Assembly (NCBI GenBank): GCA_026419835.1
Contig: JAOAKQ010000002.1
Span: forward strand, 268,015-332,014
DNA length: 64,000 bases
Origin: Sulfolobales archaeon
GTDB lineage: Archaea > Thermoproteota > Thermoprotei_A > Sulfolobales > NBVN01
Direction of reading: 5' to 3'
Shown: positions 1-64,000 of the stretch, piece after piece
Position numbering within the stretch: position 1 is the stretch's first letter
How the letters are laid out: every line of letters begins with the position of its first letter
The notes under the pieces: model-generated
Told to the model about the DNA's origin: nothing
Databases searched by the model: none
What the model saw: the letters and a program-made list of their open reading frames with translations, nothing else
Program-made: the position numbers and the translations under genes

Positions 1-77
1 TAAGTCCTCTACCCAGGAAAACTCTGCGTACTAGCTAATATTGGTACCTAAGTACTAGCGGGGTTAGCGGAATTGCG

Positions 78-926
78 TCAGCTTTTCGATAGATCCGCCA
101 CAGCTTTAGGTACTACATTGAGGCTCTCTACCTTCGCACCTCTTCTAAGAGCTACTAGCTCAGCCCCAACACTTACCGCTATCTCCTCCGGTGTATCGGC
201 CCCTATGTCTAGACCTATAGGTCCTCTCAATCTTCTAGCTAGATCGTCCGGGCTGAAGCCTTCCGAAGCAAGCTTCTTAACGAACTCATAGACCTTTCTC
301 CTACTTCCGAGCAGCCAAACAGCTTCCGCACCACTCTTCAGGGACTCCTTAGTGAATACGTAGTCCGCCTCTATATCTCCGTAAACGATGAATACGTAGT
401 CCCTCTTTCTAACCGCCTCCCCTATTTTACTCGCTAGCTCCTCTACGGAGCCTATGAAAACGGAGGACACGCCGGCATCTCTAGCAATTCTCTCAGATTC
501 AGTACTGGTATCTAGTGCGACTACATCGAATCCCAGAAGCTTCAGAATAGACACTAGAGGTCTCCCCACATTCCCTAAGCCAACTACTACAGCTCTCGGT
601 ACTGGCGTGAAGACATCTATGAAGACCCAGAGAACCCCGCCGCATATAAGCCCCGTTTCCTTAGCCCCCTCTACTGGTTTATCCGTGAAGGAGTACTTGA
701 CTAGCCTCGACCTACCTTCCAAAATAGCTTTAACGGCGTCCGAGACGAGCTCAGCTTCGAAAACCCCGCCACCAATAGTTCCAAATCTGCGGCCGTCTTC
801 TCCAACAACCATTCTAGCGCCAACATCCCTCGGAGCTGAACCTTCCTTATGTACTATCTCACATAGAGCGACCCTCATTCCCTTCTTCAGGTATTCGAGC
901 ATTGCGGAAATAAGGAGCTCATCCAT
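78..926 (-). CDS. xdhC: XdhC/CoxI family molybdenum-cofactor insertion protein
   Basis: The 282-residue protein has the two-domain XdhC/CoxI layout. The N-terminal domain carries the conserved stretch around EGSAPRDVGARM and GTIGGG (residues 28-54). A Rossmann-like domain follows with GLGNVG at 116-121, and the C-terminal signature GPIGLDIGADTPEEIA lies near residue 236. XdhC proteins bind molybdenum cofactor, help sulfurate it and hand it to xanthine-dehydrogenase-type enzymes in the cytoplasm. Such a hydroxylase is encoded divergently about 1.5 kb away, which makes it the obvious client. The gene lies 55 bp downstream of the dihydroorotase-like gene on the same strand, so the two probably form one operon. 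ATG start at 926. Family assignment is secure; the client is inferred. Confidence 0.9.
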   Translation of the reverse strand: MDELLISAMLEYLKKGMRVALCEIVHKEGSAPRDVGARMVVGEDGRRFGTIGGGVFEAELVSDAVKAILEGRSRLVKYSFTDKPVEGAKETGLICGGVLWVFIDVFTPVPRAVVVGLGNVGRPLVSILKLLGFDVVALDTSTESERIARDAGVSSVFIGSVEELASKIGEAVRKRDYVFIVYGDIEADYVFTKESLKSGAEAVWLLGSRRKVYEFVKKLASEGFSPDDLARRLRGPIGLDIGADTPEEIAVSVGAELVALRRGAKVESLNVVPKAVADLSKS

Positions 927-981
927 GGATTTAACCCTCGATACGAAACTGGTTTAGAGTTCGCGCTGGGGCATGCCGCAG

Positions 982-2346
982 CTACCTCAGCGGCCTTCCG
1001 AGCGGTTTATCTACTACGATAGCCCCTCCATCGACAACCATCTCTCCTCTAAGAAGCACCTTGTCCACCCTCCCCCTCAGCTTTCGACCTACGTACGGCG
1101 TAAGCTTGTGCTTATATTCGAGAGACTCCTTTGAAACTACGTACTCGGCGGATGGGTCTACGGCAACTATATCAGCATCAGCACCCGGGAGCAGTGAGCC
1201 TTTCACCGGGTACAGGCCGAAGATCTTAGCTGGCTTCTCGGAGCACAGCTCGGCGACCTTTGTTACAGGTATAGCTCCTTCGAGAGCCGAAGTCATCATC
1301 AGCGGGACTAGGTGCTGTATTGAGGTCGCACCAGCGGCAGCCTTCGAGAACTCCACCATCTTCTCGTACTCAGCGTGCGGTGCGTGGTCCGTTGCTACGA
1401 CATCTACGAGTCCGCTGGCGACCGCTCTCCAGAGCTTCGCTCTGTTCTTAGAGTCCCTCACGGGTGGGTTGACCTTGATTAGAGTGCCCAGCTCGCCGCG
1501 CTCTTCGTAATCAAAGAAGAGGTGCGTTGGTGTAACCTCTACGTAGACCTCGGCCGGACCTCTTCTAGACTTCCTAATTGTCTTCAGAGCCGACGCGGTG
1601 CCCAGGTGCGCTATGTAAGCTCTACCACCTACGGCTTCAGCGATCGATGCTATGTACTCGATACTGAGTTCTTCGCAGAGCGGCGGTCTAGCGTCGTTAT
1701 GCGCTTTCAAGCCATCTCTTCCTTCAGCTAGGACCCTGGAGGTGAAGAACTCAACGCACTCCCTATTCTCCGCGTGGAAAACAACCGTGAAGCCGAGTTT
1801 TCTAGATAGCTCGAGCGCTGTGTAGATCGTTTTAAAGCTCGGCGGGGGTAGGTTACCGGTTGTTTGAGCCATGAACGCCTTAAACCCCACCGCGCCGCTC
1901 TTCACTAACTCCACGATATTCGACTCCACATCACCACCGTAGTCGTAGAGAACTGCGTACAGTGCGAAGTCTACGTAAGACTTCCCGGAGAGAAGGGACT
2001 TCTTCTCCAGTAGCTTGGGCGGGCTATCGACTGGGGGCAGGGTGTTCGGCATGTCGAGAACCGTCGTCACACCACCTAGAACCGCAGCTCTAGTCGTGCG
2101 GTAGAAGTCGTCCTTGTACTCCAACCCAGGCTCTCTACCGTGCACGTGGGGATCGACAGCTCCTGGTAGTACGAGCCTGCCGCGCAGGTCGATAGTCTTG
2201 GAGTAGCCGGAGTCTACGGACTTCCCTACTCTAGCAACCTTACCTTCTTCTACGAGAATATCGGCCTCAACCACGGCATCCCTAAATACTATGGCTCCAC
2301 CTCGAAGTAGGACGCCCACGAAACTCCCCGTGATAGTATACTCCAC
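982..2346 (-). CDS. pyrC: Dihydroorotase-type cyclic amidohydrolase
   Basis: A 454-residue metal-dependent amidohydrolase. It shows the D-P-H-V-H-G-R-E-P-G metal motif (65-74), the class I dihydroorotase DMPNT motif (98-102), a GFKAFM segment carrying the likely carboxylated lysine (about 155), HAENRE (about 193), AHLGT and DHAPH (about 320). REPG plus DMPNT favour dihydroorotase, which cyclises carbamoyl aspartate in pyrimidine synthesis. The shared operon with xdhC and the divergent molybdo-hydroxylase also allow an allantoinase or hydantoinase-like role. GTG start at 2346. The 57 bp to the divergent hydroxylase gene must hold both promoters. The amidohydrolase family is certain; the exact substrate is likely but not proven. 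Confidence 0.85.
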   Translation of the reverse strand: MEYTITGSFVGVLLRGGAIVFRDAVVEADILVEEGKVARVGKSVDSGYSKTIDLRGRLVLPGAVDPHVHGREPGLEYKDDFYRTTRAAVLGGVTTVLDMPNTLPPVDSPPKLLEKKSLLSGKSYVDFALYAVLYDYGGDVESNIVELVKSGAVGFKAFMAQTTGNLPPPSFKTIYTALELSRKLGFTVVFHAENRECVEFFTSRVLAEGRDGLKAHNDARPPLCEELSIEYIASIAEAVGGRAYIAHLGTASALKTIRKSRRGPAEVYVEVTPTHLFFDYEERGELGTLIKVNPPVRDSKNRAKLWRAVASGLVDVVATDHAPHAEYEKMVEFSKAAAGATSIQHLVPLMMTSALEGAIPVTKVAELCSEKPAKIFGLYPVKGSLLPGADADIVAVDPSAEYVVSKESLEYKHKLTPYVGRKLRGRVDKVLLRGEMVVDGGAIVVDKPLGRPLR

Positions 2347-2403
2347 GTAGATATTAACTCAGTTTTATCCTCAAGTCCACCTAGTCTGTAGGTGTAGCTC
2401 GTA

Positions 2404-4740
2404 GTGTACAACTTCGTAGGGAGAAGTTTTCCGAGGCACGACGGCTTCGCTAAGGCCTCGGGACTCGCTGAGTTCACGTTCGATATCGAGGTTCCCGGAA
2501 TGCTCTACGGTAGAATACTCAAGAGCCCGTACGCTTTCGCCAGAGTCGGAAGGATAGACACTTCGAGTGCTGAAGCGCTGGGGGCGGTCGCTCTAACTCC
2601 GGACGACGTTCCGGATAAGCTGTTTAACCCCAGGCTACTCAGCGTGGAGGAGGACACCTACAAGGACTGGAGAGTTCTCGCTAAAGTACCTAGATACGTT
2701 GGCGAGCCTATAGCCGCGGTCGCCGCCCCCACCGAAGACACTGCTCAGAGAGCTCTGGAAGCTCTCAGAGTAGAATTCGAGGAAATCTACGACCCCATTC
2801 TAGACCCCTTTAAAGCTACGTCACCAACCGCTAGACCTATTCACGAAAGAATTCTGAGAGGCGGTCGGTGGGTGGAGGTCAGGAACAACATCGCCGCGGA
2901 GCTCAGGTACTCCGAGGGCTATCTCGAGACGGAGGAGGAGAGGTCGAGTGTTGTAGTGGAGAGGAAGTTCCATGTACCTAGAAGATACCACACACAGCTG
3001 GAGCCTAAGGGAGCCGTCTGCAAGCTGGAGCCCGACGGAACTCTAGTGGTTTGGACTACTACGCAGACAATCCACAACACCAAGATACTGATTTCCCAAG
3101 TCTACGGCATACCTATGAACAGAATCGACGTTAGGAAGGTACCTCTCGGAGGTGGCTTTGGTTCCAGCATACACACGAACCTAGTTACCCTGATAGCCGT
3201 AGGTCTATGCCTCAAGTCCAGGAAGCCGGTGAAGCTCGTACTAACTAGAGAGGAGGACATGGTCCACGACCACGTTAGCTTCGAGTTCTATATGAGGGTT
3301 AGAGCCGGGGCTACTAAAGATGGTTCAATAACCTTCGGAGAGCTGGAAAACGTGATTGACGTAGGGGCTCACCAAGTGCAGGCGTACCCTATTCTCGGCA
3401 CTTCGCTAGGCTGGTTTATTTCGCTGTACAAGTGGAGAGCCGTCAGATACTACGGGAGGTCTGTCTACACGAACAAGGTTCCTTCGTGCGCTATACGCGG
3501 CTACGGAGCTCCGGAAATCACCTGGGCCGTCGAAACGGTTGTTGACGAACTAGCGGAGGAGTTGAAGATAGACCCCCTGGAGTTTAGGTTAGCTAACTAC
3601 AGAGGGAAGGGGGAGATATTCTGGGGCCAGGGACCGACGGTTAAGTCCGTTATTAGAAGTGATGGAGTGCCGGAGCTGATGGCTAGAGGCTCCGAGTTGA
3701 TAGGTTGGAAGCGCAGAGAAAGCCCCAAGGTGAAGACCGGTAGGTTTAGGAGGGGGATAGGTGTTGGAAGAGGTTTCCACACGTCTGGAGCTGGAGGACC
3801 TCTATCGGGTGCTATCATAGACTACACGGGCGCTATCGTTAAGGTGAACGAGGACGGGTCCGTTGACTACATCACGGCCCTCCAAGACCACGGCGGTGGA
3901 ACTCTCGACGCTCACGCTAAGATCATCGCTGAAGAACTGAAGATCCCGCCGAGTAGAGTGAGGATCGTGTGGTCCGGCACATCCACCACGGTTTACGATG
4001 TATGTACGCACGCATCTAGGGGTGTTTTCGCTGGTGGTGAAGCCGCTAGGAGAGCGGCTCTAGAAGTTAAGAAGAAGGTCTTGGAGTACGCTTCGAGAAT
4101 ACTGGACGCGGTGAGTCCGGAGGCTCTGAGGATCGAGTACGATAGAGAGCTCGACGACGCCGCTATATTCGTCGAGGGGGCTCCTGATAAGAGAATTACG
4201 CTGAGCGAGGTAGCTAGAACTGCGTGGCAGAGAAACTGGGGCTCTATATCAGCGTCGGTTAGCTATAGAGCTACCGTAGCTCCACCCAGCTTCACAGTGT
4301 ACTTCGTAGAGGTTGAGGTAGATACCGAGACGGGTGTCGTGAGGCCGATTAAAGTAGTTGCCGGTGCTGATGTAGGTACGGTTATAAGCCCAGAGCTAGC
4401 GGCTGGGCAGATTCACGGAGGTTTTGCTATTGGGTGGAGCTGGGCCGTCGGCGACGAAGTATCCTACCTAGAGAACGGAGTACCAGCGCACAGAATGAGC
4501 TTAGCGGACTACAAGCTACCTACGTCCATGGATTTACCTAGTGACGATGACTTCGTAGTAGTATTCGCTTCAACCTACGAACCGTACGGACCCTTCGGAG
4601 CTAAGGGTTTGGGTGAAGCGGCTTCCAACCCGGTGATTGCTGCCGTTGCTAACGCGATCTACAACGCTATAGGGGTCAGACTCTACGAAATACCGATGAC
4701 ACCCGAGAGAATTCTCAGAGCTATTAAAGGAGGTGATTAG
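2404..4740 (+). CDS. Molybdopterin-binding subunit of a xanthine dehydrogenase/CODH-type hydroxylase
   Basis: This 778-residue protein is the large catalytic subunit of a molybdenum hydroxylase. The N-terminal a/b hammerhead domain (about 10-120) starts with the usual GRSFPRHDGFAKASG. The Mo-binding domain contains GGGFGSS (about 249), AIRGYGAPE (about 361) and a C-terminal GAKGLGEA with the catalytic Glu (about 736). The AIRGYGAP loop lacks the AYxCSFR of true form I aerobic CO dehydrogenase, so oxidation of an aldehyde, purine or other heterocycle is more likely than CO oxidation. GTG start. The next gene begins immediately after its stop, giving a large-medium-small operon. Substrate is unknown. 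Confidence 0.9.
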   Translation: MYNFVGRSFPRHDGFAKASGLAEFTFDIEVPGMLYGRILKSPYAFARVGRIDTSSAEALGAVALTPDDVPDKLFNPRLLSVEEDTYKDWRVLAKVPRYVGEPIAAVAAPTEDTAQRALEALRVEFEEIYDPILDPFKATSPTARPIHERILRGGRWVEVRNNIAAELRYSEGYLETEEERSSVVVERKFHVPRRYHTQLEPKGAVCKLEPDGTLVVWTTTQTIHNTKILISQVYGIPMNRIDVRKVPLGGGFGSSIHTNLVTLIAVGLCLKSRKPVKLVLTREEDMVHDHVSFEFYMRVRAGATKDGSITFGELENVIDVGAHQVQAYPILGTSLGWFISLYKWRAVRYYGRSVYTNKVPSCAIRGYGAPEITWAVETVVDELAEELKIDPLEFRLANYRGKGEIFWGQGPTVKSVIRSDGVPELMARGSELIGWKRRESPKVKTGRFRRGIGVGRGFHTSGAGGPLSGAIIDYTGAIVKVNEDGSVDYITALQDHGGGTLDAHAKIIAEELKIPPSRVRIVWSGTSTTVYDVCTHASRGVFAGGEAARRAALEVKKKVLEYASRILDAVSPEALRIEYDRELDDAAIFVEGAPDKRITLSEVARTAWQRNWGSISASVSYRATVAPPSFTVYFVEVEVDTETGVVRPIKVVAGADVGTVISPELAAGQIHGGFAIGWSWAVGDEVSYLENGVPAHRMSLADYKLPTSMDLPSDDDFVVVFASTYEPYGPFGAKGLGEAASNPVIAAVANAIYNAIGVRLYEIPMTPERILRAIKGGD

Positions 4741-5646
4741 GTGCTCTCGATAAACGCCTTTAATACCTACAGAATTCCGCAGCAGCTCAAGTACTTCAAA
4801 CCGGGGAACCTTCAAGAAGCACTTGAAATCCTCGAATCAGTTGAAGGTGCTAAAGTGATTGCTGGAGGCACGGACCTAGTCGTAGATCTGAAGTATAGGC
4901 GTGTTGAAGCTAGAGCGCTAGTCGATATCTCTAGGTTGAGCGAGCTGAGGTTCATCAAGCTAGGAGATGGCTACGTAGAGATAGGTAGTGCGGCAACTAT
5001 TCGAGAAATAGCGGAGAGCGGTGTAGTCAAGGAGAAGCTGCCTCTACTAGCGGAAGCCGCGGAATCTCTTGGTTCTTGGCAGATTAGGAACCTGGCTACC
5101 GTAGGTGGTAATCTGTGCACCGCGTCACCTGCGGCGGATACCGCACCACCACTACTAGCATACGACGCAGAGCTAGAGCTGGTGTCTTCAAGAGGTGTGA
5201 GAATAGTCCCACTCGGGAAGTTCTTCACCGGGCCGAAGAAGACCGTGATTGAGAGAGCGGAGATCCTGCGCTCCGTGAGAGTACCTCTAACTCCGAGAAC
5301 GTACGGCTGGTGCTTCATTAAGCTTAGGAGAACGTCCTTCGATATTGCTAAAGTTAGCGTAGCCGTCCTCCTGAGAGTCGAAGGCGGGTTCGTAGCTGAC
5401 GTTAGAATAGCCCTAGGTTCCGTAGCTCCTACTCCGGTAAGAGCTAGGAGTGCGGAGAAGTTAGCGATCGGCTTAAAGTTCGAGGACGCCGTTAGAGTAG
5501 CTTCAGAAAGAGTTGCCGGTGATATATCTCCAATAGATGACGCTAGGTCTACCGCTTGGTACAGACTCCAGACCTCGAAAGTCCTCGTTAAGGACGCTAT
5601 GTGGAGAGCTTACGAGAGGTTTCTCGGTGCGGGTGCTTGGAGATGA
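4741..5646 (+). CDS. FAD-binding subunit of the molybdenum hydroxylase (CoxM type)
   Basis: A 301-residue FAD-binding subunit that passes electrons between the 2Fe-2S subunit and an acceptor. FAD-pyrophosphate motifs are visible: AGGTDL near 42-47 and TVGGNLCTASPAAD near 120, followed by the CO dehydrogenase flavoprotein C-terminal domain (about 190-295). The annotated GTG is the first codon after the stop of the large subunit and has an excellent ribosome site (GGAGGTGAT) just upstream. The stop codon overlaps the ATG of the iron-sulfur subunit, so the three subunits are translationally coupled. Confidence 0.92.
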   Translation: MLSINAFNTYRIPQQLKYFKPGNLQEALEILESVEGAKVIAGGTDLVVDLKYRRVEARALVDISRLSELRFIKLGDGYVEIGSAATIREIAESGVVKEKLPLLAEAAESLGSWQIRNLATVGGNLCTASPAADTAPPLLAYDAELELVSSRGVRIVPLGKFFTGPKKTVIERAEILRSVRVPLTPRTYGWCFIKLRRTSFDIAKVSVAVLLRVEGGFVADVRIALGSVAPTPVRARSAEKLAIGLKFEDAVRVASERVAGDISPIDDARSTAWYRLQTSKVLVKDAMWRAYERFLGAGAWR

Positions 5647-6140
5647 GGATCAGGTTCAGGCTGAACGGAGTAGTTACTGAAGTCGACATAGAGCCTCACG
5701 AAACGCTGCTGAACGTACTTAGAGATAAACTAAAGGTCAAGAGCGTGAAGTACGGGTGCGGAATCGGGGAGTGCGGGTCGTGCACTGTGCTGCTCGATGG
5801 AGACCCCGTAGTATCGTGTTTAGTTATGGCCGCTAAGGTAGATGGATCTGAGGTCGCTACACCAGACTACATAGCGCAGACAGAGCTCGGTAAAGCGATC
5901 GTTGACTCCATGCTCGAGGAGGGAGCTGTGCAGTGCGGCTACTGCATTCCGGGGTTCCTGGTCACCATATACGCCGCGCTAGCTAGAGGAATTAGAGACG
6001 TAGACGAAATGAGGAAAGCCATGGTCGGAAACATATGTAGATGTACGGGCTACGTTAATATAGTTAGAGCCGTGAAGAAGACTTTAAAGAGAATTGGCAG
6101 CCAAACACCTCGCAACGCCGTAGAAAGGCCGTTTCGATAA
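5643..6140 (+). CDS. 2Fe-2S subunit of the molybdenum hydroxylase (CoxS type)
   Basis: The iron-sulfur subunit, 165 residues from the ATG at 5643, which overlaps the TGA of the FAD subunit. Upstream in-frame codons lie inside the preceding gene and are not conserved-looking. The plant-ferredoxin cluster is C39-x4-C44-x2-C47-x11-C59. The second, four-helix cluster is C98-x2-C101 with C132-x-C134. Both match the family exactly, so electron transfer should be intact. About 10 bp separates it from the pcc1-like gene. Confidence 0.94.
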   Translation: MRIRFRLNGVVTEVDIEPHETLLNVLRDKLKVKSVKYGCGIGECGSCTVLLDGDPVVSCLVMAAKVDGSEVATPDYIAQTELGKAIVDSMLEEGAVQCGYCIPGFLVTIYAALARGIRDVDEMRKAMVGNICRCTGYVNIVRAVKKTLKRIGSQTPRNAVERPFR

Positions 6141-6150
6141 AATACTCGAC

Positions 6151-6411
6151 TTGGAATACGTCTTAGGGTGCGGAGTGCGTAGAGCTGAGATAAGCTTTAA
6201 GTTTGATTCTGGAGAGTTAGCTCTCGCAGTCTTTAAATCTCTGTACCCTGAGAGTAGGGTATCCCTTAGAAATGTGAGGGTGCGTGTGGAGCTATCTGGT
6301 AGTGAGGTGGCGGTAGTTGTGGATGCGGATGACGAGTCAGCCCTTAGAGCGACTCTAAACTCGCTCATTAAGCTAACTTACCTAGTGGTAGAAATCCTCA
6401 AGGTCAGGTGA
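6151..6411 (+). CDS. KEOPS complex subunit Pcc1
   Basis: An 86-residue protein of the Pcc1/LAGE3 family. The pattern F-x-F-D-S-x-E-L-A (residues 16-24), alternating beta strands and the closing A-D-D-E-S-A-L-R-A-x-L-N-S motif are typical. KEOPS makes the universal t6A modification of tRNAs reading ANN codons; Pcc1 is the dimerisation and tRNA-binding platform. The TTG at 6151 gives the longest frame, but GTG at 6175 would give a more usual 78-residue protein. It sits in the hydroxylase-ABC operon and its stop overlaps the next start, so it is probably cotranscribed rather than functionally linked. Confidence 0.82.
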   Translation: MEYVLGCGVRRAEISFKFDSGELALAVFKSLYPESRVSLRNVRVRVELSGSEVAVVVDADDESALRATLNSLIKLTYLVVEILKVR

Positions 6412-7157
6412 TGTACGTGGATGGTACCGTCGTCAGGATCTTCAACTTGAGGAAGTCTTTTGGTAGAGTGGAAGCTCTGCGAGGCATCAGCTTTGAGGTA
6501 GCTAGGGGGGAGATATTCGGTGTTGTAGGTCCTAACGGTGCTGGTAAGACTACTCTCCTAAGAATTGTTGCTGGGTTAATGAAGCCTTCGTCCGGTGAAG
6601 TTGAAGTACTAGGCCATAAGGTACCGAGCGAAGTAGATAGGATTAGGAAGTACGTTAGCTACCTACCGGAAGAAGCTAACCTGTACTCGAAGCTCTCCGG
6701 CATCGAGAACTTGAAGCTCTACGCTATGGCTTACGTAGAGCGCGAGAAGATTGACGAAGTCGTTAGAGTGGGGATCTCGATTGCTGGACTAGACCTCAGG
6801 GACTTAGAGAGGAGAGTTGAAGCGTACAGTAAGGGGATGTCCAGGAGGGTTGCCGTAGCCGCTACTCTAATGGTGAAGCCTCGGCTAGCTATACTCGATG
6901 AGCCTACAGCGGGTCTAGACGTAGTTTCTGCGAGGTATGTGAGAGAAGTAATTAGGAGATTCACTAGAGAGTTCGGCACGACGGTCATACTGTCATCTCA
7001 CAATATGTTTGAAGTTAGTAGAGTGTGCGATAGAGTAGCTCTAATACACTCCGGGAGGGTTGTTGCTGTAGATGGCGTAGACAGGATACTATCTAGCGTT
7101 GGTGCGGAAGACCTTGAGGAAGCTTTCGTTAAGATCGTGGGTGGTAGGGGTGGGTGA
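6408..7157 (+). CDS. ABC transporter ATP-binding protein
   Basis: A 249-residue ABC ATPase of the DrrA/NatA type. Walker A is GPNGAGKTT (41-49), the signature is YSKGMSRRV (near 140), Walker B is LAILDEPTAGLD (near 157) and the switch histidine is in LSSHN. A GTG at 6408 or the adjacent ATG at 6411 can start translation; both overlap the previous stop. It pairs with the ABC-2 permease that follows and overlaps it, forming an export system of unknown cargo. Confidence 0.93.
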   Translation: MMYVDGTVVRIFNLRKSFGRVEALRGISFEVARGEIFGVVGPNGAGKTTLLRIVAGLMKPSSGEVEVLGHKVPSEVDRIRKYVSYLPEEANLYSKLSGIENLKLYAMAYVEREKIDEVVRVGISIAGLDLRDLERRVEAYSKGMSRRVAVAATLMVKPRLAILDEPTAGLDVVSARYVREVIRRFTREFGTTVILSSHNMFEVSRVCDRVALIHSGRVVAVDGVDRILSSVGAEDLEEAFVKIVGGRGG

Positions 7158-8376
7158 CCTCTACACAGTCCTATGGAAGGAGACTAAGGAGATGGTTAGA
7201 GATAGGAAGACCCTGCTCATGGTGATTCTAACACCAATCATAACACTGCCCTTCATGGGGTTCGCCGTCGTTTACCTACCGGCAGCTCAGGAGGTGGTCG
7301 TTTCCGTGGTAGATGAGGACCTATCTGAAGCGTTCATAGGGAACTTCGCTATCAGCTCTCAATCTATATCCAGCTTCCTGCGGGACTACCTCAGGTACTT
7401 CGGATTCGCGGTTTCAGATAGAGAGCTGGAGGTAGCTCAAGTAGTTCTCAAGATACCTGCCGGCTTCGTATCTAATCTAACAAGCTACGAGCACCAGGCA
7501 TCCGTAGTAGTAGTGAGGAAGCTCGGCTCACCTAGAGTAGACCAGGCGGTTAACTACGTAGAGATGCTGCTTAACCACGTATCGAAGAAGGTTTCTGAAG
7601 CTAAGGTACTGGCTCTAGGTGAAATTGCTGGAGTTAACCTAAGAACTGAGGCCATCTTAAACCCCATAGCTACGAAAACCGTCGTTCTCACACCAGCGGG
7701 AGCTCCGGCTGAAGCTGAAGAAAGTCTCAGGCTTCAGTTAAGCAGAGTGCTAGCTCTCAGCCTCGTATTCGTAACCACACCCGCAGCTTCCTACATAGCC
7801 GACTCACTTATAGGTGAGAAGGAGAGGAGAACTCTGGAGAAGCTTCTCTCTACGCCCATTAGTAGAAGCTCCTTCATACTGGGAAAATCTCTCGTAGCTA
7901 GCTTCATAGGTTTGGTGGGCGGTGTCAGTAGCGTAGTTGGCGGCGCGCTCCTCTTCGCAATGCCTACTCTACTCTACTCGTCTGATGTGATTAGGTACGT
8001 ATCTCCCGAAGTTCTGGCATCTCTATTCTTCTCTTCGTATATTTCGATACTTACCTCGCTATCCATATCGTTACCGGTGGTACTGAGATCGCCATCTATA
8101 AGAGCGGCCAGTATCTCCTCTGCCTCCATTATCGGGGTAGCTTCGGTTGTCTACCTAGCGTCGCTCTTCATAAACCTAGACGAGCTGAAGATGCCTCTAG
8201 CGATGGTACTCGCGGTACCTTACGCTTCTCTAGCTTCAGCCATTATTAGAGTTTCACTGGGAGAGTCTCTAAGAGCTGCTGGCTACCTACTCTACTCACT
8301 AGCTTTCTCGATATCGCTCATACTAATCAGTACGAAGCTTCTAGACCCCGAGAGGATGATCTCGTCGAGGCCCTAG
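7150..8376 (+). CDS. ABC-2 type transporter permease
   Basis: Membrane partner of the upstream ATPase, about 408 residues. An N-terminal transmembrane segment (KTLLMVILTPIITLPFMG) is followed by a large extracytoplasmic region. The conserved cytoplasmic coupling helix EKERRTLEKLLSTPIS precedes five or so hydrophobic helices. This is the NatB/ABC-2 architecture. I choose the GTG at 7150, which overlaps the stop of the ATPase gene and follows GGTGG; longer frames would begin deep inside the ATPase gene. GTG at 7141 is an alternative. Cargo cannot be inferred. Confidence 0.9.
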   Translation: MGDLYTVLWKETKEMVRDRKTLLMVILTPIITLPFMGFAVVYLPAAQEVVVSVVDEDLSEAFIGNFAISSQSISSFLRDYLRYFGFAVSDRELEVAQVVLKIPAGFVSNLTSYEHQASVVVVRKLGSPRVDQAVNYVEMLLNHVSKKVSEAKVLALGEIAGVNLRTEAILNPIATKTVVLTPAGAPAEAEESLRLQLSRVLALSLVFVTTPAASYIADSLIGEKERRTLEKLLSTPISRSSFILGKSLVASFIGLVGGVSSVVGGALLFAMPTLLYSSDVIRYVSPEVLASLFFSSYISILTSLSISLPVVLRSPSIRAASISSASIIGVASVVYLASLFINLDELKMPLAMVLAVPYASLASAIIRVSLGESLRAAGYLLYSLAFSISLILISTKLLDPERMISSRP

Positions 8377-8433
8377 CTCCTGCGTAAGGACCTTATTTTC
8401 TTCACCTCCTAGTTCTCTAGGGTAGGGGTAGGT

Positions 8434-10287
8434 ATGAAGACACTGCTCATACATGCTAAGCACTTCGAATACGGAGTCCGTGAAAAAGCACTAGATGAAG
8501 CCGAACCACTATCAACCGAGAACTCCTCCGGAGAGTTTTCTAACGCGCTGGTCGTTTTTACTACCGTAGAGAAAGGAGATAGCTCGGAGCTCCGCGAAAT
8601 CGTGAATAGCGTAGCTGACGATGTAGGTAAGGTAGTGCGTAATGTCGGCGCTGATGTGGTTGTTCTATACCCGTACGCGCATCTCTCGAAAAATCTAGCC
8701 GATCCCGGAGAATCTCTCCTAGTTCTCGAGAGCGTAGAGCTAGAGCTAAGAAACCGAGGTTTAAACGTGCGTAGAGCTCCCTTCGGGTGGTACAAGGAGT
8801 TCAAGCTAGAGTGCTACGGGCATCCCCTCTCCGAGCTCTCGAGGGAGTTCAAAGCCGGGGAGATGAGGAGAGCTAGACCTATTGAGAAGAAGTACGTGGT
8901 GCTACTACCCACGGGCGAACTCGTCGAGCCCAATGCGTACCTAGAGAAGGGTGATGATGAGGAGCTCAAGATCCTCATATCCAAGGAGGTGCTTAAGGTG
9001 GAGCTCCCCGGTGGTGAGCCCGAGGTATCCGAAGCCTGCAATAAGTTCGGTTTTGAGTGGGAACCTATGTCGGACGCCGGGCACATGAGGTACGGACCTC
9101 ACGCGACCGTCATGGTTGAAGCTGTTTCAAGCTACGCCTGGGATGTTGCTAGATCTCTCGGCATCCCGGTGTTTAGAGTCCGAGGTACCAATATGTTCAA
9201 CACCAAGTTCAGACCCATTAGGGAGCACGCAGAGCTCTTCGGAGATAGGCTCTACGAAGTTGAAACCGATAGAGGTACCCACGTACTGAGGTACGCCGCC
9301 TGCCACCAGCAGTTCGCGATGATTAAGGACTGGATCATAAGCTACCGGGACCTTCCGTTCGGTGTTTTCGAGATTGCGGATAGCTACAGGTACGAGCAGC
9401 CCGGCGAGCTCCAGATATGCTTTAGGCTGAGGAAGTTCCTAATGCCGGACCTCCACATATTCACCAAGGACCTCAGAGAAGCCGTTGAGTACAGCAAGCT
9501 AGTTCAGAGAAAGATTCACGAAGAAATGGGGAAGCTGGGTCGTAGGTACGTAGCTCTGTACAACGTAACGGAGGACTTCTTTAGAGAGCACTTCGACTAC
9601 CTACTGGACTTCGTTAGAGGTGATGGTAGAGCCGCTCTAGTAGCGGTGCTCCCTCCAGGTGCGTACTACTGGGTTATAAACGTTGAGTACATAATAATAG
9701 ACAGCCTCGGAAAGCCCGCTGAGATAGCCACCTTCCAGATTGACGTAGGTAACGCTAGGAGGTTCGGCATAGCCTACACAGCGGAGGATGGGAGAGAAAG
9801 CTACCCAGTTATAATACACACAGCTATAATTGGCTCCATTGAGAGGTACATATACGCAGTTATGGACACCGCTGTATCTATGAAGAAGCGAGGCCAGCCC
9901 CCGACTATTCCCACATGGCTAGCTCCCATACAGGTAAGAATCGTACCGGTCTCTCAGAAGTACCTAGACTACGCTAACGAGGTGCTTAAGCACCTCGTGA
10001 GTGCCGGTATTAGGGTAGACCTAGATGATAGGGACGTCAGTCTAGCGAAGAAAATAAGAGACGCCGGTATTGAGTGGATTCCGTACTGCGCAGTGGTTGG
10101 CGAGAGAGAGTATGCTACGAAGACCGTTAACGTAAGAATTAGAGCGAATAACTCGCAGAAAGCTATTAAAGTAGAGGAACTAGTAGAGCTAGTTAAGAAG
10201 GACGTGGGCTCCCACACTCAGGTACCTCAAACGACCCCCCACTATCTAAGTAGAAGACCCACCCTAAACTACCTCTCTAAGCTGTAG
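8434..10287 (+). CDS. thrS: Threonyl-tRNA synthetase (archaeal, with editing domain)
   Basis: A 617-residue class II synthetase charging tRNA-Thr. Residues 1-145 form the archaeal D-Tyr deacylase-like editing domain (MKTLLIHAKHFEY). The catalytic core includes motif 2 (YRYEQPGELQICFRLRKF, about 318-335) and motif 3 (GSIERYIYAVMD, about 467). The predicted zinc ligands are present: C290, H341 and H462. The anticodon-binding domain covers about 500-600. Editing and catalytic domains are fused here, whereas several Thermoproteota split them between two genes. ATG start at 8434 in a short gap downstream of the ABC operon; a separate transcript is likely. Confidence 0.96.
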   Translation: MKTLLIHAKHFEYGVREKALDEAEPLSTENSSGEFSNALVVFTTVEKGDSSELREIVNSVADDVGKVVRNVGADVVVLYPYAHLSKNLADPGESLLVLESVELELRNRGLNVRRAPFGWYKEFKLECYGHPLSELSREFKAGEMRRARPIEKKYVVLLPTGELVEPNAYLEKGDDEELKILISKEVLKVELPGGEPEVSEACNKFGFEWEPMSDAGHMRYGPHATVMVEAVSSYAWDVARSLGIPVFRVRGTNMFNTKFRPIREHAELFGDRLYEVETDRGTHVLRYAACHQQFAMIKDWIISYRDLPFGVFEIADSYRYEQPGELQICFRLRKFLMPDLHIFTKDLREAVEYSKLVQRKIHEEMGKLGRRYVALYNVTEDFFREHFDYLLDFVRGDGRAALVAVLPPGAYYWVINVEYIIIDSLGKPAEIATFQIDVGNARRFGIAYTAEDGRESYPVIIHTAIIGSIERYIYAVMDTAVSMKKRGQPPTIPTWLAPIQVRIVPVSQKYLDYANEVLKHLVSAGIRVDLDDRDVSLAKKIRDAGIEWIPYCAVVGEREYATKTVNVRIRANNSQKAIKVEELVELVKKDVGSHTQVPQTTPHYLSRRPTLNYLSKL

Positions 10288-10303
10288 GGCTCTACGTAGA
10301 GGA

Positions 10304-10361
10304 AGGTTTCAGAGGAGGTTCATCCACTCATCGATCATCTCGGCAACGCTCATCATCTAGC
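10304..10361 (-). ncRNA. C/D box sRNA candidate (2'-O-methylation guide)
   Basis: On the minus strand the box order is C ATGATGA (10350-10356), an 11-nt guide, D' ATGA (10335-10338), a 3-nt spacer, C' ATGAGTG (10325-10331), a 12-nt guide and D CTGA (10309-10312). The C-to-D span of 48 nt and the 3-nt D'-C' spacer are the standard archaeal geometry. D' and C' are degenerate, as is common. It lies in the gap after thrS, antisense to its downstream strand. The predicted guides are GCGTTGCCGAG and GATGAACCTCCT; I could not assign rRNA or tRNA targets. Confidence 0.6.
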
Positions 10362-10446
10362 TCCAGTAACCTATTTTCTGCTCTTATAAAATACAGCGCG
10401 CATCGGCTATTTATTATCTTCAGAATCGAGTGTCTTTGGGAACATT

Positions 10447-11304
10447 GTGTCTAAGAAAGGTAAGAAAACTGCCGTTAAAGAGAAAGAAGAGGAAGGGCAG
10501 AAGAAGGAGAGTAGGGAAGAGAGCGCGAGCGAGGAAAGAGAGAAGACCCGCAAGAAGACTGCTAGTAGAAGGGAGGTAGACGTAGATTCCTGGATTGAGA
10601 GAAATATCGATGAGGTAGTATCTAGAGCCGGACTAGACTACCTCAGCTTAGATAGGGAGTTGTGGTTCGAGGTACTGAGAGACGTACTTGCCGACCTCTA
10701 CGGGTCTACCACTAGCTATAAATCCGCTGACGACATAACGAAGAGGCTGGTGAGGAGCTCGGAGAGGGTTCTTCCCGTAATCGCAGCTAGATTAGCCCAC
10801 GTTCTAGACAACCCCTCAGCGGACCAGCTGGAGTTTATAGTTGTAAACATAGGTGATGCTGTACTCGACCTAGCTCCAAGAATCTATACGTGGATCGGTA
10901 GGTCCGGTAGAAAAGACCTCCTCGGAACTCTGAAGTATAAGTGGTCATCTACGTGGTCTAGAACTAGAACGCCGGTACTGCCGATCGCCTGCCCTAGGTG
11001 TGGTTTCAACTCTCTAATGCCGGACTTAACGTGCATCGTTTGCGGTCACTCTACGACCGAGAAGGAACTCAAGGAATCCATAGGCTTTAGCTCTAGGCTT
11101 AGAGAGTTACTGAACTCCGTAGACTGCTCGGAACTTAAGAAGCTGGCTAACTACGACTACGTATTAGTAAATGATATAGAGATCAAGCCCCCGTCGTTCA
11201 ACAGACTACCTATAGACGTAGAGGTGTACCTAAGCAAGACCGATAAGGAGATGGTGAGAGAAGCCTATAGATCGAGGTGTTCAAGTAGTGAAGCTACTCA
11301 GTAA
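10447..11304 (+). CDS. Zinc-ribbon protein of unknown function
   Basis: A 285-residue protein that I do not recognise. Residues 1-43 are a low-complexity Lys/Glu tail, likely disordered. A helical region follows (about 46-170). A single zinc ribbon is formed by C182-x2-C185 and C196-x2-C199, and a C-terminal helical part closes the protein. The charged tail and ribbon suggest nucleic-acid or ribosome association, but no family was identified. GTG start with no overlap upstream. The next gene overlaps its end by 17 bp, so the two are coupled. Confidence 0.75.
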   Translation: MSKKGKKTAVKEKEEEGQKKESREESASEEREKTRKKTASRREVDVDSWIERNIDEVVSRAGLDYLSLDRELWFEVLRDVLADLYGSTTSYKSADDITKRLVRSSERVLPVIAARLAHVLDNPSADQLEFIVVNIGDAVLDLAPRIYTWIGRSGRKDLLGTLKYKWSSTWSRTRTPVLPIACPRCGFNSLMPDLTCIVCGHSTTEKELKESIGFSSRLRELLNSVDCSELKKLANYDYVLVNDIEIKPPSFNRLPIDVEVYLSKTDKEMVREAYRSRCSSSEATQ

Positions 11305-11617
11305 CTTAGAAGACTTGAGAAAGCTGGTGTACAGCAGTAGAGTAGCTATAGTAGCCTACCTAGGCAGTGATGAAAGCTTAAATGACTACGTTGTGAGAGT
11401 TCTAAGAAAGCTGGAGGAGGTATCGAAAGAAGCCATATCGTACGGCTCCTACAGAGTCAATGAAAGTACGAGGAACGTGGTGGTAGTAGTCTACATAGAT
11501 GGGAGGGAAGTTCTAGAGCAGAGGTACTACTTCATGAAGCTAGAGCTCGACGTAATCGCTCTTAAAATGGGCATAAGAAGCGTAATGAACTCCCTAGGTC
11601 TTAGGACCCCGTTCTAG
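11288..11617 (+). CDS. Conserved small protein of unknown function
   Basis: A 109-residue soluble protein starting at GTG 11288 inside the end of the preceding gene, with GAGGTG a little upstream. It shows an alternating strand/helix pattern (VAIVAYLGS, NVVVVVYIDGREV) reminiscent of a thioredoxin-like fold, but has no CxxC motif. No family was recognised. Coupling with the zinc-ribbon gene suggests a joint role. It converges on the downstream ArsA operon. Confidence 0.6.
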   Translation: MKLLSNLEDLRKLVYSSRVAIVAYLGSDESLNDYVVRVLRKLEEVSKEAISYGSYRVNESTRNVVVVVYIDGREVLEQRYYFMKLELDVIALKMGIRSVMNSLGLRTPF

Positions 11618-11639
11618 TTCCTCGCATTTCAAGCTTTCT

Positions 11640-12287
11640 CTACCTAGTAGCGTATCTATTCAGCTCTCGCAGTAGCTTAACTACCTCCGGAACGGCCCCC
11701 TCCACCACCTCAACCGCTAGACCCACTAGGTTATCCTTAGTGAAAGCCGAGATTCTGAACACTCTAAAGCTCGCCGCTTCAACTAGTTTTCTCACGAACT
11801 CTACGTCGCCAGAGTCTTCGTAGTAAACTACGTAACGGCCTCTCGTTGTTTCAATAGTTCTAGTCGAGATGAGATCCCTCTTAGACCCTAGGTCTCTCAG
11901 GAGAAGTGCGTGGGTTCGAGTATCGCTCGCTAAAACGGCGTGAAGTTCTTTCGATACGTACCGGCTGTAGTTAGCTATAGCTACCTCCAGTCTATCGGTT
12001 CTCTTTAGAGCTCTCGCAATTGGGTAGTACAGAATTGAGTGCCTGGGTGCTGTAGTAAGCAGTATGTACACCTTATCTCCATTCTCTAGGTCGTACTTCG
12101 CTCTATAACCTACGAGGTAGCCCAGAAGTACGTAGGCCTTATCCACGGGTTTAAACGACTTCTCCAAGTCTTCCGTAACTTTCTTCATTAGAACTAGCAT
12201 CTTCCTCCTCATCCTGAAGTACCACACTACGGAAGCTACTGCGAGAACGGACATGGAGGTTATGACGATGAGGTCTAGTAGCACCAC
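11640..12287 (-). CDS. Membrane-anchored protein linked to the ArsA/Get3-like ATPase
   Basis: A 215-residue protein with one N-terminal transmembrane helix (LIVITSMSVLAVASVVWYF) followed by basic residues, a short coiled segment and a soluble a/b domain. By the positive-inside rule the bulk lies in the cytoplasm. No family was recognised. Its start overlaps the stop of the ArsA/Get3-like gene by one base, and the small gene upstream overlaps that one too. The three therefore form a tightly coupled operon in which this protein could be the membrane docking partner of the ATPase. That role is inference from context only. Confidence 0.68.
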   Translation of the reverse strand: MVLLDLIVITSMSVLAVASVVWYFRMRRKMLVLMKKVTEDLEKSFKPVDKAYVLLGYLVGYRAKYDLENGDKVYILLTTAPRHSILYYPIARALKRTDRLEVAIANYSRYVSKELHAVLASDTRTHALLLRDLGSKRDLISTRTIETTRGRYVVYYEDSGDVEFVRKLVEAASFRVFRISAFTKDNLVGLAVEVVEGAVPEVVKLLRELNRYATR

Positions 12288-13234
12288 TACTTAAACACCC
12301 TAACCCTGCCTCTCAGTGCTTTAATGTCGTGAATGCTTTCGGTGGGTCTTCCCAAGTGCTCTATAACCGCGCAGCTAACTCCGAAGCTCTTCAGCTCCTC
12401 TAGATAGCTCCTCTGCATATCTAGTACTCCGAGTTTCGCAGCTAGCTCCTCCGGTAGTACCTTGTTGAGTACAAGAAGACTCGGTTCGACACCCAGCTTC
12501 TTCTTCAAGAATTCGTAGGTTTCTCTCAGTTCGTACATTGGTAGAGGTTCTGGCGTAGCTACTATAACGTACGAAGACCTGCTCTCCGAGGAGAGCGCGG
12601 AGTCTAAGTTCTTGAACTCGCTGCGCATTTCGTAGAGCTTAAGTAGAGCTCTATCTCTAACATCCACCTTCCTACCCGTAGTTCTAGCTATCACGTACCT
12701 CAGGGAAACTATCCTCTCCCTAATCTCGATCAGCCTATCTAACCACATTAGGTAGAGCCTGGGTAGGATCAGAGTTCTGATAGTAACACCGGTGGGCGGC
12801 GTATCTACTACGACGTAGTGGTAGCTACTGCCCAGAGCTTCTTCAAGCTTTCTGAGGAGGACCTCCTCTTCAACGCCGGGCGAGTACTTAACTACGTCGA
12901 CTACGCTATCTAGGTTAAGTACTGAGAGCGATGGCATTAGGTACCGTATTAAATCAGCGTATTTAGAGGTGATCTTCTCCACCTCCTTCTCTACAGAGAC
13001 GTACTTAACGTGAACACCTCCCTCAATTTCCTCTAGGTCCTCTCGAGATAGTCCTAGGTACTTAACTATGTGCCTAGCTGGGTCTAGGCTCAGCAGTAGA
13101 GTCTTACCCTTACGACTCAGCTCTAGAGCTATTAGGATAGCTACCGTAGTCTTACCGACACCCCCCTTACCAATAACCATGACTAGGTGGGGGCAGCACT
13201 CGCGCAGTTCCAGAGAGTCTGCGAGTCCTGTCAC
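12287..13234 (-). CDS. ArsA/Get3-like P-loop ATPase
   Basis: A 315-residue SIMIBI-class ATPase. It has the deviant Walker A GKGGVGKT (22-29), a switch I with LSLDPARH (48-55, compare DPAH of ArsA) and a switch II VVDTPPTGVTIRTLILP in which ArsA/Get3 have DTAPTGHTLRLL. Family members either target tail-anchored membrane proteins or drive arsenite pumps. No arsenite-binding cysteine trio or ArsB partner is visible, so a Get3-like targeting role is favoured. It lacks the tandem duplication of bacterial ArsA. It sits between a small soluble protein and a membrane-anchored protein, overlapping both. Confidence 0.85.
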   Translation of the reverse strand: MTGLADSLELRECCPHLVMVIGKGGVGKTTVAILIALELSRKGKTLLLSLDPARHIVKYLGLSREDLEEIEGGVHVKYVSVEKEVEKITSKYADLIRYLMPSLSVLNLDSVVDVVKYSPGVEEEVLLRKLEEALGSSYHYVVVDTPPTGVTIRTLILPRLYLMWLDRLIEIRERIVSLRYVIARTTGRKVDVRDRALLKLYEMRSEFKNLDSALSSESRSSYVIVATPEPLPMYELRETYEFLKKKLGVEPSLLVLNKVLPEELAAKLGVLDMQRSYLEELKSFGVSCAVIEHLGRPTESIHDIKALRGRVRVFK

Positions 13235-13524
13235 GGCGCGCCACCCAGTGCCGACATTAGCTCACCTATAACGTCCTCACCTCTAACTGCCTTACTCTCT
13301 AGGATCCTTATCTCGGGAACTAGGGGCTCCAGAAGCTCTAGCGATAGAAGTGGAGTAACCGTTTTAATACCTACTAGAGGTCCTAGCAGCATGAGTAGAA
13401 AGACGCTTTCGAGCTCAATGTACTCAGCTTCTAAAGCACTCACACTCTCCTCGATCATAGCTTCTCTAACTCCTCTTACAAAGGACTTCACTTCATTCAC
13501 TATCCTAGATATAGCTTTAAGCAT
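13231..13524 (-). CDS. Small protein, first gene of the ArsA/Get3-like operon
   Basis: A 97-residue protein starting at ATG 13524, which follows GGAGG by about 8 nt. A TTG at 13560 would add 12 residues overlapping the structured RNA upstream, so it is rejected. The N-terminal half is helical. The centre is hydrophobic (ESVFLLMLLGPLVGIKTV), followed by a Leu/Pro-rich segment and an acidic helix. It overlaps the ATPase gene by 4 bp. The hydrophobic centre could be a membrane hairpin or a partner-binding helix. The family is not named here. Confidence 0.65.
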   Translation of the reverse strand: MLKAISRIVNEVKSFVRGVREAMIEESVSALEAEYIELESVFLLMLLGPLVGIKTVTPLLSLELLEPLVPEIRILESKAVRGEDVIGELMSALGGAP

Positions 13525-13561
13525 TCTAAGGTCCTCCCAGATACGACTGCAAGGCGGCAAT

Positions 13562-13800
13562 TAAATGGGTTCTGAGCTACGTAGCTCTTGGGACTCACCG
13601 GTCTCGCCCTCCTCTCGAGTTCATCGGCGGGCCCACCGACCTCCTCCCCGGTCAGGGCGAACCCGCTCCACCCCCTCACCAGCTCCTCGAAGAGTTTCGG
13701 AGGTGGAGGAAGTCCCTCCATCTGAAGGCGCTCCTTTCGGGGCACCCGACATCCCACATCTGGAGCATCTCTTCCGCCAACACCTACCCGACCCATACCT
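13562..13800 (-). ncRNA. GC-rich structured RNA of unknown family
   Basis: About 235 nt far richer in G+C than the flanks, with many perfect helices on the minus strand. ATGGGT (13796-13791) pairs with ACCCAT (13570-13565) as a closing stem. GGTGC...GCGCC is capped by a CC-GAAA-GG GNRA tetraloop (13746-13727). GGGACT (13716-13711) pairs with AGTCCC (13595-13590). CTCCACC (13708-13702) pairs with GGTGGAG (13672-13666), and TCGCCCT (13660-13654) with AGGGCGA (13610-13604). A self-complementary GAGCTACGTAGCTC lies at 13587-13574. A TATA-like element (about 13829-13836) sits upstream. CAGAACCC near the 3' end resembles RNase P conserved region V, but I find no GAGGAAAGTCC-type region I and no SRP GGAAG/AGCA signature, so the family is left open. 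Open frames crossing it look like compositional artefacts. Confidence 0.6.
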
Positions 13801-13867
13801 ATTTAAATCTACCTGTCCTGAAACTGCTGATATAAGCGTATAAAAAATCTGTTAAGGCTTTGCAGAG

Positions 13868-15685
13868 CTAAAGAGCTCTCGCTGACCTGAGACCTTTAAC
13901 GAACAAGTATATCAAGAGGATGTCGAGCGCTACGGCTATGCCAACAATTATTCCAGTGCCTATGTAGATTGGCGGTAGATTCGGCACTATGAATGCTAGC
14001 CATATTAGAAGTGCTAGAGTTACGGTTAACCAGAGGAACAGCGCCGGGATCATCATGAGGAGACTGGCAGCTCCTCTAACCTTCAGTACTGCGTATACCC
14101 ATAGAGTAGATGTGAGTAGAGCTAGCGCTGCGAGAAGCTGATTAGTTCCCGCGAACGCGGGCCAGACGACTAGGTACGCTCTACCAACGCCAGGTATTGT
14201 TGGGTAGGCCATAATAGCACCGATAACTGCGGCTAGTACTGACGCTACCCACCTATTCGCTACAACCCTGTAGAGTGATGGACTGCGAGGCTTCAGCCAA
14301 TCAAACATTTCGATCCAAGCAAATCTAGCTAGCCTATTTGCCGTATCTAGCGTCGTTAGAATAAACGCAGTTAGTGCCCACGCTGCGAACGTTCTAAACC
14401 CGATGAAGAGCTGCGGGAATAGCTCCACACCGAAAAGCCTACTCCACGCCAATCCTTGAGCGAATCCGTAGGCTACGTAGAATCTCGCAGCGGCGGGAAC
14501 GACCCGGAGTATGTTTGGTGTAGCGGTTATGTTTAAACCGGCTCTAAGTAGTAGGTCCGCGGTTAGGCCAGCGTCTCGAGCTACGACAGCGAAATCCCAG
14601 ACTAGAGCTGCGGGAAGTATTACAGCTAGAGAGGAGACAGCTCCCTCAGTTAGCATACCTCCGTAACCAACTAGAAGAGCGTCGAGCTCGCTAGATAGCT
14701 GCTTCGACGTAGTTCCAGAGCCTACAACTGAGTGGAACCCGGAGAGAGCTCCGCAAGCAATTGTTAGCGGTACCGTGGGCCAGAACCACGCTATATCCAG
14801 TCCCGCCGCCGGGGTACCCGCTGGAGCTCCTATAGCGCCACCTTTAGCTACGAAGCCGATTATCGCTGGACCGGTAAATCTGAGAACCGGTATTAGTAGT
14901 GGTGCTACTACAGCCAGTATAACAAACGACCACAGTAGGTAGGCATTTAAGTAGTCTCTCGGCTGCAGTAGGTACCACACCGGTAGAGCTGCTGCGAGAA
15001 TAGAGTATAGGGTTAGCACCACCACCCATCCTTCGTACGTTAGATGTACTGGCGCGTAGAAAGAGTACGCTATACCTGCGACAACTAGTATAAGCGAGAC
15101 TACGGTAGCTTTCCTAACGTCGAGACCTAGCTTATACACTAGTATGCCGAAGAGTAGTGCTAGAGGCATGTAGATTATCGATAGAGTAGCTGCCGTTGGA
15201 ACGTCGACGAATGTAGCGGATGCTACGCTTATGAATGCCGCTAGGACTAGTATTAAAGCGAACCAGACGTAAGCCAAGAATATGTACCTAGCCCTCCTAC
15301 CCATGACGTTCTCCGATACGGTCATTATAGAAACTCCACCGTGCCTAACGCTCGCCATAATCGACGTGTAGTCGTGTACCGCACCTATGAAAACGTTTCC
15401 GAAGAGAACCCATACGAGCGGGAGGAACCAGCCCCAGACTAGAGCTACCGCTGGACCTACTATAGGTCCAGCACCAGCGATCGAAGCAAAGTGGTGTCCG
15501 TAGAGTACGTACTTGTTTGCCGGTACGTAGTCTACACCATCGAACTTCTCGTACGCTGGCGTAAGTCTCTTGGGATCCGCTTTAACTACCCTTCGCTCTA
15601 AGAGCTTCTTACCGTAGAATACGTAGGCCACGCCGTATATCAGGAGAACTACAAGTAGTATGAGTATCGGGTACACGGATCTCAC
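13868..15685 (-). CDS. cstA: CstA-family carbon starvation transporter
   Basis: A 605-residue polytopic membrane protein with about 15 hydrophobic helices. CstA-specific stretches are seen: the N-terminal YGKKLLERRVV and FDGVDYVPANKYVLYGHHFASIAGAGPIVGPA, then GSVHDY-like GAVHDYTSIMASVRHGG, and GTTSKQL. CstA proteins import peptides or pyruvate when nutrients are scarce. The start lies 1 bp from the end of the small membrane-protein gene upstream (15687-15929), suggesting a two-subunit unit. The structured RNA lies downstream. Confidence 0.93.
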   Translation of the reverse strand: MRSVYPILILLVVLLIYGVAYVFYGKKLLERRVVKADPKRLTPAYEKFDGVDYVPANKYVLYGHHFASIAGAGPIVGPAVALVWGWFLPLVWVLFGNVFIGAVHDYTSIMASVRHGGVSIMTVSENVMGRRARYIFLAYVWFALILVLAAFISVASATFVDVPTAATLSIIYMPLALLFGILVYKLGLDVRKATVVSLILVVAGIAYSFYAPVHLTYEGWVVVLTLYSILAAALPVWYLLQPRDYLNAYLLWSFVILAVVAPLLIPVLRFTGPAIIGFVAKGGAIGAPAGTPAAGLDIAWFWPTVPLTIACGALSGFHSVVGSGTTSKQLSSELDALLVGYGGMLTEGAVSSLAVILPAALVWDFAVVARDAGLTADLLLRAGLNITATPNILRVVPAAARFYVAYGFAQGLAWSRLFGVELFPQLFIGFRTFAAWALTAFILTTLDTANRLARFAWIEMFDWLKPRSPSLYRVVANRWVASVLAAVIGAIMAYPTIPGVGRAYLVVWPAFAGTNQLLAALALLTSTLWVYAVLKVRGAASLLMMIPALFLWLTVTLALLIWLAFIVPNLPPIYIGTGIIVGIAVALDILLIYLFVKGLRSARAL

Positions 15686-15686
15686 C

Positions 15687-15929
15687 CTAGAGCTTCCTAC
15701 CCGTTTTAGCTTCTATAAACTTCTTTACCGCGACCGGCACCTCGCCGAACCACAGCCAGGGACCTACTAGGATTAGTAGAAACCCAGCGGATACTAAGAC
15801 AGAGTCGCTCGATATAGTACCTCTAACGCCTATAGAACCTCTAGTTAGGTTGACGTAGAACAGTTCGTATATCAGTAGCGCGATTGCCGCTATAGTAATA
15901 ACTAGACCGATAAACTCTCTAGTTTTCAA
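15687..15929 (-). CDS. Small two-helix membrane protein paired with CstA
   Basis: An 80-residue protein with two predicted transmembrane helices (about 8-27 and 46-62) and a basic C-terminus. It precedes cstA with a single base between them and is surely cotranscribed. It may be an accessory subunit of the transporter, by analogy with the short proteins found beside bacterial cstA, though no sequence family was recognised. ATG start at 15929; the promoter lies in the 130-bp gap shared with the divergent nucleotidyltransferase gene. Confidence 0.75.
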   Translation of the reverse strand: MKTREFIGLVITIAAIALLIYELFYVNLTRGSIGVRGTISSDSVLVSAGFLLILVGPWLWFGEVPVAVKKFIEAKTGRKL

Positions 15930-16059
15930 TTGAGGACCCCGAGATGTCTTACTTCGGCTAATATAAGCTTTACTGGCTTAAGCTATTAGTTTCAGGTTCT
16001 TCTCGAGCTAGATGAAAAGTAGGTTTATTTCCGCAGCCTTAAACGCTTTGTGGATATGT

Positions 16060-17151
16060 ATGAAAGCGGTGTTGCTTGCTGGAGGTTATGCCACTCGACT
16101 GAGACCTCTAACACTTACAAGACCTAAAACACTTCTACCTATCCTAAATAAGCCACTAATTCACTGGCTAATCGATTCTCTCAGAAGAGCTGGTGTAGAT
16201 GAAGTCGTGGTTTCCGTTAAGTATCTCTCTAACCAGATCGTGAACTACTTAGGAAACGGGGATGGGCGCGGATTCTACATTACGTACGTAGAAGAAGACA
16301 GCCCTCTCGGTGATGCTGGTCCTCTGAAGCTAGTATGCGAGAAAGTCGAACTCAGTGAAACGTTCCTGGTTCTCTACGGGGATGTGTTTACAGATGTAGA
16401 TATAGGAACTGTAGTGAACTTCCATAGAAGTAAGGGGGCTCTAGCCACTCTAACAGCCATTCCAGTAGATAATCCCGAGAGGTACGGGATACTCGACGTG
16501 GATGCGGAAGGTAGGGTAGTGAACTTCGTTGAGAAGCCTACGTACAAACCTCGGTCGAACTTAGCTAACGCTGGTGTATACGTATTCGAACCTGAGGTAC
16601 TTAACTACATTAGTGGAGGTAGAAAGCAGAAGATCTCCATAGACCTCATCCCGAAACTACTGAAAACTGAGAGAGTTTACGCATACGTGCACAGCGGTGT
16701 ATGGTTCGACATAGGGGTTCCCGAGGACTATCTTAAAGCTAACATAGTAGCTCTCAATACCTACCACCCGGATGGCTACGTAGCCAAAACATCGGATATT
16801 CAAGGTGAGATAGCTAAGCCGGTATACATAGGGGAAAACGTAGTCGTGGGTAGGAAGAGTGTTATAGGACCCAATACACTGCTACTAGATGACGTAGTCG
16901 TGGGTGAGGCTTCCGTTATTAGGGGCTCGATAATTATGAGGGGAAGTAGGGTGGGGTTCTCATCCTACATCAAGAACTCAATAATTGGAGAGAGCTGCTT
17001 GATCGGAAACTGGACTAGGGTTGAGAGTGGAACGGTAATAGGGGACCAGGTTAGCGTGGCGGATGAGGTGTTTATTAATAGACGCAACTACATTCTTCCG
17101 TATAAAGAGATCAGCGACTGCGTCTGGAAGGAGGGGGAGGTACTTCTCTAA
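16060..17151 (+). CDS. Sugar-phosphate nucleotidyltransferase with left-handed beta-helix
   Basis: A 363-residue NDP-sugar pyrophosphorylase. It opens with MKAVLLAGGYATRLRPLT, the nucleotide-binding signature, followed by RPKTLLPILNKP and a GDVF metal motif (about 107-110). The N-terminal nucleotidyltransferase domain (1-235) is followed by hexapeptide repeats (about 255-345). Mannose-1-phosphate guanylyltransferase or glucose-1-phosphate uridylyl/thymidylyltransferase activity for glycan synthesis is expected; the exact sugar is unclear. I choose ATG 16060 over an upstream ATG at 16012 because the family starts there and a TATA-like CCTTAAAC lies 20-26 bp upstream, implying a leaderless transcript. 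Confidence 0.9.
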   Translation: MKAVLLAGGYATRLRPLTLTRPKTLLPILNKPLIHWLIDSLRRAGVDEVVVSVKYLSNQIVNYLGNGDGRGFYITYVEEDSPLGDAGPLKLVCEKVELSETFLVLYGDVFTDVDIGTVVNFHRSKGALATLTAIPVDNPERYGILDVDAEGRVVNFVEKPTYKPRSNLANAGVYVFEPEVLNYISGGRKQKISIDLIPKLLKTERVYAYVHSGVWFDIGVPEDYLKANIVALNTYHPDGYVAKTSDIQGEIAKPVYIGENVVVGRKSVIGPNTLLLDDVVVGEASVIRGSIIMRGSRVGFSSYIKNSIIGESCLIGNWTRVESGTVIGDQVSVADEVFINRRNYILPYKEISDCVWKEGEVLL

Positions 17152-17217
17152 GTTCCCGCGTAGTCGCGCACGCTCGTTTAACTATGAGGAGCGTCTGAGC
17201 GCTCAGCGCGGTTAGCC

Positions 17218-17278
17218 TGAGGTCAGATCGTCGCGAGTTCGTCACGCATCTGCTCTTGGAGCGGCTTCATCACCAGCT
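17218..17278 (-). ncRNA. C/D box sRNA candidate (2'-O-methylation guide)
   Basis: The minus strand shows C GTGATGA (17267-17273), a 14-nt guide, D' CAGA (17249-17252), a 3-nt spacer, C' GTGACGA (17239-17245), a 12-nt guide and D CTGA (17223-17226). Both box pairs are close to consensus and the 51-nt span is typical. The gene lies in the 211-bp gap between the nucleotidyltransferase and the radical SAM gene. Guides are AGCCGCTCCAAGAG and ACTCGCGACGAT; targets were not assigned. Confidence 0.7.
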
Positions 17279-17362
17279 TACTACGAGTTCCACAGTATAC
17301 CGTGCTTCTGGCTTAATAGCTATGCTACGAGATACTTCCGAGGACGGCACTCGCCACCCTAT

Positions 17363-18946
17363 GTGGGAGCGGCGTTGAGGGTTGCTGTTGTAGACTGCCT
17401 GGCTACCGGGTCTACAGGCAGGAGGCTATCTAGTGTCGATGTAATCGGGTCTGGACCTAGGCTAGTTGTTGGAATACTGAAGAAGCTCGGTGCTGAACCG
17501 CACCTAGTGGAGTGCGAGCGTGTCTTATCTAGCGGCGCGGATGTTTTGAAGGGTTTCGATGTACTAATGGTCTCCGGGATGTCTTCAGATATTCGCTCCG
17601 CTTTCATGGTCTTGAGGAAGTGGAGGGGTAGGGGCCCATCGATTGCTGGAGGTCCTATGTGTGTTGAGTACAGAGACTTACTTAAGCTAGGATTTAGCGC
17701 CGTTGTTTGGGGCGAGGCCGAGATTTCTCTACCAGCACTAGTTAGAGCACTAGATTCCGGTGATTTTCGAGGCGTCCCCAATTTAATATTTGAAGAAAAC
17801 GGTAGGCTGGTAGCGAACTTCGCGCTCGGCTATGCTGAAGAACCTCTACTGTGGTCTTTCGAGCCGGATACCGAGTCTGTAAGAAGCTACAGGTACTTCT
17901 GGGCTTGTAGAGTGTATGTTGAAGTTGTTAGAGGCTGCAGTAACTTCTACAGAACTACCATACCAATTAAAGTTCCTGAGGTAGTTGAATGCGCTCGGTG
18001 CGGTATCTGCAGGTTCGGTGAGTTGGAGTCCAGGATCTCCTGTCCTCTAGGTATTCCACCGGGGTGCGGCTACTGCCTAGTTCCAAGGCTCTACGGACCG
18101 GCTAGGTCTAGACCCACGGACAGAATTGTGAAGGAGGTAGCGGAACTTATTGAGCTAGGCGCTACTAGAGTAGTTCTCAGTGCCCCCGACATCCTGGACT
18201 ACGGGCGGGACTGGCTCGTCAAGCCTAGTCCTCTCACAGACCCGAGGCAGCCGCCTGCGAATTTAGACGCTCTGGAGAAGCTACTATCTTCAGTAACCTC
18301 GATTCCCGAGTTCAAGAAGAGAGAGGTCTACTTAATGGTCGAGAACGTGAAACCGAACCTAGTTACCGATGAAGTTGCTAGAGTACTGGGTAGGTACCTC
18401 AAGGGAACTACAGTCAACATCGGCTTGGAGACGGGTGATAACGAGCACCACGTAAGGCTTGGAAGACCTTCCACGATCGAGGAGGTTCTAAGAGCTGTGA
18501 AACTACTGAGGGAGTGCGGGCTGAAGCCGTACGTCTACGCTATATACGGACTACCCGGTGAGAGTTGGAGAACTGTTAGAAGCACTATTAAGGTGTTGAA
18601 GAAGGCTACTAAGCTAGGTGCGGAGAGAGTTATTCTCTACAAGTTCAGACCTCTCAGAGGCTCCGCTTTCGAAGGCTACCCCCCTCCTTCATCGAGAGAC
18701 AGAAAGGCACTTACACTTAAAAAATTCGTAGATACTCTCGAGATCTCGTTCAAGAAGAAGCTCGTAGGTAAGACTGTTAGAATAGCCGTTGCAGATGCGT
18801 ACGGTGAGAATACCTACATAGGGTATACACTCCCCCACGGTCCCGTAGCTCTACTTAAGAGCGGCGATGATCTTCGGAATAAGATAGTGGACGCCGTGGT
18901 TCTCGAGGTAAAAAGGAGAAAAGTTGTGTGCTCTCCGGTTACATAG
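17363..18946 (+). CDS. B12-binding-domain radical SAM protein with cysteine-rich insertion
   Basis: A 527-residue protein. Residues 1-140 form a cobalamin-binding-like Rossmann domain (MVSGMSSDIRSA, SIAGGP, VVWGEAE). The radical SAM barrel follows (about 185-450), with the GLETG and LPGESW motifs, and a C-terminal TRAM-like tail (about 465-527) closes it. The 4Fe-4S motif is split: RGC192 is separated by about 42 residues from C235-x2-C238, and the insertion carries C210, C213, C216 and C227. This resembles the archaeal MiaB-like methylthiolation or methylation group, but substrate and reaction are unknown. GTG 17363 or TTG 17375 can start. Confidence 0.8.
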   Translation: MGAALRVAVVDCLATGSTGRRLSSVDVIGSGPRLVVGILKKLGAEPHLVECERVLSSGADVLKGFDVLMVSGMSSDIRSAFMVLRKWRGRGPSIAGGPMCVEYRDLLKLGFSAVVWGEAEISLPALVRALDSGDFRGVPNLIFEENGRLVANFALGYAEEPLLWSFEPDTESVRSYRYFWACRVYVEVVRGCSNFYRTTIPIKVPEVVECARCGICRFGELESRISCPLGIPPGCGYCLVPRLYGPARSRPTDRIVKEVAELIELGATRVVLSAPDILDYGRDWLVKPSPLTDPRQPPANLDALEKLLSSVTSIPEFKKREVYLMVENVKPNLVTDEVARVLGRYLKGTTVNIGLETGDNEHHVRLGRPSTIEEVLRAVKLLRECGLKPYVYAIYGLPGESWRTVRSTIKVLKKATKLGAERVILYKFRPLRGSAFEGYPPPSSRDRKALTLKKFVDTLEISFKKKLVGKTVRIAVADAYGENTYIGYTLPHGPVALLKSGDDLRNKIVDAVVLEVKRRKVVCSPVT

Positions 18947-19039
18947 TCTGGAACGAGCCTACACTCTACTAAGCTAGTTCACCAACAATACGCTAAACTT
19001 AAAAATTGGATTGAGCTACTACTAACGGCGAATAAGCTA

Positions 19040-19546
19040 ATGAGTGAGAGACCGTACAGCTACCTAGTGAAAATCGGGGATAGAGCGTATAGCGTACTAG
19101 TTAGACCTAGCGGGGAGGGTAGGTTTAAGGTTGTAGTAGAAGGTGTGGAGGTGGAAGTATACGTTGAAGCTGAGAAAACCCTGGTTAAAACACCGATAAG
19201 TTCGACCGAGCTGAAGCCCGCGGTTAGCGAAGGTCCTCCTCGCGGTGAGGGCGCTAAGAAGCAGGAGAACGCTCCGGGAGTAGCCGCTTCAAGCACGGCA
19301 CCGGTCGCCATGCCGGCCGCTACGGCCGTAGGCGGGGCTGCCATAACTTCGCCAATACCAGGTAAGGTACTGAAGATACTAACCGCACCCGGAGATGTTG
19401 TATCTTCAGGAAAGCTAGTTGCTACTCTAGAGTCCATGAAGATGGAGGTAGAGGTCTTCAGCGATAAGAGTGGTAGAGTTAGAGAGATTAAGGCGAGGCC
19501 CGGAGATTTCGTTAACGTAGGAGACCCTCTAATAGTTCTCGAGTAG
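19040..19546 (+). CDS. Biotin carboxyl carrier protein
   Basis: A 168-residue biotin carrier. The C-terminal biotinyl domain (about 100-168) contains ESMKMEVEV with the acceptor K134 and the paired SPIPGKV turn. A Pro/Ala-rich flexible linker (about 60-100) connects it to an N-terminal barrel-like part. It should serve a biotin-dependent carboxylase (acetyl/propionyl-CoA or pyruvate carboxylase), but neither carboxylase nor transferase genes are nearby. ATG start, with TATA-like ACTTAAAAA about 40 bp upstream. Confidence 0.92.
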   Translation: MSERPYSYLVKIGDRAYSVLVRPSGEGRFKVVVEGVEVEVYVEAEKTLVKTPISSTELKPAVSEGPPRGEGAKKQENAPGVAASSTAPVAMPAATAVGGAAITSPIPGKVLKILTAPGDVVSSGKLVATLESMKMEVEVFSDKSGRVREIKARPGDFVNVGDPLIVLE

Positions 19547-19679
19547 CCGCTATCTAAATACGATACCGAGACTTACGCACTAGAGCATCAACTGAGTGAA
19601 GCGCTAACTAAGTTAAGATTGTAGTGCTGTGAGAGGGTTTATGTGTATTCATTGAAAAGCGACCTAGAATATGCGGAGG

Positions 19680-21464
19680 CTATCTATCTGGGTAGTATCG
19701 AGCTAGAAATACCGCTACGTATAGTAGGAACTTGGATAAGGCTTCGTTATTTAATGATACCGTGTGGCCCATGTCTGGGAGTACGTGTAGTTCGAACGTC
19801 TTTCCCCTAGCTACTAGCTTTCTTACGAACTCTAGCACGGGCTGTATGGGCGTTCTCGAATCATTTTGAGGTTGAACTATGCAGAGGGGGGACTCCAGGT
19901 TATCTATATACGTAATCGGAGATCTTTCTCTGAATAGATCCTTTTTACCTGCGAAGAGAACTTCTTGAAAAGTCTTGAAGTACCTATCCGCTAGTTCGTA
20001 CATCATCTCCCAGTCAGCAACTGGAGCACCAGCTACGCCGCACTTCCAGAGTTTCGGTTTCGTAGTTAACTGCATTAGCGTAGTGTAGCCTCCGTAGCTG
20101 TACCCAACTATGGATACCTCGCCAGCTTTACTGAGACCGCTTTCAACAGCCCACCTCCCAGCGGCCGCTACGTCCTCCATATCGGCACCCCCCGGATCCC
20201 CGATGTCCATCAACCTAAACTTCTCTCCGTAACCCGTAGACCCTCTGAAGTTTGGAGCTACCACGTGGTAGCCTAGGGCGGCTAGCGCAGCTACGATGGG
20301 TGTCCAAGCATTAGCTACCTCCGACCAGGGACCTCCATGAGGGTACACTACCGTAGGTCCTGGTTTTGGTGAAGTACCTGACTCTAGAACGTAAGTCGGG
20401 ATCTTCAGTCCATCGAAGGACCCCACCTCGACAAACCTGACCTCGCCGAGCTTCTCAGCTATATCTCGAGGTAGCGGGTTATCTACTAAGATACTGTAGC
20501 TACCGCTCTCCACATCTACTTCGAGTATTCTTGGAGGTGCTCTAAGTGTTGAGTGAACTACGTAGGCCCTTCCATTGTGCACCGTGGCCGATGAGATGAA
20601 GCCCGCGTCCGGACCTAGGCTTCTTCCATCTACGAAGAGTCTCGAAGTACCTCGCTTCTTACCTACAGCCCAGATCCTCCCATCCGAAGTCCATCCGTAG
20701 CTCACGTACTCTACCGGCTTAAACTCCTCTATATCTCCGTAAGTAAAGACCGCCTTCTCCAAGCTCCTAGCTTCGAGGTCTAGAATGTAGAGAGCCATTC
20801 TATCTCCGTCTTCGAAGCTGCTAGCGAAGAGGACCTTATTCCCACGGAGCTTAGGACTTACGTTGATCGAACCCTCTCTAGGTGTAAACACTAGCTGAGT
20901 TCTCGACGAGATGCTAACTGCGAATAGCTCCGTCGAGAAGGGGTTGCCTGCTATGTGGCCGAATCCAACCACGTAGTTCTCGTTAACGTCTGTAACGAAC
21001 TCCCTACCCTTAGTTTCGACAATTCTCTCTACCCTTCCTTCAATGTCCGCTAGGTATATGCCGGCACTTTCTCTCGTCGCCCCAGACCACGCAATCCTCC
21101 TACCATCAAACGCTAGGCCGGCAATTCTTTGAGGCTCCACCTCTCTAGATATGGAGAGTTCTTCACCGGTTTCAATATCTACGGAGAAGACTCTGCAGCG
21201 CTCGAACCCTCTACTAACATCTCTTATATACACGACCTTAGAGGAAGCTTCGTGAACGTCTATAATCATGTGAACGTCTGAAGCTACAACTCTCTTAGCA
21301 CCCGACTGAAGGTCTACCGCGCAGGCACTGTAAGTACCTCTTTCAGTAGATCCGTAGACCAGGTGCTTTCTAGCAACACCCTCGACGGCGTACCTAGGAA
21401 CGTAGACTACGGACTCAATTACTCTAGAAGCTTCAGCTAAACCTCTCACTACCGTACGCAACAC
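19680..21464 (-). CDS. S9-family prolyl oligopeptidase / acylaminoacyl-peptidase
   Basis: A 594-residue serine peptidase. The N-terminal half is a seven-bladed propeller of beta repeats. The C-terminal a/b hydrolase domain (about 345-594) shows the oxyanion HGGPW, the nucleophile in GYSYGGY (about Ser455), the Asp in QPQNDSRTP (about 540) and the His in DMGHTVS (about 573). It likely trims peptides in the cytoplasm; no signal peptide is seen. The triad is intact. Monocistronic, convergent with the biotin carrier gene. Confidence 0.92.
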   Translation of the reverse strand: MLRTVVRGLAEASRVIESVVYVPRYAVEGVARKHLVYGSTERGTYSACAVDLQSGAKRVVASDVHMIIDVHEASSKVVYIRDVSRGFERCRVFSVDIETGEELSISREVEPQRIAGLAFDGRRIAWSGATRESAGIYLADIEGRVERIVETKGREFVTDVNENYVVGFGHIAGNPFSTELFAVSISSRTQLVFTPREGSINVSPKLRGNKVLFASSFEDGDRMALYILDLEARSLEKAVFTYGDIEEFKPVEYVSYGWTSDGRIWAVGKKRGTSRLFVDGRSLGPDAGFISSATVHNGRAYVVHSTLRAPPRILEVDVESGSYSILVDNPLPRDIAEKLGEVRFVEVGSFDGLKIPTYVLESGTSPKPGPTVVYPHGGPWSEVANAWTPIVAALAALGYHVVAPNFRGSTGYGEKFRLMDIGDPGGADMEDVAAAGRWAVESGLSKAGEVSIVGYSYGGYTTLMQLTTKPKLWKCGVAGAPVADWEMMYELADRYFKTFQEVLFAGKKDLFRERSPITYIDNLESPLCIVQPQNDSRTPIQPVLEFVRKLVARGKTFELHVLPDMGHTVSLNNEALSKFLLYVAVFLARYYPDR

Positions 21465-21635
21465 CTAGATATGTGCGGAACTAACAATAAAAACCACCGG
21501 TAACGCATAGAGTGCCGACACCGCGCTCTACGGTATGTGCTGCTCTAACTTAAGTAACCTAAAGTAGACGACCGCGGCGCAGCTATCTAAGCACGTATTT
21601 TTATACCTTAAGCAAATAGTTATGTAGGACACTCT

Positions 21636-21932
21636 ATGTCTCGAGACCAGCTAGTTGGTGGGCTACTACTCGCAGCATCCGCCGCTGTAATAGCTATCTA
21701 CGGCTGGCTGGTTTTCCTAACCGAGTACTACCTCCTAGTTCTAAAGCTAACTGGCTTCATAGCTATTGCCGGCGTGTTCGGTATTCTAGGTTGGATAGGT
21801 TACACGCTGGCAACAACACCTCCACCTAAGCCTATAGAGGAGATAGAGAAGGAAATTGAAGAAGAGTTGAAGAAGATAGAACTTGAGACAAAGAAGACCT
21901 CGGGACCATCTCAAACACCGTCTCAGACTTGA
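21636..21932 (+). CDS. Small two-helix membrane protein with acidic coiled tail
   Basis: A 98-residue protein with two transmembrane helices (about 8-27 and 33-60), then PPPKP, a Glu/Lys-rich helix (IEEIEKEIEEELKKIE) and a Ser/Thr/Pro tail. Similar small proteins occur widely in Thermoproteota, but I cannot name a function. ATG start at 21636. A TATA-like TTTTTATA lies about 33 bp upstream, so the transcript has little or no leader. Confidence 0.72.
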   Translation: MSRDQLVGGLLLAASAAVIAIYGWLVFLTEYYLLVLKLTGFIAIAGVFGILGWIGYTLATTPPPKPIEEIEKEIEEELKKIELETKKTSGPSQTPSQT

Positions 21933-22042
21933 AGCCTGGGACTCGACATAACGTTAACTAAGTTTCCGTGATTTTCGTATTGCGTAGCAAGCTGTTTAGG
22001 TATTCTCTAACAGCCAGTTAGTAAGCAATCACGCAACGATTA

Positions 22043-22073
22043 CCTAGTATTAAAGTTATACCATTATACTAGG
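22043..22073. repeat. 8-bp inverted repeat upstream of the UPF0248 gene
   Basis: CCTAGTAT (22043-22050) and ATACTAGG (22066-22073) are perfect arms separated by 15 bp, ending about 10 bp before the GTG of the next gene and enclosing TTAAAGTTATA, a TATA-like element. This placement would suit a repressor operator overlapping the promoter. No cognate regulator is identified. Confidence 0.35.
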
Positions 22074-22083
22074 AGTGGAGTAG

Positions 22084-22359
22084 GTGGTGGGTAAAGTAGA
22101 AGCGCGCGAAGTACTTAAGAAGCTATTCTGGATGGCTAGGTCCGGGGAGCTTAACTTAGCTGATGTAGAAATAGTAGTAATTGATAGAATTACGCTGAGC
22201 GGGGTGAGAGGCATCAAACTCTCCGAGAGCTCCATCTTAATGAAAGACCGCGTAATCGTATCTGAAAGCGGCGCTCAAATTCCAATGCACCGTGTTGTGG
22301 AGGTAAGGGTTCGCGGTGAAACCCTTTGGAGGAGAGAGAGTGCCCGAGCGAAGTCTTGA
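22084..22359 (+). CDS. UPF0248/DUF504 family protein
   Basis: A 91-residue archaeal protein. The N-terminal VLKKLFWMARSG, central VVIDR and closing IPMHRVVEVRVRGETLWRR match the UPF0248 (DUF504) family, whose function is unknown but which often sits with RNA-related genes. GTG start. The gene overlaps the NOG1-like gene at its stop codon, suggesting coupling and a possible ribosome-assembly context. Confidence 0.82.
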   Translation: MVGKVEAREVLKKLFWMARSGELNLADVEIVVIDRITLSGVRGIKLSESSILMKDRVIVSESGAQIPMHRVVEVRVRGETLWRRESARAKS

Positions 22360-23369
22360 GGAAGCTTCCGGTCTATGGCGAGGTAAGAGAGTTCGTACTT
22401 AAAGTAAGTAGAGAGTCCGTAGCTCTACCTAGGTCCGTCAAGAAGAGAGCTTTAGTTAAATACCGTCGAAGGATTGACAAGATCTCTAGTTACCTAATTA
22501 GAAACCTCCTGGAACCTCTTCAAACTACGAGGAAGCTTCTTCAGGTAGGATTCTACAACAAAATTGCTTCAAATACTCTGCCGAGCGGGTTGCCGGCCAC
22601 TGAACTAGTAGATAAGCTCCTGGGGAAGCTCGATGTCGTGAGGAGGCTATCGAGGGAGTATAGATCTAAACTCTCCGTAAGCTTTGATGTGGTTGAATCT
22701 AGAGAGCTGTATAGAGAGTACGTTGGGAGGGTTCTCTCGGTAGTTAGAAGAGCATCCAAGTACTTGGAGCTACTGAATAAAGCTATAGTCGAGCTCAGAA
22801 AAGTACCCTGCGTAGACCTATCGCTTCCGGTAGTGGCCGTAGCTGGCATGCCCCAGGTCGGGAAGTCTACCCTCGTGTCTGCTATATCTACAGCGAAGCC
22901 CAGGTCATCGCCTTTTCCGTTTACAACTAAGGAGATAGTTCTAGGTCACGTAAACTACAAGTTTATGGAGATGCAGATCTTAGACCTACCGGGAATTCTA
23001 GATAGACCTCCGGAAGACATGAACGAAGTTGAGAGAAAAGCGTTCGTAGCTGTAACCGAATTATCTGATTTAGTTTTGTTTTTGGTAGATCCGTCGGAAG
23101 ATTTCTACTACGGATTTGAACCACAGCTTTCTCTCCTCAAATCACTCAAGAAGTGGGTCGGCGTCGACGTCCTCATAGTGGTCAATAAGGTAGACAAGGT
23201 AAGCTCTAAGAGGCTGGAGCTCGTATCTAGAGCTATAGGTGAAGTAGCTCCAGGTGTCGAGATTCTGAAGATAAGCGCTCTCAAGAGAATTGGTTTAGAA
23301 GAACTTGTAGACGCTGTGGTGAAGCATTTAAAAGCTTTTAGAGGAGAGAGTCCACAGCACGATTATTGA
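22356..23369 (+). CDS. NOG1-family GTPase
   Basis: About 337 residues. A helical N-terminal NOG1 domain (about 1-155) precedes a GTPase domain with P-loop GMPQVGKS (about 164-171), a switch Thr in FPFTTK, G3 DLPG (about 210) and G4 NKVD (about 268). NOG1 GTPases act in large ribosomal subunit assembly. I favour TTG 22356, which overlaps the upstream TGA; TTG 22326 would add ten residues inside the previous gene. The C-terminus stops soon after the GTPase fold, shorter than eukaryotic NOG1 as usual for archaea. Confidence 0.88.
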   Translation: MRKLPVYGEVREFVLKVSRESVALPRSVKKRALVKYRRRIDKISSYLIRNLLEPLQTTRKLLQVGFYNKIASNTLPSGLPATELVDKLLGKLDVVRRLSREYRSKLSVSFDVVESRELYREYVGRVLSVVRRASKYLELLNKAIVELRKVPCVDLSLPVVAVAGMPQVGKSTLVSAISTAKPRSSPFPFTTKEIVLGHVNYKFMEMQILDLPGILDRPPEDMNEVERKAFVAVTELSDLVLFLVDPSEDFYYGFEPQLSLLKSLKKWVGVDVLIVVNKVDKVSSKRLELVSRAIGEVAPGVEILKISALKRIGLEELVDAVVKHLKAFRGESPQHDY

Positions 23370-23459
23370 CGCTACTAGTGAGACTATCTGCAGAACTCTC
23401 AGTACCGGTTCTGAAGATACAGTAAGTAGGAAGCCGAGAACCATCAAGACACTTACAGT

Positions 23460-23478
23460 AAGGTATTTTAAGTACCTT
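23460..23478. terminator. Possible bidirectional terminator hairpin
   Basis: AAGGTA (23460-23465) and TACCTT (23473-23478) form a 6-bp hairpin with a 7-nt AT-rich loop, in the gap between the convergent NOG1 gene and the membrane-protein gene ending at 23480. It is short and archaeal termination depends mainly on T tracts, so support is weak. Confidence 0.25.
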
Positions 23479-23479
23479 C

Positions 23480-24826
23480 TCACACTACTCTTAATCTAAA
23501 ACCACCTCCAATAAATTTCGATAGAGCTAGAGAAGATGCTGATAGTATGATTAGGTAGGTGGAGGGGAGGATGAGGTAGGAGTAGAGATACGATACGACC
23601 GCGGTCTGGACTATGCTGAGGTATTCAATAACATCCGATACATCTACGTAGTGCTTATCTTCAATGCGTGGTCTAGGGTAGTCAGCTCCTGAGTACACCA
23701 CTCGAACTAAGTAGAGTCCCGCAGTCAGCCGCACTCCGCACTCTTCGATCTCCATCCCACCCCAGCTAAAAGAATTCCAGCGGCAGTCGGCTTTTTTCGC
23801 ATCTACGAGTATCTCACTGATATTTACGGAACCTAGTTTAAGGAAGCTTAGGGTTGCTTCACTACTAATAACTCCGAGGCTGAACTCGACACCCTCGAGA
23901 GTGCTAGCGGGTGCGAATAGCTCGAAGATTCCGACCAGCATCGTAGCTAATCCATTCCCTAGGTACAGCACACTATACAACCTTAACTCACCAGACCAGG
24001 GGACAGCAGCACTGGTGGGTTCGGGCTTTACTCTGTACCCCATGAACACCACCTCGAACTCGAAGACCTCGCCTCTCGGTAGTAGACTGTGTGGAGGACC
24101 TATGCTGAATTTACCTTCTTTACCTCCCACAACCGATGCCACGGGATTTACGGAGTTCTTATAGAGTCTTACAACGGGATATGGGATAGGTTTTCCCAGA
24201 GCGTCTACAACAACACCATCTAAACCACCGTATTTTTCAGTTATTACTGAAGGTAGGGATGTTTCAAATATGTATGCGAATGAAGGCATTAGCGGTAGAC
24301 CCACGTAGTAAACTATGGAGATAGCTATCATCGCAGCTCCAACACTCTTTCCAATCCTCAGAGGAGTAGAGTAGAGGAGTACTCCGAGTGCGAGTATTTT
24401 GTCTCTCAAGTTGTAGATAACGATCGATATTAGGTAGACCATCTTTATAGCGGCGAGAGATGTAGCTACGAGGTTGCTTATGTGCTTTAGAAACTCTAGT
24501 AAGACATCGGCACCGGAGGCTTTCAGTACCGCAGCTATGGACTGCATAGCTAGGTAAGATGTTACCAGAGTAGTGGTTCTACCGGTTAGCCAGGTTATGA
24601 AGTAAGTCCAGCTAGCACCAAGAACTTCGAGAAGGTAGTCCCCTAGTTTCAGTAGTAGGCTGTACGTAGATATCAGCACAGCCGATGACAGACCGTCGTA
24701 CATCATTAAAACACCCCACTTCTTCACAGATTTTACCGGAATAGGTGAGCCGTAGAGTAGAGCACCTAGACTATACGTCAGTAGGGATAGTGTGTACGCT
24801 AGTGAGAGGAGCTCCATCGAAGACAC
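23480..24826 (-). CDS. Polytopic membrane protein with extracellular Ig-like domain (CedA-like candidate)
   Basis: A 448-residue membrane protein with about six N-terminal transmembrane helices (residues 5-205). An extracellular beta-sandwich region follows (about 210-400), opening with the carboxypeptidase-regulatory-like GVVVDALGKPIPYPVVRLYKN. Two hydrophobic C-terminal segments and a short basic tail close the protein. Near its N-terminus the motif GSPIPVKSVKKWG repeats the motif of the next small protein (GSPIPFRSMKRAG), showing that the two are related. A polytopic protein plus a two-helix partner is the CedA/CedA1 arrangement of crenarchaeal DNA import. The Ced assignment is inference from architecture. 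Start ATG 24826, 4 bp after the partner gene. Confidence 0.6.
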   Translation of the reverse strand: MSSMELLSLAYTLSLLTYSLGALLYGSPIPVKSVKKWGVLMMYDGLSSAVLISTYSLLLKLGDYLLEVLGASWTYFITWLTGRTTTLVTSYLAMQSIAAVLKASGADVLLEFLKHISNLVATSLAAIKMVYLISIVIYNLRDKILALGVLLYSTPLRIGKSVGAAMIAISIVYYVGLPLMPSFAYIFETSLPSVITEKYGGLDGVVVDALGKPIPYPVVRLYKNSVNPVASVVGGKEGKFSIGPPHSLLPRGEVFEFEVVFMGYRVKPEPTSAAVPWSGELRLYSVLYLGNGLATMLVGIFELFAPASTLEGVEFSLGVISSEATLSFLKLGSVNISEILVDAKKADCRWNSFSWGGMEIEECGVRLTAGLYLVRVVYSGADYPRPRIEDKHYVDVSDVIEYLSIVQTAVVSYLYSYLILPSTYLIILSASSLALSKFIGGGFRLRVV

Positions 24827-24830
24827 TCAA

Positions 24831-25094
24831 CTACGGCTTAGGTGGTGGCGGCATCGGTAGAGATATCGAGGAAGCTACGTACGATATTAGCGCGAATATG
24901 GTCGTCCCCATAGCAAGCCAAAAAGCTGCGAGAATAGAATCTTCAATTAAGCTCTGCCCAGCTCTCTTCATACTTCTAAAAGGTATCGGCGAGCCTCTTA
25001 AAGCCCATCCAACGGCCCACGTAACTAGAAAAGTAAACCACGCTACACTCATAACTACGACAGTCGCCCCCCTAACGAGCTCAACTAAATCCAC
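24831..25094 (-). CDS. Two-helix small membrane protein (CedA1-like candidate)
   Basis: An 87-residue protein with two hydrophobic helices (about 9-32 and 50-72), an intervening basic loop GSPIPFRSMKRAGQ and a C-terminal MPPPPKP. CedA1 proteins are VirB2-like two-helix subunits encoded next to CedA; size, topology and neighbour fit. I cannot confirm homology by search. Transcribed first in the pair, divergent from the acyltransferase gene. Confidence 0.6.
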   Translation of the reverse strand: MDLVELVRGATVVVMSVAWFTFLVTWAVGWALRGSPIPFRSMKRAGQSLIEDSILAAFWLAMGTTIFALISYVASSISLPMPPPPKP

Positions 25095-25120
25095 GAATAC
25101 TCACCCACAATTCTACAAAC

Positions 25121-25127
25121 TTAAATA
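25121..25127 (+). promoter_or_regulatory. TATA box deciding the acyltransferase start
   Basis: TTAAATA at 25121-25127 lies 25-30 bp before GTG 25152. A GTG at 25128 directly abuts the box and cannot be on the transcript, so 25152 is the likelier, leaderless start. Confidence 0.55.
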
Positions 25128-25151
25128 GTGTCACGAACTGGTAGAACTTCG

Positions 25152-25886
25152 GTGCTTAACTTGAACGTGGGCGCGCACTTCATCTCGAAGAGAGCCGTGT
25201 TGAACTCTAAAATCTTCGTGATGCCTCCACTTACCGTGCTCGGACCTACTTCGGTAGGACCTGGCTCCGCTCTGCTCAGCTACGTACTAATAGGTTTTCC
25301 CGCAAGGAAAAAGCTGATTGAAGCTCTCAGAGAACCTGTCTTAGACTTGGAGAAACTGGATGAGCTGAGTTCTGGTGCTAAACTAGGGTCCGGGGTTATT
25401 GTGAGGTCCCACTGCGTTATCTACGAAGATGCAGAACTGCGAGATGGAGTTGAGCTCGGGCACGGCGTACTCGTAAGGGAGAGAACCGTGGTGGATAGGG
25501 GGACTAAAATCGGAACCGGTACGATAATTGACGGTCAGACAGTCATCGGGGAGGGCAGCAACATACAGTCGGGTGTGTACATACCGATCGCGACTAGAAT
25601 AGGTCGTAGAGTATTTATAGGTCCGAGAGCCGTTGTAACTAACGATAAGTATCCTCCGAGCAGAAAGATAGTTGAAACGGTTATAGAAGATGACGTAGTT
25701 ATCGGTGCCAACTCAACGATAATAGCTGGTATTAAGATTGGAGAAAGTGCTGTCGTAGCCGCCGGAGCCGTTGTTACGAAAGACGTAGAACCCGGGGTGG
25801 TTGTTGCTGGAGTTCCCGCTAGACCGATTATGAGGAGAAATGAGTATGAAGAAAAGAAGAGAAAGTATGAGGAGAGCTCCAGGTAG
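25152..25886 (+). CDS. Hexapeptide-repeat acyltransferase
   Basis: About 244 residues built mainly of left-handed beta-helix hexapeptides (about 10-225). It includes IIDGQTVIGEGSNIQSGVYI, the NDKYPPSR loop typical of WbbJ/NeuD-like sugar O/N-acetyltransferases, and the final VVAAGAVVTKDVEPGVVVAGVPAR motif. It probably acetylates a nucleotide sugar or glycan; the acceptor is unknown. The start is set by the TATA box. It lies alone between the Ced-like pair and orc1. Confidence 0.85.
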   Translation: MLNLNVGAHFISKRAVLNSKIFVMPPLTVLGPTSVGPGSALLSYVLIGFPARKKLIEALREPVLDLEKLDELSSGAKLGSGVIVRSHCVIYEDAELRDGVELGHGVLVRERTVVDRGTKIGTGTIIDGQTVIGEGSNIQSGVYIPIATRIGRRVFIGPRAVVTNDKYPPSRKIVETVIEDDVVIGANSTIIAGIKIGESAVVAAGAVVTKDVEPGVVVAGVPARPIMRRNEYEEKKRKYEESSR

Positions 25887-25940
25887 TGTGCGGTTTGCTA
25901 GTATGGAGAGCTAGGTAACCGCTTATGTGTTTTTATTTAG

Positions 25941-27227
25941 TTGGGTGTAGGTATTCGAGTGATAAGTGAAAGTATGTTTAATCTTAGAGAGTTAGCTGAA
26001 AGCGTCATTAAGAAGCCCGGGGTCTTTCTGGATGAAACTAAGCTCTACCCGGAGTACGTTCCGGAGGTTCTGCCTCATAGGGAAGAGCAGTTTAAGCAGT
26101 TAGCTAAAATGTTTAAGCACGTTGTTGTGTCGCCCGGCACTTCTTCTGCTCGAGTAGTTCTATACGGTTCTCTCGGAACTGGTAAGACAGCTACAGCCAT
26201 ATCGTTCGGTAAGGTCATCAGTAAGCTGGCTAGTGAGAGAGGTATTAAGCTTAAGTACGTTCACGTTAACTGCGCTAGCGCTAAGTCAGCTCTTTCAGTT
26301 CTTAGAGAAATAAAGAACCAGCTAGGTCTCAAAGTGCCCGATAGAGGACTGGGCTTCTCCGAGTTCGCTCAAGCGCTTCTGAAAGAGATGGATATGGAGA
26401 ACCTCTACGCGATAGTAACTCTCGATGAATTCGACTCCGTTCTACATAGTTTTGAAAGTGAAGATAAGTACTCCCTAGTTAGATTTTACGATGTTTTTCA
26501 TGCTGAGGTAATGAGGCTGAACTTCATATACGTAAGTAGAATGAGGCTCTACGACATAGTCAAAGCACTAGACGAGATTTCCGGTAGCTACATGATGAGA
26601 AACACCATAGTATTCAATCCGTACAAGTCTAGAGAGCTTTACGACATACTCAGGTATAGAGCTGAAGAAGTCTTCTACCCAGGTGTTGTCGATAGCGATG
26701 TATTTGAATACATAGCTAACTTAGTTGGCTACGATACTGGTGGTGACGGCAACGCCAGGAAGGCTCTAGCTATACTCTACTCAGCTGGAAAACTAGCTGA
26801 GAAGGAGATTGAGGAGGGTAGAGCGTCGAGAGTTCTCGTAGACCACGTTCGAGCTGTATCTGCGAAGGAGGACCTCGACCTAATACACGTACTAGACTCC
26901 CTGAACTACCTAAACCTCCACCAACTCCTCCTACTTAAGTCTATAGCTATAGGACTTAAGGAGGCGGGCGGTAACTACGTAAGCATTGGGCTCGTGGAGG
27001 AAGTCTATAGAAGACTCTGCCAAGACCTAGGGCTGGAACCTAGAAAGCATACTCAGATATACTACTACGTATCTGAACTAGTTAGCCGCGGTATAGTTAT
27101 GACTAGAAAAACCCTCAAGGGGAGAAGAGGGAGGAGTAGCTACGTTAGCTTTGGTGCCGCACCTCTGGATAGCTTACTGAAAGCACTAGATAGAGCTATA
27201 GCTATGAGGCGAGAGATTGGTGAGTAA
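25941..27227 (+). CDS. Orc1/Cdc6-family replication initiator
   Basis: A 428-residue AAA+ protein. It opens with the family pattern VFLDETKLYPEYVPEVLPHREEQ, then Walker A GSLGTGKTA (about 76-84), Walker B VTLDEFD (about 156-162) and the sensor 2 region GDGNARKAL (about 270). A C-terminal winged helix spans about 320-420. It should bind origin boxes and load MCM. The sensor 1 region reads FIYVSRMRLYD where most Orc1/Cdc6 have SND, so this may be a divergent paralogue. TTG 25941, GTG 25959 and ATG 25974 are possible starts. No origin recognition boxes were identified beside it. Confidence 0.88.
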   Translation: MGVGIRVISESMFNLRELAESVIKKPGVFLDETKLYPEYVPEVLPHREEQFKQLAKMFKHVVVSPGTSSARVVLYGSLGTGKTATAISFGKVISKLASERGIKLKYVHVNCASAKSALSVLREIKNQLGLKVPDRGLGFSEFAQALLKEMDMENLYAIVTLDEFDSVLHSFESEDKYSLVRFYDVFHAEVMRLNFIYVSRMRLYDIVKALDEISGSYMMRNTIVFNPYKSRELYDILRYRAEEVFYPGVVDSDVFEYIANLVGYDTGGDGNARKALAILYSAGKLAEKEIEEGRASRVLVDHVRAVSAKEDLDLIHVLDSLNYLNLHQLLLLKSIAIGLKEAGGNYVSIGLVEEVYRRLCQDLGLEPRKHTQIYYYVSELVSRGIVMTRKTLKGRRGRSSYVSFGAAPLDSLLKALDRAIAMRREIGE

Positions 27228-27486
27228 TGTAGGGAGTATAGTTGCTGAGGTGATATCTAGTAAAGTTAGAGTTAAGATACTGAAGCTACTAGTAGAGAGA
27301 GAATCTCTCAACATATCTGCGATTGTAAGAGAAACTAGACTCAACCATAGAATAGTTAAGGACAATCTCGACTACCTCGTAAAGCAAAACGTAGTTCACG
27401 AAATAGACCTTGGGAGGGTCAGAGTATACAGACTCAACTACGCAAATCCTGTAGCTAGAGCTATAAGAGACTTATTCACTTCCTAG
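27217..27486 (+). CDS. Winged-helix DNA-binding protein
   Basis: An 89-residue ArsR-like winged-helix protein: KVRVKILKLLVERESLNISAIVRE is helix 1-2, TRLNHRIVKDNLDYLVKQNVV the recognition unit, and a beta wing EIDLGRVRVYRLN follows. There are no metal-binding cysteines. It overlaps the end of orc1 by 11 bp, so it is cotranscribed with the initiator and may regulate it or act with it. Its 3' end overlaps rfcL by 11 bp on the opposite strand. Confidence 0.8.
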   Translation: MVSNVGSIVAEVISSKVRVKILKLLVERESLNISAIVRETRLNHRIVKDNLDYLVKQNVVHEIDLGRVRVYRLNYANPVARAIRDLFTS

Positions 27487-28903
27487 AAAAGTTCTCCAGC
27501 CCCCTGGAGTTCTTCTCTTCTTTTTTCCCACTCTGCTTAGTCCTAGCTCTACCACTAGAAGCTCTCGACTCTCTACTCAATTCAAGCACCGTCTTTCTAG
27601 TTTCCCGCCTAATTTCCTGCCTCAATTCTTCAACTCGCTTTACGATCTGCTCCCCCCTACTTTCGGAGAGGTAGGTTATCATCGAGTCACTTAAGTTCAG
27701 TCCTAGAGCTAGCTTAGCTGCGTACTCCAGGTTGTTATCGAATATCACCTTCAGCAAGGGTATGACATCTGATTTCGCTGTCGATGTGGAGCATTTTAGG
27801 TGTGCGGCAATTACTTTCGCTAGGTCTTCTCTCACTCGCCTAACCTCTCTAGCTACGATCGCGGATTTTCTAATTTCCGGTGGGGGCGAGTACTCAGTCC
27901 ATTTGAACTTGTACTGCTCATTCTTAATAGACAGAGCGACACCGGCCGTCATCATATCAACCGCGTAGGCTAGTAGATCCCAATTCTGACTTCTAACTAT
28001 TCGAGAGAAGTAAACGTCCGCTCTCGATATAGCTTCGTACGCTCTCCAGAGGTCTTCAGGGTCCTGAGCCTGTCTAGGCAGGTTTTCATGAATCCACTTA
28101 ATCAGCTCGTCTGGGGCTAGGTCTGTCTGCGTAGAAGCCTCTCTCGCCTGCCAGGAGTATTTAGATGTAAGTATCCTCCTAACTACTTCAAAAGTTTCGA
28201 GGTCCCTATCTCTAGTCCTTAGAAGAGCTTTAGTAGCTGAAAGAGTAACTCTACCGAAACCTTCACCAACTGCTTCTAGATCGTTTATAGCGGACCTCAA
28301 GTCACCTTCGGACTTCTCGGCTACGTAGTCTATGGCGTCGTCATCACACACCAGTTTCTCGCTTGCGCAAATACTGCGGAGAACTTTCTTTACATCCGTC
28401 TTAGTCAACCTCCTGAACCTAATCATCAAGCACTCATCTCTCAAACCCCTGAGCTTGGGATTCCACGGATCGTTAGCTATCAATACCACTGGGTGCTGAG
28501 TATTCTTAATCAAGTCTAGTATAGCTTCCAGCGCGCCTCGATCAGCTACATCCGATATACCGTCTACTTCATCTAGAAGCAGTATCTTTCCGCGAGCACT
28601 CACCAAGCTTCTCGCTCTGGACGAAGCCTTAGCTATTCTCTCTATATCCGAAGTTCTCCTATAGTCACTAGCGTTCATTTCCAGAAGCTCGAGCCCTTTT
28701 TCCGCAGCTACAGCCTCTACTAGAGAGGTCTTCCCAGATCCGGGAGGGCCGTAGAGAAGAGCGCCCTTTTTCTCAGGTTTTTTACTAATCCACGAATCGA
28801 TCCACTTGATGAATAGCTTCTTAGCTTCCTCCTGATTAACTACTTCGTCGGTCTTCTTCGGTCTGTACTTAACTACCCACGGAATCTTCTTAGTGGAGGA
28901 CAT
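27476..28903 (-). CDS. rfcL: Replication factor C large subunit
   Basis: A 475-residue clamp-loader ATPase that opens PCNA. It opens PWVVKYRPKKTDEVVNQE, followed by Walker A GPPGSGKTS (52-60), Walker B LLLDEVDG (about 109-116) and a C-terminal collar domain. A Lys/Arg/Ser-rich tail of about 45 residues is typical. The SRC motif of small subunits is absent, as expected for RfcL. It lies 4 bp after rfcS in the same operon. Confidence 0.95.
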   Translation of the reverse strand: MSSTKKIPWVVKYRPKKTDEVVNQEEAKKLFIKWIDSWISKKPEKKGALLYGPPGSGKTSLVEAVAAEKGLELLEMNASDYRRTSDIERIAKASSRARSLVSARGKILLLDEVDGISDVADRGALEAILDLIKNTQHPVVLIANDPWNPKLRGLRDECLMIRFRRLTKTDVKKVLRSICASEKLVCDDDAIDYVAEKSEGDLRSAINDLEAVGEGFGRVTLSATKALLRTRDRDLETFEVVRRILTSKYSWQAREASTQTDLAPDELIKWIHENLPRQAQDPEDLWRAYEAISRADVYFSRIVRSQNWDLLAYAVDMMTAGVALSIKNEQYKFKWTEYSPPPEIRKSAIVAREVRRVREDLAKVIAAHLKCSTSTAKSDVIPLLKVIFDNNLEYAAKLALGLNLSDSMITYLSESRGEQIVKRVEELRQEIRRETRKTVLELSRESRASSGRARTKQSGKKEEKNSRGLENFSRK

Positions 28904-28907
28904 TTCT

Positions 28908-29909
28908 TCACCGCTTAACCGGTTTAGAGAGCTGGGGCTGCTGCCGCAGCGGCTTACCTAGAAGAACGAGCTTAGCTAGAAGAGCGCTCAGTTGAATCTC
29001 GTCGTCAGCTCCTTCAACGAGTCTGTACTGAATCTCTCCTAGGTAGTCCGCTATCTCAACTCTCAAGTCTTCCGGAATCGCGACCTCGGAGCTGAACACT
29101 TCTCTATGTAGTTGCTTCACTATGTCTACGCCGGAGAGTCCGTAGTTAACTATGAGCTTTCTGAGAGCTTCTCTAGACTTCATAAAGTCCCCCTCGAAGA
29201 GAGCTGTCTTTAGTAGAGCTCTTACTTCAACTGGTGTTGCTAGCCCAACAACCTTATATACGTTCGATGTATTTACCTCACCGAGAGCTGCGGCTGCTTG
29301 AAGTACGTTTATAGCTTTCCTCATATCCCCACCGGAAACTTCGTAAATAGACTCCAAACCGCGGTCATCGCAAACTACTTTTTCCTGGGAACATATCCAC
29401 TTTAATCTGGCTACAACGTCTTCTCTTTTGAGAGAAATGAATCTAAAGACGGCGCATCTCGATTGAATAGGCTCTATGATCTTACTCGGGTAGTTAGCTA
29501 TTAGTATGAACCTAGTTACGTCTACGTACATCTCCATAAGTCTCCTAAGTGCTTGCTGTGCGTCAGCTGTCATATTATCCGCTTCATCCAACAGCACGAT
29601 TTTAAAAGGTACTTCCACCGGCAGCTTACTTCTTGCGAACTCTTTTACTTTAGTCCTAATGACGTCAATACCTCGCTCGTCGGAGGCGTTGAGCTCCAGC
29701 ATGTAGGGTCTATAGTCTTCACCGAAGAGGTCGTGTGCTAGTGCGTGCGCAGCCGTCGTCTTACCGGTTCCCGGAGGACCGGCGAAGAGTAGGTGCGGCA
29801 TATTTCTCTCCTTAACAAATACGTGAAGTCTCTTAACCACGTCTTCCTGATTAACTATTTCTCGCAGAGATCTAGGTCTATATTTTTCAGCCCACAGAAG
29901 CTCCGCCAT
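28908..29909 (-). CDS. rfcS: Replication factor C small subunit
   Basis: About 333 residues from ATG 29909 (MAELLWAEKYRPRSL). An ATG at 29933 would add eight non-conserved residues, and AGGAGTGTG precedes 29909. Walker A GPPGTGKTT (44-52), Walker B with DEAD (about 110) and the SRC arginine-finger motif (about 153) are intact. Four copies join one RfcL to form the loader. It heads the rfcS-rfcL operon. Confidence 0.95.
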   Translation of the reverse strand: MAELLWAEKYRPRSLREIVNQEDVVKRLHVFVKERNMPHLLFAGPPGTGKTTAAHALAHDLFGEDYRPYMLELNASDERGIDVIRTKVKEFARSKLPVEVPFKIVLLDEADNMTADAQQALRRLMEMYVDVTRFILIANYPSKIIEPIQSRCAVFRFISLKREDVVARLKWICSQEKVVCDDRGLESIYEVSGGDMRKAINVLQAAAALGEVNTSNVYKVVGLATPVEVRALLKTALFEGDFMKSREALRKLIVNYGLSGVDIVKQLHREVFSSEVAIPEDLRVEIADYLGEIQYRLVEGADDEIQLSALLAKLVLLGKPLRQQPQLSKPVKR

Positions 29910-29933
29910 CACACTCCTAGAGCTCATCAACAC

Positions 29934-30269
29934 ACCGAAGTAATCTGATGCCTCAAACTTAAAATACCGTTAACCATTCAGTAGAGTCACTTAGCTGTTC
30001 CGCTAGCAAATTCAAGTCTACACCAACTCGGAGCGCTCTACGACATAGAACGCTCAGCAATACAACCCACGCTGCGCAGTGTAGAGCTTTACGGTACTGA
30101 GATTTCCTCCAACGATCTGAGGTCTTCCGAGAGTTCTCCAGTCATACTCAAAGACTCCATTATTCGCGCCTCTATTTACAGGTCCTTGATAGAATCTTTT
30201 TGGGTAGGTGTTATGTAGCTCCTGAACCTGGCTTTAATCACGACTCAAGACATTCTCAAATTGAGGTGA
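29934..30269. other. Mostly non-coding gap between rfcS and the pilus genes
   Basis: No convincing gene, tRNA or C/D box RNA was found. On the minus strand two very short frames in one reading frame (30176-30241 and 30089-30160) are separated by a single TAA and could be remnants of one gene; see findings. No T tract or strong repeat was noticed. Confidence 0.4.
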
Positions 30270-30371
30270 TTAGGCTAAGCGTGTAGCTAGTTCTAGAGAT
30301 ACCGTTAGGACAGCGGCTACTAGCACAATAAATTCTGACCCTAGTTCTCGCCAGGAAGTTCCGCTCTTCAC
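30270..30371 (-). CDS. 33-residue membrane peptide downstream of the pilus platform gene
   Basis: A GTG at 30371 lies one base after the platform-protein stop codon and opens a 33-codon frame: a short polar N-terminus, then a hydrophobic stretch (FIVLVAAVLTVSLELA), ending with TAA at 30270. Archaeal pilin genes commonly sit beside GspE/GspF pairs, and a hydrophobic helix preceded by a polar start is pilin-like. However, no clear class III signal (basic-Gly followed by the hydrophobic core) is seen and the peptide is very short. Tight coupling is the main support. Confidence 0.4.
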   Translation of the reverse strand: MKSGTSWRELGSEFIVLVAAVLTVSLELATRLA

Positions 30372-30372
30372 C

Positions 30373-32148
30373 CTAGGTAATACCTATTGAATAGAAAGTT
30401 ATTAAAACTGAGGAGATGGATAGTGTGCTCATAGCTACTATATGCTTAAAACCGGCATAGATTATCTGCTCGGAGGTGACTCCAGCTATTAAGCCCATAA
30501 CTAGGGAGTTTATGTAGGAACCTACAGCTAGTGAGGTTATGAGAGGTAGCAGTCCGGCCGGCTGCACCATTCCGGTGAACGAGGTAAGCAACCAGAGTAT
30601 TATAACTGGAGCGGATGCTATCAGTATAGACCCAAAGTAAGGCAGGATCACGTAAACTTTCAATCTCCTCTTCAACTCTATCTCGGACTCTGTGAGAACC
30701 GTTGTAAATCTTGCTAGAGAATCTATGATCTCCGGAGACCCTCCTCCAACCGATATCGAGTCTACTAGAAATCTGAAGATTACGAGTGTGAACCAATCGC
30801 GAATACCTCTCAAAGCTCTTTTCACAGCAGCTTCAACCGATATTCCGGAGTAGAGAGCGGCAGCCGCTTTTCTTACAACGGGAGATAGAGCGCCGTAGGG
30901 CCTCGTAGAGAGACTTATTATACATCTCTCGGGACTTAAACCAGTTTTACGAGCTTCACTAAAGTCTCTCAAGAAAGATGCCGTGCTTCTCACAAGCCCT
31001 CTCTGTCTTCTCGAAATTCTAAAGTAGTCTATAGCTGGTGGAACGAAAACTATTACTGTAAGAACTGCTAATCCAACTAGTAGGGAGAGTAAGTCCTTCC
31101 CACTTCTTATACCTCCCACGAGTCCAGGAGATAGAGTCAGTGCTGTAGCTATCCCAATTACAATACCTATTGGTAGCGATGCTACTAAAACCAGTAGAGG
31201 TTCTCTTATATTAACCTGTGATTTGGGTATCGTACCGTGTATAGCTAGTAAAACGAGCGTTCCTATGGCTGGAACTACGATGAAGTTGTAAAGAGTGGGT
31301 AGAGTTGGATCTGTTGCGAAACCGATCGGAAGAGATAGTCCGGCAGTACCACCAGCGGCGAGACCTACAGCACCCATAGAAGCAAAGAGAACAAAAACTG
31401 TCAGTGACACTATCACACCAAACACTATGTATGCCTCTAGGTATGAGGCTAGTCTAGATACTAAAGCCTTAATATCGTTCATTCTGTTGCTGAGAACTTC
31501 TTCCGTTCTAACTTGAAGATAGTGAAGAACGTCACCACCAGTTTTAAGAGTTGTTGTATAGCCTAGTATAACGTCTTTAAATCTACTGTTTGGATGGTCT
31601 AGTGCTATTTTCTCTATCGCTGTAATTGGGTCCTCACCGAAAAATCTGCACCTAGCTAAAATTCTCTGAGCTTCAGCTCTCATACCAGTAAATAGCTTGA
31701 GTTCCGAAACTCTCTCTATTACCTTCTCTAAGCCTACACCCCCTCTAAACAAAGTAGCGGCGTACACTAAGAAAAATGGGAACTCATTCGCTGTAGCTGT
31801 ATTTCTAGAAGACACCTTAATGTAGGGATACGCAAAACCGAGTGCTAGAACTACTAGTGGAACTATAACCGATACTAAAGTAATTACAGCCTTCGCAGCT
31901 ACGGGTATGTTTATAGTTAGAACTGTAACTACGAGGGGGATAGATACGATAACCGCAGATACAACTGCGTTGAGAATTATTTTAGCGGAGTAGGCTACCG
32001 GATGCGAGTATATAGCGGCTCTTCTAAATACTTGATCTAGTTGGAAGGTTTCTGCTGTTTTTCTCGCTATACGTTCGAAGAGTATTAGAGATAGGGCTGT
32101 GTAGACTTCTGAAAGTCTGTACTTAGGTTTACCTCTCCTTAAAGCCAA
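30373..32148 (-). CDS. Archaeal type IV pilus platform protein (GspF/TadC family)
   Basis: A 591-residue membrane platform protein with two GspF domains (about 80-270 and 380-590). Each carries the conserved cytoplasmic helical core (FFLVYAATLFRGGVGLEKVI and FLRDFSEARKTGLSPERCI), with about nine transmembrane helices. It anchors the secretion ATPase that drives archaeal pilus or archaellum-like filaments. It overlaps the ATPase gene by 20 bp. No archaellum-specific genes are nearby, so an adhesion or DNA-exchange pilus is more likely. Confidence 0.9.
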   Translation of the reverse strand: MALRRGKPKYRLSEVYTALSLILFERIARKTAETFQLDQVFRRAAIYSHPVAYSAKIILNAVVSAVIVSIPLVVTVLTINIPVAAKAVITLVSVIVPLVVLALGFAYPYIKVSSRNTATANEFPFFLVYAATLFRGGVGLEKVIERVSELKLFTGMRAEAQRILARCRFFGEDPITAIEKIALDHPNSRFKDVILGYTTTLKTGGDVLHYLQVRTEEVLSNRMNDIKALVSRLASYLEAYIVFGVIVSLTVFVLFASMGAVGLAAGGTAGLSLPIGFATDPTLPTLYNFIVVPAIGTLVLLAIHGTIPKSQVNIREPLLVLVASLPIGIVIGIATALTLSPGLVGGIRSGKDLLSLLVGLAVLTVIVFVPPAIDYFRISRRQRGLVRSTASFLRDFSEARKTGLSPERCIISLSTRPYGALSPVVRKAAAALYSGISVEAAVKRALRGIRDWFTLVIFRFLVDSISVGGGSPEIIDSLARFTTVLTESEIELKRRLKVYVILPYFGSILIASAPVIILWLLTSFTGMVQPAGLLPLITSLAVGSYINSLVMGLIAGVTSEQIIYAGFKHIVAMSTLSISSVLITFYSIGIT

Positions 32149-33751
32149 TTTCCTTAAGCACCTCGCTAGGTTTATAGTAGTAGTTCGAGACGTAAGTCGC
32201 TATTCTCTCGTACGACCTCTTTCCAGTGACCACCAAGTAGTCTAGAATATACTTTCTCTTTATAATGTCTTCAATCACGTTCTCTACGTCAACACCTCTC
32301 ATCTTAGCTATCTTCTCAACGACTATAGATTCTCTTAGATTAACCTTAAATCCGTCTCTAATCGGTTCCCATGTAGCTAGCTCACAATACTTCTCATAGT
32401 CTTTTATCTCCCAAATTGACGTAATTCTTCTCACAGGTCTCGGTCTTCCCGATTCATCTATCTTAGTTACTCTCTTTATTACTAAAGCTATATTAACTAG
32501 AGGTATGTACGAAGTCGGTATGTTCATGGGTGGGGAGGTAAGTCTCTTAACGGCCGCATCGATATCTTCAGCGTGTAGTGTAGTTAGACCGCTGTGCCCC
32601 GTTGCAATAGCTTGGAAGAGTACGTACGCTTCTTCACCTCTAACTTCACCAACAATAATTACATCCGGTCTATACCTTAAAGAAACCTTTACTAAGTCGT
32701 AGAGCTTTATCTCGGAAACACCCGAAACGAGGTAAGTCGGTCTACTAGTTAGCTGAACCCAGTTTTCTTGCGGTAGTCTGAGTTCTGGTGTATCTTCAAT
32801 AGTTACAATCTTGTATGTAGGTCTTAGAAGATTAGCTAGAGCGTTTAGTGTAGAAGTCTTACCTGAACCAGTTACACCAAGTATGAGGGTAGTCATCTTG
32901 TAGTCCATAGCCAGCCAGAGGTAAGCTGCCATTTCTGGCGATATAGTGCCATAGCTTATTAGGTCAACTATAGTTATAGGGTCCTCCCTAAACTTTCTAA
33001 TAGTGAAAGTGGAGCCTTTGGTACTAACTTCTTTCTGGAAGGTTGCTGCGACTCTGTGCCCTCCGGGTAGTATAGCGTCGAGAACGGGGTAAGCTACTGA
33101 GATATGCTTTCCAGCTAGGTGAGCTAGTTTAATAACGAACTCATCCAATTCAGAGGACGTTTTGAATACTACCGAAGTCGGTAAGTACTCATACTTTCTA
33201 TGCCATACGTAGACAGGTATCCCCGGACCGTTGCACGAGATATCCTCTATGTTCGGGTCCTTCATTAGGGGGTCTATAAGGCCGTAGCCTATAACGTTTC
33301 TCTCTATGTAGTACCCGATCTTACTCCACGATAAACCGGGAGTTCTTCCTAGCTTAAGCTGAAAGAATCTTATAGCTCTTTTTGCAAAGCTGGAGATGTA
33401 GCTATTGATATCCTCTACATGTGTTTTAGGTGGCTCAAGCTCCCACATTATGTAGTCTACTATACTCTTGTACACAGACTCTTCCTGAGGTGTAAGACCT
33501 ATTTCGTAAACAACGTAACTTATAGTACCAGCGCTCAGATCCTCAGTTATGTAAGCATATGCCCAAGGTTCATATAGAGGATACGTTTCGAGTAGCTTAG
33601 CGTCACCGCGCACTATTGAGAGTCTAAGCTTCTCCGGACTGACTATAGGCTTAGCTGGCTCCACATCTACTGGAGAGTCTATCGCACCTAGCTTTGCGGA
33701 TTCATCTTTAACTCGCTTTCTCACCAAGAATCTCGGAAGTTTAATTTTCAT
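32129..33751 (-). CDS. Type IV pilus / type II secretion ATPase (GspE/TadA family)
   Basis: About 540 residues from ATG 33751 (MKIKLPRFLVRKRV). The longer frame to 33841 would cross into the divergent gene and lies upstream of the likely transcript start. The N-terminal domain precedes the RecA-like core with Walker A GVTGSGKTS (about 286-294), the Asp box VTIEDTPELRLP, Walker B VIIVGEVRGEEA and the His box GHSGLTTLHAE. It powers assembly of a pilus through the adjacent platform protein. The promoter element at 33784-33792 is about 37 bp upstream. Confidence 0.92.
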   Translation of the reverse strand: MKIKLPRFLVRKRVKDESAKLGAIDSPVDVEPAKPIVSPEKLRLSIVRGDAKLLETYPLYEPWAYAYITEDLSAGTISYVVYEIGLTPQEESVYKSIVDYIMWELEPPKTHVEDINSYISSFAKRAIRFFQLKLGRTPGLSWSKIGYYIERNVIGYGLIDPLMKDPNIEDISCNGPGIPVYVWHRKYEYLPTSVVFKTSSELDEFVIKLAHLAGKHISVAYPVLDAILPGGHRVAATFQKEVSTKGSTFTIRKFREDPITIVDLISYGTISPEMAAYLWLAMDYKMTTLILGVTGSGKTSTLNALANLLRPTYKIVTIEDTPELRLPQENWVQLTSRPTYLVSGVSEIKLYDLVKVSLRYRPDVIIVGEVRGEEAYVLFQAIATGHSGLTTLHAEDIDAAVKRLTSPPMNIPTSYIPLVNIALVIKRVTKIDESGRPRPVRRITSIWEIKDYEKYCELATWEPIRDGFKVNLRESIVVEKIAKMRGVDVENVIEDIIKRKYILDYLVVTGKRSYERIATYVSNYYYKPSEVLKEIGFKER

Positions 33752-33783
33752 TCCCAGCGGCCCAAATCTCTCTTGCACACTAA

Positions 33784-33792
33784 CATATATTT
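33784..33792. promoter_or_regulatory. Shared divergent TATA element
   Basis: CATATATTT lies 27 bp before GTG 33815 on the plus strand and about 37 bp before ATG 33751 on the minus strand. The near-symmetric ATATAT core could serve both directions, giving a leaderless surface-protein transcript and a short leader for the pilus ATPase. Confidence 0.45.
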
Positions 33793-33814
33793 GCGGACCC
33801 AAACATCCCTCTAG

Positions 33815-36800
33815 GTGCTTAATGCCGTGTGGTCGAAACACGCAGCTATAGTCGTGACCCTAGCTGTAGTGACACTATTAGCTCAACCAACGTTCTCCGC
33901 ATACGTCATAGATATCCAGCACCCACTAGTTTTAAGATACGGCTTCAACTTTACGATAGTCGATGTGCTGGCTCTGAACTCCACGCGCGTAGCTCTCGTA
34001 GTAAGCTATGAAGATCGCTCAGCTATCGTCGTTCTAGACCTAGACGACCCAGTTGCCGGTCCGAGAATAGCTCATACATACCCAGTTGCTGGTAGAGTTA
34101 CAGCTACAGCTATAGACGGATACCCACCAACTCGTTTTGCTGTAGGTAGCGATAGAGGTGAGGTGTATCTATTTAAAATAGATGGGGGAAGACTCTACCA
34201 GCTACTACACCTAATCCAGGGCGCTGACTTCAGGGTTCTCGATATTTTCGTAGCTAGATCTGCGGATAGATTCAAGGTCGTAGCTACAGTTAGTGAAGGT
34301 ACTCCCACAGGTTTGTGTACGAATTGCTACGTGTACGTATTTGATGAAGATAGACTAGGATCTCTAATAATCTCTCCTCACACAATAACTACGGCAACAG
34401 GCTACCATAGAAGAGTCTACCCCCAGATGGCTATTCCAGCTAAGGTGTACACACCCGGCGGCTACTACTACAAAGCGGATGTAGTAGCTCTATTTTGGGC
34501 CCCCTACTTCGACGTCGTTATTGCTGAGTTAAACGTAAGTCACTACATCAACGCAACTATAGTTGAACCGGCTAGAAGAGCGTTGATAGAGATATCTCTA
34601 AGGGACCCCGCCACTAGAGCCGTTAGAGTGTACGGATGGAATGCGGACGATAGTGGATTAGCTAGCATTCCTATACCTAGGGGTTACCTAGCTAACATAA
34701 CCGTGGTGGGTTCGACGAGGAGGTTCTTGATCAGAGAGAACGTAAATACCTCGGCTATCTTTAGGAGATTTAGAGTTGAAGCTACTGTGCCTGAAAGAGC
34801 TTCTACGGATCTCGCGGAGGAGGTCTACGGTCTCCCCTTCTTCGCTAAGTACCACATAGACTTTCTGGACTTAACTAATGCGCCAGTAAGCTACAGAGCC
34901 TTAAGGTCTTTGGATAAGGAATTCTACCCAACGGTAGCTAGACCTCATCTCGTCGACTACGGAGAAGGTTACTTAATTGCTTTAATGAATAGAACTTACC
35001 TAGAGCTATACAATCTTGATTACAATTTCAATCTACAGCCAGCTGCCCCAGTAGCACTAGAATACCTAGGTGCGGCGGCTGTATCTATAGTTGATGTGTT
35101 AACGTACTCTAAAAGTGATGTTGTAGTGGGGTTCTCCGATGGTAGAGTAAAGCACTACAGATTCAACGACCTTAAGAACGGGTACGAGTTCGCTCAAGCA
35201 ATAGTAACTCTAGGTTCTCTAGTACGAATACAGCCGTTTCTAGGATATTCCTACTTTACCTTCTCGACTAGAGGTGTGCAGGTCGTCGTTCTAACACCTT
35301 ATCAGCTACCTATTCTAAGAGTAGGCTTTCAAGCCGAGTTCTCGGTGGAGGGACTTGTATCAGCTTCATCACTACCTAGAGCGGAGCTCGTAGCACTGGC
35401 ATCACACTCAGAACTGCACCTAGTAGTAAATCTGGCCCCAGCGTTAACCAGGCCCACACCAATCAACCTAAATAACTACGTAGCACCCTCCATAGAGGTT
35501 AAGGTATCCCCTCCCGCTCCCCAAGAACTAGTTAACGGATCTAGGGTATTGCTGAGGTATAGTGTAGGCGGTAGACTTCGAGAAATATTCAAGGTCCTTA
35601 CGGAAGGCAGTGTTAAGTTCACAAATACACTCCCCGGTATGAACTACTCTCTACAAGTAATCCCGAGTAGAGACTACATCTCGAACTACTCTACAATAGT
35701 GAGAGTTCCGCGCTGCGGAGATAGGTGCTACAATGTCACTATCTCAGTGAAACTTCAATACAGAGAGTTCGTTTTAAAACTCATCGTTAGAGATGAGTTT
35801 AGAGGTTCTCTACTCGGTAGGTTGAGGGTATCTATAGATGGCGTGACCTACAGCTATAGAGCTCCCGAAGGATTGAGTGTTAAGCTGCTGTACGGCTACC
35901 ACAACATCACTATCGAATCTCTAGACCGCTTCTACCTGGATAGCACTACCAGAGTAAAAGTTGAAGCGGATTCGGAACTGGAGGTAGTATTGAAGAGGGC
36001 TAGGTATAACCTAACCATTAGATTCTTCGATGAAGTATCTAGAAGACTAGCGGATCCGAGGCTTGTTGTGAGTATCAACGGCACGCTCTACGCACCTACA
36101 CCAGACTCCGCTGTAACGGCGATCGTTCCAGCTGGAGTAGTGAGTGTAGAAGCCACACCTATGAAAGACATCGAAGCGATGTACAGAAAGCTCTCTACAA
36201 CACTTCTAGTAAATAAAAGCACTATAACTGAGCTGTTTATCAGTAGAAAAACCTACGACCTCTCTATAGTAGCTCTCGATGAACTAACTAGGAGAGAAGC
36301 TCGAATTAGAGCGGTAGTTCACGTCAACGGAACGGAGGTACTTGAAGATTACCTACCGAGTAGAGTCAGCCTCCCGTACGGTAACTATGTCATTGAAATA
36401 CGCCCGGTCGGTGAGTACAGCGGTATCTACTCCACCAGTGCTATCGAGTTAACTCTAGATTCAAATAAAAACGTATCCATACCCATGTATAGAAACATCT
36501 ACAGTCTAAACTTAAATCTAAGAGATAGGTACTCCGGAAAACCTATCGTGCCGCTAAAGATAATAGTTAACGGCACTCTCTACACTACAACTACAGCACA
36601 CAGACTCTCAGTTCCTTTAAGAGCCGGTAGCTACACGATTAGAGTAGAGCCGGTAGAAGAGCACCTAGGTAGCTACATACCCTTTAACGCTACTTTGAAT
36701 CTAGTAGCGGAAACCGAGCTCACAGTAAACCCCGTTAGACGAAACTACACTCTAACTCTTAGAATTGTGGACGTCAGCGCGCGCGGCTATCTTGAAGGGA

Positions 36801-37387
36801 AATTTAGAGTTAGCTTAAACGCCACTATCTCGGTAGTGGTTGACTGGTACACGGCTTCTAGAGGTTTCAGCATGCTAGTTCCCTACGGTAGGTACGTGCT
36901 CTCTATAGTACCAGTGGATGAAGCCGAGAAGCTGTATGTAGAGCCTCAGCCGGTTATAATTGAGGTGTACTCAAACTCCAGCTACATAGCTAGAGCTAGT
37001 AGAAAGCTATATACTCTCGTAATAACGGTAATAAGCGACCTGGAGGAGAGACTGAGTAATGCGGGTATTCAAATACTCGATCCGGGCATCGGATTAGAAC
37101 TAGCTTCACTTCTTACGAACGAAGCTGGTGAAGCTCGAATCATCATCCCAGCTGGAACTATCTTAATTAGAGTAGCGAAAGGGGGTTTCAGCGAGCTGAC
37201 GGATGCTATGTACTTAAGTAAGGAAACTGTCGTAACATTCAAGTTGAACCCCACGATAGTTACTCTAGTTGGTAGATTCACTCACGTAATCGCTCTAGTT
37301 GTAGTTGCTATTGCTGTAGTTATAATAGTGCTAAAGCTAAGAGCTAAGTTAGCTGAGAGACTAGCGGCAGCTGAAGAGATATTCTAG
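33815..37387 (+). CDS. Large cell-surface protein: beta-propeller plus six Ig-like repeats
   Basis: A 1190-residue secreted, membrane-anchored protein. A signal-like hydrophobic helix (about 8-28, ending near TFSA) is followed by a propeller-like region (about 40-560, repeated VAVGSDRGEVYLF-type strands). Six tandem repeats of about 80 residues follow (about 650-1147), each starting Y-x-L-x-[IL]-x-[IVF]-x-D and containing a PxGxY-type turn. A C-terminal transmembrane helix (about 1150-1172) ends in a basic tail. Many NxS/T sequons fit archaeal N-glycosylation. It diverges from the pilus motor and may act with it as adhesin or scaffold; ups-type clusters also carry a large unknown protein. Function is not established. 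Confidence 0.8.
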   Translation: MLNAVWSKHAAIVVTLAVVTLLAQPTFSAYVIDIQHPLVLRYGFNFTIVDVLALNSTRVALVVSYEDRSAIVVLDLDDPVAGPRIAHTYPVAGRVTATAIDGYPPTRFAVGSDRGEVYLFKIDGGRLYQLLHLIQGADFRVLDIFVARSADRFKVVATVSEGTPTGLCTNCYVYVFDEDRLGSLIISPHTITTATGYHRRVYPQMAIPAKVYTPGGYYYKADVVALFWAPYFDVVIAELNVSHYINATIVEPARRALIEISLRDPATRAVRVYGWNADDSGLASIPIPRGYLANITVVGSTRRFLIRENVNTSAIFRRFRVEATVPERASTDLAEEVYGLPFFAKYHIDFLDLTNAPVSYRALRSLDKEFYPTVARPHLVDYGEGYLIALMNRTYLELYNLDYNFNLQPAAPVALEYLGAAAVSIVDVLTYSKSDVVVGFSDGRVKHYRFNDLKNGYEFAQAIVTLGSLVRIQPFLGYSYFTFSTRGVQVVVLTPYQLPILRVGFQAEFSVEGLVSASSLPRAELVALASHSELHLVVNLAPALTRPTPINLNNYVAPSIEVKVSPPAPQELVNGSRVLLRYSVGGRLREIFKVLTEGSVKFTNTLPGMNYSLQVIPSRDYISNYSTIVRVPRCGDRCYNVTISVKLQYREFVLKLIVRDEFRGSLLGRLRVSIDGVTYSYRAPEGLSVKLLYGYHNITIESLDRFYLDSTTRVKVEADSELEVVLKRARYNLTIRFFDEVSRRLADPRLVVSINGTLYAPTPDSAVTAIVPAGVVSVEATPMKDIEAMYRKLSTTLLVNKSTITELFISRKTYDLSIVALDELTRREARIRAVVHVNGTEVLEDYLPSRVSLPYGNYVIEIRPVGEYSGIYSTSAIELTLDSNKNVSIPMYRNIYSLNLNLRDRYSGKPIVPLKIIVNGTLYTTTTAHRLSVPLRAGSYTIRVEPVEEHLGSYIPFNATLNLVAETELTVNPVRRNYTLTLRIVDVSARGYLEGKFRVSLNATISVVVDWYTASRGFSMLVPYGRYVLSIVPVDEAEKLYVEPQPVIIEVYSNSSYIARASRKLYTLVITVISDLEERLSNAGIQILDPGIGLELASLLTNEAGEARIIIPAGTILIRVAKGGFSELTDAMYLSKETVVTFKLNPTIVTLVGRFTHVIALVVVAIAVVIIVLKLRAKLAERLAAAEEIF

Positions 37388-37791
37388 CGCCGACTGCCGA
37401 GTTCGACCACCACACGACCCGCAGTGGTTAGAGCTGTAGTGAGTCTGTAAACGAGGATTGAGTGGGTAGCTCTATCAGGGGGCTCCTAAGTCTTCACTAA
37501 TCCGAGACCGCCACATTCATCATCTGAAGTACCTAGTCCAAAACCTTAGGTTCTCCGTATCTTAAAAGCTACCTAAGAGTTGGTTCCACTAAAGTGCTGT
37601 GCGCGGTATAATACAGAAACGGTGAGTTCTCGATAACGGTCTCGTATTTGAAGTTTATCGGCGCTTGAGCTAGGGTATTAGAAGATGTTTCGATACCTAC
37701 GGTAAATTCTCGTTTGAGGTAACGGGTCCCGGCTGAATTACTAAATACTACTACTTATATTATCCGACGAGGTTTTTATCTTGGTGAGAGG
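37388..37791. other. 404-bp intergenic region holding an sRNA gene and a promoter
   Basis: Contains a minus-strand C/D box sRNA (37470-37528) and, before the FBP aldolase/phosphatase gene, the TATA-like CTTATATTA (about 37753-37761) with the ribosome site GGTGAG (37783-37788). Nothing else was recognised. Confidence 0.5.
37470..37528 (-). ncRNA. C/D box sRNA candidate (2'-O-methylation guide)
   Basis: On the minus strand: C ATGATGA (37517-37523), a 12-nt guide ATGTGGCGGTCT, D' CGGA (37501-37504), a 3-nt spacer, C' GTGAAGA (37491-37497), a 12-nt guide CTTAGGAGCCCC and D CTGA (37475-37478). Perfect C and D boxes, symmetrical 12-nt guides and a 49-nt span make this a textbook archaeal guide RNA. 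Targets would be AGACCGCCACAU and GGGGCUCCUAAG, not assigned. Confidence 0.75.
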
Positions 37792-38964
37792 ATGGAGAAG
37801 TTCAAGACGACGGTTTCCGTAATTAAAGCCGATATAGGTTCGATAGCCGGTCACGTAGTCGTTCATCCGGATACCGTTGCTGCCGCTACTAGAGTTCTTG
37901 CTGAAGCTAAAGCTAAGGGAGTAATATTCGATTTCTACGTAACAAACGCTGGAGACGACCTTGAGCTAATCATAAGTCATAGAAAAGGAGTAGATTCCCC
38001 GGAAGTACACGAGGTAGCTTGGACAGCGTTTAAGGAAGCGGCTAAGGTAGCTAGGGAGCTAGGTCTCTACGCAGCCGGTCAGGACCTACTTAGCGATGCT
38101 TTCTCGGGTAACGTGCGCGGCTTAGGGCCCGGTGTTGCTGAAATGGAGTTCTACGAGAGACCTTCGGAACCGATAGCTGTCTTCATGGCCGATAAGACTG
38201 AGCCCGGAGCCTTCAACCTACCTATGTTCAGAATATTCGCAGACCCGTTCAATACCGCTGGGCTAGTTATCGACCCGAAGCTACACGCTGGTTTTGCGTT
38301 TGAAGTGTACGATGTGTACGAGGGTAAGTCCGTGCTACTAAACGCTCCTGAGGAGATGTACGATATCCTAGCTCTAATCGGAACTCCCGGTAGGTACATC
38401 ACGAGGAGAGTCTACAGAAGATACGATAACGAAATAGCGGCTGCGGTTAGCGTAGAGAGACTTAGCTTAATTGCCGGTAGGTACGTTGGAAAGGACGACC
38501 CGGTAGCTGTAGTTAGAGCTCAAGCAGGCTTCCCAGCCATGGGCGAGATTCTGGAGGCATTCGCACTTCCACACCTAGTAGCTGGGTGGATGAGGGGTTC
38601 CCACCACGGACCCCTGATGCCCGTGCCTCAGAGGTACTCAAAGTGCACTAGGTTCGATGGACCTCCGAGAATCGTAGGACTGGGCTTCCAAGTTAAGAAC
38701 TCCAGGCTCATAGGACCGGTAGACCTATTCGACGACCCAGCCTTCGACGAGACTAGGAGACTAGCTCAAGTAGTAACTGATTACGTAAGAAGACACGGGC
38801 CGTTCATGCCTCACAGACTAGGACCGGAGGAAATGGAGTACACGACACTACCGGATATACTAGAGAAACTTAAAAACAGGTTCTTCAAACCCGAGAAACC
38901 GGCTAAGTCTCCAGAAGCGGCTTCAGGACAGCGAGAAAGGGAATCTAAGGAATCGGCTGATTAA
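37792..38964 (+). CDS. Fructose-1,6-bisphosphate aldolase/phosphatase
   Basis: A 390-residue bifunctional archaeal enzyme that condenses triose phosphates and dephosphorylates FBP, making gluconeogenesis unidirectional. Typical segments include TVSVIKADIGSIAGHVVVHP at the N-terminus (metal Asp and His), AGDDLELIISHRKG, DKTEPGAFNLPMFRIFADPFNTAGL and SHHGPLMPVP. The last 25 residues are a charged tail beyond the usual end. ATG start with GGTGAG 4 bp upstream. It is followed closely by tpiA, whose product feeds it. Confidence 0.95.
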   Translation: MEKFKTTVSVIKADIGSIAGHVVVHPDTVAAATRVLAEAKAKGVIFDFYVTNAGDDLELIISHRKGVDSPEVHEVAWTAFKEAAKVARELGLYAAGQDLLSDAFSGNVRGLGPGVAEMEFYERPSEPIAVFMADKTEPGAFNLPMFRIFADPFNTAGLVIDPKLHAGFAFEVYDVYEGKSVLLNAPEEMYDILALIGTPGRYITRRVYRRYDNEIAAAVSVERLSLIAGRYVGKDDPVAVVRAQAGFPAMGEILEAFALPHLVAGWMRGSHHGPLMPVPQRYSKCTRFDGPPRIVGLGFQVKNSRLIGPVDLFDDPAFDETRRLAQVVTDYVRRHGPFMPHRLGPEEMEYTTLPDILEKLKNRFFKPEKPAKSPEAASGQRERESKESAD

Positions 38965-38986
38965 ATTCAGCTAGTAAGGTGCCGTT

Positions 38987-39709
38987 TTGATTAGAGAACT
39001 TAAAGCACCTCTTTTAGTCATAAACTTCAAGGTATACGATTCCTCTATAGGGCGTAGAGCTCTTGCCGTAGGTAGAGCCGCTGAGAAAGTCCACCTAGAA
39101 TTCAAGAACTCCGCAACCGTAGTCGTGGCTCCACCAGCTACCGAGCTGAGAACTCTCTCAGAATCTCTTGAATTACCCGTCTTCGCGCAACACGCGGACC
39201 CGGTCGCGCTAGGCGCCTACACCGGCGCCATACCCCTGGAAGCCGTTAAGGAAGCCGGTGCTGCGGGGTTCATAGCTAACCACAGTGAGAGAAGAATAAG
39301 ACTAGATGAAATAAGCTTCTTAATAGAGAAGTCCAGACGGTTAGAACTGGTATCACTTGTATGCGCCTCTAAACCTATAGAAGCGGCAGCGGTTTCCACA
39401 CTAGAACCAGATATAGTAGCGATCGAACCACCGGAACTAATAGGTACAGGACTTGCCGTATCCAGAGTTAAACCCGAGGTAGTTACTAGCTCGGTAGCTT
39501 TAGTAAGAAGATACAACAAGGACGTCACGATACTGACTGGTGCCGGAATATCTTCAGCTGAGGATGCTGAAGCGGCTATTCTCCTGGGTACGAGTGGAGT
39601 TCTAGTATCGTCTGCCGTAATGAAGGCTCAAGACCCGGAGAAAGTCGTAAGAAGTATGGTTGAAGCTATGCTGAAAGCTACTGAAAAGCTCGGCTCTTCT
39701 CGAGCATAG
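38987..39709 (+). CDS. tpiA: Triosephosphate isomerase
   Basis: A 240-residue archaeal-size TIM barrel. Catalytic residues are visible: N13 and K15 in VINFKVY, His in ANHSERR (about 98) and Glu in AIEPPELIG (about 146). The phosphate-gripping GAGISSAEDA and GTSGVLVSSAV loops lie near the C-terminus. It interconverts glyceraldehyde-3-phosphate and DHAP, the substrates of the upstream enzyme. TTG start. Its last 32 bp overlap the 3' end of atpD on the other strand. Confidence 0.94.
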   Translation: MIRELKAPLLVINFKVYDSSIGRRALAVGRAAEKVHLEFKNSATVVVAPPATELRTLSESLELPVFAQHADPVALGAYTGAIPLEAVKEAGAAGFIANHSERRIRLDEISFLIEKSRRLELVSLVCASKPIEAAAVSTLEPDIVAIEPPELIGTGLAVSRVKPEVVTSSVALVRRYNKDVTILTGAGISSAEDAEAAILLGTSGVLVSSAVMKAQDPEKVVRSMVEAMLKATEKLGSSRA

Positions 39710-40313
39710 CTTTAGTTCTCATCATCCTAACCTTATCCTCCCTCTCCATTTCATCGAACTTCATCTTGAGGTACGCTATAGTTCTCATAATTCTCGGTAT
39801 GAGGACCTTCTCAAGCATCATAACCTTTCTCCTAGTGCGAGCTATTTCACTACCCAGTAGTACCAGAGACTTCTCGTACTCAGCTAGAAGAACTAGTAGC
39901 TCCAGGAGCTCCCTCCTCTTCAACTGGATTCTGTAGGACTCTATAGGAATTAGAGGTGAGCTTCCAGGCACTTCCCTCAGCTCCAGCATAGGGACTAGAA
40001 CGCCGACAGTATTCCTAGTTCCAGCAAATACCCTGAGGTCCGTAGCTACAGAATCCGATACCGCGTTCAGAAAATCGTAGCCGTACACTCTCAGAGTTCT
40101 GTAGTAGGTCGAGTATATTTCTGAGAGTGCTTCGTTTACCTTCTTTCTGAGCTCGAAGGCTTTTCTAAGCGCTATGTAGAATTCTTGAACTAGCAGTGTT
40201 AGCCTATCTCTAAGAATTCTGTGAAGTCTTCTCGCTAGAACGAGTCTTCTTCTAAGTCTAATTAGCTCCATCTTAGTCGGTCTGGAGATCTTTATTATGT
40301 CTCCAGAACTCAT
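39678..40313 (-). CDS. atpD: A-type ATP synthase subunit D
   Basis: A 211-residue central-stalk subunit with long N- and C-terminal coiled coils (PTKMELIRLRRRLVLARRLH and a basic C-terminal helix) that form the rotor shaft inside the A3B3 head. Last gene of the ATPase operon, abutting atpB by one base. Confidence 0.93.
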   Translation of the reverse strand: MSSGDIIKISRPTKMELIRLRRRLVLARRLHRILRDRLTLLVQEFYIALRKAFELRKKVNEALSEIYSTYYRTLRVYGYDFLNAVSDSVATDLRVFAGTRNTVGVLVPMLELREVPGSSPLIPIESYRIQLKRRELLELLVLLAEYEKSLVLLGSEIARTRRKVMMLEKVLIPRIMRTIAYLKMKFDEMEREDKVRMMRTKAMLEKSRAFQ

Positions 40314-41735
40314 TCACATTCTACCTTCTAACTCGAGTCTGTACTTGGGGTGGAACTTCTTTAGTGTTTGAGGACTTATCTGCTTCAACTCTTCTTCCGG
40401 TACTATAGACAGTATCTCCCAACCTATATCCAGCGTCTGCTCGAAGTTTCTTCTCTCGTGCTCCCCCTGATTAATAAACTTCCTCTCGAAGAGATCTGCG
40501 AACTCCAAGTACTTCTTATCTCTAGGTGTTAGAGATTCCAGTCCAACTATAGCTGAGAGTTCGCGCAGGTACTGCGCTTCCGCGTACGCGGATATGAGCT
40601 GGGAGAACACTTCCCTATGGTCTTCCCTAGTCTTACCCCTACCAATACCCTCCTTCATAAGTCTCGATAGTGAGAGGAAGACGTCTACGGGTGGGTATAT
40701 TCCCTTGCGCCACATGTCCCTAGATAGAACTATCTGCCCCTCCGTGATGTAGCCCGTTAGGTCCGGTATTGGGTGCGTTATGTCGTCATCTGGCATGGTC
40801 AGTATGGGCATGATTGTCATGCTCCCCCTCTTAGTCACAACTCTACCGGCTCTTTCATATATCGTAGCTAGGTCCGTGTACATGTACCCCGGGTAGCCCC
40901 TCCTCCCGGGCACTTCTTCTCGAGCTGCCGATATCTCCTTCAAGGACTCAGCGTAGTTGGTCATGTCTGTGAGTATTGTCAGTACGTGCATGTCGTAATT
41001 CCAGGCAATGAACTCCGCAGTTGTTAGAGCAGTTCTCGGTAGAGCTAGCTTCTCGACGGTGGATGCTGACGCTGGAGCTATGAAAGCTACAGTTCTATCC
41101 AGAGCGCCCATGGACCTAAGCTCGTTCAGGAAGTAGGCGGCTTCTTCAAATGTAACACCTATAGCACCAAAGACGACTACGAACTTCTCTCCAGATCCTC
41201 TCACGGATGCCTGCCTCACAATCTGCATAGCTATTCTATTGTGCGGAAGGCCTGAGCCACTAAATATGGGGAGCTTCTGACCGCGTACTAGAGTTAGAAG
41301 ACCGTCAATTACTGAAATACCGGTTTCAATAGGTTCCGAAGGTGGAACTCTTAGAGCTGGGTTTAGAGCACTTCCATGAATATCTAGGTAGTCTTCGGGG
41401 ATGATTCTCGGACCTCCATCAATAGGTCTAGCAAGTCCATCGAAAATCCGGCCCAGCATATCCATCGACGTCGGTATCTTTATAGTCTCACCGTAGAACT
41501 TTACCGTTGTATGTCCTGGAGTTATCCCAGCAGCACTACCGAATACTTGAATTACAGCTACATCTCTACTTACGTCGATTACCTGCCCTAGAATGGAAGT
41601 ACCATCTAGAGATACCTCAACAACTTCACCGTACTTTATCCCCCCTATAGCTTTAACGAAGAGTAGCGACCCGCGGATCCCGAAGACCTGCTTAGTGGAC
41701 TTAACGTACAGCCTCTCGAGCGCCATATCACTCAC
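40314..41735 (-). CDS. atpB: A-type ATP synthase subunit B
   Basis: A 473-residue non-catalytic (regulatory nucleotide-binding) subunit. The family fold is clear ([26 protein letters not shown]), and the P-loop is degenerate as expected for subunit B. It alternates with subunit A in the A3B3 hexamer. It overlaps atpA by 8 bp. Confidence 0.96.
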
Positions 41736-43509
41736 CTAGAAGTCCCTTGAATTCGGACCTGATCGAATCGAGAACCTTCTCGAAAACACCTTCTCTTAGC
41801 TGCTCTAAGGTGTAGTACTTCATTTGAGCTATCATAGCTCTACTCTTAAGCTCTCTTATCTTAGCTACGGTCACCCCCTTCATTAGAGCTCTCCTAGCCG
41901 CTCGGTAGAACTCCATCACGGCCTCCATGATCATCACGTCCTTCTCGGGCGGCGAGTACGCATCAACCGGGTTTAAAGCACTCTGCTGTAGGAAGTCCTC
42001 ACGTACCATTCTCGATACCTCGAGTACGAGCTTATCTTCTTCTGGAAGTGCTTCGGGTCCCACCAGCCTCACTATGTCACTAAGCTCAGCTTCTCGCTGA
42101 AGTATCTTAAGAACAGCCTCCCTGTACTCACTCCACTTACTCAACTTGTTCCAGTAGGCCTTAACGAAGTCGGTGTATAGGCTGTAGCTTATCAACCAGT
42201 TGATAGCTGGGAAGTGCCTGCGGGTAGCTAGCCCGTAGTCTAGAGCGTAGAAGCACTGAACGTACCTAACCGTGGACCTAACGACGGGTTCACTAAAATC
42301 TCCACCCGGTGGGGATACAGCACCGAATATAGTTAGGCTACCGGACCTCTCAGGTCTCCCAAGAACTCTAACTCTACCAGCTCTTTCGTAGAACTCAGCT
42401 AATCTACTCGATAGATATGCTGGAAAACCTTCCTCGCCAGGCATTTCCTCCATTCTACCACTAATCTCCCTCATAGCTTCCGCCCACCTACTAGTGGAGT
42501 CAGCCACCATGACTACGTCGTAGCCCATGTCTCTGAAGTACTCTCCTATAGTTACACCCAGGAATACGCTAGTCTCTCTAGCAGCTACCGGCATGTTGCT
42601 AGTATTCGCTATAAACACCGACCTCTCCATCATAGGCCTCCCACGCCTCGGGTCTAGAAGCTTCATGAAGCTAGTTAGTGCGTCGGACATCTCGTTACCC
42701 CTCTCACCGCAGCCTACGTATATAGCTATGTCAGCGTGACTCCACTTAGTTATCTCCTGAAGAGCTACGGTCTTCCCAGTACCGAAACCCCCTGGTATCG
42801 CGGCTTTACCGCCCTTAGCTATCGGAAATACGTAGTCTATAACTCTAATCCCGGTGATCAGGGGCTCTACAGGGCTCAGCTTCTCGGCGTAAGGTCTCGG
42901 TTTCCTTATGGGCCACGACTGGTACATCTTCACTTCGTACTCTCTATCGCCAAGCGATACTATAGCAACGGAATCCTCCAAAGTATAGTCTCCGTCGTCC
43001 GCCACCCACTTAACGTACCCGCTGACCTCCGGCGGCACCATGATTTTATGGAGTACGAGCGGTGTTTCTTTAACAAACCCAACTACATCTCCCGGCAGTA
43101 CCTTATCTCCGGTCTTAACTTCCCTGCTTCTCTCAAAACCCCACCTAATTTCACGATTTAGTGGTGGAACGCTAACACCTCGCTTTATGAATATACTCCC
43201 AGTTCTAGCCCCTATTTCCTTCTCCGGTCTCTGAAGTCCGTCGTAGATAGAGCTTACCAGACCCGGCCCGAGTTCCGCTGATAGAGGCCTACCTGTAGGT
43301 ACTACTTTCTCTCCAACAGTTAGTCCCGAAGTTTCCTCATATACTTGAATGAAAACCCTATCTCCTCGTATCGCGATTACCTCACCTATTAATCCCTCAC
43401 CACCTACTCTCACTACTTCGTACATCATAACCCCAGCTAGACCCTCAGCAACCACGAGAGGTCCCGAAATCCTGTATATTCTTCCAGTACGGCCACTCAT
43501 ACCGGTCAC
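41728..43509 (-). CDS. atpA: A-type ATP synthase catalytic subunit A
   Basis: The 593-residue catalytic subunit. Walker A is GGFGTGKT (about 240-247) with Walker [15 protein letters not shown]; the bulge insertion typical of subunit A lies between about 110 and 190. No intein interrupts the P-loop. It couples ATP synthesis or hydrolysis to rotation. Confidence 0.97.
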
Positions 43510-43850
43510 CCTACGTAAATTTCGTATCCGATAAACTTGCGTACGAGTTCTCGGTAGTACTCTCTAGGTTCTACAGCAACATCGGCCGGCTCATCCGGTA
43601 TCTCAACTAGTATTGGGTACAGCTTACTGTGAGTCTCCGCGGGTATTTTCACAGATCTCATAAGCGACTTCTGAACTAAAACTACGGCGATGTCATCCGA
43701 TTTCACTAGTTCTTCTATAGCTAAGGCAGCGCTTTGAGTATCATCAGCGACTACAACGCTACCCACACCCAGAGTTTTAAGTAGAGGTAGGAGCTCCTTT
43801 CTAACTACCGCAACTAGCTTCAACTTCTTGAACTCGGGCAGCTCTACCAC
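43506..43850 (-). CDS. atpF: A-type ATP synthase subunit F
   Basis: A 114-residue Rossmann-like stalk subunit. The GVGSVVADDTQSAALAIEEL and DDIAVVLVQKSLM segments fit the V/A-ATPase F family. It binds subunit D in the central stalk. It overlaps atpA by 4 bp and atpC by 7 bp. Confidence 0.9.
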   Translation of the reverse strand: MVELPEFKKLKLVAVVRKELLPLLKTLGVGSVVVADDTQSAALAIEELVKSDDIAVVLVQKSLMRSVKIPAETHSKLYPILVEIPDEPADVAVEPREYYRELVRKFIGYEIYVG

Positions 43851-44701
43851 CTCCTCAAAACCTTGGGGAGAAATACGTAGCGCACGATCCTACTCTCGTA
43901 GTACTTAGTGGTCAAGTAGAATGCTAGTAGGTCGATTAAACCTTCTCTAAAGTATATGAGCTTAGTAGCTATATCTAGAGCTTCGGAAGCTTCGTAGACT
44001 GTGTACTTAGATAGTCCAGCCGCGTCAACTCTACCTAAAATTTCGAGAGATTTTCTGAGAACTACCTCAGCTAGGGGGTCTAGGTGGAGAGACATAAGAA
44101 AGAGCTCCAGGTTCCCTGCTTCCAATCCGAGAAGTGCGGAGTTCTTGGAGTACCTGTAGTAGTGGAGAGCTACTAGCGACTTAATAGTTTCGTATACCCA
44201 CCTATAGTCTTCATCAATGGCTGTAAGAGATTTCAGCACTCTTCCCAGGTACTCGGTATATGCGCCTTCAATACCTCTCTCACCGCACACACTTCGCATA
44301 CGAGCTGCTAGGCTCTCGAAAACCTTGTAATCACTCTCTGCGCTAGCTAGTAGAGCTAGAGAGCTTGAAAACGCGCTCGCCGAGGGAGTCTTTAAGCAGA
44401 AGACCTCAGTATCCATTAACTCAAAGAACGTTCTAGTGAAGTTTACGTAGTTGTCGGGTAAGGCTCTAACTACATCACGAACTTCGCTCTTAAGAATTGA
44501 GAATACGTGCTTATCGAGCTCCTCGTACGACCTTACGTCGCGGAGGTTCACAAACATTACTCTAAATCCGTACTGCTGAGATACGGATTCTACACCTAGG
44601 TCTAAGTCCTTTAAAGCAGCTTCAAGCATATCCCGCAGTCTTGGAGGTCTGCTTAGTAGAGTTCTAATCAAGCCTACGGATACTTCTTTCGAAGGTTTCA
44701 A
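43844..44701 (-). CDS. atpC: A-type ATP synthase subunit C
   Basis: A 285-residue, mostly helical subunit linking the central stalk to the membrane ring (V-ATPase d-like). Sequence conservation is low, as usual for this family; assignment rests on size, helical content and operon position between E and F. It overlaps atpE by 4 bp. Confidence 0.82.
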   Translation of the reverse strand: MKPSKEVSVGLIRTLLSRPPRLRDMLEAALKDLDLGVESVSQQYGFRVMFVNLRDVRSYEELDKHVFSILKSEVRDVVRALPDNYVNFTRTFFELMDTEVFCLKTPSASAFSSSLALLASAESDYKVFESLAARMRSVCGERGIEGAYTEYLGRVLKSLTAIDEDYRWVYETIKSLVALHYYRYSKNSALLGLEAGNLELFLMSLHLDPLAEVVLRKSLEILGRVDAAGLSKYTVYEASEALDIATKLIYFREGLIDLLAFYLTTKYYESRIVRYVFLPKVLRRW

Positions 44702-45297
44702 AGACCTATCTCCTCCACTAAGCTCTTACTTAATCTAGAAAGTAGTACGGTAGACCTAGAGTCGTAGCTATTATCTACTCTAACCTTACCGTCGGGGTCT
44801 TCAACAATGACACCCCCAGATATTCCAGCAGTTCGAACCTCCAGCTCCACTCCGTAGAGTAGCGATACATCTCCAGCAATAGACCTCACCAACTCTAAGT
44901 CCTTCTCGGAGACATACACTACCAGCTTACTTAGCTCGCCTAAGCTACTCCTAGCCTCTCTAATTGCTTCTTCTAATAGCGTTCTCAGGGACCTCTCTCT
45001 AAGTTCTGGAGGTAGTTCTTTCAGAATATCCATCGCTCTACCGATAACTCTACTGAGAAGTTCGTACTTAGCTCTACTAATAAGCACTCTGGCACTTAGC
45101 TTAGTTTCAGCTATTCTAGCTTCATAATTTAACTCAGAGACGATTCTCCTCTTCTCAGACTCAATCAGCGCTCTCTTCTTCTCTCTAGCTTCTTCAATAA
45201 TCTTCCTAGCACTTTCCTGAGCGCTCAGCAGTATCCTATCGGACTCTTCTCTAGCTTTTCTCAGAACGGCTTCTCGTAGTGATTCGAGAGAACTCAT
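44698..45297 (-). CDS. atpE: A-type ATP synthase subunit E
   Basis: A 199-residue peripheral-stalk subunit: a long N-terminal coiled coil (about 5-85, Lys/Glu/Arg/Ala-rich) and a globular C-terminal domain that clamps the A3B3 head. It shares one base with the atpK gene and overlaps atpC by 4 bp. Confidence 0.92.
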   Translation of the reverse strand: MSSLESLREAVLRKAREESDRILLSAQESARKIIEEAREKKRALIESEKRRIVSELNYEARIAETKLSARVLISRAKYELLSRVIGRAMDILKELPPELRERSLRTLLEEAIREARSSLGELSKLVVYVSEKDLELVRSIAGDVSLLYGVELEVRTAGISGGVIVEDPDGKVRVDNSYDSRSTVLLSRLSKSLVEEIGL

Positions 45298-45776
45298 TAA
45301 ATCACCAGAGTGGCCATCAGGAATCCGTAGACCAACCCGAGCATTCCGAAGAGTTCCTCATAGGCGGCTAGTATGAGCCCCATTGAGAATATCCCCCCCC
45401 TGGTTTTCACTAGGAGAGATATTGCGTCAGCACACACAATACCCTGCATCCAAGCTGAGAATAGCTGAGCGAAGCCTACGAATAGCGAAATACCTAGAAA
45501 TGCCAGTGCCACAGTTAGAGGAACGACGCCACCGTACTTACTTACAGCCGCCGGTAGGTACTGTATGTACATGAAGTAGACGAAAACAAATCCGTAGATC
45601 AGCGTCTGAGATGCTGGAAAGAACGTTAGTAGTAGTACTGGCGCTCTCATAGCCGGTTCTTCAGATATTATAGAGAGTCCTACGGACGCCGCCTTTCTTA
45701 TTCCGAGAGTAGTTCCTATTACTGCGAGAGCTTCCGCTAGAGCTGGTGCTAAGTAAGCTATTACACCAGCATCCAT
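45297..45776 (-). CDS. atpK: A-type ATP synthase proteolipid subunit K, duplicated with sodium-type ligands
   Basis: 159 residues with four transmembrane helices, a tandem duplication of the usual two-helix c subunit. Only the second hairpin keeps the ion-binding carboxylate (E140/E141 in AAYEELF). Helix 2 carries S56-Q57 (FPASQTL) and helix 3 Q111 (AWMQG). These correspond to the Thr64, Gln65, Gln110 and Glu139 ligands of the Enterococcus hirae sodium V-ATPase, so the ring probably binds sodium with half the usual carboxylates. It has its own promoter upstream. Confidence 0.93.
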   Translation of the reverse strand: MDAGVIAYLAPALAEALAVIGTTLGIRKAASVGLSIISEEPAMRAPVLLLTFFPASQTLIYGFVFVYFMYIQYLPAAVSKYGGVVPLTVALAFLGISLFVGFAQLFSAWMQGIVCADAISLLVKTRGGIFSMGLILAAYEELFGMLGLVYGFLMATLVI

Positions 45777-45805
45777 TAAGGTTCTCCTAGGTTAGATACC
45801 GGTGC

Positions 45806-45816
45806 CTTATATAAAC
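45806..45816 (-). promoter_or_regulatory. TATA box for the atpK-E-C-F-A-B-D transcript
   Basis: GTTTATATAAG on the minus strand lies about 35 bp before the atpK ATG, in a 151-bp gap after atpI. It predicts a transcript with a leader of about 10 nt and independent expression from atpH-atpI. Confidence 0.5.
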
Positions 45817-45927
45817 ACTTTCATATACACCATACAGCGTTTCACGAAGTATAAGTAGATATAAAGATTTTATACTGCCAGCTAGACCGAAAGTAGAGAA
45901 GCTGTTGGAGAAGAGTTTAGGTTCTAA

Positions 45928-47874
45928 CTACACGGCTATCTTTCCAATAACCATTTTAACTGGCTTAATTCTTCTTCCCTGAGCTTCGAAGAACTTAGAA
46001 GATATTTCGAATAGACATAACCGCAGGGAGTGAACGAAGGGGCTAACCGCTGAAAGAGCTAGGTTTAGAGTGTGTATCACTAGTGCTAGAACGACTCCTA
46101 GTGCGATACCGGCCAAGTAGTTTAGGCCTATGAGACTTTCAACGACGCCAGCCAGTATGCTGTTGAAAGCCTCAGCTAGAAAAGCCGTTCCACCAGCAAT
46201 ACCAGCTATTCTAACGTACGAGAAGACGTCCCCCACAATTCCTACGATATCGAATAGCCAGAGAAAACCTCCAACCCCACCCACAGTCTTAATCTTTGTG
46301 AGCACTACTAGAGCTACTCCTACGAAAGTTACTGCGAGAGTAGTTCTGTACAGGTCTTCCGATACCGCTACCCACTTCAAGTTGAACACTCTGGTCACAA
46401 CGAATAGCCCACCTAGCATAGTAAGTAGTATACCGATCTCGTAGACCGTGTCGTAGTTTCTGTGAAGCTTTACGTTTTTAGCTAGAGCTACGCTGTGCGA
46501 TAGAAAAGTGAATACGAACCCTATCGCGAGGCTAAGCCCGATCAACTCCATTATATCGAAGGTATTTATTAGAGGTCTCTCTATAGGTACATACCTACCC
46601 AGCATTGAACCTAGAAAACTCTTAGACAGCAGGCCGGTTACTATACTCAGTAAGCCCCCTACGTAGAGGATTTTCTTAAGTCTTAGAAAGCCCGGAGACT
46701 CTGGGTCTGCAGCAAATCTGGGTAGAACGTACCTAGTAGCTAAGATAACACCCAGCCCGTAGCCTGCGTCGGACATCATGAGGGAGAAGAACAGCAGGAA
46801 GGAGTACGTGAGGAGGGGCGTCGGGTCCCACTCGTGAGGAGACGGCACTCCGTAGAGCTCAGTAAGTAGTTCGAAGGGTTTAAAAGGAGTGAGATTCTTT
46901 AAATCGACCGGCGGGTTCTCCTCTTCGCGAAAACTGACGTACGCCGGGTAGGAAGCGAGGGACTTCACGATGTCGTTAACTCTGGATTTCGGAACCCAGC
47001 CGACGACTACCGCAACGTACTTAGAGCTTAGAGCGCTTTGAAGAATCTTACTTCTCTCGTATTCGGACTCAACGAGAGATTTCAGCATAGCTATATCTCT
47101 AACTGCGGACTTAAGTAGTTCTCGCTTCCTAGCTGTGAGGTCTTCGATAACCCTACTCACTTCGACAGCTCTCTCACTTAATTTGATTGCGAAATCTCTC
47201 AGCGGGACATCCGGAGATTCTTCAATCTCTAGGAACTTTATGTCAGTACCGGCAGCTCTAATTACTTCACTAAATACTTCCGGGCTGAATGCTAGAGAAG
47301 CTACCACCTTCTTATCGTACTCTACGGCCTCAATAACTGATAGCGACCTACTCTTGAGCTGCTCGTAGGTTCCTTCAGTAGTTACTAGAGATCTTGTGAT
47401 CACGTGCTTTCCGGAGTAGTTAATGAGAGATAGCTTCCCGTTCGGGTGCTTAGCTACTAGTGCTTCAACGAGCCTCCTTACGGCTTCCAATTCCTCAAGC
47501 TCGGCTCTACGAGACGATATGAGAGCGTTCAAGTTCTTAACTTTCTCGTACACTGCTTCCATAGTGGCTACCAGAGACTTTACCGCGTTTTTAATACTAC
47601 CCTGAGGTGCCTCAATTCGAACGACTATCTCTTCTTCAAGATTCGACTCTAGGTACTTACAGATTTCTTCAGATTTTTTTAGTTGAGAGAAGTACTCCTC
47701 ATATTCTTTAAGTAGCGGAGTATTCGGTTCTAGAACTACGGGTTCAACAACTTCCCTCCTTAGAAGTACCTCGGTTACTTCACCTACGTAATCCTTAGGA
47801 ACTACTACGAAGAGCTTGAGAGCTACGTCCGGGTCGCTTAAGATCGCCTGCCTTACGCTACTCAATAGCGACAC
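45928..47874 (-). CDS. atpI: A-type ATP synthase subunit I (a subunit)
   Basis: A 648-residue stator membrane subunit. A soluble N-terminal half with coiled coils (about 1-330) precedes eight or so transmembrane helices (about 345-640), with the conserved SDAGYGLG entrance and SYVRIAGIAGG segments. It forms the ion half-channels facing the K ring. It overlaps atpH by 17 bp and is separated from atpK by 151 bp. Confidence 0.94.
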   Translation of the reverse strand: MSLLSSVRQAILSDPDVALKLFVVVPKDYVGEVTEVLLRREVVEPVVLEPNTPLLKEYEEYFSQLKKSEEICKYLESNLEEEIVVRIEAPQGSIKNAVKSLVATMEAVYEKVKNLNALISSRRAELEELEAVRRLVEALVAKHPNGKLSLINYSGKHVITRSLVTTEGTYEQLKSRSLSVIEAVEYDKKVVASLAFSPEVFSEVIRAAGTDIKFLEIEESPDVPLRDFAIKLSERAVEVSRVIEDLTARKRELLKSAVRDIAMLKSLVESEYERSKILQSALSSKYVAVVVGWVPKSRVNDIVKSLASYPAYVSFREEENPPVDLKNLTPFKPFELLTELYGVPSPHEWDPTPLLTYSFLLFFSLMMSDAGYGLGVILATRYVLPRFAADPESPGFLRLKKILYVGGLLSIVTGLLSKSFLGSMLGRYVPIERPLINTFDIMELIGLSLAIGFVFTFLSHSVALAKNVKLHRNYDTVYEIGILLTMLGGLFVVTRVFNLKWVAVSEDLYRTTLAVTFVGVALVVLTKIKTVGGVGGFLWLFDIVGIVGDVFSYVRIAGIAGGTAFLAEAFNSILAGVVESLIGLNYLAGIALGVVLALVIHTLNLALSAVSPFVHSLRLCLFEISSKFFEAQGRRIKPVKMVIGKIAV

Positions 47875-48163
47875 CCGCTATTTTAGAAGCAAGTTTCTTA
47901 GCAAGTCTCTCCAAGGAGCTCTCGGGAGTGGACTGTATTTTCTTTACTTCGTACTCCGCTTGAAGCATGATCTCCCGGATCTCCTTCTGTATGTTTCTCT
48001 CAGCGGTCTGCCTAAACTCTTCTAGTTCCTTCTTGTAGCTGTCGTCTAGTAGAATGCCCTCAGCTCTAACTCTAGCCTCAGCTATTATAGCCTGGGCTTT
48101 CCTCTTAGCATTCTCAATGAGCTCTTCAGCTTCAGCTTCAATGCTTGCGACAACATCACTCAA
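47858..48163 (-). CDS. atpH: A-type ATP synthase subunit H (peripheral stalk)
   Basis: A 101-residue, almost entirely helical, Ala/Glu/Lys-rich protein that pairs with subunit E to form the peripheral stalk coiled coil. TTG start. First gene of the H-I pair at the head of the ATPase cluster. Confidence 0.85.
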   Translation of the reverse strand: MSDVVASIEAEAEELIENAKRKAQAIIAEARVRAEGILLDDSYKKELEEFRQTAERNIQKEIREIMLQAEYEVKKIQSTPESSLERLAKKLASKIAGVAIE

Positions 48164-48331
48164 CTAGACACCATTCATCTTACGAGAACCGCCAGTAATA
48201 AGCTGAAACTTCAGCTACCTCTACACGTAACCACGTAGAGAACCGCTTCGAGAACCCGGGCATCTACCGCATCAATAGGTTCAATAAGTACTCGAAACGC
48301 TTAACCGCCGCGTTCGGCACTGACACCGTGT

Positions 48332-48787
48332 CTACAGCTCCGCATCTAAGCTTTTCGAACTTAAGGTAGCTACGTACGAGAGAGCTAGTTGAAATACTGT
48401 TGAGTACCTTTTTCTTAGCTCGTATAGCTGAGGCTTGTAGAGAAATACCCTACCACCTCCGCAGTTTATATTCAATACCTTACACACGAGCTCAGCGGCG
48501 TATACGTCCTCCACGATGCCAACAAAACCTTCCGACTCAGGAACTACGGTTATAATAATAGGTAGGAGAATTCTATCCAAACCTTCCCTATCGATGAACC
48601 CGGAGATGCTCTCGAGCTCACTCCGCCTAAAGAAGTGCCAAGACCCATCCCGGCACAAAACGCCGGGGTACTCCTCACTTAGAAGTTCTCTAAGAGTTTT
48701 TCTAGAGCGCGGGAGGTGTTTATTCGCTACTTTAAGCTCTTCCTTAAGCAGTACTTCGATAAGGTCGCTACCACTCACGACCCCCAC
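48332..48787 (-). CDS. UPF0216 family protein
   Basis: A 151-residue archaeal protein with the family signature LPRSRKTLRELLSEEYPGV, CRDGSWHFFRRSELE and a later ILLPIIITVVPES. UPF0216 proteins have no established role. It stands alone between the ATPase and moeA genes. ATG or GTG near 48787 as start. Confidence 0.8.
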   Translation of the reverse strand: MGVVSGSDLIEVLLKEELKVANKHLPRSRKTLRELLSEEYPGVLCRDGSWHFFRRSELESISGFIDREGLDRILLPIIITVVPESEGFVGIVEDVYAAELVCKVLNINCGGGRVFLYKPQLYELRKRYSTVFQLALSYVATLSSKSLDAEL

Positions 48788-48910
48788 CCAGGTTGTGTAG
48801 TTCTTTAGCTATATAGGTAGGTTTGCGAGATTCAGTAGTTACGTAAGCTAGCACAGCGTTAGGTCGCGTTTAAACTGCGCTAAGTTTAACCATCGAGTAT
48901 TCGGAAGTGC

Positions 48911-50215
48911 TTACGCGCGGTCCCCGCTCTTGAAGTAGTGCTCCCTATTAACAATATCTGAGCAGTCTACCATGGGATTTATTAGCGTTGCTTTAATAAC
49001 ACTCCCACCCTCAAAACCTTCGAGATCTTCCGGTATTTCAACTATAGCGTTACCCCTAATTAGAGTAGAGAGTATACCGGACCCAGTTAGGCGTAGTGGT
49101 ACTATCAGTACTTCACCGCGGTCTCGGCACGCGATAACTCTGTAGAAAGATCTAAAGCCGACCTCGTTAGGCAGCCTTCTAACTAGCTTACCATTGATTG
49201 ATGGCTTCAGCTCGCGCTCGAGTGGATTGCCATACGCCTTACTCAGTAGGGGGGTTAGGAGCAGGTCTAGACTGATGTACGCCGCGACGGGAAGGCCGGA
49301 TATCAGTAGAACCGGTTTTCCTCCGACCACGTAGGCACTAGAAGTTCTACCCGGTCTAATTCTAATACCGCGAAATACTTCGCGAGAGGACTCTAGCTTT
49401 TGAAGAGCTTTTGGTACTACGTCTCTAGCTCCAACGGATGTACCACCGGTAACTACCGCGATATCCGAAACTTCCAGTGCTTCTCTCACAGTTCTAGCTA
49501 TTTCTTCGACATCGTCGGGAACTACTTTTGAGTATGTGACATCCCCACCTACTTCCTTTACGTAGGATGCGACTACGTAGTACGTTACGTTCGGGATAAC
49601 CCCCTTTAGTATCTCATCACCTGTGTTTACCACGGCTACTCTCGGTCTTCTAAATACTTCAACCTGGCTATAGCCGGATGCCGCTAGAGCTGCTGCGTGC
49701 CACGGTCTTAGCTTGGTGCCTCTGCGGACCACTACGTCTCCAACTCTAAGGTCTTCTCCCCGAAGAGATATGTTGGCGTACCTTGGGTAGGTTCTGTATA
49801 CGTAGACTACGTCTCCACCGATCTGGCAGTGTTCTACGGGTATTACAACGTCGGCTCCGGTAGGTATCGGAGCTCCGGTTGATACTATTACGGCCTCCGA
49901 TTGCTTTAGCACCGGGATTTCCACAGTATCCACATCGACAGCACCCTCGAGTTTCAGTACTACCGGTGAACTCTCGGACGCTCCAGCAATATCGATAAAT
50001 CTAGCGGCAACCCCATCTACGGCAGACCTATTGAATGGCGGTAGGTCTACTCTAGAGGTATACTCCCTGTACGCATACCTACCTACAGCATCCACAATAT
50101 CTACGTACTCTCCACTAAGACTGATCGAAGATTCCGCTAGGAGTCTTTCAAGAGCGTCACTAAGTCTAACAAACTCCAGCGTACCTACCATAGCCAACCC
50201 CGAGCAACCTGGCAC
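48911..50215 (-). CDS. moeA: Molybdopterin molybdenumtransferase MoeA
   Basis: A 434-residue enzyme inserting molybdate (or tungstate) into adenylylated molybdopterin. Motifs include LPPFNRSAVDGVA (about 77-89), STGAPIPTGADVVIPVEH, GDEIL and GGTSVGARD (about 257-265), with a C-terminal beta domain. An ATG at 50191 may be the true start rather than 50215. With XdhC and the MoaD-like protein it supplies cofactor to the hydroxylase at the left end. Confidence 0.94.
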   Translation of the reverse strand: MPGCSGLAMVGTLEFVRLSDALERLLAESSISLSGEYVDIVDAVGRYAYREYTSRVDLPPFNRSAVDGVAARFIDIAGASESSPVVLKLEGAVDVDTVEIPVLKQSEAVIVSTGAPIPTGADVVIPVEHCQIGGDVVYVYRTYPRYANISLRGEDLRVGDVVVRRGTKLRPWHAAALAASGYSQVEVFRRPRVAVVNTGDEILKGVIPNVTYYVVASYVKEVGGDVTYSKVVPDDVEEIARTVREALEVSDIAVVTGGTSVGARDVVPKALQKLESSREVFRGIRIRPGRTSSAYVVGGKPVLLISGLPVAAYISLDLLLTPLLSKAYGNPLERELKPSINGKLVRRLPNEVGFRSFYRVIACRDRGEVLIVPLRLTGSGILSTLIRGNAIVEIPEDLEGFEGGSVIKATLINPMVDCSDIVNREHYFKSGDRA

Positions 50216-50243
50216 ACTATCCGAATGGATTCCGCGGGTAACC

Positions 50244-50250
50244 TTTATAA
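50244..50250 (+). promoter_or_regulatory. TATA box of the tRNA-Glu gene
   Basis: TTTATAA preceded by ACC lies 27-33 bp before the first base of the tRNA, the normal archaeal spacing. Confidence 0.6.
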
Positions 50251-50276
50251 GTTGGCATCATCGATAACTATCTGGA

Positions 50277-50351
50277 GCCGCGGTAGTATAGCCCGGCCAA
50301 GTATGCGGGCCTTTCGAGCCCGTGACCCGGGTTCAAATCCCGGCCGCGGCA
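50277..50351 (+). tRNA. tRNA-Glu (anticodon TTC)
   Basis: A complete cloverleaf: acceptor GCCGCGG/CCGCGGC, anticodon stem CGGGC/GCCCG around loop CTTTCGA with anticodon TTC, T stem CCGGG/CCCGG with loop TTCAAAT, and discriminator A. No intron, and the CCA end is not encoded. It is the only tRNA found in the window. Confidence 0.97.
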
Positions 50352-50449
50352 TTGCTACTCTACCTAGAAAATACTACCGAAACATATGACGCCTTAGCGA
50401 TGTTTTGCTTATAAACTAAGGTAGAAACCGTGCTCGGTGACGTACTTTC

Positions 50450-50794
50450 GTGTCATCTGAGAGTGAGCAGGAGAAGAAGAGAGATATAAGGACCTTCCTA
50501 TTAGTAGTACCTCCGGCTGAAGCCTTTAAAAAACAGAAGAAGCCCCCCCAGGAGAAGCGAGTTAGGTTGAAGTACAACCCGGCGGTGAAGTCCGGTAGTC
50601 TACACGTAAGCCCTGAGCTAGCTAAGGAGCTACCGCTGAAAGAGTTTGCTGAAATCTCGGTTCACGGAAAGAGAGTTAGGTTAAAGGTCGTAGTCGATGA
50701 AGGAGTTCCATCGGGGGAGGTGTGGAGCTCTTCCGATCTGAAGAGTCAGGGAATCGCCGACAACAGTATCGTTACTCTTAGACCTACGGACTAG
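50450..50794 (+). CDS. Archaeal hypothetical protein, possible double-psi barrel
   Basis: A 114-residue protein. The first 40 residues are charged and Pro/Lys-rich. The rest is beta-rich (RVRLKYNPAV, VHGKRVRLKVVVDEGVP, DNSIVTLRP) and could form a small barrel like the AAA-protein N-domains, though no family is claimed. GTG start at 50450, about 100 bp downstream of the tRNA gene. Confidence 0.65.
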   Translation: MSSESEQEKKRDIRTFLLVVPPAEAFKKQKKPPQEKRVRLKYNPAVKSGSLHVSPELAKELPLKEFAEISVHGKRVRLKVVVDEGVPSGEVWSSSDLKSQGIADNSIVTLRPTD

Positions 50795-50843
50795 CGTGAG
50801 GAAGTAGCTTAAAAGAATGCTCTAGAATACTGGTGGGTGCTAG

Positions 50844-51953
50844 GTATTTAGCTCGGGAGAGTTTGAAGTAGATAAAGAGCAGCTTAAGCAGATAGTTAAA
50901 GAGTTGAAGAAGTGGAGTGCGCACGCAACAACGCTTCTATCTCTCTACGTACCCCCGGGTCGACCCGTTGGTGACGTCGTTAACCTACTTAGGCAGGAGC
51001 TCTCGATAACTGAGAACATTAAGTTGAAGAGAACTAAGTCCAAGGTTCAGTTCGCTCTTGAAGCGGCTATCGAGAGACTACTGAAGATACCTAAGATACC
51101 TAGGAACGGTCTCGTCATCTTCGCTGGGGAAGACGATGATACGGGTGAAACAACCGTTCTACTGTTTTCGCCTCCGGAACCCGTGAAGGTCTTCTTCTAT
51201 AGAACGGACAAGTACTTCCACACGGAGTTTCTCGAGAGTATGGTTGAGGAAAGCGACGTCTACGGACTCATAGTTATAGAGAGGGATGAGGCTACACTAG
51301 GTCTTCTAAAAGGTGGAGCTATAGTCGTTCTCGATGAGCTAGAGGCCTACATCCCGGGAAAGCACAGCAAGGGGGGGTGGTCTCAGAGAAGATTCGATAG
51401 AATAATAGAGGAGATGGTTGAGGAGTTCTACAAGAAGGTCGGTGAAAAAGCCAGCAGCTACTTCATACCTCTACTGGAGGTGGGTAAGCTTAAGGGGGTC
51501 GTAGTCGGCGGTCCGGGCTACTCGAAAACGGACTTCGTAAAGGGTAACTACCTAGACTACAGACTTCAGAAAATAGTAGTTGGAAGTCCTCTAGATGTCA
51601 GTTCTCAGGGTGAGCCAGGTCTTAGAGAGTTAGTGGAGAAAGCTCGAGAGTACATTAAGGAAACGAAGTACCATAGAGTTAGAGAAGTTCTGGAGAAGTT
51701 CAAGTACCACCTAGCGAAAGACGACGGGTTAGCGACTTACGGTGAACTCGAAATTGCTAAGAGCCTGGAGCTGGGTGCCGTTGAGACTCTAATTGTAGTA
51801 GAGGACCACCCCAAGCTAGCTGAACTAAAGAACCTGGCTGAACGTGGAGGAGCTAGAGTTGTGGTTGTAGGCGAGGATTTCATGGAGTACGAGTGGTTGA
51901 AGAAGGCCTTCGGAGGTGTAGTAGCTGTACTGAGATACCAAGTAGTTAGCTAG
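50844..51953 (+). CDS. aRF1/eRF1-family protein with GGW in place of GGQ
   Basis: The class I release-factor fold is clear. The N-domain has LLSLYVPPGRP and an NIKS-position NIKLKRTK, the middle domain ends in an active-site loop GKHSKGGWSQRRFDR, and the C-terminal domain holds EVNA-like ribosome contacts. The universal GGQ is replaced by GGW, with a Gln two residues later (GGWSQ). The first usual start is TTG 50904, but an in-frame helix (EFEVDKEQLKQIVKELKKW) precedes it back to a TAG at 50841 without ATG, GTG or TTG. A TATA-like GCTTAAAAG at about 50807 places transcription start near 50840, so I extend to GTA 50844 tentatively. Main release factor or rescue paralogue cannot be decided. Confidence 0.8.
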   Translation, partial: VFSSGEFEVDKEQLKQIVKELKKWSAHATTLLSLYVPPGRPVGDVVNLLRQELSITENIKLKRTKSKVQFALEAAIERLLKIPKIPRNGLVIFAGEDDDTGETTVLLFSPPEPVKVFFYRTDKYFHTEFLESMVEESDVYGLIVIERDEATLGLLKGGAIVVLDELEAYIPGKHSKGGWSQRRFDRIIEEMVEEFYKKVGEKASSYFIPLLEVGKLKGVVVGGPGYSKTDFVKGNYLDYRLQKIVVGSPLDVSSQGEPGLRELVEKAREYIKETKYHRVREVLEKFKYHLAKDDGLATYGELEIAKSLELGAVETLIVVEDHPKLAELKNLAERGGARVVVVGEDFMEYEWLKKAFGGVVAVLRYQVVS

Positions 51954-52236
51954 ACTCTTCACCAGCTCCCTCTTCCTCCTCCATGAGGTCTAGGAGGATC
52001 TCGTAGAACTCCTCCTTCTCCTGCTCGATCTCCTCCTGGCTCCTAGTTTTCCCACCTCCCTCACTTACAATAGATGTCGTTCTAACCTTAGACTCAGCAC
52101 CAGCCTTACCGGATAGTCTGTACTTTTCACCAGTCTTAGATACTTCCTCATAACCACAGCTCGGGCATCTGTAAACGTAGTTATCGTCTTTCTTCTGAGG
52201 AACCATCACAGTTCCACATCGAGCGCAAAACTTCGT
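51946..52236 (-). CDS. Short TFS/RpoM-like zinc-ribbon protein
   Basis: The N-terminal zinc ribbon of transcription factor S or RNA polymerase subunit M: C-A-R-C-G then CPSCGYE. It is followed by a Ser/Gly/acidic tail; the second, catalytic ribbon of TFS is missing. From the first usual start (52209) the protein would lose the first CxxC pair, so translation must start upstream. In that frame KFCARCG is preceded by an ACG at 52236 and then TAG, exactly where related proteins have ATG. AAGGTGAGG is a good ribosome site 6 nt before it, and TATA-like TTATAAAG lies at about 52269-52277. About 96 residues. The ACG may be a genuine start or a base error. Confidence 0.7.
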   Translation of the reverse strand, partial: TKFCARCGTVMVPQKKDDNYVYRCPSCGYEEVSKTGEKYRLSGKAGAESKVRTTSIVSEGGGKTRSQEEIEQEKEEFYEILLDLMEEEEGAGEESS

Positions 52237-52458
52237 CTACCTCACCTTAAACACTAAGAGCCTAGGTCTTTATAAGCTTTTCTAAGCGTAAGCTGTAGGC
52301 GTGGGTTGCCCTCTTCTTCAGTCTCTTATTCTGAGAGTAGCTTAGAATTCCTCCGGTTTCGCACCGCATCACAGCTAGTGACGGTAGTCGGGAGTTGCTG
52401 AGCGCTAGGTGAAACTAGATATTAAACGTTCTACAACTCTTTGCTATAGGGTAGCTGA

Positions 52459-53349
52459 ATGAAGGTGGCAGTGATTCACGAAGCACCGGTACCTACTTCA
52501 GCGAGTAGGCAGCTCATGATGGCATTCATGAAGAGAGCCGTTAAGGCTCTCTACCTCAGGTTCTCCGGGTTAGTATCGTATATTTCGAGTGGTACTGATT
52601 GGATTAGTGTGGGTTCAGATACCAAACTTGAAGATCTCGATGCCACCGTTGTTAGAGGTCTCGGTAGTGTCGCTACTCTCGAAATACTACTTCGCAGAAT
52701 AAACCTACTGAAGCAACTAGAATCTCGGGGAACGCTAGTAGTTAACCCCGTAGAGTCAATTATGAAAGCGCGGGATAAGCACCTATCTATGATCGAGCTA
52801 CGTAGGGCAGAGCTCCTAGTTCCCGAAACGGCTGTCGTAGAGGATGTCTTCGATGCTGTCGAGATAGCTAAGAAGTGGGGTAGGGTAGTTATAAAGCCAC
52901 TAATTGGGAGTATGGGGTACGGAAGTATACTAGCGAGCGACCCTGACATGGTCTACAACGTAGGCAGGCTTCTCCAAATGCACGGACTACCGATATACGT
53001 GCAGAAGTACGTTCGTAAGTACGAAAGAGACATCAGGGTCTTCGTGGTCGGAGATAGGGTTCTGGGAGCTATGTACCGCTACTGCCCCGAAGGAACGTGG
53101 AAGACTAACGTATCTCAAGGGGCTAGAACTGAGGTAGCTAAGCTAACTAAAGAACTGGAAGAGGTAGCTTTAAGAGCGGCTAGAGCGCTAAACCTACTCT
53201 ACACCGGCGTAGATATTGGTGAAACCGAGGAGGGCTACGTACTGTACGAAGTCAACGCAACTCCTCAGTGGGAGGGATTTATGAGAACGACAGGTATAAA
53301 TCCGGCTGAGCACATAGCGGACCTCGTAATCAATCTAGCTAAGAAGTAG
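52459..53349 (+). CDS. RimK-like ATP-grasp ligase
   Basis: A 296-residue ATP-grasp enzyme. KPLIGSMGYGS is the ATP lid (about 146-157), YVRKYERDIRVFVVGD and the NVSQGA loop (about 215) follow, and metal ligands lie in YVLYEVNATPQWEGF (about 263-277). RimK relatives add glutamate or other amino acids to proteins or cofactors; archaeal members include MptN and CofF. The acceptor here is unknown. ATG start; monocistronic. Confidence 0.86.
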   Translation: MKVAVIHEAPVPTSASRQLMMAFMKRAVKALYLRFSGLVSYISSGTDWISVGSDTKLEDLDATVVRGLGSVATLEILLRRINLLKQLESRGTLVVNPVESIMKARDKHLSMIELRRAELLVPETAVVEDVFDAVEIAKKWGRVVIKPLIGSMGYGSILASDPDMVYNVGRLLQMHGLPIYVQKYVRKYERDIRVFVVGDRVLGAMYRYCPEGTWKTNVSQGARTEVAKLTKELEEVALRAARALNLLYTGVDIGETEEGYVLYEVNATPQWEGFMRTTGINPAEHIADLVINLAKK

Positions 53350-53503
53350 TGCTCCCTCTAAAGCCTCAAATTGCTGAAATAAAGGTATGTTTTTACTTAC
53401 GAAGCGGACTTCGAGCGGCGGTTCGGATCGCTCAGGTATAGCGTTCCAGCGATTAAATGTATGGTAAAAAGATTTGTGGAGTTCCGAGTATTTAAGTCCG
53501 TAA

Positions 53504-55165
53504 CTACTCTTCTTCCTTCTTCTTCTCCTCCTTCTTTTCCTCCTTAGCTCTCGAAGCTGCGATGATGTCGTCAATTCTAAGTATCATAGTAGCCGCTTCC
53601 GTACCAGCTTTAAGAGCGTTAACCTTAACGATCAGAGGCTCGATAACCCCCATTTTTCTAGTGTCCTCTACCAATCCTGTGTAGACGTTTATACCGTAAT
53701 ACTTACCTCCGGGTTGCGCGTGAGTTTTTCTTAACTCACTCAGCTTCTCTATAGGGTCGAGACCGGCGTTCTCTACTAGAGTTGCGACAACACCTTCGAG
53801 AGCTTTTGCGAATGCTTCAATTGCTAGAGACTCCTTACCTCCAACTTTATTAGCGTAGTCCTTTATGCGTCTAGCGAGCTCTACTTCAAATGCTCCAGCT
53901 CCGTAGACTACCTTCGGAACTTTCACTACATCAGCTACAACGCTTAGAGCGTCTCTAAATACTCTCTCAGCTTCATCGACAACCCTCTCGAGACCTCCTC
54001 TTATGAGAATGCTGACAGCCTTCGGATTTCTAGTACCCTCTATGAAGACCATCTTATCTTCTCCGACCTTCCTCTCTTCTACTAGTGCTGCGTACCCTAG
54101 GTCACTCTCGATTAGGTCCTCTATGTTGCTAACTATTCTTCCTCCCGTCGCTCTTTCTAGTTTCTCCATGTCAGACCTCTTAACTCTTCTAACTGCTAGT
54201 ATTCCCTTCTTAGCTAGGAAGTGCTGGGCTACGTCGTCAATACCCTTCTGGCAGACGACGACGTTAGCACCAACAGAAACTATCCTATCGACCATTCCCT
54301 TGAGTATGTTCTCTTTCTCTTCGAGGAACCTTCTCATCTGCTCCGGGTCGCTAATTCTAATCTCAGCATCTATCTCGGTCTTCTCTATTTCAAGTGGAGC
54401 GTCGAGAAGCACTATCTTGGCGTTTTCAACTCTCTTAGGCATTCCTGGGTGAACTACCTCCTTATCTAGGATTATGCCGTAAACCAGCTTAGTCTCAGTT
54501 AGTGAACCCCCGTGCTTCTTAATTATCTGTATGTTGTCTATGTCAACGTACTTCCTCCCACCTCTTTCTTCAACTACTTGAAGCACCGCTTTAACGGCTA
54601 TGTCAGCAAAGTGCTCTCTAACTCCGTGAACGGCCTTGCTCGTTAGAGCTGTTGACGCTATCTTTCTTAGAGTTTCGAAATCCTGGACGTCGACATCTTC
54701 AGCTATTTCGTTTGCGTACCTAATTGCTTCTTCTAGAGCTTTCTTGTACCCGTTGACTATGACCGTTGGGTGAACGTTCTTTAGGATAAGTTCTTCAGCT
54801 GTTTTCAGTAGCTCGCCAGCGAAGATTACAGAGGTCTTAGTTCCATCACCCACCTCCTCGTCCTGACCTTTAGCTATCTGAACCAGCATCTTAGCTGTGG
54901 GGTGCTGCACGTCCATCTTATCCAGTATGGTAGCTCCATCGTTAGTTATCGTTACATCTCCGATGGTATCGACAAGCATCTTATCCATACCGCGGGGTCC
55001 GTATGTGGTCCTAAGCATTTCCGCTACCGTTATAGCTGCCATCATGTTGTTTCTGAGCGCTTCGAAGCCAGCCGTTCTCGTAGACCCCTCCTTGAGTATT
55101 AGTACGGGTATGCCCTGGGTTGGAACTAATGCGGCCTTAGCCTTCTCAGCCATCTTACACCCCAT
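53504..55165 (-). CDS. Thermosome subunit (group II chaperonin)
   Basis: A 553-residue chaperonin subunit: [13 protein letters not shown] and the ATP motif GDGTKTSV (about 97-104), a helical-protrusion region and a Lys/Glu-rich C-terminal tail. It folds proteins in the cytoplasm as an eight- or nine-membered double ring. ATG 55165 coincides with the predicted transcription start; ATG 55153 ([11 protein letters not shown]) begins at the conserved region and is an equally good start. The TATA box CTTAAATA (55194-55187) is on the minus strand. Confidence 0.97.
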
Positions 55166-55186
55166 AGTTCTAACATAAAACTCTTC

Positions 55187-55194
55187 TATTTAAG
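55187..55194 (-). promoter_or_regulatory. TATA box of the thermosome gene
   Basis: CTTAAATA on the minus strand, centred about 26 bp upstream of the first possible ATG. It predicts a transcript starting at or beside the initiation codon. Confidence 0.55.
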
Positions 55195-55317
55195 CTTTTA
55201 TGGAGTTTAGAAGGTGTCTGCGAACTACCAAAGCTATGAGCCCGGAGTGCGTAGATAGCTGGTGAAGTACGGCTACAGCAAGTTTACATCTATAGGGGCG
55301 GCTCGGTCTTTTTCAAG

Positions 55318-55569
55318 TCAGCAACCACCAGAAACTACTGGAAGTATGTCAACGACGTCTTCGCTATTCAACTCTAGGTCTAGCGCGCTCATAGGTACGG
55401 GCTTTTCGTTGACTAGTACCACGAAGTTCTCCGACTTGATCACCTCCGCTAGCTCTACGTAGTTCTTCTCCAGTACTTTAAGTAGTTCATTGAGTCTAGA
55501 TGCGTCTATGACCACCTCATCTCTACCCACTATAGCTCTCAGAGAACCGTACAGTCTAACTCTAACCAT
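55318..55569 (-). CDS. MoaD/ThiS-family ubiquitin-like protein ending in GGC
   Basis: An 83-residue beta-grasp protein (MVRVRLYGSLRAIVGRDEV...DVVDILPVVSGGC). It would carry sulfur as a C-terminal thiocarboxylate for molybdopterin synthesis or tRNA thiolation, or be conjugated like SAMP proteins. The expected terminal GG is followed by one extra Cys before the stop, so activation would need removal of that residue. ATG start at 55569, monocistronic. Confidence 0.82.
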   Translation of the reverse strand: MVRVRLYGSLRAIVGRDEVVIDASRLNELLKVLEKNYVELAEVIKSENFVVLVNEKPVPMSALDLELNSEDVVDILPVVSGGC

Positions 55570-55703
55570 TCGATACCCCGGTAGTGCTCGGTAGTTCCGT
55601 ATTAAGCAGTAGGCAGCTGCGGGAGTTAAAGCACGCAGTCGCGAGTGCTGCGAGTGCTTCTAGGCTATATATTTCTAGGAGTTCATCTATGTGGGCTAGC
55701 TCC

Positions 55704-55931
55704 ATGTCGAAGCGGAAGAAGAGAGGTCTTCCGGGTATCGTACTTCTTCTAGCTCTAATAATCTCTTCCGTAGCTCTAGGAATCTACGGTAACAAGCTCA
55801 TAGCGACGGAGCCTAGAGTTACCGAAACCACCACTGAAACTCCTGCGAGAACTCAAGAACCGGGGACAGCACCACCCAGTGTAACTAATGAAACCGTAAC
55901 TACACCAACAAACTCAACGAATCCGACTTAA
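55704..55931 (+). CDS. Small membrane-anchored Thr/Pro-rich protein
   Basis: A 75-residue protein: basic MSKRKKRG, one transmembrane helix (IVLLLALIISSVALGIYG), then an extracellular Thr/Glu/Pro-rich stretch with NxT sequons, probably glycosylated. Frames starting upstream at 55584 precede the TATA-like CTATATATTT (about 55664-55673), so ATG 55704 (or 55689) is preferred, nearly leaderless. No family recognised. Confidence 0.6.
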   Translation: MSKRKKRGLPGIVLLLALIISSVALGIYGNKLIATEPRVTETTTETPARTQEPGTAPPSVTNETVTTPTNSTNPT

Positions 55932-56113
55932 TCCTACAGCTTAGAGTAGGGCGGTGCTGTGATAGTTCTCGCAAAGCTCTAGTGCCCCGCAAACACGAGT
56001 TCTGCGACATTCGGAACGCTAGCACTACTGCGCGTAGTCTATGGAGTGAGCTACTGCGCTAGGTTGCTAACTTAGTTTAAGCGGCGATGGCTCGGTGAAG
56101 AGCTAGCTGGAGT

Positions 56114-57424
56114 TCACAGTAGCATCGGGATCTTTATGGGACTATCTTCAAGTTCCTTAGGAATGCTGAAGCCGTACTTAACTTCTAGGAAGTTCTTGCG
56201 GAACTCCACAACCTTCTTTCTGACTTCAACCGGGTCTTTACGGTCTATAACTACCTCTCTTATTAGCTTCGCTAGGTACTTGAAGTCGCTCTCCACCATT
56301 CCGAACCTAGTCATCTCCTGAGTTCCAAGCCTGATACCACTAGGGTCTTTAACGGCCTCCGGCGGGTCCCACGGTAGTAGGTTCTTGTTCACTATGATGT
56401 TAGCGTCTTCAAGTAGTTTCGCAACTCTAGCTCCACCTCCCTGAGGTCTCACATCCACAACTATAGTGTGGGACTTCGTGTAGCCCAGGTGCTCCGCGAG
56501 TACTTTAAATCCTTCTTCTGCGAGAGCTTCGGCGAAAGCCTTAGAGTTTCTCACTATCTGCTCAGCGTATGCTTCACCAAAGTACATCATCTCGATCGCT
56601 GTAACTGCGGTAGCTGGAAGTCTGTGTAGGTGGTGGTTACTTACAAACCACGGAAATACGTACTTAGATACCTGCTTGTACATCTCCTCGTCGTCTGTGT
56701 AGATTAGACCTCCCTGAGGTCCTGGAAATGTTTTGTGCGTTGACGATGTAGCTACGTCAGCACCCTCGTGTATCGGGTCAGGCCATCTATTACCAGCTAT
56801 TAAACCAAGTACGTGAGCTATGTCGTGAACTACCTTGGCGTCTACGGCGTGTGCCGCATCGGATATCTCCCTGGTTGGATGTGGGAATAGGTAGACCGAG
56901 GCACCCAGCGTTACGAACTTGGGTCTCACTTCTTCAACCATCTTCACAGCTCTATCCACATCTATATTCCAAGAATCTAGGTCGAACGGCAGCTCGATGT
57001 GCTCTATCCCTAGAGCTCCCAGAGTTCCGAACTTAGTGTGAGATACGTGGGCTCCGGCTTGAACTGGCGCTATGAGGGCCTTATCCCCGGGGTTCGCGAG
57101 AACTCTAAAAACTACTGCGTTAGCTACGGTTCCACTTATAGGTCTTGGCTCTACGTACTTAACCTTGAGGAGCTTGCTCATGAGCTCCATAACTATGATC
57201 TCCACCTCATCGGTGAAGATATTCCCCTGGTAGTACCTCTTACCCGGCTTACCCTCAGCGTATCTGTGCATCATATCTGACAGATAGGCCGCTTCAGCCA
57301 TGGGCGACATAGTGTTCTCGGAAGCTATGAGGTTAATGCACTCGAACCTCCTCCACCTATTGTGACTTCTGGTCAGCTCAACCACCTTCACTAACTCGGG
57401 CGGTAAAGACACGTAATTCACCAA
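56114..57424 (-). CDS. glyA: Serine hydroxymethyltransferase
   Basis: A 436-residue PLP enzyme interconverting serine and glycine with transfer of a one-carbon unit to an archaeal pterin. The Schiff-base lysine is in [12 protein letters not shown] (about K231), with [12 protein letters not shown] upstream and the N-terminal [11 protein letters not shown] substrate loop. TTG 57424 or the adjacent GTG 57421 starts translation. An AT-rich element about 25 bp upstream predicts a leaderless transcript. Confidence 0.96.
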
Positions 57425-57857
57425 ACCACACTCGAACTAGAAAATTAAAAAATACCCCAACTCACGCAGCCACCTCAGTACCTCGCGCACCTACCTAGAG
57501 CGGTCGTAGCAAGGAGTGTGGCTTCATGAGCATGTAGAGTTGCGAATTCTACGGCTACCGGCAATCTACAGGTAGCGACCTAAGCACTACTGGAGCTTAG
57601 CTGAACTTCAGGAAGGACTCTAGGTAGGTCAATGAAACGAGCTCGGAGCGCTGCTTTACGCGGAATTCAGCTACCTGAATTCCGCGTAAAGCGTATTACG
57701 GTCTAGGTGGGAGCTTAAGCGGTGACTTCACTAAGTTTTATTAAGGTCGCTAGATTGGAGCATATAATTCCGCTCTAATCGAGCAACTTAACTCGATGAA
57801 GCATCCGCAAACGAACTTAATATAAGTACCTGGGGGACAGAAGCTTGAGGATGTGAA
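57425..57857. other. 433-bp divergent intergenic region with a perfect hairpin
   Basis: Between glyA and the RHH regulator. The only strong structure is the inverted repeat at 57653-57692. No tRNA, C/D box RNA or convincing frame was found. It must contain the glyA promoter near 57450 and that of the RHH gene (AATATAAG about 57820-57827). Confidence 0.5.
57653..57692. repeat. Perfect 18-bp inverted repeat with 4-nt loop
   Basis: GCTTTACGCGGAATTCAG (57653-57670), loop CTAC, then its exact reverse complement (57675-57692). No mismatch in 18 bp is far beyond chance in such a short gap. It is followed by no T tract, so it is not an ordinary terminator. It could be a protein-binding site, recombination site or small mobile remnant. 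Confidence 0.85.
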
Positions 57858-58142
57858 ATGAGTGATGACCGGTTTAACTTCATCTACATACCTCACTCTC
57901 AGACAAGAACTCACGGCGCTAAAATAATAACCTTCAGGCTCAACCCGGAACTCAACGAACTACTATCTACCGCCGCTAGAATGAGTGGTAAGTCTAAGAG
58001 TGAGTTTATAAGGGACTCTCTGCTGGAGTTTATAAGGTTCTTGGAGAGTAGTCTTGGAGCTGAAGTCAGCCTACTGAGATACTCCAACAATTCGAATAGT
58101 AAGAATAAGAAGAAATTTGATGAGTACGTAGTACTCGTATAG
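57858..58142 (+). CDS. Ribbon-helix-helix (CopG-type) DNA-binding protein
   Basis: A 94-residue protein. Residues 21-62 form an RHH domain: strand KIITFRL, helix NPELNELLSTAARMSG, turn and helix KSKSEFIRDSLLEFIRF. A polar, Asn/Lys-rich tail follows. It likely acts as a dimeric repressor or antitoxin-like regulator; no toxin partner adjoins it. ATG start with GAGGATG upstream. The perfect hairpin lies 165 bp upstream. Confidence 0.8.
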   Translation: MSDDRFNFIYIPHSQTRTHGAKIITFRLNPELNELLSTAARMSGKSKSEFIRDSLLEFIRFLESSLGAEVSLLRYSNNSNSKNKKKFDEYVVLV

Positions 58143-58211
58143 CGGCGGTTTTCCTAGCTGAATCCGCGTGTTTTATCCCGCTTTCTACGCTACCTACTTC
58201 TACGGGATCTT

Positions 58212-58916
58212 CTAGGTAGCTCTATTCTTCGATGAACTGAGGAGAAACTTCTTCAGGAACCTCAAGTTAACTGCGGCAAACTCTTCAAGTAGTACTCTAA
58301 TCGATAGCTCGACGCTCCCCCCGGTGTACGCTTCAGCTACTCTCCTCCAATTCATTTTGATTATAGTAATCGTTAGATACGCTGTTAGTAGGAAAACGAA
58401 TGCTACTGCTAGAGGATTCGCAGTCACTTCCTCGCCTAGGTAGTTGAATATTACTCTAAAGTATGTAGATGCTAGCCACACCATGACCGTCTTACCAGCG
58501 AATATCCCTAGGAAGTAGTAGGGGAGTGGGTACCTAGCTATCCCCAGAGGGACGTAGAGTAGGTCGTCCGGTACCGGTGTAGATGCGAAAAGAACTACGA
58601 GTGGGAACGCCATTTTCTTCGAGTAGCTAGCGAAGTACTTTAGGTTATCTTTAGTTGCCTCACTTAGCCTAAGTCTAAAACCTGCCGCTACGAGGTAGAC
58701 AACAAGTTTTCCAATAGTAGAGCCTAGTGCGGATAGAAGTACGAGAGCTACCTCAGCGGGCAACCCAACTCTAACCGCTTCTCTAGCTATGTAGCTAGCT
58801 ATAATTAGGAGGTAGGGGACGCCTACGAAGGGAACGGAGTTGGATACTAAGCTAATAGTGAATGCACCTATGTAACCCCCGTACTCACCGATTATCTCTA
58901 CTAGAGCTTTCAGCAT
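58212..58916 (-). CDS. DedA/VTT-domain membrane protein
   Basis: A 234-residue membrane protein with about six hydrophobic segments. It has the VTT-domain pattern: FASTPVPDDLLYVPLGIARYPL (about 110-131), then YFLGIFAGKTVMVWLAS. DedA-family proteins act as lipid scramblases or flippases; a SNARE-like VTT protein is the best description. ATG start; TATA-like GCGTATATATTG lies about 40 bp upstream. Confidence 0.83.
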   Translation of the reverse strand: MLKALVEIIGEYGGYIGAFTISLVSNSVPFVGVPYLLIIASYIAREAVRVGLPAEVALVLLSALGSTIGKLVVYLVAAGFRLRLSEATKDNLKYFASYSKKMAFPLVVLFASTPVPDDLLYVPLGIARYPLPYYFLGIFAGKTVMVWLASTYFRVIFNYLGEEVTANPLAVAFVFLLTAYLTITIIKMNWRRVAEAYTGGSVELSIRVLLEEFAAVNLRFLKKFLLSSSKNRAT

Positions 58917-59047
58917 CTCTTCTTCCGCAGTATACTGGAGTAAGGCGCAATATATACGCGCAGAAATATTAAATAAAGAATTGGAGTTCGAGTGCGGAGC
59001 TACCCCGGAAATCTCGAAGAACGTACTCGCATCAGAGTAGCCGGAGG

Positions 59048-59587
59048 TTAGAGCATTCTGTATACGGCACTCTTTCCCAGAGGGTCTTCTATTATGAGCG
59101 TGAAATCCGCTTCCCCCCTGAGAGCTCTATTTACCTCCTCCAGCCTTCTATGGCAGCCTTCACCACCCTCCCGACACATAGCTGACAGCACCTCGGCAAC
59201 ATTCTCCAGTATGCCTCTAGCTGTAGTTATGTATCCCTGAGCGGCCGGTCCTGGCGATATCTCCACGCCTAGCTCAGGTATGACTACTGTCGCCGTCGAG
59301 GACTTGATCACCAGGTAGTCACCGGACTCCCTAGTCACCTTAACCTCGATCTTCTTCGGCTCTCCGTACTCAGCTACGTAGACGTCTCCGTAGACGAATC
59401 CGCAGCTGGAGCATCTCCCGGACTCTATTATTACTTTACCGAAGTACTTGATGTCCACTAGGCGCGCCACCACGTTTAGGCTGAGCTCGCCGCACTGCGG
59501 GCACTTAATCACATCGCTGTACACGACCTTGGGGAAATTCGGCCCGCTCCCTCCGAAATCCGACACCGCGCAAACCTCCTTCAGCAC
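59048..59587 (-). CDS. ZPR1-related zinc-finger protein
   Basis: A 179-residue archaeal protein with one four-cysteine finger (CPQCGELSL...GRCSSCGFVYGD, about 33-68). A beta domain follows, ending ISPGPAAQGYITTARGILENV, the signature of the ZPR1 family. Archaeal members are single-repeat and of unknown role; eukaryotic ZPR1 is an EF1A chaperone. GTG 59566 is an alternative start to 59587. Confidence 0.85.
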   Translation of the reverse strand: MLKEVCAVSDFGGSGPNFPKVVYSDVIKCPQCGELSLNVVARLVDIKYFGKVIIESGRCSSCGFVYGDVYVAEYGEPKKIEVKVTRESGDYLVIKSSTATVVIPELGVEISPGPAAQGYITTARGILENVAEVLSAMCREGGEGCHRRLEEVNRALRGEADFTLIIEDPLGKSAVYRML

Positions 59588-59774
59588 GGCTCCGTATCCA
59601 GGTATAGATTCGCTTTAGGTGGTACATATATAGTAGCTTGAGTATGGGTGAGGGCTATTCAATCCATTACCTCGAGTACGGTCGCTAGATTCAGTGATCT
59701 CTGCGTAGCGGCTTCCCCGTCGGCGCCATCCTGAATAAAATAGACCCTAGACACAGTCTAGGCGGTGGAACTAC

Positions 59775-60143
59775 GTGAGTTCATCTAGGGCTAGGCTGTG
59801 TAAGCAGTTCGGGTACGTGTACCTAGAGCTGCCTCTCGAAAACGCCCTACGCGTCTTAAGGTACCTTAGGGAGAGGAGGGGTGCTAGCGAAGATATCGAT
59901 GACTCCATTAGAATTCTCGAAAACTTCGATGCTTTCTACGAATACTCCCGCAGGAAGTTCAAGGAGTACCTGGCTCCGAAGAAGAACGAGGCGGACCTAC
60001 TGTCCGGGAGAGTGACCGTAGACAAGGTTAAGCTGGAGCTGGACGGCGAGAAGAGGGTTACCATAGTGTTCGACAAGAGGGTTAAGGTAGAGGCAGTCGT
60101 TGAAGCGCTGAAGAACCTAGGCCTAGAGTTTGAGCTACCCTAG
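59775..60143 (+). CDS. Hypothetical protein
   Basis: A 122-residue soluble protein: helical N-terminal half (ALRVLRYLRERRG, DAFYEYSRRKFKEYL) and a beta-rich C-terminal half (VTVDKVKLELDGEKRVTIVF, VEAVVEALKNLGLEFEL). No family was recognised. GTG start. Convergent with the AbrB-type gene, 20 bp apart. Confidence 0.6.
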   Translation: MSSSRARLCKQFGYVYLELPLENALRVLRYLRERRGASEDIDDSIRILENFDAFYEYSRRKFKEYLAPKKNEADLLSGRVTVDKVKLELDGEKRVTIVFDKRVKVEAVVEALKNLGLEFELP

Positions 60144-60163
60144 CTACGGCACTAGGGCGGTCT

Positions 60164-60553
60164 TCACCTAGTTCTGTACTCTACTACACCGATACCCCTC
60201 TCCCTCATTTTCTCCGCTAGTCTCTCCGCTAGTACCGCGTCGGCTATGAAGACCTCGACATCGCACTCGAATTCCCCACACCTTAAACTCCTAACCTCAG
60301 ACCCCTCCTCTACGACTACCGAGACGACGTCGATCAGGTTCTTCCTATCCTCTAGGCGCACTCTGTACTCAGCTACAGTACCGGAAGCCGCTGGTTTCAG
60401 CACGATAGTTCTCGTCGAAGCATCTACGTGCAGCTCAACGAACATCCCCGGCACTATCGCGAGTGCCTCCCTAACGTACTGAGGGATGGTTACCCTCCCC
60501 TTCTCATCTACCCTAACTCTGAGCGAGCGCCTATCGCTCAGCTCGAGGACTAC
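60164..60553 (-). CDS. AbrB/SpoVT-type DNA-binding protein with no usual start codon
   Basis: The N-terminal swapped-hairpin domain reads LRVRVDEKGRVTIPQYVREALAI, unmistakably AbrB-like. A C-terminal domain (about 95 residues) of unknown type follows. The first GTG (60454) lies after this domain and cannot be the start. Upstream the frame stays open to a TAG at 60556-60554 without ATG, GTG or TTG. GTA 60553 follows that stop, and GAGGTGAT (60566-60559) is a perfect ribosome site 5 nt before it. A TATA-like ATTTAAGG lies near 60594. Either a non-standard start or a sequence error; coordinates are the maximal frame. Confidence 0.68.
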   Translation of the reverse strand, partial: VVLELSDRRSLRVRVDEKGRVTIPQYVREALAIVPGMFVELHVDASTRTIVLKPAASGTVAEYRVRLEDRKNLIDVVSVVVEEGSEVRSLRCGEFECDVEVFIADAVLAERLAEKMRERGIGVVEYRTR

Positions 60554-60715
60554 CTAGCATCACCTCAACTTCCTACGCGGAGAGCGCCTTAAATCTAGCT
60601 TAGGCAGCCGAGAGAACTCCGCCGGGGTTGAAGGCTTGGAGCTCCCCGGAGCTTTAGTGCTGCGCAGCAATGGACGTTTATAGGTTATCAGGTAATCACT
60701 CCTTGGGTACGTTCC

Positions 60716-62038
60716 GTGAGAAGAGGGTCCGCCCAGCTTTCGCTAACTAGCGTAGTAGCCACTATTTTCGTAGCCGCGGTGCTCGCCGGCGGCGGCCTCT
60801 ACGCCTTCTACTCGTACTCCGACGACCTGCTCGCGGTCTTCAGCTCCTGGCTATCCGGGGAGCCCACGATCATGGTTAAGCTCGAGATACCCGTGCCGCG
60901 GGTCGACGCCGACTCCTGCGCAGTCGCCGTGAGGAGGCTTCCTACGACGCTCAGACCCACGGCTACGTGGTACTCCGAGGAGGTGTACAACAGCATGCGC
61001 AAGCCGGGGGACGTCGTGGTCGTTAGGCAGATACTGCCGGCTATCGTAGCTAAGTACAGAACCGACCCGGAACCCGGGGGGTACAAAGTCGACTACTACG
61101 AGCCCGTGACCTACTTCGTAGCGGTGGTCTGCGCGAAGAACGGGGAGCTCCGCTACAGCTACGGCAGAGTCCACGAGGTGTTCCCTAGGGAGCTCGTAAC
61201 CACCTACAGAGTCGAGGTAGAGCTCGAGGAGAGGGGGCCCACCCAACCTCTCGCCGCGAGTCCCGAAGCGGGAGCAGGTAGCCCGCAGAACTACAGCGGC
61301 CTTAGATGCAACATAACGATAACCAGCTCCTACGGCTACTGCGAGTGGGGCTACTGCATAACCTGGGTGAGGGGGCCGTACATCTACTCGATGAACGATC
61401 TCGGAACGAGGTTCAAGATTTCAAGGTATCCCCGCCCTTCGGCCGCGTACTTGGAGTCCTTCTACTACTCTGACATCCTATGCGCTAGCCAGTATCCGCG
61501 GTGGGAGAGCGCGGGGAAGAACCTCGTTCCTACGACAGTAGAGGTAGAAACACTTCCACTCCAGGGCAACCTTAGGGATAGGGTGTACTTCCAGGTGATG
61601 TACAACTACGAGAGAGGCTACGTGGGCTCTCCTTCGGAGTGGGTGGCGTGCCTCTGGCTGCTGTACCCGGTCGAGATAGTAGACGCTAGAAGAAGTGCTC
61701 AGTTAGCTGGATTAGTTCCGTTCGAGCTATCCAGCTATAGTCCGCCCCCGGCTCCTGCTTATGCTCGGGGTCCTACGTCCGGTAATAGGGTGATAGGCTT
61801 CGACCCCCCCTACACATCGGATACCGTCGCGGTTTCCATCGGCGTATCGGTAACCTACAAGGGCTTCACTCTAACCGTTACTGTCAACTTCTATAAAGCA
61901 GGTAGAAATGATAACACCTACACAACGCCAAGCGTAGTAGTTGAGGACGTGTCCGGCAGGACGACGCCGTGGTACTACTGGTGGTACAAAGACAACGGCA
62001 GAATGACCTACGAGGTCATGTTCTCCAACTACAGGTGA
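60716..62038 (+). CDS. Secreted or membrane-anchored protein of unknown function
   Basis: A 440-residue extracellular protein. An N-terminal helix (SLTSVVATIFVAAVLAGGGLYAF, about 9-31) resembles a signal anchor or pilin-like leader. The remainder is Tyr/Pro/Gly-rich and beta-like with several cysteines, and a closing segment shows many aromatic residues (PWYYWWYKDNG). No family recognised. GTG start. Its G+C is visibly higher than in most of the window. Confidence 0.7.
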   Translation: MRRGSAQLSLTSVVATIFVAAVLAGGGLYAFYSYSDDLLAVFSSWLSGEPTIMVKLEIPVPRVDADSCAVAVRRLPTTLRPTATWYSEEVYNSMRKPGDVVVVRQILPAIVAKYRTDPEPGGYKVDYYEPVTYFVAVVCAKNGELRYSYGRVHEVFPRELVTTYRVEVELEERGPTQPLAASPEAGAGSPQNYSGLRCNITITSSYGYCEWGYCITWVRGPYIYSMNDLGTRFKISRYPRPSAAYLESFYYSDILCASQYPRWESAGKNLVPTTVEVETLPLQGNLRDRVYFQVMYNYERGYVGSPSEWVACLWLLYPVEIVDARRSAQLAGLVPFELSSYSPPPAPAYARGPTSGNRVIGFDPPYTSDTVAVSIGVSVTYKGFTLTVTVNFYKAGRNDNTYTTPSVVVEDVSGRTTPWYYWWYKDNGRMTYEVMFSNYR

Positions 62039-62186
62039 GCCGGCCCCGGTTCCGAAGGCTCTACAATCAGAAGCCGCGAGCCCCGCGAGCTTTCCCCCTC
62101 TGCTACATCATCGGAGGGAAGCCTACTCCCAAGATAAAAAGGCTTAAGAAACACGGAAGAATCTGAACGATAGAATCGAAAGGACT

Positions 62187-64000
62187 CTACACGCCTAAAG
62201 ACTCCCCGCAAGTGCCGACCGGCTGCTTCACGCTCAAGCTTCTTCGTATCTCTATTTCAGCTAGCGTGGATAGCGGTAGCACTACGGCGAGGTCGTAGGG
62301 GAACTCGTCGCCGACCTTCTCGACGAGCCTCATCAGCCTCGCCGTGTACTGAGACGTTAGGAGCTGGGGACATACCCTCCCGACCGCCTCCAGTGCTGCG
62401 ATCCCCTTACTCGTTGGGACTAGGTGCTGCCTACGCCTACTGATCACCACGTACCCGTGCCTCCTGTTGTTCTCTATCGCTCTAGCGTACGTTGAAGGTC
62501 TGCCTATCCCCTCCTCCCTCATTCTTCTAATTACCTCGCTCAGCGTCATCAAGCTAGTTCTAGAGCCGCGGTACACTCTGACATCCTTGGGCTTCACTAC
62601 GGACGGTCCATCGGGGAGGTCCGCCAGCTCGATCCGCGAGACCTTGGTGAAACCTTCTTCAACTACCCGCACCGGCAGTCTAGCCGTAGCTATTTCCCTA
62701 CCCGAAGACCTGAGGGAGTAGACCCTGAACAGAATCTTGGAGGGGGCCATCTGGCTCGCGATGAACCTCCTGAAGACCAGCTTGTACGCCTCGTAGTGCT
62801 TTCTAGATAGCGGGGCGCCCAGCTGGATGGACTCGAGCTCTATGTCCTCCAGAGGTCTAGTGGGTCTTATGGCTTCGTGAGCACCGCCGGAGCCCCAGGT
62901 CCTGGGGCTGAACAGGTTTTCAATACCTAGGGACTCGAGGTAGGTTCTAGCTAGCTCTATTCCGTAGCTCGAAACTCTGGTAGACGGGGTTCTGTGGTAG
63001 GTTATGAAGCCAGCCTCGTAGAGGTCTTGGAGAATCTTCATGACGTCGCCCGGCGAGAGCCTCAGGTACCTACCGAGTTCTTCGAGCGCCGTGTCCGTAG
63101 TGTAGGGAGGCTTCGGGTAGGCGGTCTCAACCTCCTCAGCTACCGGAGCGACTTCGATGCCGTTGCTCAGCTCCCTCCTCAGCTCCTCGGCCTCCTCCCT
63201 ACTACCGGCGTAGAGCTTCACACCTAGCTCTCCTCGAGGTAGCTCGACCGAGACTACGTAGCTTGCGTTACGCAGGTACTCCCCGTATCTTTCAGCTACC
63301 CACGAAAGAACTGGTGTCTGGACTCTACCACCACCAGCATTAGCATCTCCCAGGAGTTCCTTCAGGATGGAGCTGATCCCGAATCCAACGAGTCTATCGT
63401 CAACTCTTCGAACTACCTGAGATTTAACCAACTCCACGTTCACGTCCCTCATAGAGCTTAGACCGCTAACTACGCCGTGCCTAGTTATTTCGTGGAACTC
63501 GGCGCGCTTTATGTTCTCGTTGTACGGTCTCAGAGTTACGTAGACGTCGTAGGATATCTTCTCACCCTCCTCGTCGGCATCGGTAGCTACCACGACTAGC
63601 GAGGACTCCCTAGCTAGCTTCCTCAAGACCTTGACCGTCCTATCGCTACTGCGAACTCTCAGAGAGCCGCACCTAGGGCAACTGTCGACCTCATCGGTGA
63701 ACTGATGCCCGCAGCTTCTACACCTCCTCAAAACCGTGTACACGGGCTCTACGGCACCGTCCCTACTCACCCTAACTCCGTAGATGCCCGTATCCACGGC
63801 TAGGTCGAATAGGTGACCCAGAGTGGGCACTATAGTAGCTACGTAGTGAACCTGGCCTACCGAGACCACAGCTTCGTAAGCTACTACACCACCAGTGTAT
63901 CTCCTCCCACCACCGCCGAATATCCTAGCTATGGTCCTCGCCTTGGTTGGCGATTCGACTACTACTAGAGTAGGCACTATCCTAGAGATAGCGCTGTCCT
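62187..64000 (-). CDS. rgy: Reverse gyrase, topoisomerase module (partial, runs off the window)
   Basis: About 600 residues of type IA topoisomerase of the reverse-gyrase kind. The Toprim Glu lies in VVVESPTKARTIARIFG and the Toprim acidic motif in ATDADEEGEKISYD. Also present are a zinc finger C-R-S-C-G...C-P-R-C-G (about 84-100), GGGRVQTPVLSW, the active-site Tyr in FITYHRTPSTRVS (about 320) and GAHEAIRPTRP. A GTG at 63977 could start it, but the frame stays open to the window edge and this module is normally preceded by the helicase half. It is therefore best read as the C-terminal part of a full-length gene. Introduces positive supercoils; a hallmark of hyperthermophiles. Confidence 0.92.
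   Translation of the reverse strand, partial: DSAISRIVPTLVVVESPTKARTIARIFGGGGRRYTGGVVAYEAVVSVGQVHYVATIVPTLGHLFDLAVDTGIYGVRVSRDGAVEPVYTVLRRCRSCGHQFTDEVDSCPRCGSLRVRSSDRTVKVLRKLARESSLVVVATDADEEGEKISYDVYVTLRPYNENIKRAEFHEITRHGVVSGLSSMRDVNVELVKSQVVRRVDDRLVGFGISSILKELLGDANAGGGRVQTPVLSWVAERYGEYLRNASYVVSVELPRGELGVKLYAGSREEAEELRRELSNGIEVAPVAEEVETAYPKPPYTTDTALEELGRYLRLSPGDVMKILQDLYEAGFITYHRTPSTRVSSYGIELARTYLESLGIENLFSPRTWGSGGAHEAIRPTRPLEDIELESIQLGAPLSRKHYEAYKLVFRRFIASQMAPSKILFRVYSLRSSGREIATARLPVRVVEEGFTKVSRIELADLPDGPSVVKPKDVRVYRGSRTSLMTLSEVIRRMREEGIGRPSTYARAIENNRRHGYVVISRRRQHLVPTSKGIAALEAVGRVCPQLLTSQYTARLMRLVEKVGDEFPYDLAVVLPLSTLAEIEIRRSLSVKQPVGTCGESLGV

Follow-up and report, generated by a model that had tools for sequence, protein, structure and literature searches.

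A GC-rich insertion beside an ArsA-type ATPase gene

The window analyzed here, a 64,000-nucleotide stretch of a contig from an archaeon of the Sulfolobales, contains an ArsA-type ATPase gene adjoined by a small uncharacterized gene (13231 to 13560), which has no Pfam family and lies beside cstA in all seven genomes of the genus. Next to these genes is a stretch with a GC content of 65% (13600 to 13799), compared with approximately 48 to 50% in its surroundings. An earlier note, made from the sequence alone, had singled out this island as a structured RNA unlike its neighbors in composition. The features on which that description rested are present: several helices can be drawn, the GAAA-loop hairpin (GTGCCCC-GAAA-GGAGC) lies at 13730 to 13745, and a closing stem ends on CAGAACCC. 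The structured stretch is therefore there, but the limits proposed for it (13562 to 13800) were wrong. The insertion spans approximately 13567 to 13836 on the minus strand, so that the TATA-like box TTTAAATA (13800 to 13809, minus strand), which had been placed upstream of the feature, sits inside the element together with a conserved left end. The right boundary (13567) is exact to 1 to 2 bases, and the left (approximately 13836) to a few bases.

The site is empty in each of the six congeners, where 65 to 95 bp separate the flanking genes, and the order of cstA and the small gene, which in the window is followed by the ArsA-type ATPase gene, is kept. The folding energy of the stretch is unremarkable for a single sequence, with minimum free energy (MFE) z scores of -1.4 on the minus strand, -1.5 on the plus strand, and -1.7 for a 157-nt core. 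Folding of the single sequence is not beyond chance; it is covariation in relatives that shows the structure to be real.

Ends, junctions, and flank

The left end (13799 to 13836, minus strand; consensus GCCGTTGTCAGCAGTTTCAGGGTGGAAAGACTTAAATAG, window GCTTATATCAGCAGTTTCAGGACAGGTAGATTTAAATAG) aligns with those of three tnpB-bearing loci (L143, L148, and L139) and of miniature copies. Conserved within it is the TATA-like box, GATTTAAATA in the window (13800 to 13809), and GACTTAAATAG is found at the same left-end place in both tnpB-bearing L143 and miniature copy L015. In the parent element the box probably served as the promoter. Outside the window, a further left end belonging to this transposon family (CAGCAGTTTCAGGATAGATGGGTTTAAATAG) stands alone, with no right end (G000:C19:59094-59124; L011 and L232).

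The right end, AGAACCC (13567 to 13573, minus strand), runs ..CTCAGAACCC in the window. Across 61 copies AACC is conserved in approximately 55 and the next C in 51, after which the flank is unconserved. Left ends mostly start GCC-G, the window junction reading GCT rather than the GCC seen elsewhere. IS607 elements recombine at GG (PMC10711439), and a right end that stays the same as far as AACC(C) in most of the 61 copies, together with GCC-G left ends, fits the CC/GG dinucleotide recombination published for them; the recombination dinucleotide at the right end is probably CC (GG on the other strand). By analogy with IS607 and IS605 reRNAs (PMC10711439), the flank that would serve as guide is ATTTAATTGCCGCCTTGCAG (13547 to 13566, minus strand). 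It is host sequence, its start (CATTTAATT) matching the empty site in genome G001.

Covariation in a guide-RNA scaffold

The omegaRNA/reRNA scaffold (13567 to 13708, minus strand) is supported by covariation, both on tnpB-borne copies and on the set that includes the window. Its helices are 13708-13701/13673-13666, 13664-13659/13572-13567, 13641-13638/13603-13600, and 13632-13626/13612-13606. In the second of these, GGGUUC in the middle of the scaffold pairs with GAACCC at its very end, adjoining the putative guide.

A consensus structure from 12 tnpB-borne sequences comprised 39 pairs, 21 of them with double changes, and 90% of cells were paired. Two-sided changes were found in 52 cells, against 17.7 in shuffles, of which none of 500 reached 52. 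This control takes no account of relatedness, and the alignment tested was also the source of the structure, so weight is carried by the count of double changes and by a sliding control, in which moving the partner by one column lowered the paired cells from 90% to approximately 50%. The signal persisted after the window and three miniature copies had been added. Covariation among relatives, which the earlier note had named as a check on its proposal of a structured RNA encoded on the minus strand, thus backs these helices. When decayed copies were included, the 3' 94 nt gave a weak structure model (-2.3 kcal/mol); restricting the set to tnpB-borne copies resolved the structure.

Of the 38 pairs that can be aligned in the window copy, 36 are canonical, five of them through a double (compensatory) change relative to the tnpB-borne consensus, whereas shuffles of the copy's own letters gave a mean of 18.5 canonical pairs. 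The copy in genome G006 is decayed, with 33 pairs formed and 17 broken. The nearest full scaffolds are tnpB-borne copies, with 76 to 78% identity over approximately 150 nt. A further 13 pairs, belonging to the terminal hairpin, are not alignable in the window copy; here the hairpin is reduced to the palindrome GAGCTACGTAGCTC (13574 to 13587, minus strand), compared with GAGCTACGTAAGTCTATCAAAGACTACGTAGCTC in longer copies, 20 nt having been lost between the near-direct repeats CAAGAGCTACGTA and CAAAGACTACGTA. Given this shortening, the activity of the window scaffold is uncertain.

Dispersed copies and an autonomous IS607 parent

A DNA search of 60 related genomes placed the window sequence at many sites in G030 and at one in G006, and searching back from a G030 copy recovered the window (E = 5.9e-11). 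Using a majority consensus, 23 matches were found in G030 and 14 in G012, and a profile of the last 94 nt identified copies in 23 of 214 genomes of the order, including 17 copies in G030 and 19 in G012. The element model also matched in genome G126. G030 and G012 (L176 to L214) each harbor approximately 20 solo copies, in both orientations relative to their neighbors; no intact tnpB was found in either genome, and G012 has only a broken tnpA fragment near one copy. Two G012 copies share an identical stretch of 112 nt, indicating recent movement of this type of element in that genome. One copy (L056) starts immediately after a tRNA-like gene. No exact match to the right-end motif was found in viral contigs.

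The right end is more widespread, an exact 24-nt piece of it being present in Sulfolobales, Thermofilaceae, Bathyarchaeota, Methanomethylicota, Nitrososphaerales, Hadesarchaea, and Jordarchaeia. It stands directly after intact tnpB in L152, L148, and L143, and intact tnpB genes followed by this right end occur in Bathyarchaeota, Methanomethylicota, and Nitrososphaerales. Several copies encode the TnpB zinc ribbon and tail just 5' of the 3' part. L143 holds an open TnpB frame of 425 amino acids between the same left and right ends (1,444 nt end to end), and L148 one of 424 amino acids after a broken tnpA. A complete unit was found in a Sulfolobales relative (G007, L166), with the left end at 3194, TnpA at 3142 to 2531, TnpB at 2586 to 1225, and the right end at approximately 1212. 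This TnpA combines a helix-turn-helix (HTH) with a serine-recombinase domain and matches the IS607 transposase model NF033518 (NCBIfam) above cut-off (E = 9.4e-72); a serine recombinase with a MerR-type HTH thus lies between the same ends as those of the window element. The parent TnpB matches the Cas12f1-like_TNB domain, guided_TnpB (E = 3e-19), and solved TnpB structures. An IS200/IS605 parent with a Y1 transposase, the first guess, was dropped as the full element has a serine recombinase.

The TnpBs of L143 and L229 (Nitrososphaerales; G146) read INRQLNAAIN, compared with DRQLN in relatives, so that asparagine may stand in place of the third RuvC aspartate; if so, these could be cleavage-dead proteins bound to a guide RNA. 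In L138 (Nitrososphaerales KUA_Bin06), L147, and L150, right ends identical to those of this IS607 family lie behind shorter, different TnpB tails or scaffolds, which suggests that right ends have been exchanged between TnpB lineages.

The dispersed related copies, the ends shared with full-length IS607 elements, and the empty site in congeners define the whole insertion (13567 to 13836, minus strand) as a nonautonomous element of the IS607 family. The GC-rich stretch is an orphan guide-RNA insertion, from which the tnpA and tnpB genes have been lost and in which both ends, the TATA-like box, and the omegaRNA/reRNA scaffold are kept. With high confidence, we assign it as a 270-bp MITE-like internal-deletion derivative of an archaeal IS607 transposon. 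Like MITEs, the elements are short, noncoding, multicopy, and mobile and share their ends with an autonomous element; the window genome has one full copy only.

That copy and a left-end remnant are the copies known in the window genome (84% complete), in which neither a TnpB above the family cut-off nor an IS607 TnpA was found. As neither was found there, the window copy is most likely recent and now stranded, without a host function; it is probably a stranded orphan guide RNA and, its partner proteins seemingly being absent, probably idle. A second match to the model (47444 to 47536) was rejected as a further copy; it is weak (21 bits), has neither the right-end nor the left-end motif, and looks like chance.

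Alternatively, the guide RNA may have been domesticated, such that the host or a remaining TnpB- or Cas12-like protein employs the orphan omegaRNA in binding DNA or in regulating the downstream ArsA-type operon. The window scaffold is unusually intact in comparison with the decayed G006 copy, the left-end TATA-like box has been kept, and the element lies just upstream of the ArsA-type operon on the same strand. However, there is the lack of a TnpB above cut-off in the genome, the first 12 nt of the guide have no other match within the window, and the empty site in every congener argues against a conserved role, making domestication very unlikely.

Remnants of tnpB and the minus-strand reading frame

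The derivative also retains coding remnants of its parent. Codons of the tnpB zinc ribbon (C-S-R-C-G-M, then part of N-A-P-K-G) are present at 13730 to 13769 on the minus strand and contain the GAAA hairpin; within this remnant, TGCTCCAGATGTGGGATG and GCCCCGAAAGGAGC are identical to zinc-ribbon coding DNA of L173, L148, and L152. The second half of the zinc ribbon (approximately 60 nt) has been deleted at 13729/13730, a scar shared with the G030 and G006 copies. Protein alignment to intact TnpBs then revealed a vestigial frame for the C-terminal tail (LQMEGLPPPPKLFEELVRGWSGFALTGEEVGGPADELERRARPVSPKSYVA; 13575 to 13727, minus strand), sharing 59% identity over 51 amino acids with the intact 424-amino-acid TnpB of L148 and 62% over 50 amino acids with that of L143. 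Along the minus strand, the order is therefore left end with TATA-like box, zinc-ribbon piece, deletion scar, tnpB tail overlapping the scaffold, and right end.

The earlier note had held that conserved coding through the region would speak against an RNA. Protein similarity does exist, in the 51 residues of the minus-strand open reading frame (ORF) that resemble TnpB, but it is confined to the tail and reflects the overlap of the guide RNA with the 3' end of tnpB. A small protein-coding gene of 98 codons (13500 to 13796, minus strand) is a highly improbable reading: its frame is open in the window and carries the TnpB-tail identity, but the homology goes no further than that tail, stops and indels interrupt the frame in other miniature copies, and covariation indicates that RNA pairing is constrained. 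Pfam assigned no family to either ORF.

Comparison with RNase P, SRP, and other RNA families

No Rfam family was found at threshold in the element or in four tnpB-bearing loci (RAGATH-18 included, if its model is in the library), and nothing significant was detected in the element even at permissive E values of up to 10. The covariance models for archaeal RNase P RNA (RF00373) and signal recognition particle (SRP) RNA (RF01857) gave no match at the element; their true counterparts lie elsewhere in the same genome, a complete archaeal RNase P RNA at C19:198264-198577 (210 bits) and an SRP RNA at C41:79938-80243 (148 bits). There is practically no chance that a GC island in a hyperthermophile-like genome, with many helices and CAGAACCC near its 3' end, is here a divergent RNase P RNA, an SRP RNA, or another housekeeping RNA, as both genuine RNAs are encoded elsewhere, Rfam offers no match, and the sequence is absent from the site in six of six congeners and multicopy and dispersed in relatives. 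The suggestion of a divergent RNase P RNA in the earlier note is thereby ruled out, and CAGAACCC is the transposon right end and not a landmark of RNase P. What the note offered as a possible new RNA class is, in place of a housekeeping RNA, an IS607 TnpB guide-RNA scaffold left in a miniature transposon.

Proposed mechanism and relation to known systems

TnpB is an ancestor of CRISPR-Cas12 nucleases and finds DNA via a guide RNA. In the working model, drawn from what is known of TnpB, the scaffold loads TnpB, the flank guides it, the empty donor site is cut, and the element is retained (PMC8612924; PMC10711439). The parent of the window element carries tnpA, encoding the serine recombinase, and tnpB, the 3' end of the latter overlapping a guide RNA that ends at the right end of the transposon. 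The derivative retains what TnpA needs, namely, both ends, along with the scaffold of the guide RNA and, at the left end, the promoter-like box. A transcript starting at the box at 13800 would run through the scaffold into approximately 20 nt of host flank, a potential guide. A matching TnpA in the cell could mobilize the element in trans, and a matching TnpB could load the RNA and cut the empty donor site, favoring retention of the element. A bolder idea, which we judge very unlikely, is that archaea of this order possess genome-wide sets of approximately 20 solo TnpB guide RNAs, each under its own left-end promoter and bearing a distinct guide from the host, and that these work in trans with TnpB or another Cas12-like protein as an addressable guide array and are not debris.

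A GC island resembling a new noncoding RNA is explained as a transposon remnant with a guide-RNA scaffold. The covariation-supported archaeal IS607 guide-RNA family to which it belongs is missing from Rfam and is found beside tnpB in Thermoproteota, Bathyarchaeota, Methanomethylicota, Nitrososphaerales, and Hadesarchaea. In genomes that hold approximately 20 solo copies but lack a nuclease gene, it can be tested whether miniature elements benefit from TnpB provided in trans. The comparison also links MITEs of the kind described in Staphylothermus marinus in 2009 to TnpB guide RNAs, adding the scaffold to their known content.

Among the kinds of element already known are orphan omegaRNAs and miniature IS200/IS605 elements of the PATE type. 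Together with the archaeal IS200/IS605 omegaRNA (PMC12558985), they resemble the window element in having ends and a guide RNA without the nuclease gene, and in an RNA that overlaps the tnpB 3' end; they differ in belonging to IS200/IS605, with a Y1 transposase, whereas the parent of the window element is an IS607 transposon with a serine recombinase. No description of an archaeal IS607 orphan guide-RNA family was found in the mainly open-access literature searched. In S. marinus, 14 copies of a MITE of approximately 260 nt were reported along with IS607 elements (Anderson et al. 2009, PMC2678158), and these MITEs were described as having inverted repeats and as resembling the sequence that precedes the transposase ORFs. 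From that description they are like the window element in size, family, and order of archaea; the guide RNA was unrecognized in that paper, TnpB guide RNAs not being known then. The window element also corresponds to IS607 transposons and their reRNAs (PMC10711439; PMC11061315), with which it shares both ends, a probable CC/GG junction, a scaffold extending to the right end, a fixed base after the right end, and a guide taken from the host flank, and from which it differs in having neither tnpA nor tnpB. The archaeal scaffold overlaps the 3' coding end of tnpB, as in IS200/IS605 elements and unlike the RAGATH-18 reRNA, which lies beyond the gene (PMC11061315).

What the first reader, a model, noticed from the sequence alone, without database searches (positions are those of the whole stretch)
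50844..51953. Release-factor-1 homologue with GGW instead of GGQ
GGQ is needed for peptidyl-tRNA hydrolysis. Here the loop is GGWSQRRFDR inside an otherwise well-kept aRF1-type protein. It may use the Gln two residues later, be a ribosome-rescue paralogue, or bind the ribosome without hydrolysis.
Basis: partly seen in the sequence, partly recalled or inferred. Interest (0 to 1): 0.65.

Follow-up and report, generated by a model that had tools for sequence, protein, structure and literature searches.

The report
Archaeal release factor lacking catalytic glutamine
The only protein-release factor found in a group of hot-spring archaea carries tryptophan where other release factors carry a catalytic glutamine, and these archaea also seem to lack the enzyme that modifies that glutamine, so a rule of protein synthesis thought universal may have a natural exception.

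Summary
Confirmed, and larger than reported. The gene encodes an aRF1 orthologue whose GGQ loop reads GGWSQRR (TGG at 51378-51380). GGW is present in 26 of 31 genomes of its family (8 genera); 4 have GGQ and in 1 no aRF1 was found. All 63 aRF1s read elsewhere in the order have GGQ. The 26 form one clade. It is the only aRF1 in its genome; no bacterial-type release factor occurs in any of the 31. Mtq2/HemK2, the enzyme that methylates the GGQ glutamine, is found in the family only in two GGQ genomes and in none of the 26 GGW ones, but in most of the rest of the order. Against a strict link: two GGQ genomes also lack Mtq2. No compensating change appears in 23S rRNA or elsewhere in aRF1. Best reading: a working, sole class-I release factor in which Trp replaces the supposedly essential Gln, with hydrolysis supported by the Gly-Gly backbone; the conserved Gln two residues on (GGxSQ, as in VLRF1) may help. 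Release activity is not shown. Unexpected extra: the gene has no usable start codon in its own frame; a conserved start-x-(x)-NTT-TAG/TGA-C/T cassette suggests a prfB-like +1 frameshift, in 56 of 66 aRF1 genes of seven families.

The parts
50837..51953 (+). aRF1 gene as proposed: GTG start, +1 shift at 50846-50851, then the aRF1 frame to the stop (371-residue product)
   Evidence: frameshift inferred from comparative sequence, not shown
50831..50836 (+). TGGTGG, Shine-Dalgarno-like stretch before the GTG
   Evidence: by eye; G-rich stretch in 53 of 58 motif-bearing genes
50846..50852 (+). shift cassette ATT-TAG-C: P-site ATT can re-pair with overlapping TTT, then AGC is read
51372..51380 (+). 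GGW (residues 177-179 of the open frame), in place of GGQ
51381..51386 (+). Ser180-Gln181, invariant in all 39 aligned aRF1s; with GGW gives GGxSQ
51015..51026 (+). NIKL (residues 58-61), the order's form of the NIKS motif
   Evidence: same NIKL in 3agk
51261..51659 (+). eRF1 domain 2 (PF03464), which carries the loop
   Evidence: residues 140-272

Best explanation
This is the sole class-I release factor (aRF1 orthologue) of a clade of uncultured archaea of the order of Sulfolobus-like archaea. On one branch the catalytic Gln of GGQ became Trp and was kept through 8 genera. It most likely still reads all stop codons and triggers peptidyl-tRNA hydrolysis. The two glycines keep the loop shape; the main-chain NH of the residue after them (now Trp) can still hold the attacking water; the Trp side chain fills the A-site pocket that Gln packs into. 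With the Gln gone, its methyltransferase Mtq2 had no aRF1 substrate and was lost. Shown: the substitution, its clade-wide conservation, single copy, absence of other known release factors, absence of Mtq2. Inferred: that the protein is active, and how.
For: GGW in 26 of 31 family genomes, one clade with 100/96 support with the Q/W column masked. One PF03464 match above 130 bits in 30 of 31 family genomes; the rest are Pelota-like. PF00472 0 of 31. GGW aRF1s score 411-432 bits to TIGR03676, the GGQ relative 439. Column 179 is the only one fully separating 19 GGW from 20 GGQ rows. TIGR00537 over cut-off in f1 only in G009 and G011, both GGQ; a purpose-built Mtq2 profile gives 244 and 236 bits there and, paralogue 2 apart, at most 45.1 bits in the GGQ and 41.4 bits in the GGW genomes of f1, while 154 of 183 order genomes outside f1 have a match at E<=1e-12. 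Of good-quality genomes 0 of 11 in f1 (all GGW) against 97 of 107 outside. Paper passages: both Gly are indispensable while the Gln side chain has a packing role, and the water is held by main-chain NH as well as the side chain (PMC5799190). The aRF1 stop-codon cassette is kept in 19 of 26 GGW genes, expected if GGW aRF1 still terminates.
Against: No release activity is shown. Two GGQ genomes (G012, G019; 86 and 82% complete) also lack Mtq2, so its loss does not track Q-to-W one to one and may have come first. The Mtq2 loss is in effect one event, so the counts are not independent. In yeast, Q182E of eRF1 could not be stably propagated (PMC12440015, passages). Another glutamine, Gln181, lies two residues on. 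All named GGW records are MAGs.
Confidence: 0.6

Rival explanations
1. Register-shifted catalysis: Gln181, two residues downstream, does the job of the lost Gln, so that the loop works as the GGxSQ loop of VLRF1-type peptidyl hydrolases. The GGQSQ loop of this order pre-adapted it to lose the first Gln.
For: GGWSQ fits GGxSQ, the motif reported for aVLRF1 and acVLRF1 (PMC6514570 passages). SQ is invariant in 39 of 39 rows, so a second Gln was present before the change. The protein gets 50.8 bits to PF18859 acVLRF1.
Against: Gln181 is equally invariant in GGQ proteins, so its conservation says nothing about a new role. The longer VLRF1 loop (PMC6514570) is not seen; loop length equals that of GGQ relatives.
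Confidence: 0.25
2. The GGW protein recognises stop codons and docks, but hydrolysis is done by another, unrecognised factor.
For: Loss of the catalytic Gln usually marks inactive relatives such as Dom34 (PMC6514570). An unknown family would escape the searches used here.
Against: No RF-1 domain in any of 31 genomes and no further eRF1-type domain beyond aRF1 and Pelota. The rest of the aRF1 is constrained as in GGQ relatives, and the two glycines are kept (26 of 26).
Confidence: 0.1
3. Artefact: sequencing error, contamination, pseudogene or a reassigned TGG codon.
For: The named relatives with GGW are MAGs and the window genome is in 107 contigs, 84% complete.
Against: 26 genomes from several projects, open frames, varied synonymous codons around an invariant TGG; TGG also encodes invariant Trp24 and Trp351 in the same gene.
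Confidence: 0.02

Closest known systems
aRF1/eRF1 (TIGR03676), e.g. PDB 3agk
   Same: three domains, NIKL and GGxSQRR context, 50% identity to 3agk over 359 alignment columns, single copy, orthologous by tree
   Different: GGW instead of GGQ; no Mtq2 found in the genome
VLRF1 clade (aVLRF1, acVLRF1; Vms1-like)
   Same: literal GGxSQ motif (motif from PMC6514570)
   Different: has the C-terminal domain that aVLRF1 lacks; below the NF041024 cut-off (34.1 against 125 bits); no lengthened loop
Pelota/Dom34
   Same: shared domain ancestry; like Dom34 lacks the GGQ Gln
   Different: 88.3 bits against a cut-off of 177.65; a separate Pelota-like gene exists in G000
Mtq2/HemK2-Trm112 GGQ methyltransferase
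   Same: its expected substrate residue is the one replaced here
   Different: not found in any of the 26 GGW genomes
Bacterial prfB (RF2) +1 frameshift; Mimivirus eRF1 frameshift
   Same: early in-frame stop, +1 shift on NUU_U, C after the stop; the f11 genes have CTT TGA C as in prfB, Mimivirus has CUU UAG C (PMC5009743, PMC3521657)
   Different: archaeal aRF1, stop only a few codons after the start, mostly ATT TAG; not experimentally shown

Membership tests
class-I release factor aRF1/eRF1 | full-length match over the curated family cut-off | tested here: met
   431 bits against 234.7
class-I release factor aRF1/eRF1 | eRF1 domains 1, 2 and 3 | tested here: met
   PF03463, PF03464, PF03465 over cut-off
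class-I release factor aRF1/eRF1 | GGQ motif | tested here: not met
   GGW, 26 of 26 in the clade. Hence filed as an aRF1 orthologue that fails the GGQ criterion, not as a standard member
class-I release factor aRF1/eRF1 | codon-recognition motif in the form of its order (NIKL) | tested here: met
   N58 I59 K60 L61 invariant in 39 rows; same in 3agk
class-I release factor aRF1/eRF1 | stop-codon-dependent peptide release | not testable with these tools
   needs an in vitro assay
VLRF1 (aVLRF1/acVLRF1) | GGxSQ motif | tested here: met
   GGWSQ; but all GGQSQ aRF1s of the order fit the pattern too
VLRF1 (aVLRF1/acVLRF1) | family score cut-off | tested here: not met
   NF041024 34.1 against 125 bits; Pfam PF18859 is passed (50.8 against 27.1), as an overlap of related domains
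VLRF1 (aVLRF1/acVLRF1) | no C-terminal Pelota-type domain (aVLRF1) | tested here: not met
   PF03465 present, 71.1 bits
Pelota | family score cut-off | tested here: not met
   TIGR00111 88.3 against 177.65 bits
prfB-type autoregulatory +1 frameshift cassette | early 0-frame stop, main frame at +1, NTT before the stop, weak next base | tested here: met
   GTG CTA GGT ATT TAG C in the window; 56 of 66 genes of seven families
prfB-type autoregulatory +1 frameshift cassette | frameshifting that responds to release-factor level | not testable with these tools
   needs reporter or mass spectrometry

The most novel reading that the evidence does not exclude
A whole clade of living archaea terminates all its protein synthesis with a release factor that has no catalytic Gln at the GGQ position, having lost the enzyme that methylates that Gln; the Gln side chain, held to be universal, is thus dispensable in nature. 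The same gene lineage is autoregulated by an archaeal +1 frameshift at its own stop codon, a prfB-like circuit not previously described for archaea in the papers searched.
Probability: 0.55. Interest if true: 0.92.

Novelty: new variant of a known kind. Interest (0 to 1): 0.85.

Why it matters
[quoted passage not shown] A natural clade that lives without it, without a second release factor and without the Gln methyltransferase, would test directly how much of release chemistry comes from the loop backbone and the ribosome rather than the Gln side chain, and why the methylation exists. The frameshift cassette would show that autoregulation of release factors at their own stop codons arose in archaea as well as in bacteria and giant viruses.

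Tried and rejected
Second GGQ aRF1 elsewhere in the genome: none found. Bacterial-type release factor: none in 31 genomes. Compensation in 23S rRNA: the peptidyl-transferase segment and the whole gene were compared; only 2 of 3,733 columns are fixed in the full-length GGW rows and absent from the full-length others, and both are shared by a partial GGQ relative, G009. Rows dropped there: L161 (G030) and two extra G027 copies, which looked non-archaeal. Compensation within aRF1: only column 179 separates the groups fully. The G014 and G018 matches to TIGR00537, first taken as possible Mtq2, were set aside as a second methyltransferase: no YxPxxD[ST]xxL stretch, 254-257 bits to each other, 41-57 bits to Mtq2; a second match in G011 (87 bits) was assumed to be the same kind from its score and was not read. 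AlphaFold2 gave a confident aRF1 fold (mean pLDDT 87.2) but only 56 in the block holding the loop, so no catalytic geometry was drawn from it. In the phylum search 6 of 398 genomes match a non-C codon at the Gln position: 4 are GGW family genomes; G329 and G334 read out of aRF1 context and were not followed. The matching GGQ pattern finds 201 of 398, so this is no phylum-wide census.

Full report
Observation. The open frame 50844-51953 (+) encodes an aRF1-type protein with the loop PGKHSKGGWSQRRFDR. It scores 431 bits to TIGR03676 (cut-off 234.7), 88.3 to Pelota (cut-off 177.65) and 34.1 to acVLRF1 (cut-off 125), and has eRF1 domains 1, 2 and 3. The best solved relative is the archaeal aRF1 3agk, whose loop reads GGQSQRR. 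Trp is TGG at 51378-51380.

How widespread. A DNA pattern for the GGW loop matches 26 of 214 genomes of the order, all in the window's own family f1 (26 of 31 genomes, 8 genera). The other five: four GGQ (G009, G011, G012, G019) and G010, in which no aRF1 was found (76% complete). Outside the family I read 40 aRF1s and 23 more (one further full-length locus, G089, was not parsed): 63 of 63 have GGQSQRR. In the phylum sample (398 genomes) the only non-C-codon matches that read as aRF1 loops are 4 GGW genomes, but the matching GGQ pattern finds only 201 of 398, so the phylum is not covered. An aRF1 tree of 70 rows with the Q/W residue masked puts the 26 GGW rows in one clade, support 100/96, one change needed. 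So the change happened once and was kept.

Purifying selection. In the 26 GGW genes both Gly codons use all four codons and the following Ser four codons, while GG, W, S and Q are each invariant as amino acids. Apart from column 179 no column separates 19 GGW from 20 GGQ rows fully.

Is it the only release factor? PF03464 gives one match above 130 bits in 30 of 31 family genomes; the other matches are weak and Pelota-like. A protein search shows aRF1 plus Pelota in the window's genome. PF00472 finds nothing in 31 genomes. The window genome is 84% complete, but 11 GGW genomes are at least 90% complete with low contamination. VLRF1-type proteins were not searched with their own profile.

The Gln methyltransferase. 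Mtq2/HemK2 methylates the GGQ Gln, preferring G-Q-x3-R (PMC10804810, passages), and Mtq2 orthologues are reported in all archaeal phyla (PMC5372719, passages). TIGR00537, named HemK2/MTQ2 family, exceeds its cut-off in only 2 of 31 family genomes, G009 and G011, both GGQ. At E<=1e-12 it matches 4 of 31 in the family against 154 of 183 outside. Two of the four (G014, G018) are a different methyltransferase. The G011 protein matches human N6AMT1/HEMK2 in the PDB. A profile from 17 Mtq2 sequences (A1), run over the 31 family genomes and 29 order genomes previously without a match, gives 244 and 236 bits in G009 and G011, the second methyltransferase in G014, probably also G011 and G018 (106, 87 and 76 bits), and otherwise at most 41.4 bits in the GGW genomes and 45.1 in the GGQ ones, mostly over the SAM-binding part; it recovers divergent Mtq2-like matches in f5, f6 and f7 genomes. 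Among good-quality genomes: 0 of 11 (all GGW) against 97 of 107 (derived; Fisher p 3.7e-10, not corrected for descent: it is one clade). Against a strict link, G012 and G019 have GGQ and no Mtq2 match.

Mechanism. PMC5799190 (passages) says mutations of both glycines abolish release because their backbone angles need glycine, that the Gln side chain has a packing role, and that the water can be held by the Gln main-chain NH, its side-chain carbonyl and A76 2'-OH. A Trp in place of Gln keeps the NH. This is the main reading; the Trp role is inference. The rival uses Gln181: GGxSQ is the motif of aVLRF1/acVLRF1 (PMC6514570, passages), and the order's GGQSQ loop had this Gln beforehand. Sequence alone cannot choose: SQ is invariant in GGQ and GGW proteins alike. 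No 23S change tracks the substitution: across 8 full-length GGW, 1 full-length GGQ and 13 outgroup rows, 2 columns qualified, and both are shared by the partial GGQ row of G009.

Start of the gene. The aRF1 frame has no start codon before conserved sequence. Upstream, in the frame from which +1 enters aRF1, lies GTG CTA GGT ATT TAG C (50837-50852). Over 94 aRF1 genes of the order the motif start-(0-4 codons)-NTT-stop gives 73 matches in the +1 relation, 1 in frame 0 and 1 in -1. By family: f1 23/30, f2 9/9, f3 4/4, f4 4/5, f9 8/8, f10 1/3, f11 7/7 (56 of 66); f5 0/9, f7 0/7, and f6 1/4 and f8 1/8, where the single matches lie 37-52 bases upstream of the aligned start in genes that have in-frame starts. 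Shift codons in the 58 genes with a match: ATT TAG 39, CTT TGA 7 (all f11), TTT TAG 4, CTT TAG 4, GTT TAG 2, and one each of two others, which are the f6 and f8 cases; the next base is C in 43, T in 14 and A in 1. CTT TGA C is the bacterial RF2 site and CUU UAG C the Mimivirus eRF1 site (PMC5009743, PMC3521657). In the GGW clade 19 of 26 have it; G008 and G017 have TAT TAG C, three of genus g10 (G015, G026, G028) have an in-frame GTG, and G022 and G030 are unclear. A 2021 review knows one archaeal -1 frameshift case (PMC8211752, passages). This is inference from sequence, but it fits a GGW protein that still terminates at UAG.

Print. Searches for GGW with release-factor terms and for aRF1 frameshifting in the open-access library listed no paper whose title or abstract start describes either; no paper held all three terms. 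For the listed papers I saw titles and abstract starts; passages only where a call is cited, and section 29 of PMC5009743 in full. Subscription papers are not covered.

Verdict. A real, clade-wide loss of the GGQ glutamine in the apparent sole release factor, accompanied by absence of its methyltransferase. Orthology and lack of a substitute make activity likely; biochemistry is needed.

Noticed in passing
window 50837-50852; 56 of 66 aRF1 genes of families f1-f4, f9-f11: Apparent prfB-like +1 frameshift cassette at the start of archaeal aRF1 (ATT TAG C here; CTT TGA C in all 7 f11 genes read).
   Followed up: yes
L021 (G022) and L031 (G030), aRF1 starts: Neither an in-frame start nor the +1 cassette was recognised in these two GGW genes, while three of the same genus have an in-frame GTG start.
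   Followed up: partly
23S rRNA in L152, L153, L160, L163, L186: C at the position I count as E. coli 2504 of the peptidyl-transferase centre in genomes of g1, g4, g7 and f2, both GGW and GGQ; T in the other rows that could be read there (numbering recalled).
   Followed up: partly
L054 (G014), L055 (G018), possibly G011:C36: A second HemK-like methyltransferase with NPPY but without the Mtq2 N-terminal stretch; substrate unknown.
   Followed up: partly
L023 and L024, gene next to aRF1: The IF2/aIF5B-like GTPase seems to carry an intein in its P-loop (HGK-CLHPEE...VVHN-TT), by eye.
   Followed up: no
G012 and G019: GGQ genomes without a detectable Mtq2: incomplete assembly or a second loss.
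   Followed up: partly
G027 and G030 23S copies (L161, L164, L167): Non-archaeal-looking rRNA copies in these genomes, probably contamination.
   Followed up: no
window 51946-52209 (-): A small Cys-rich ORF overlaps the aRF1 3' end by 8 bases, convergent.
   Followed up: no
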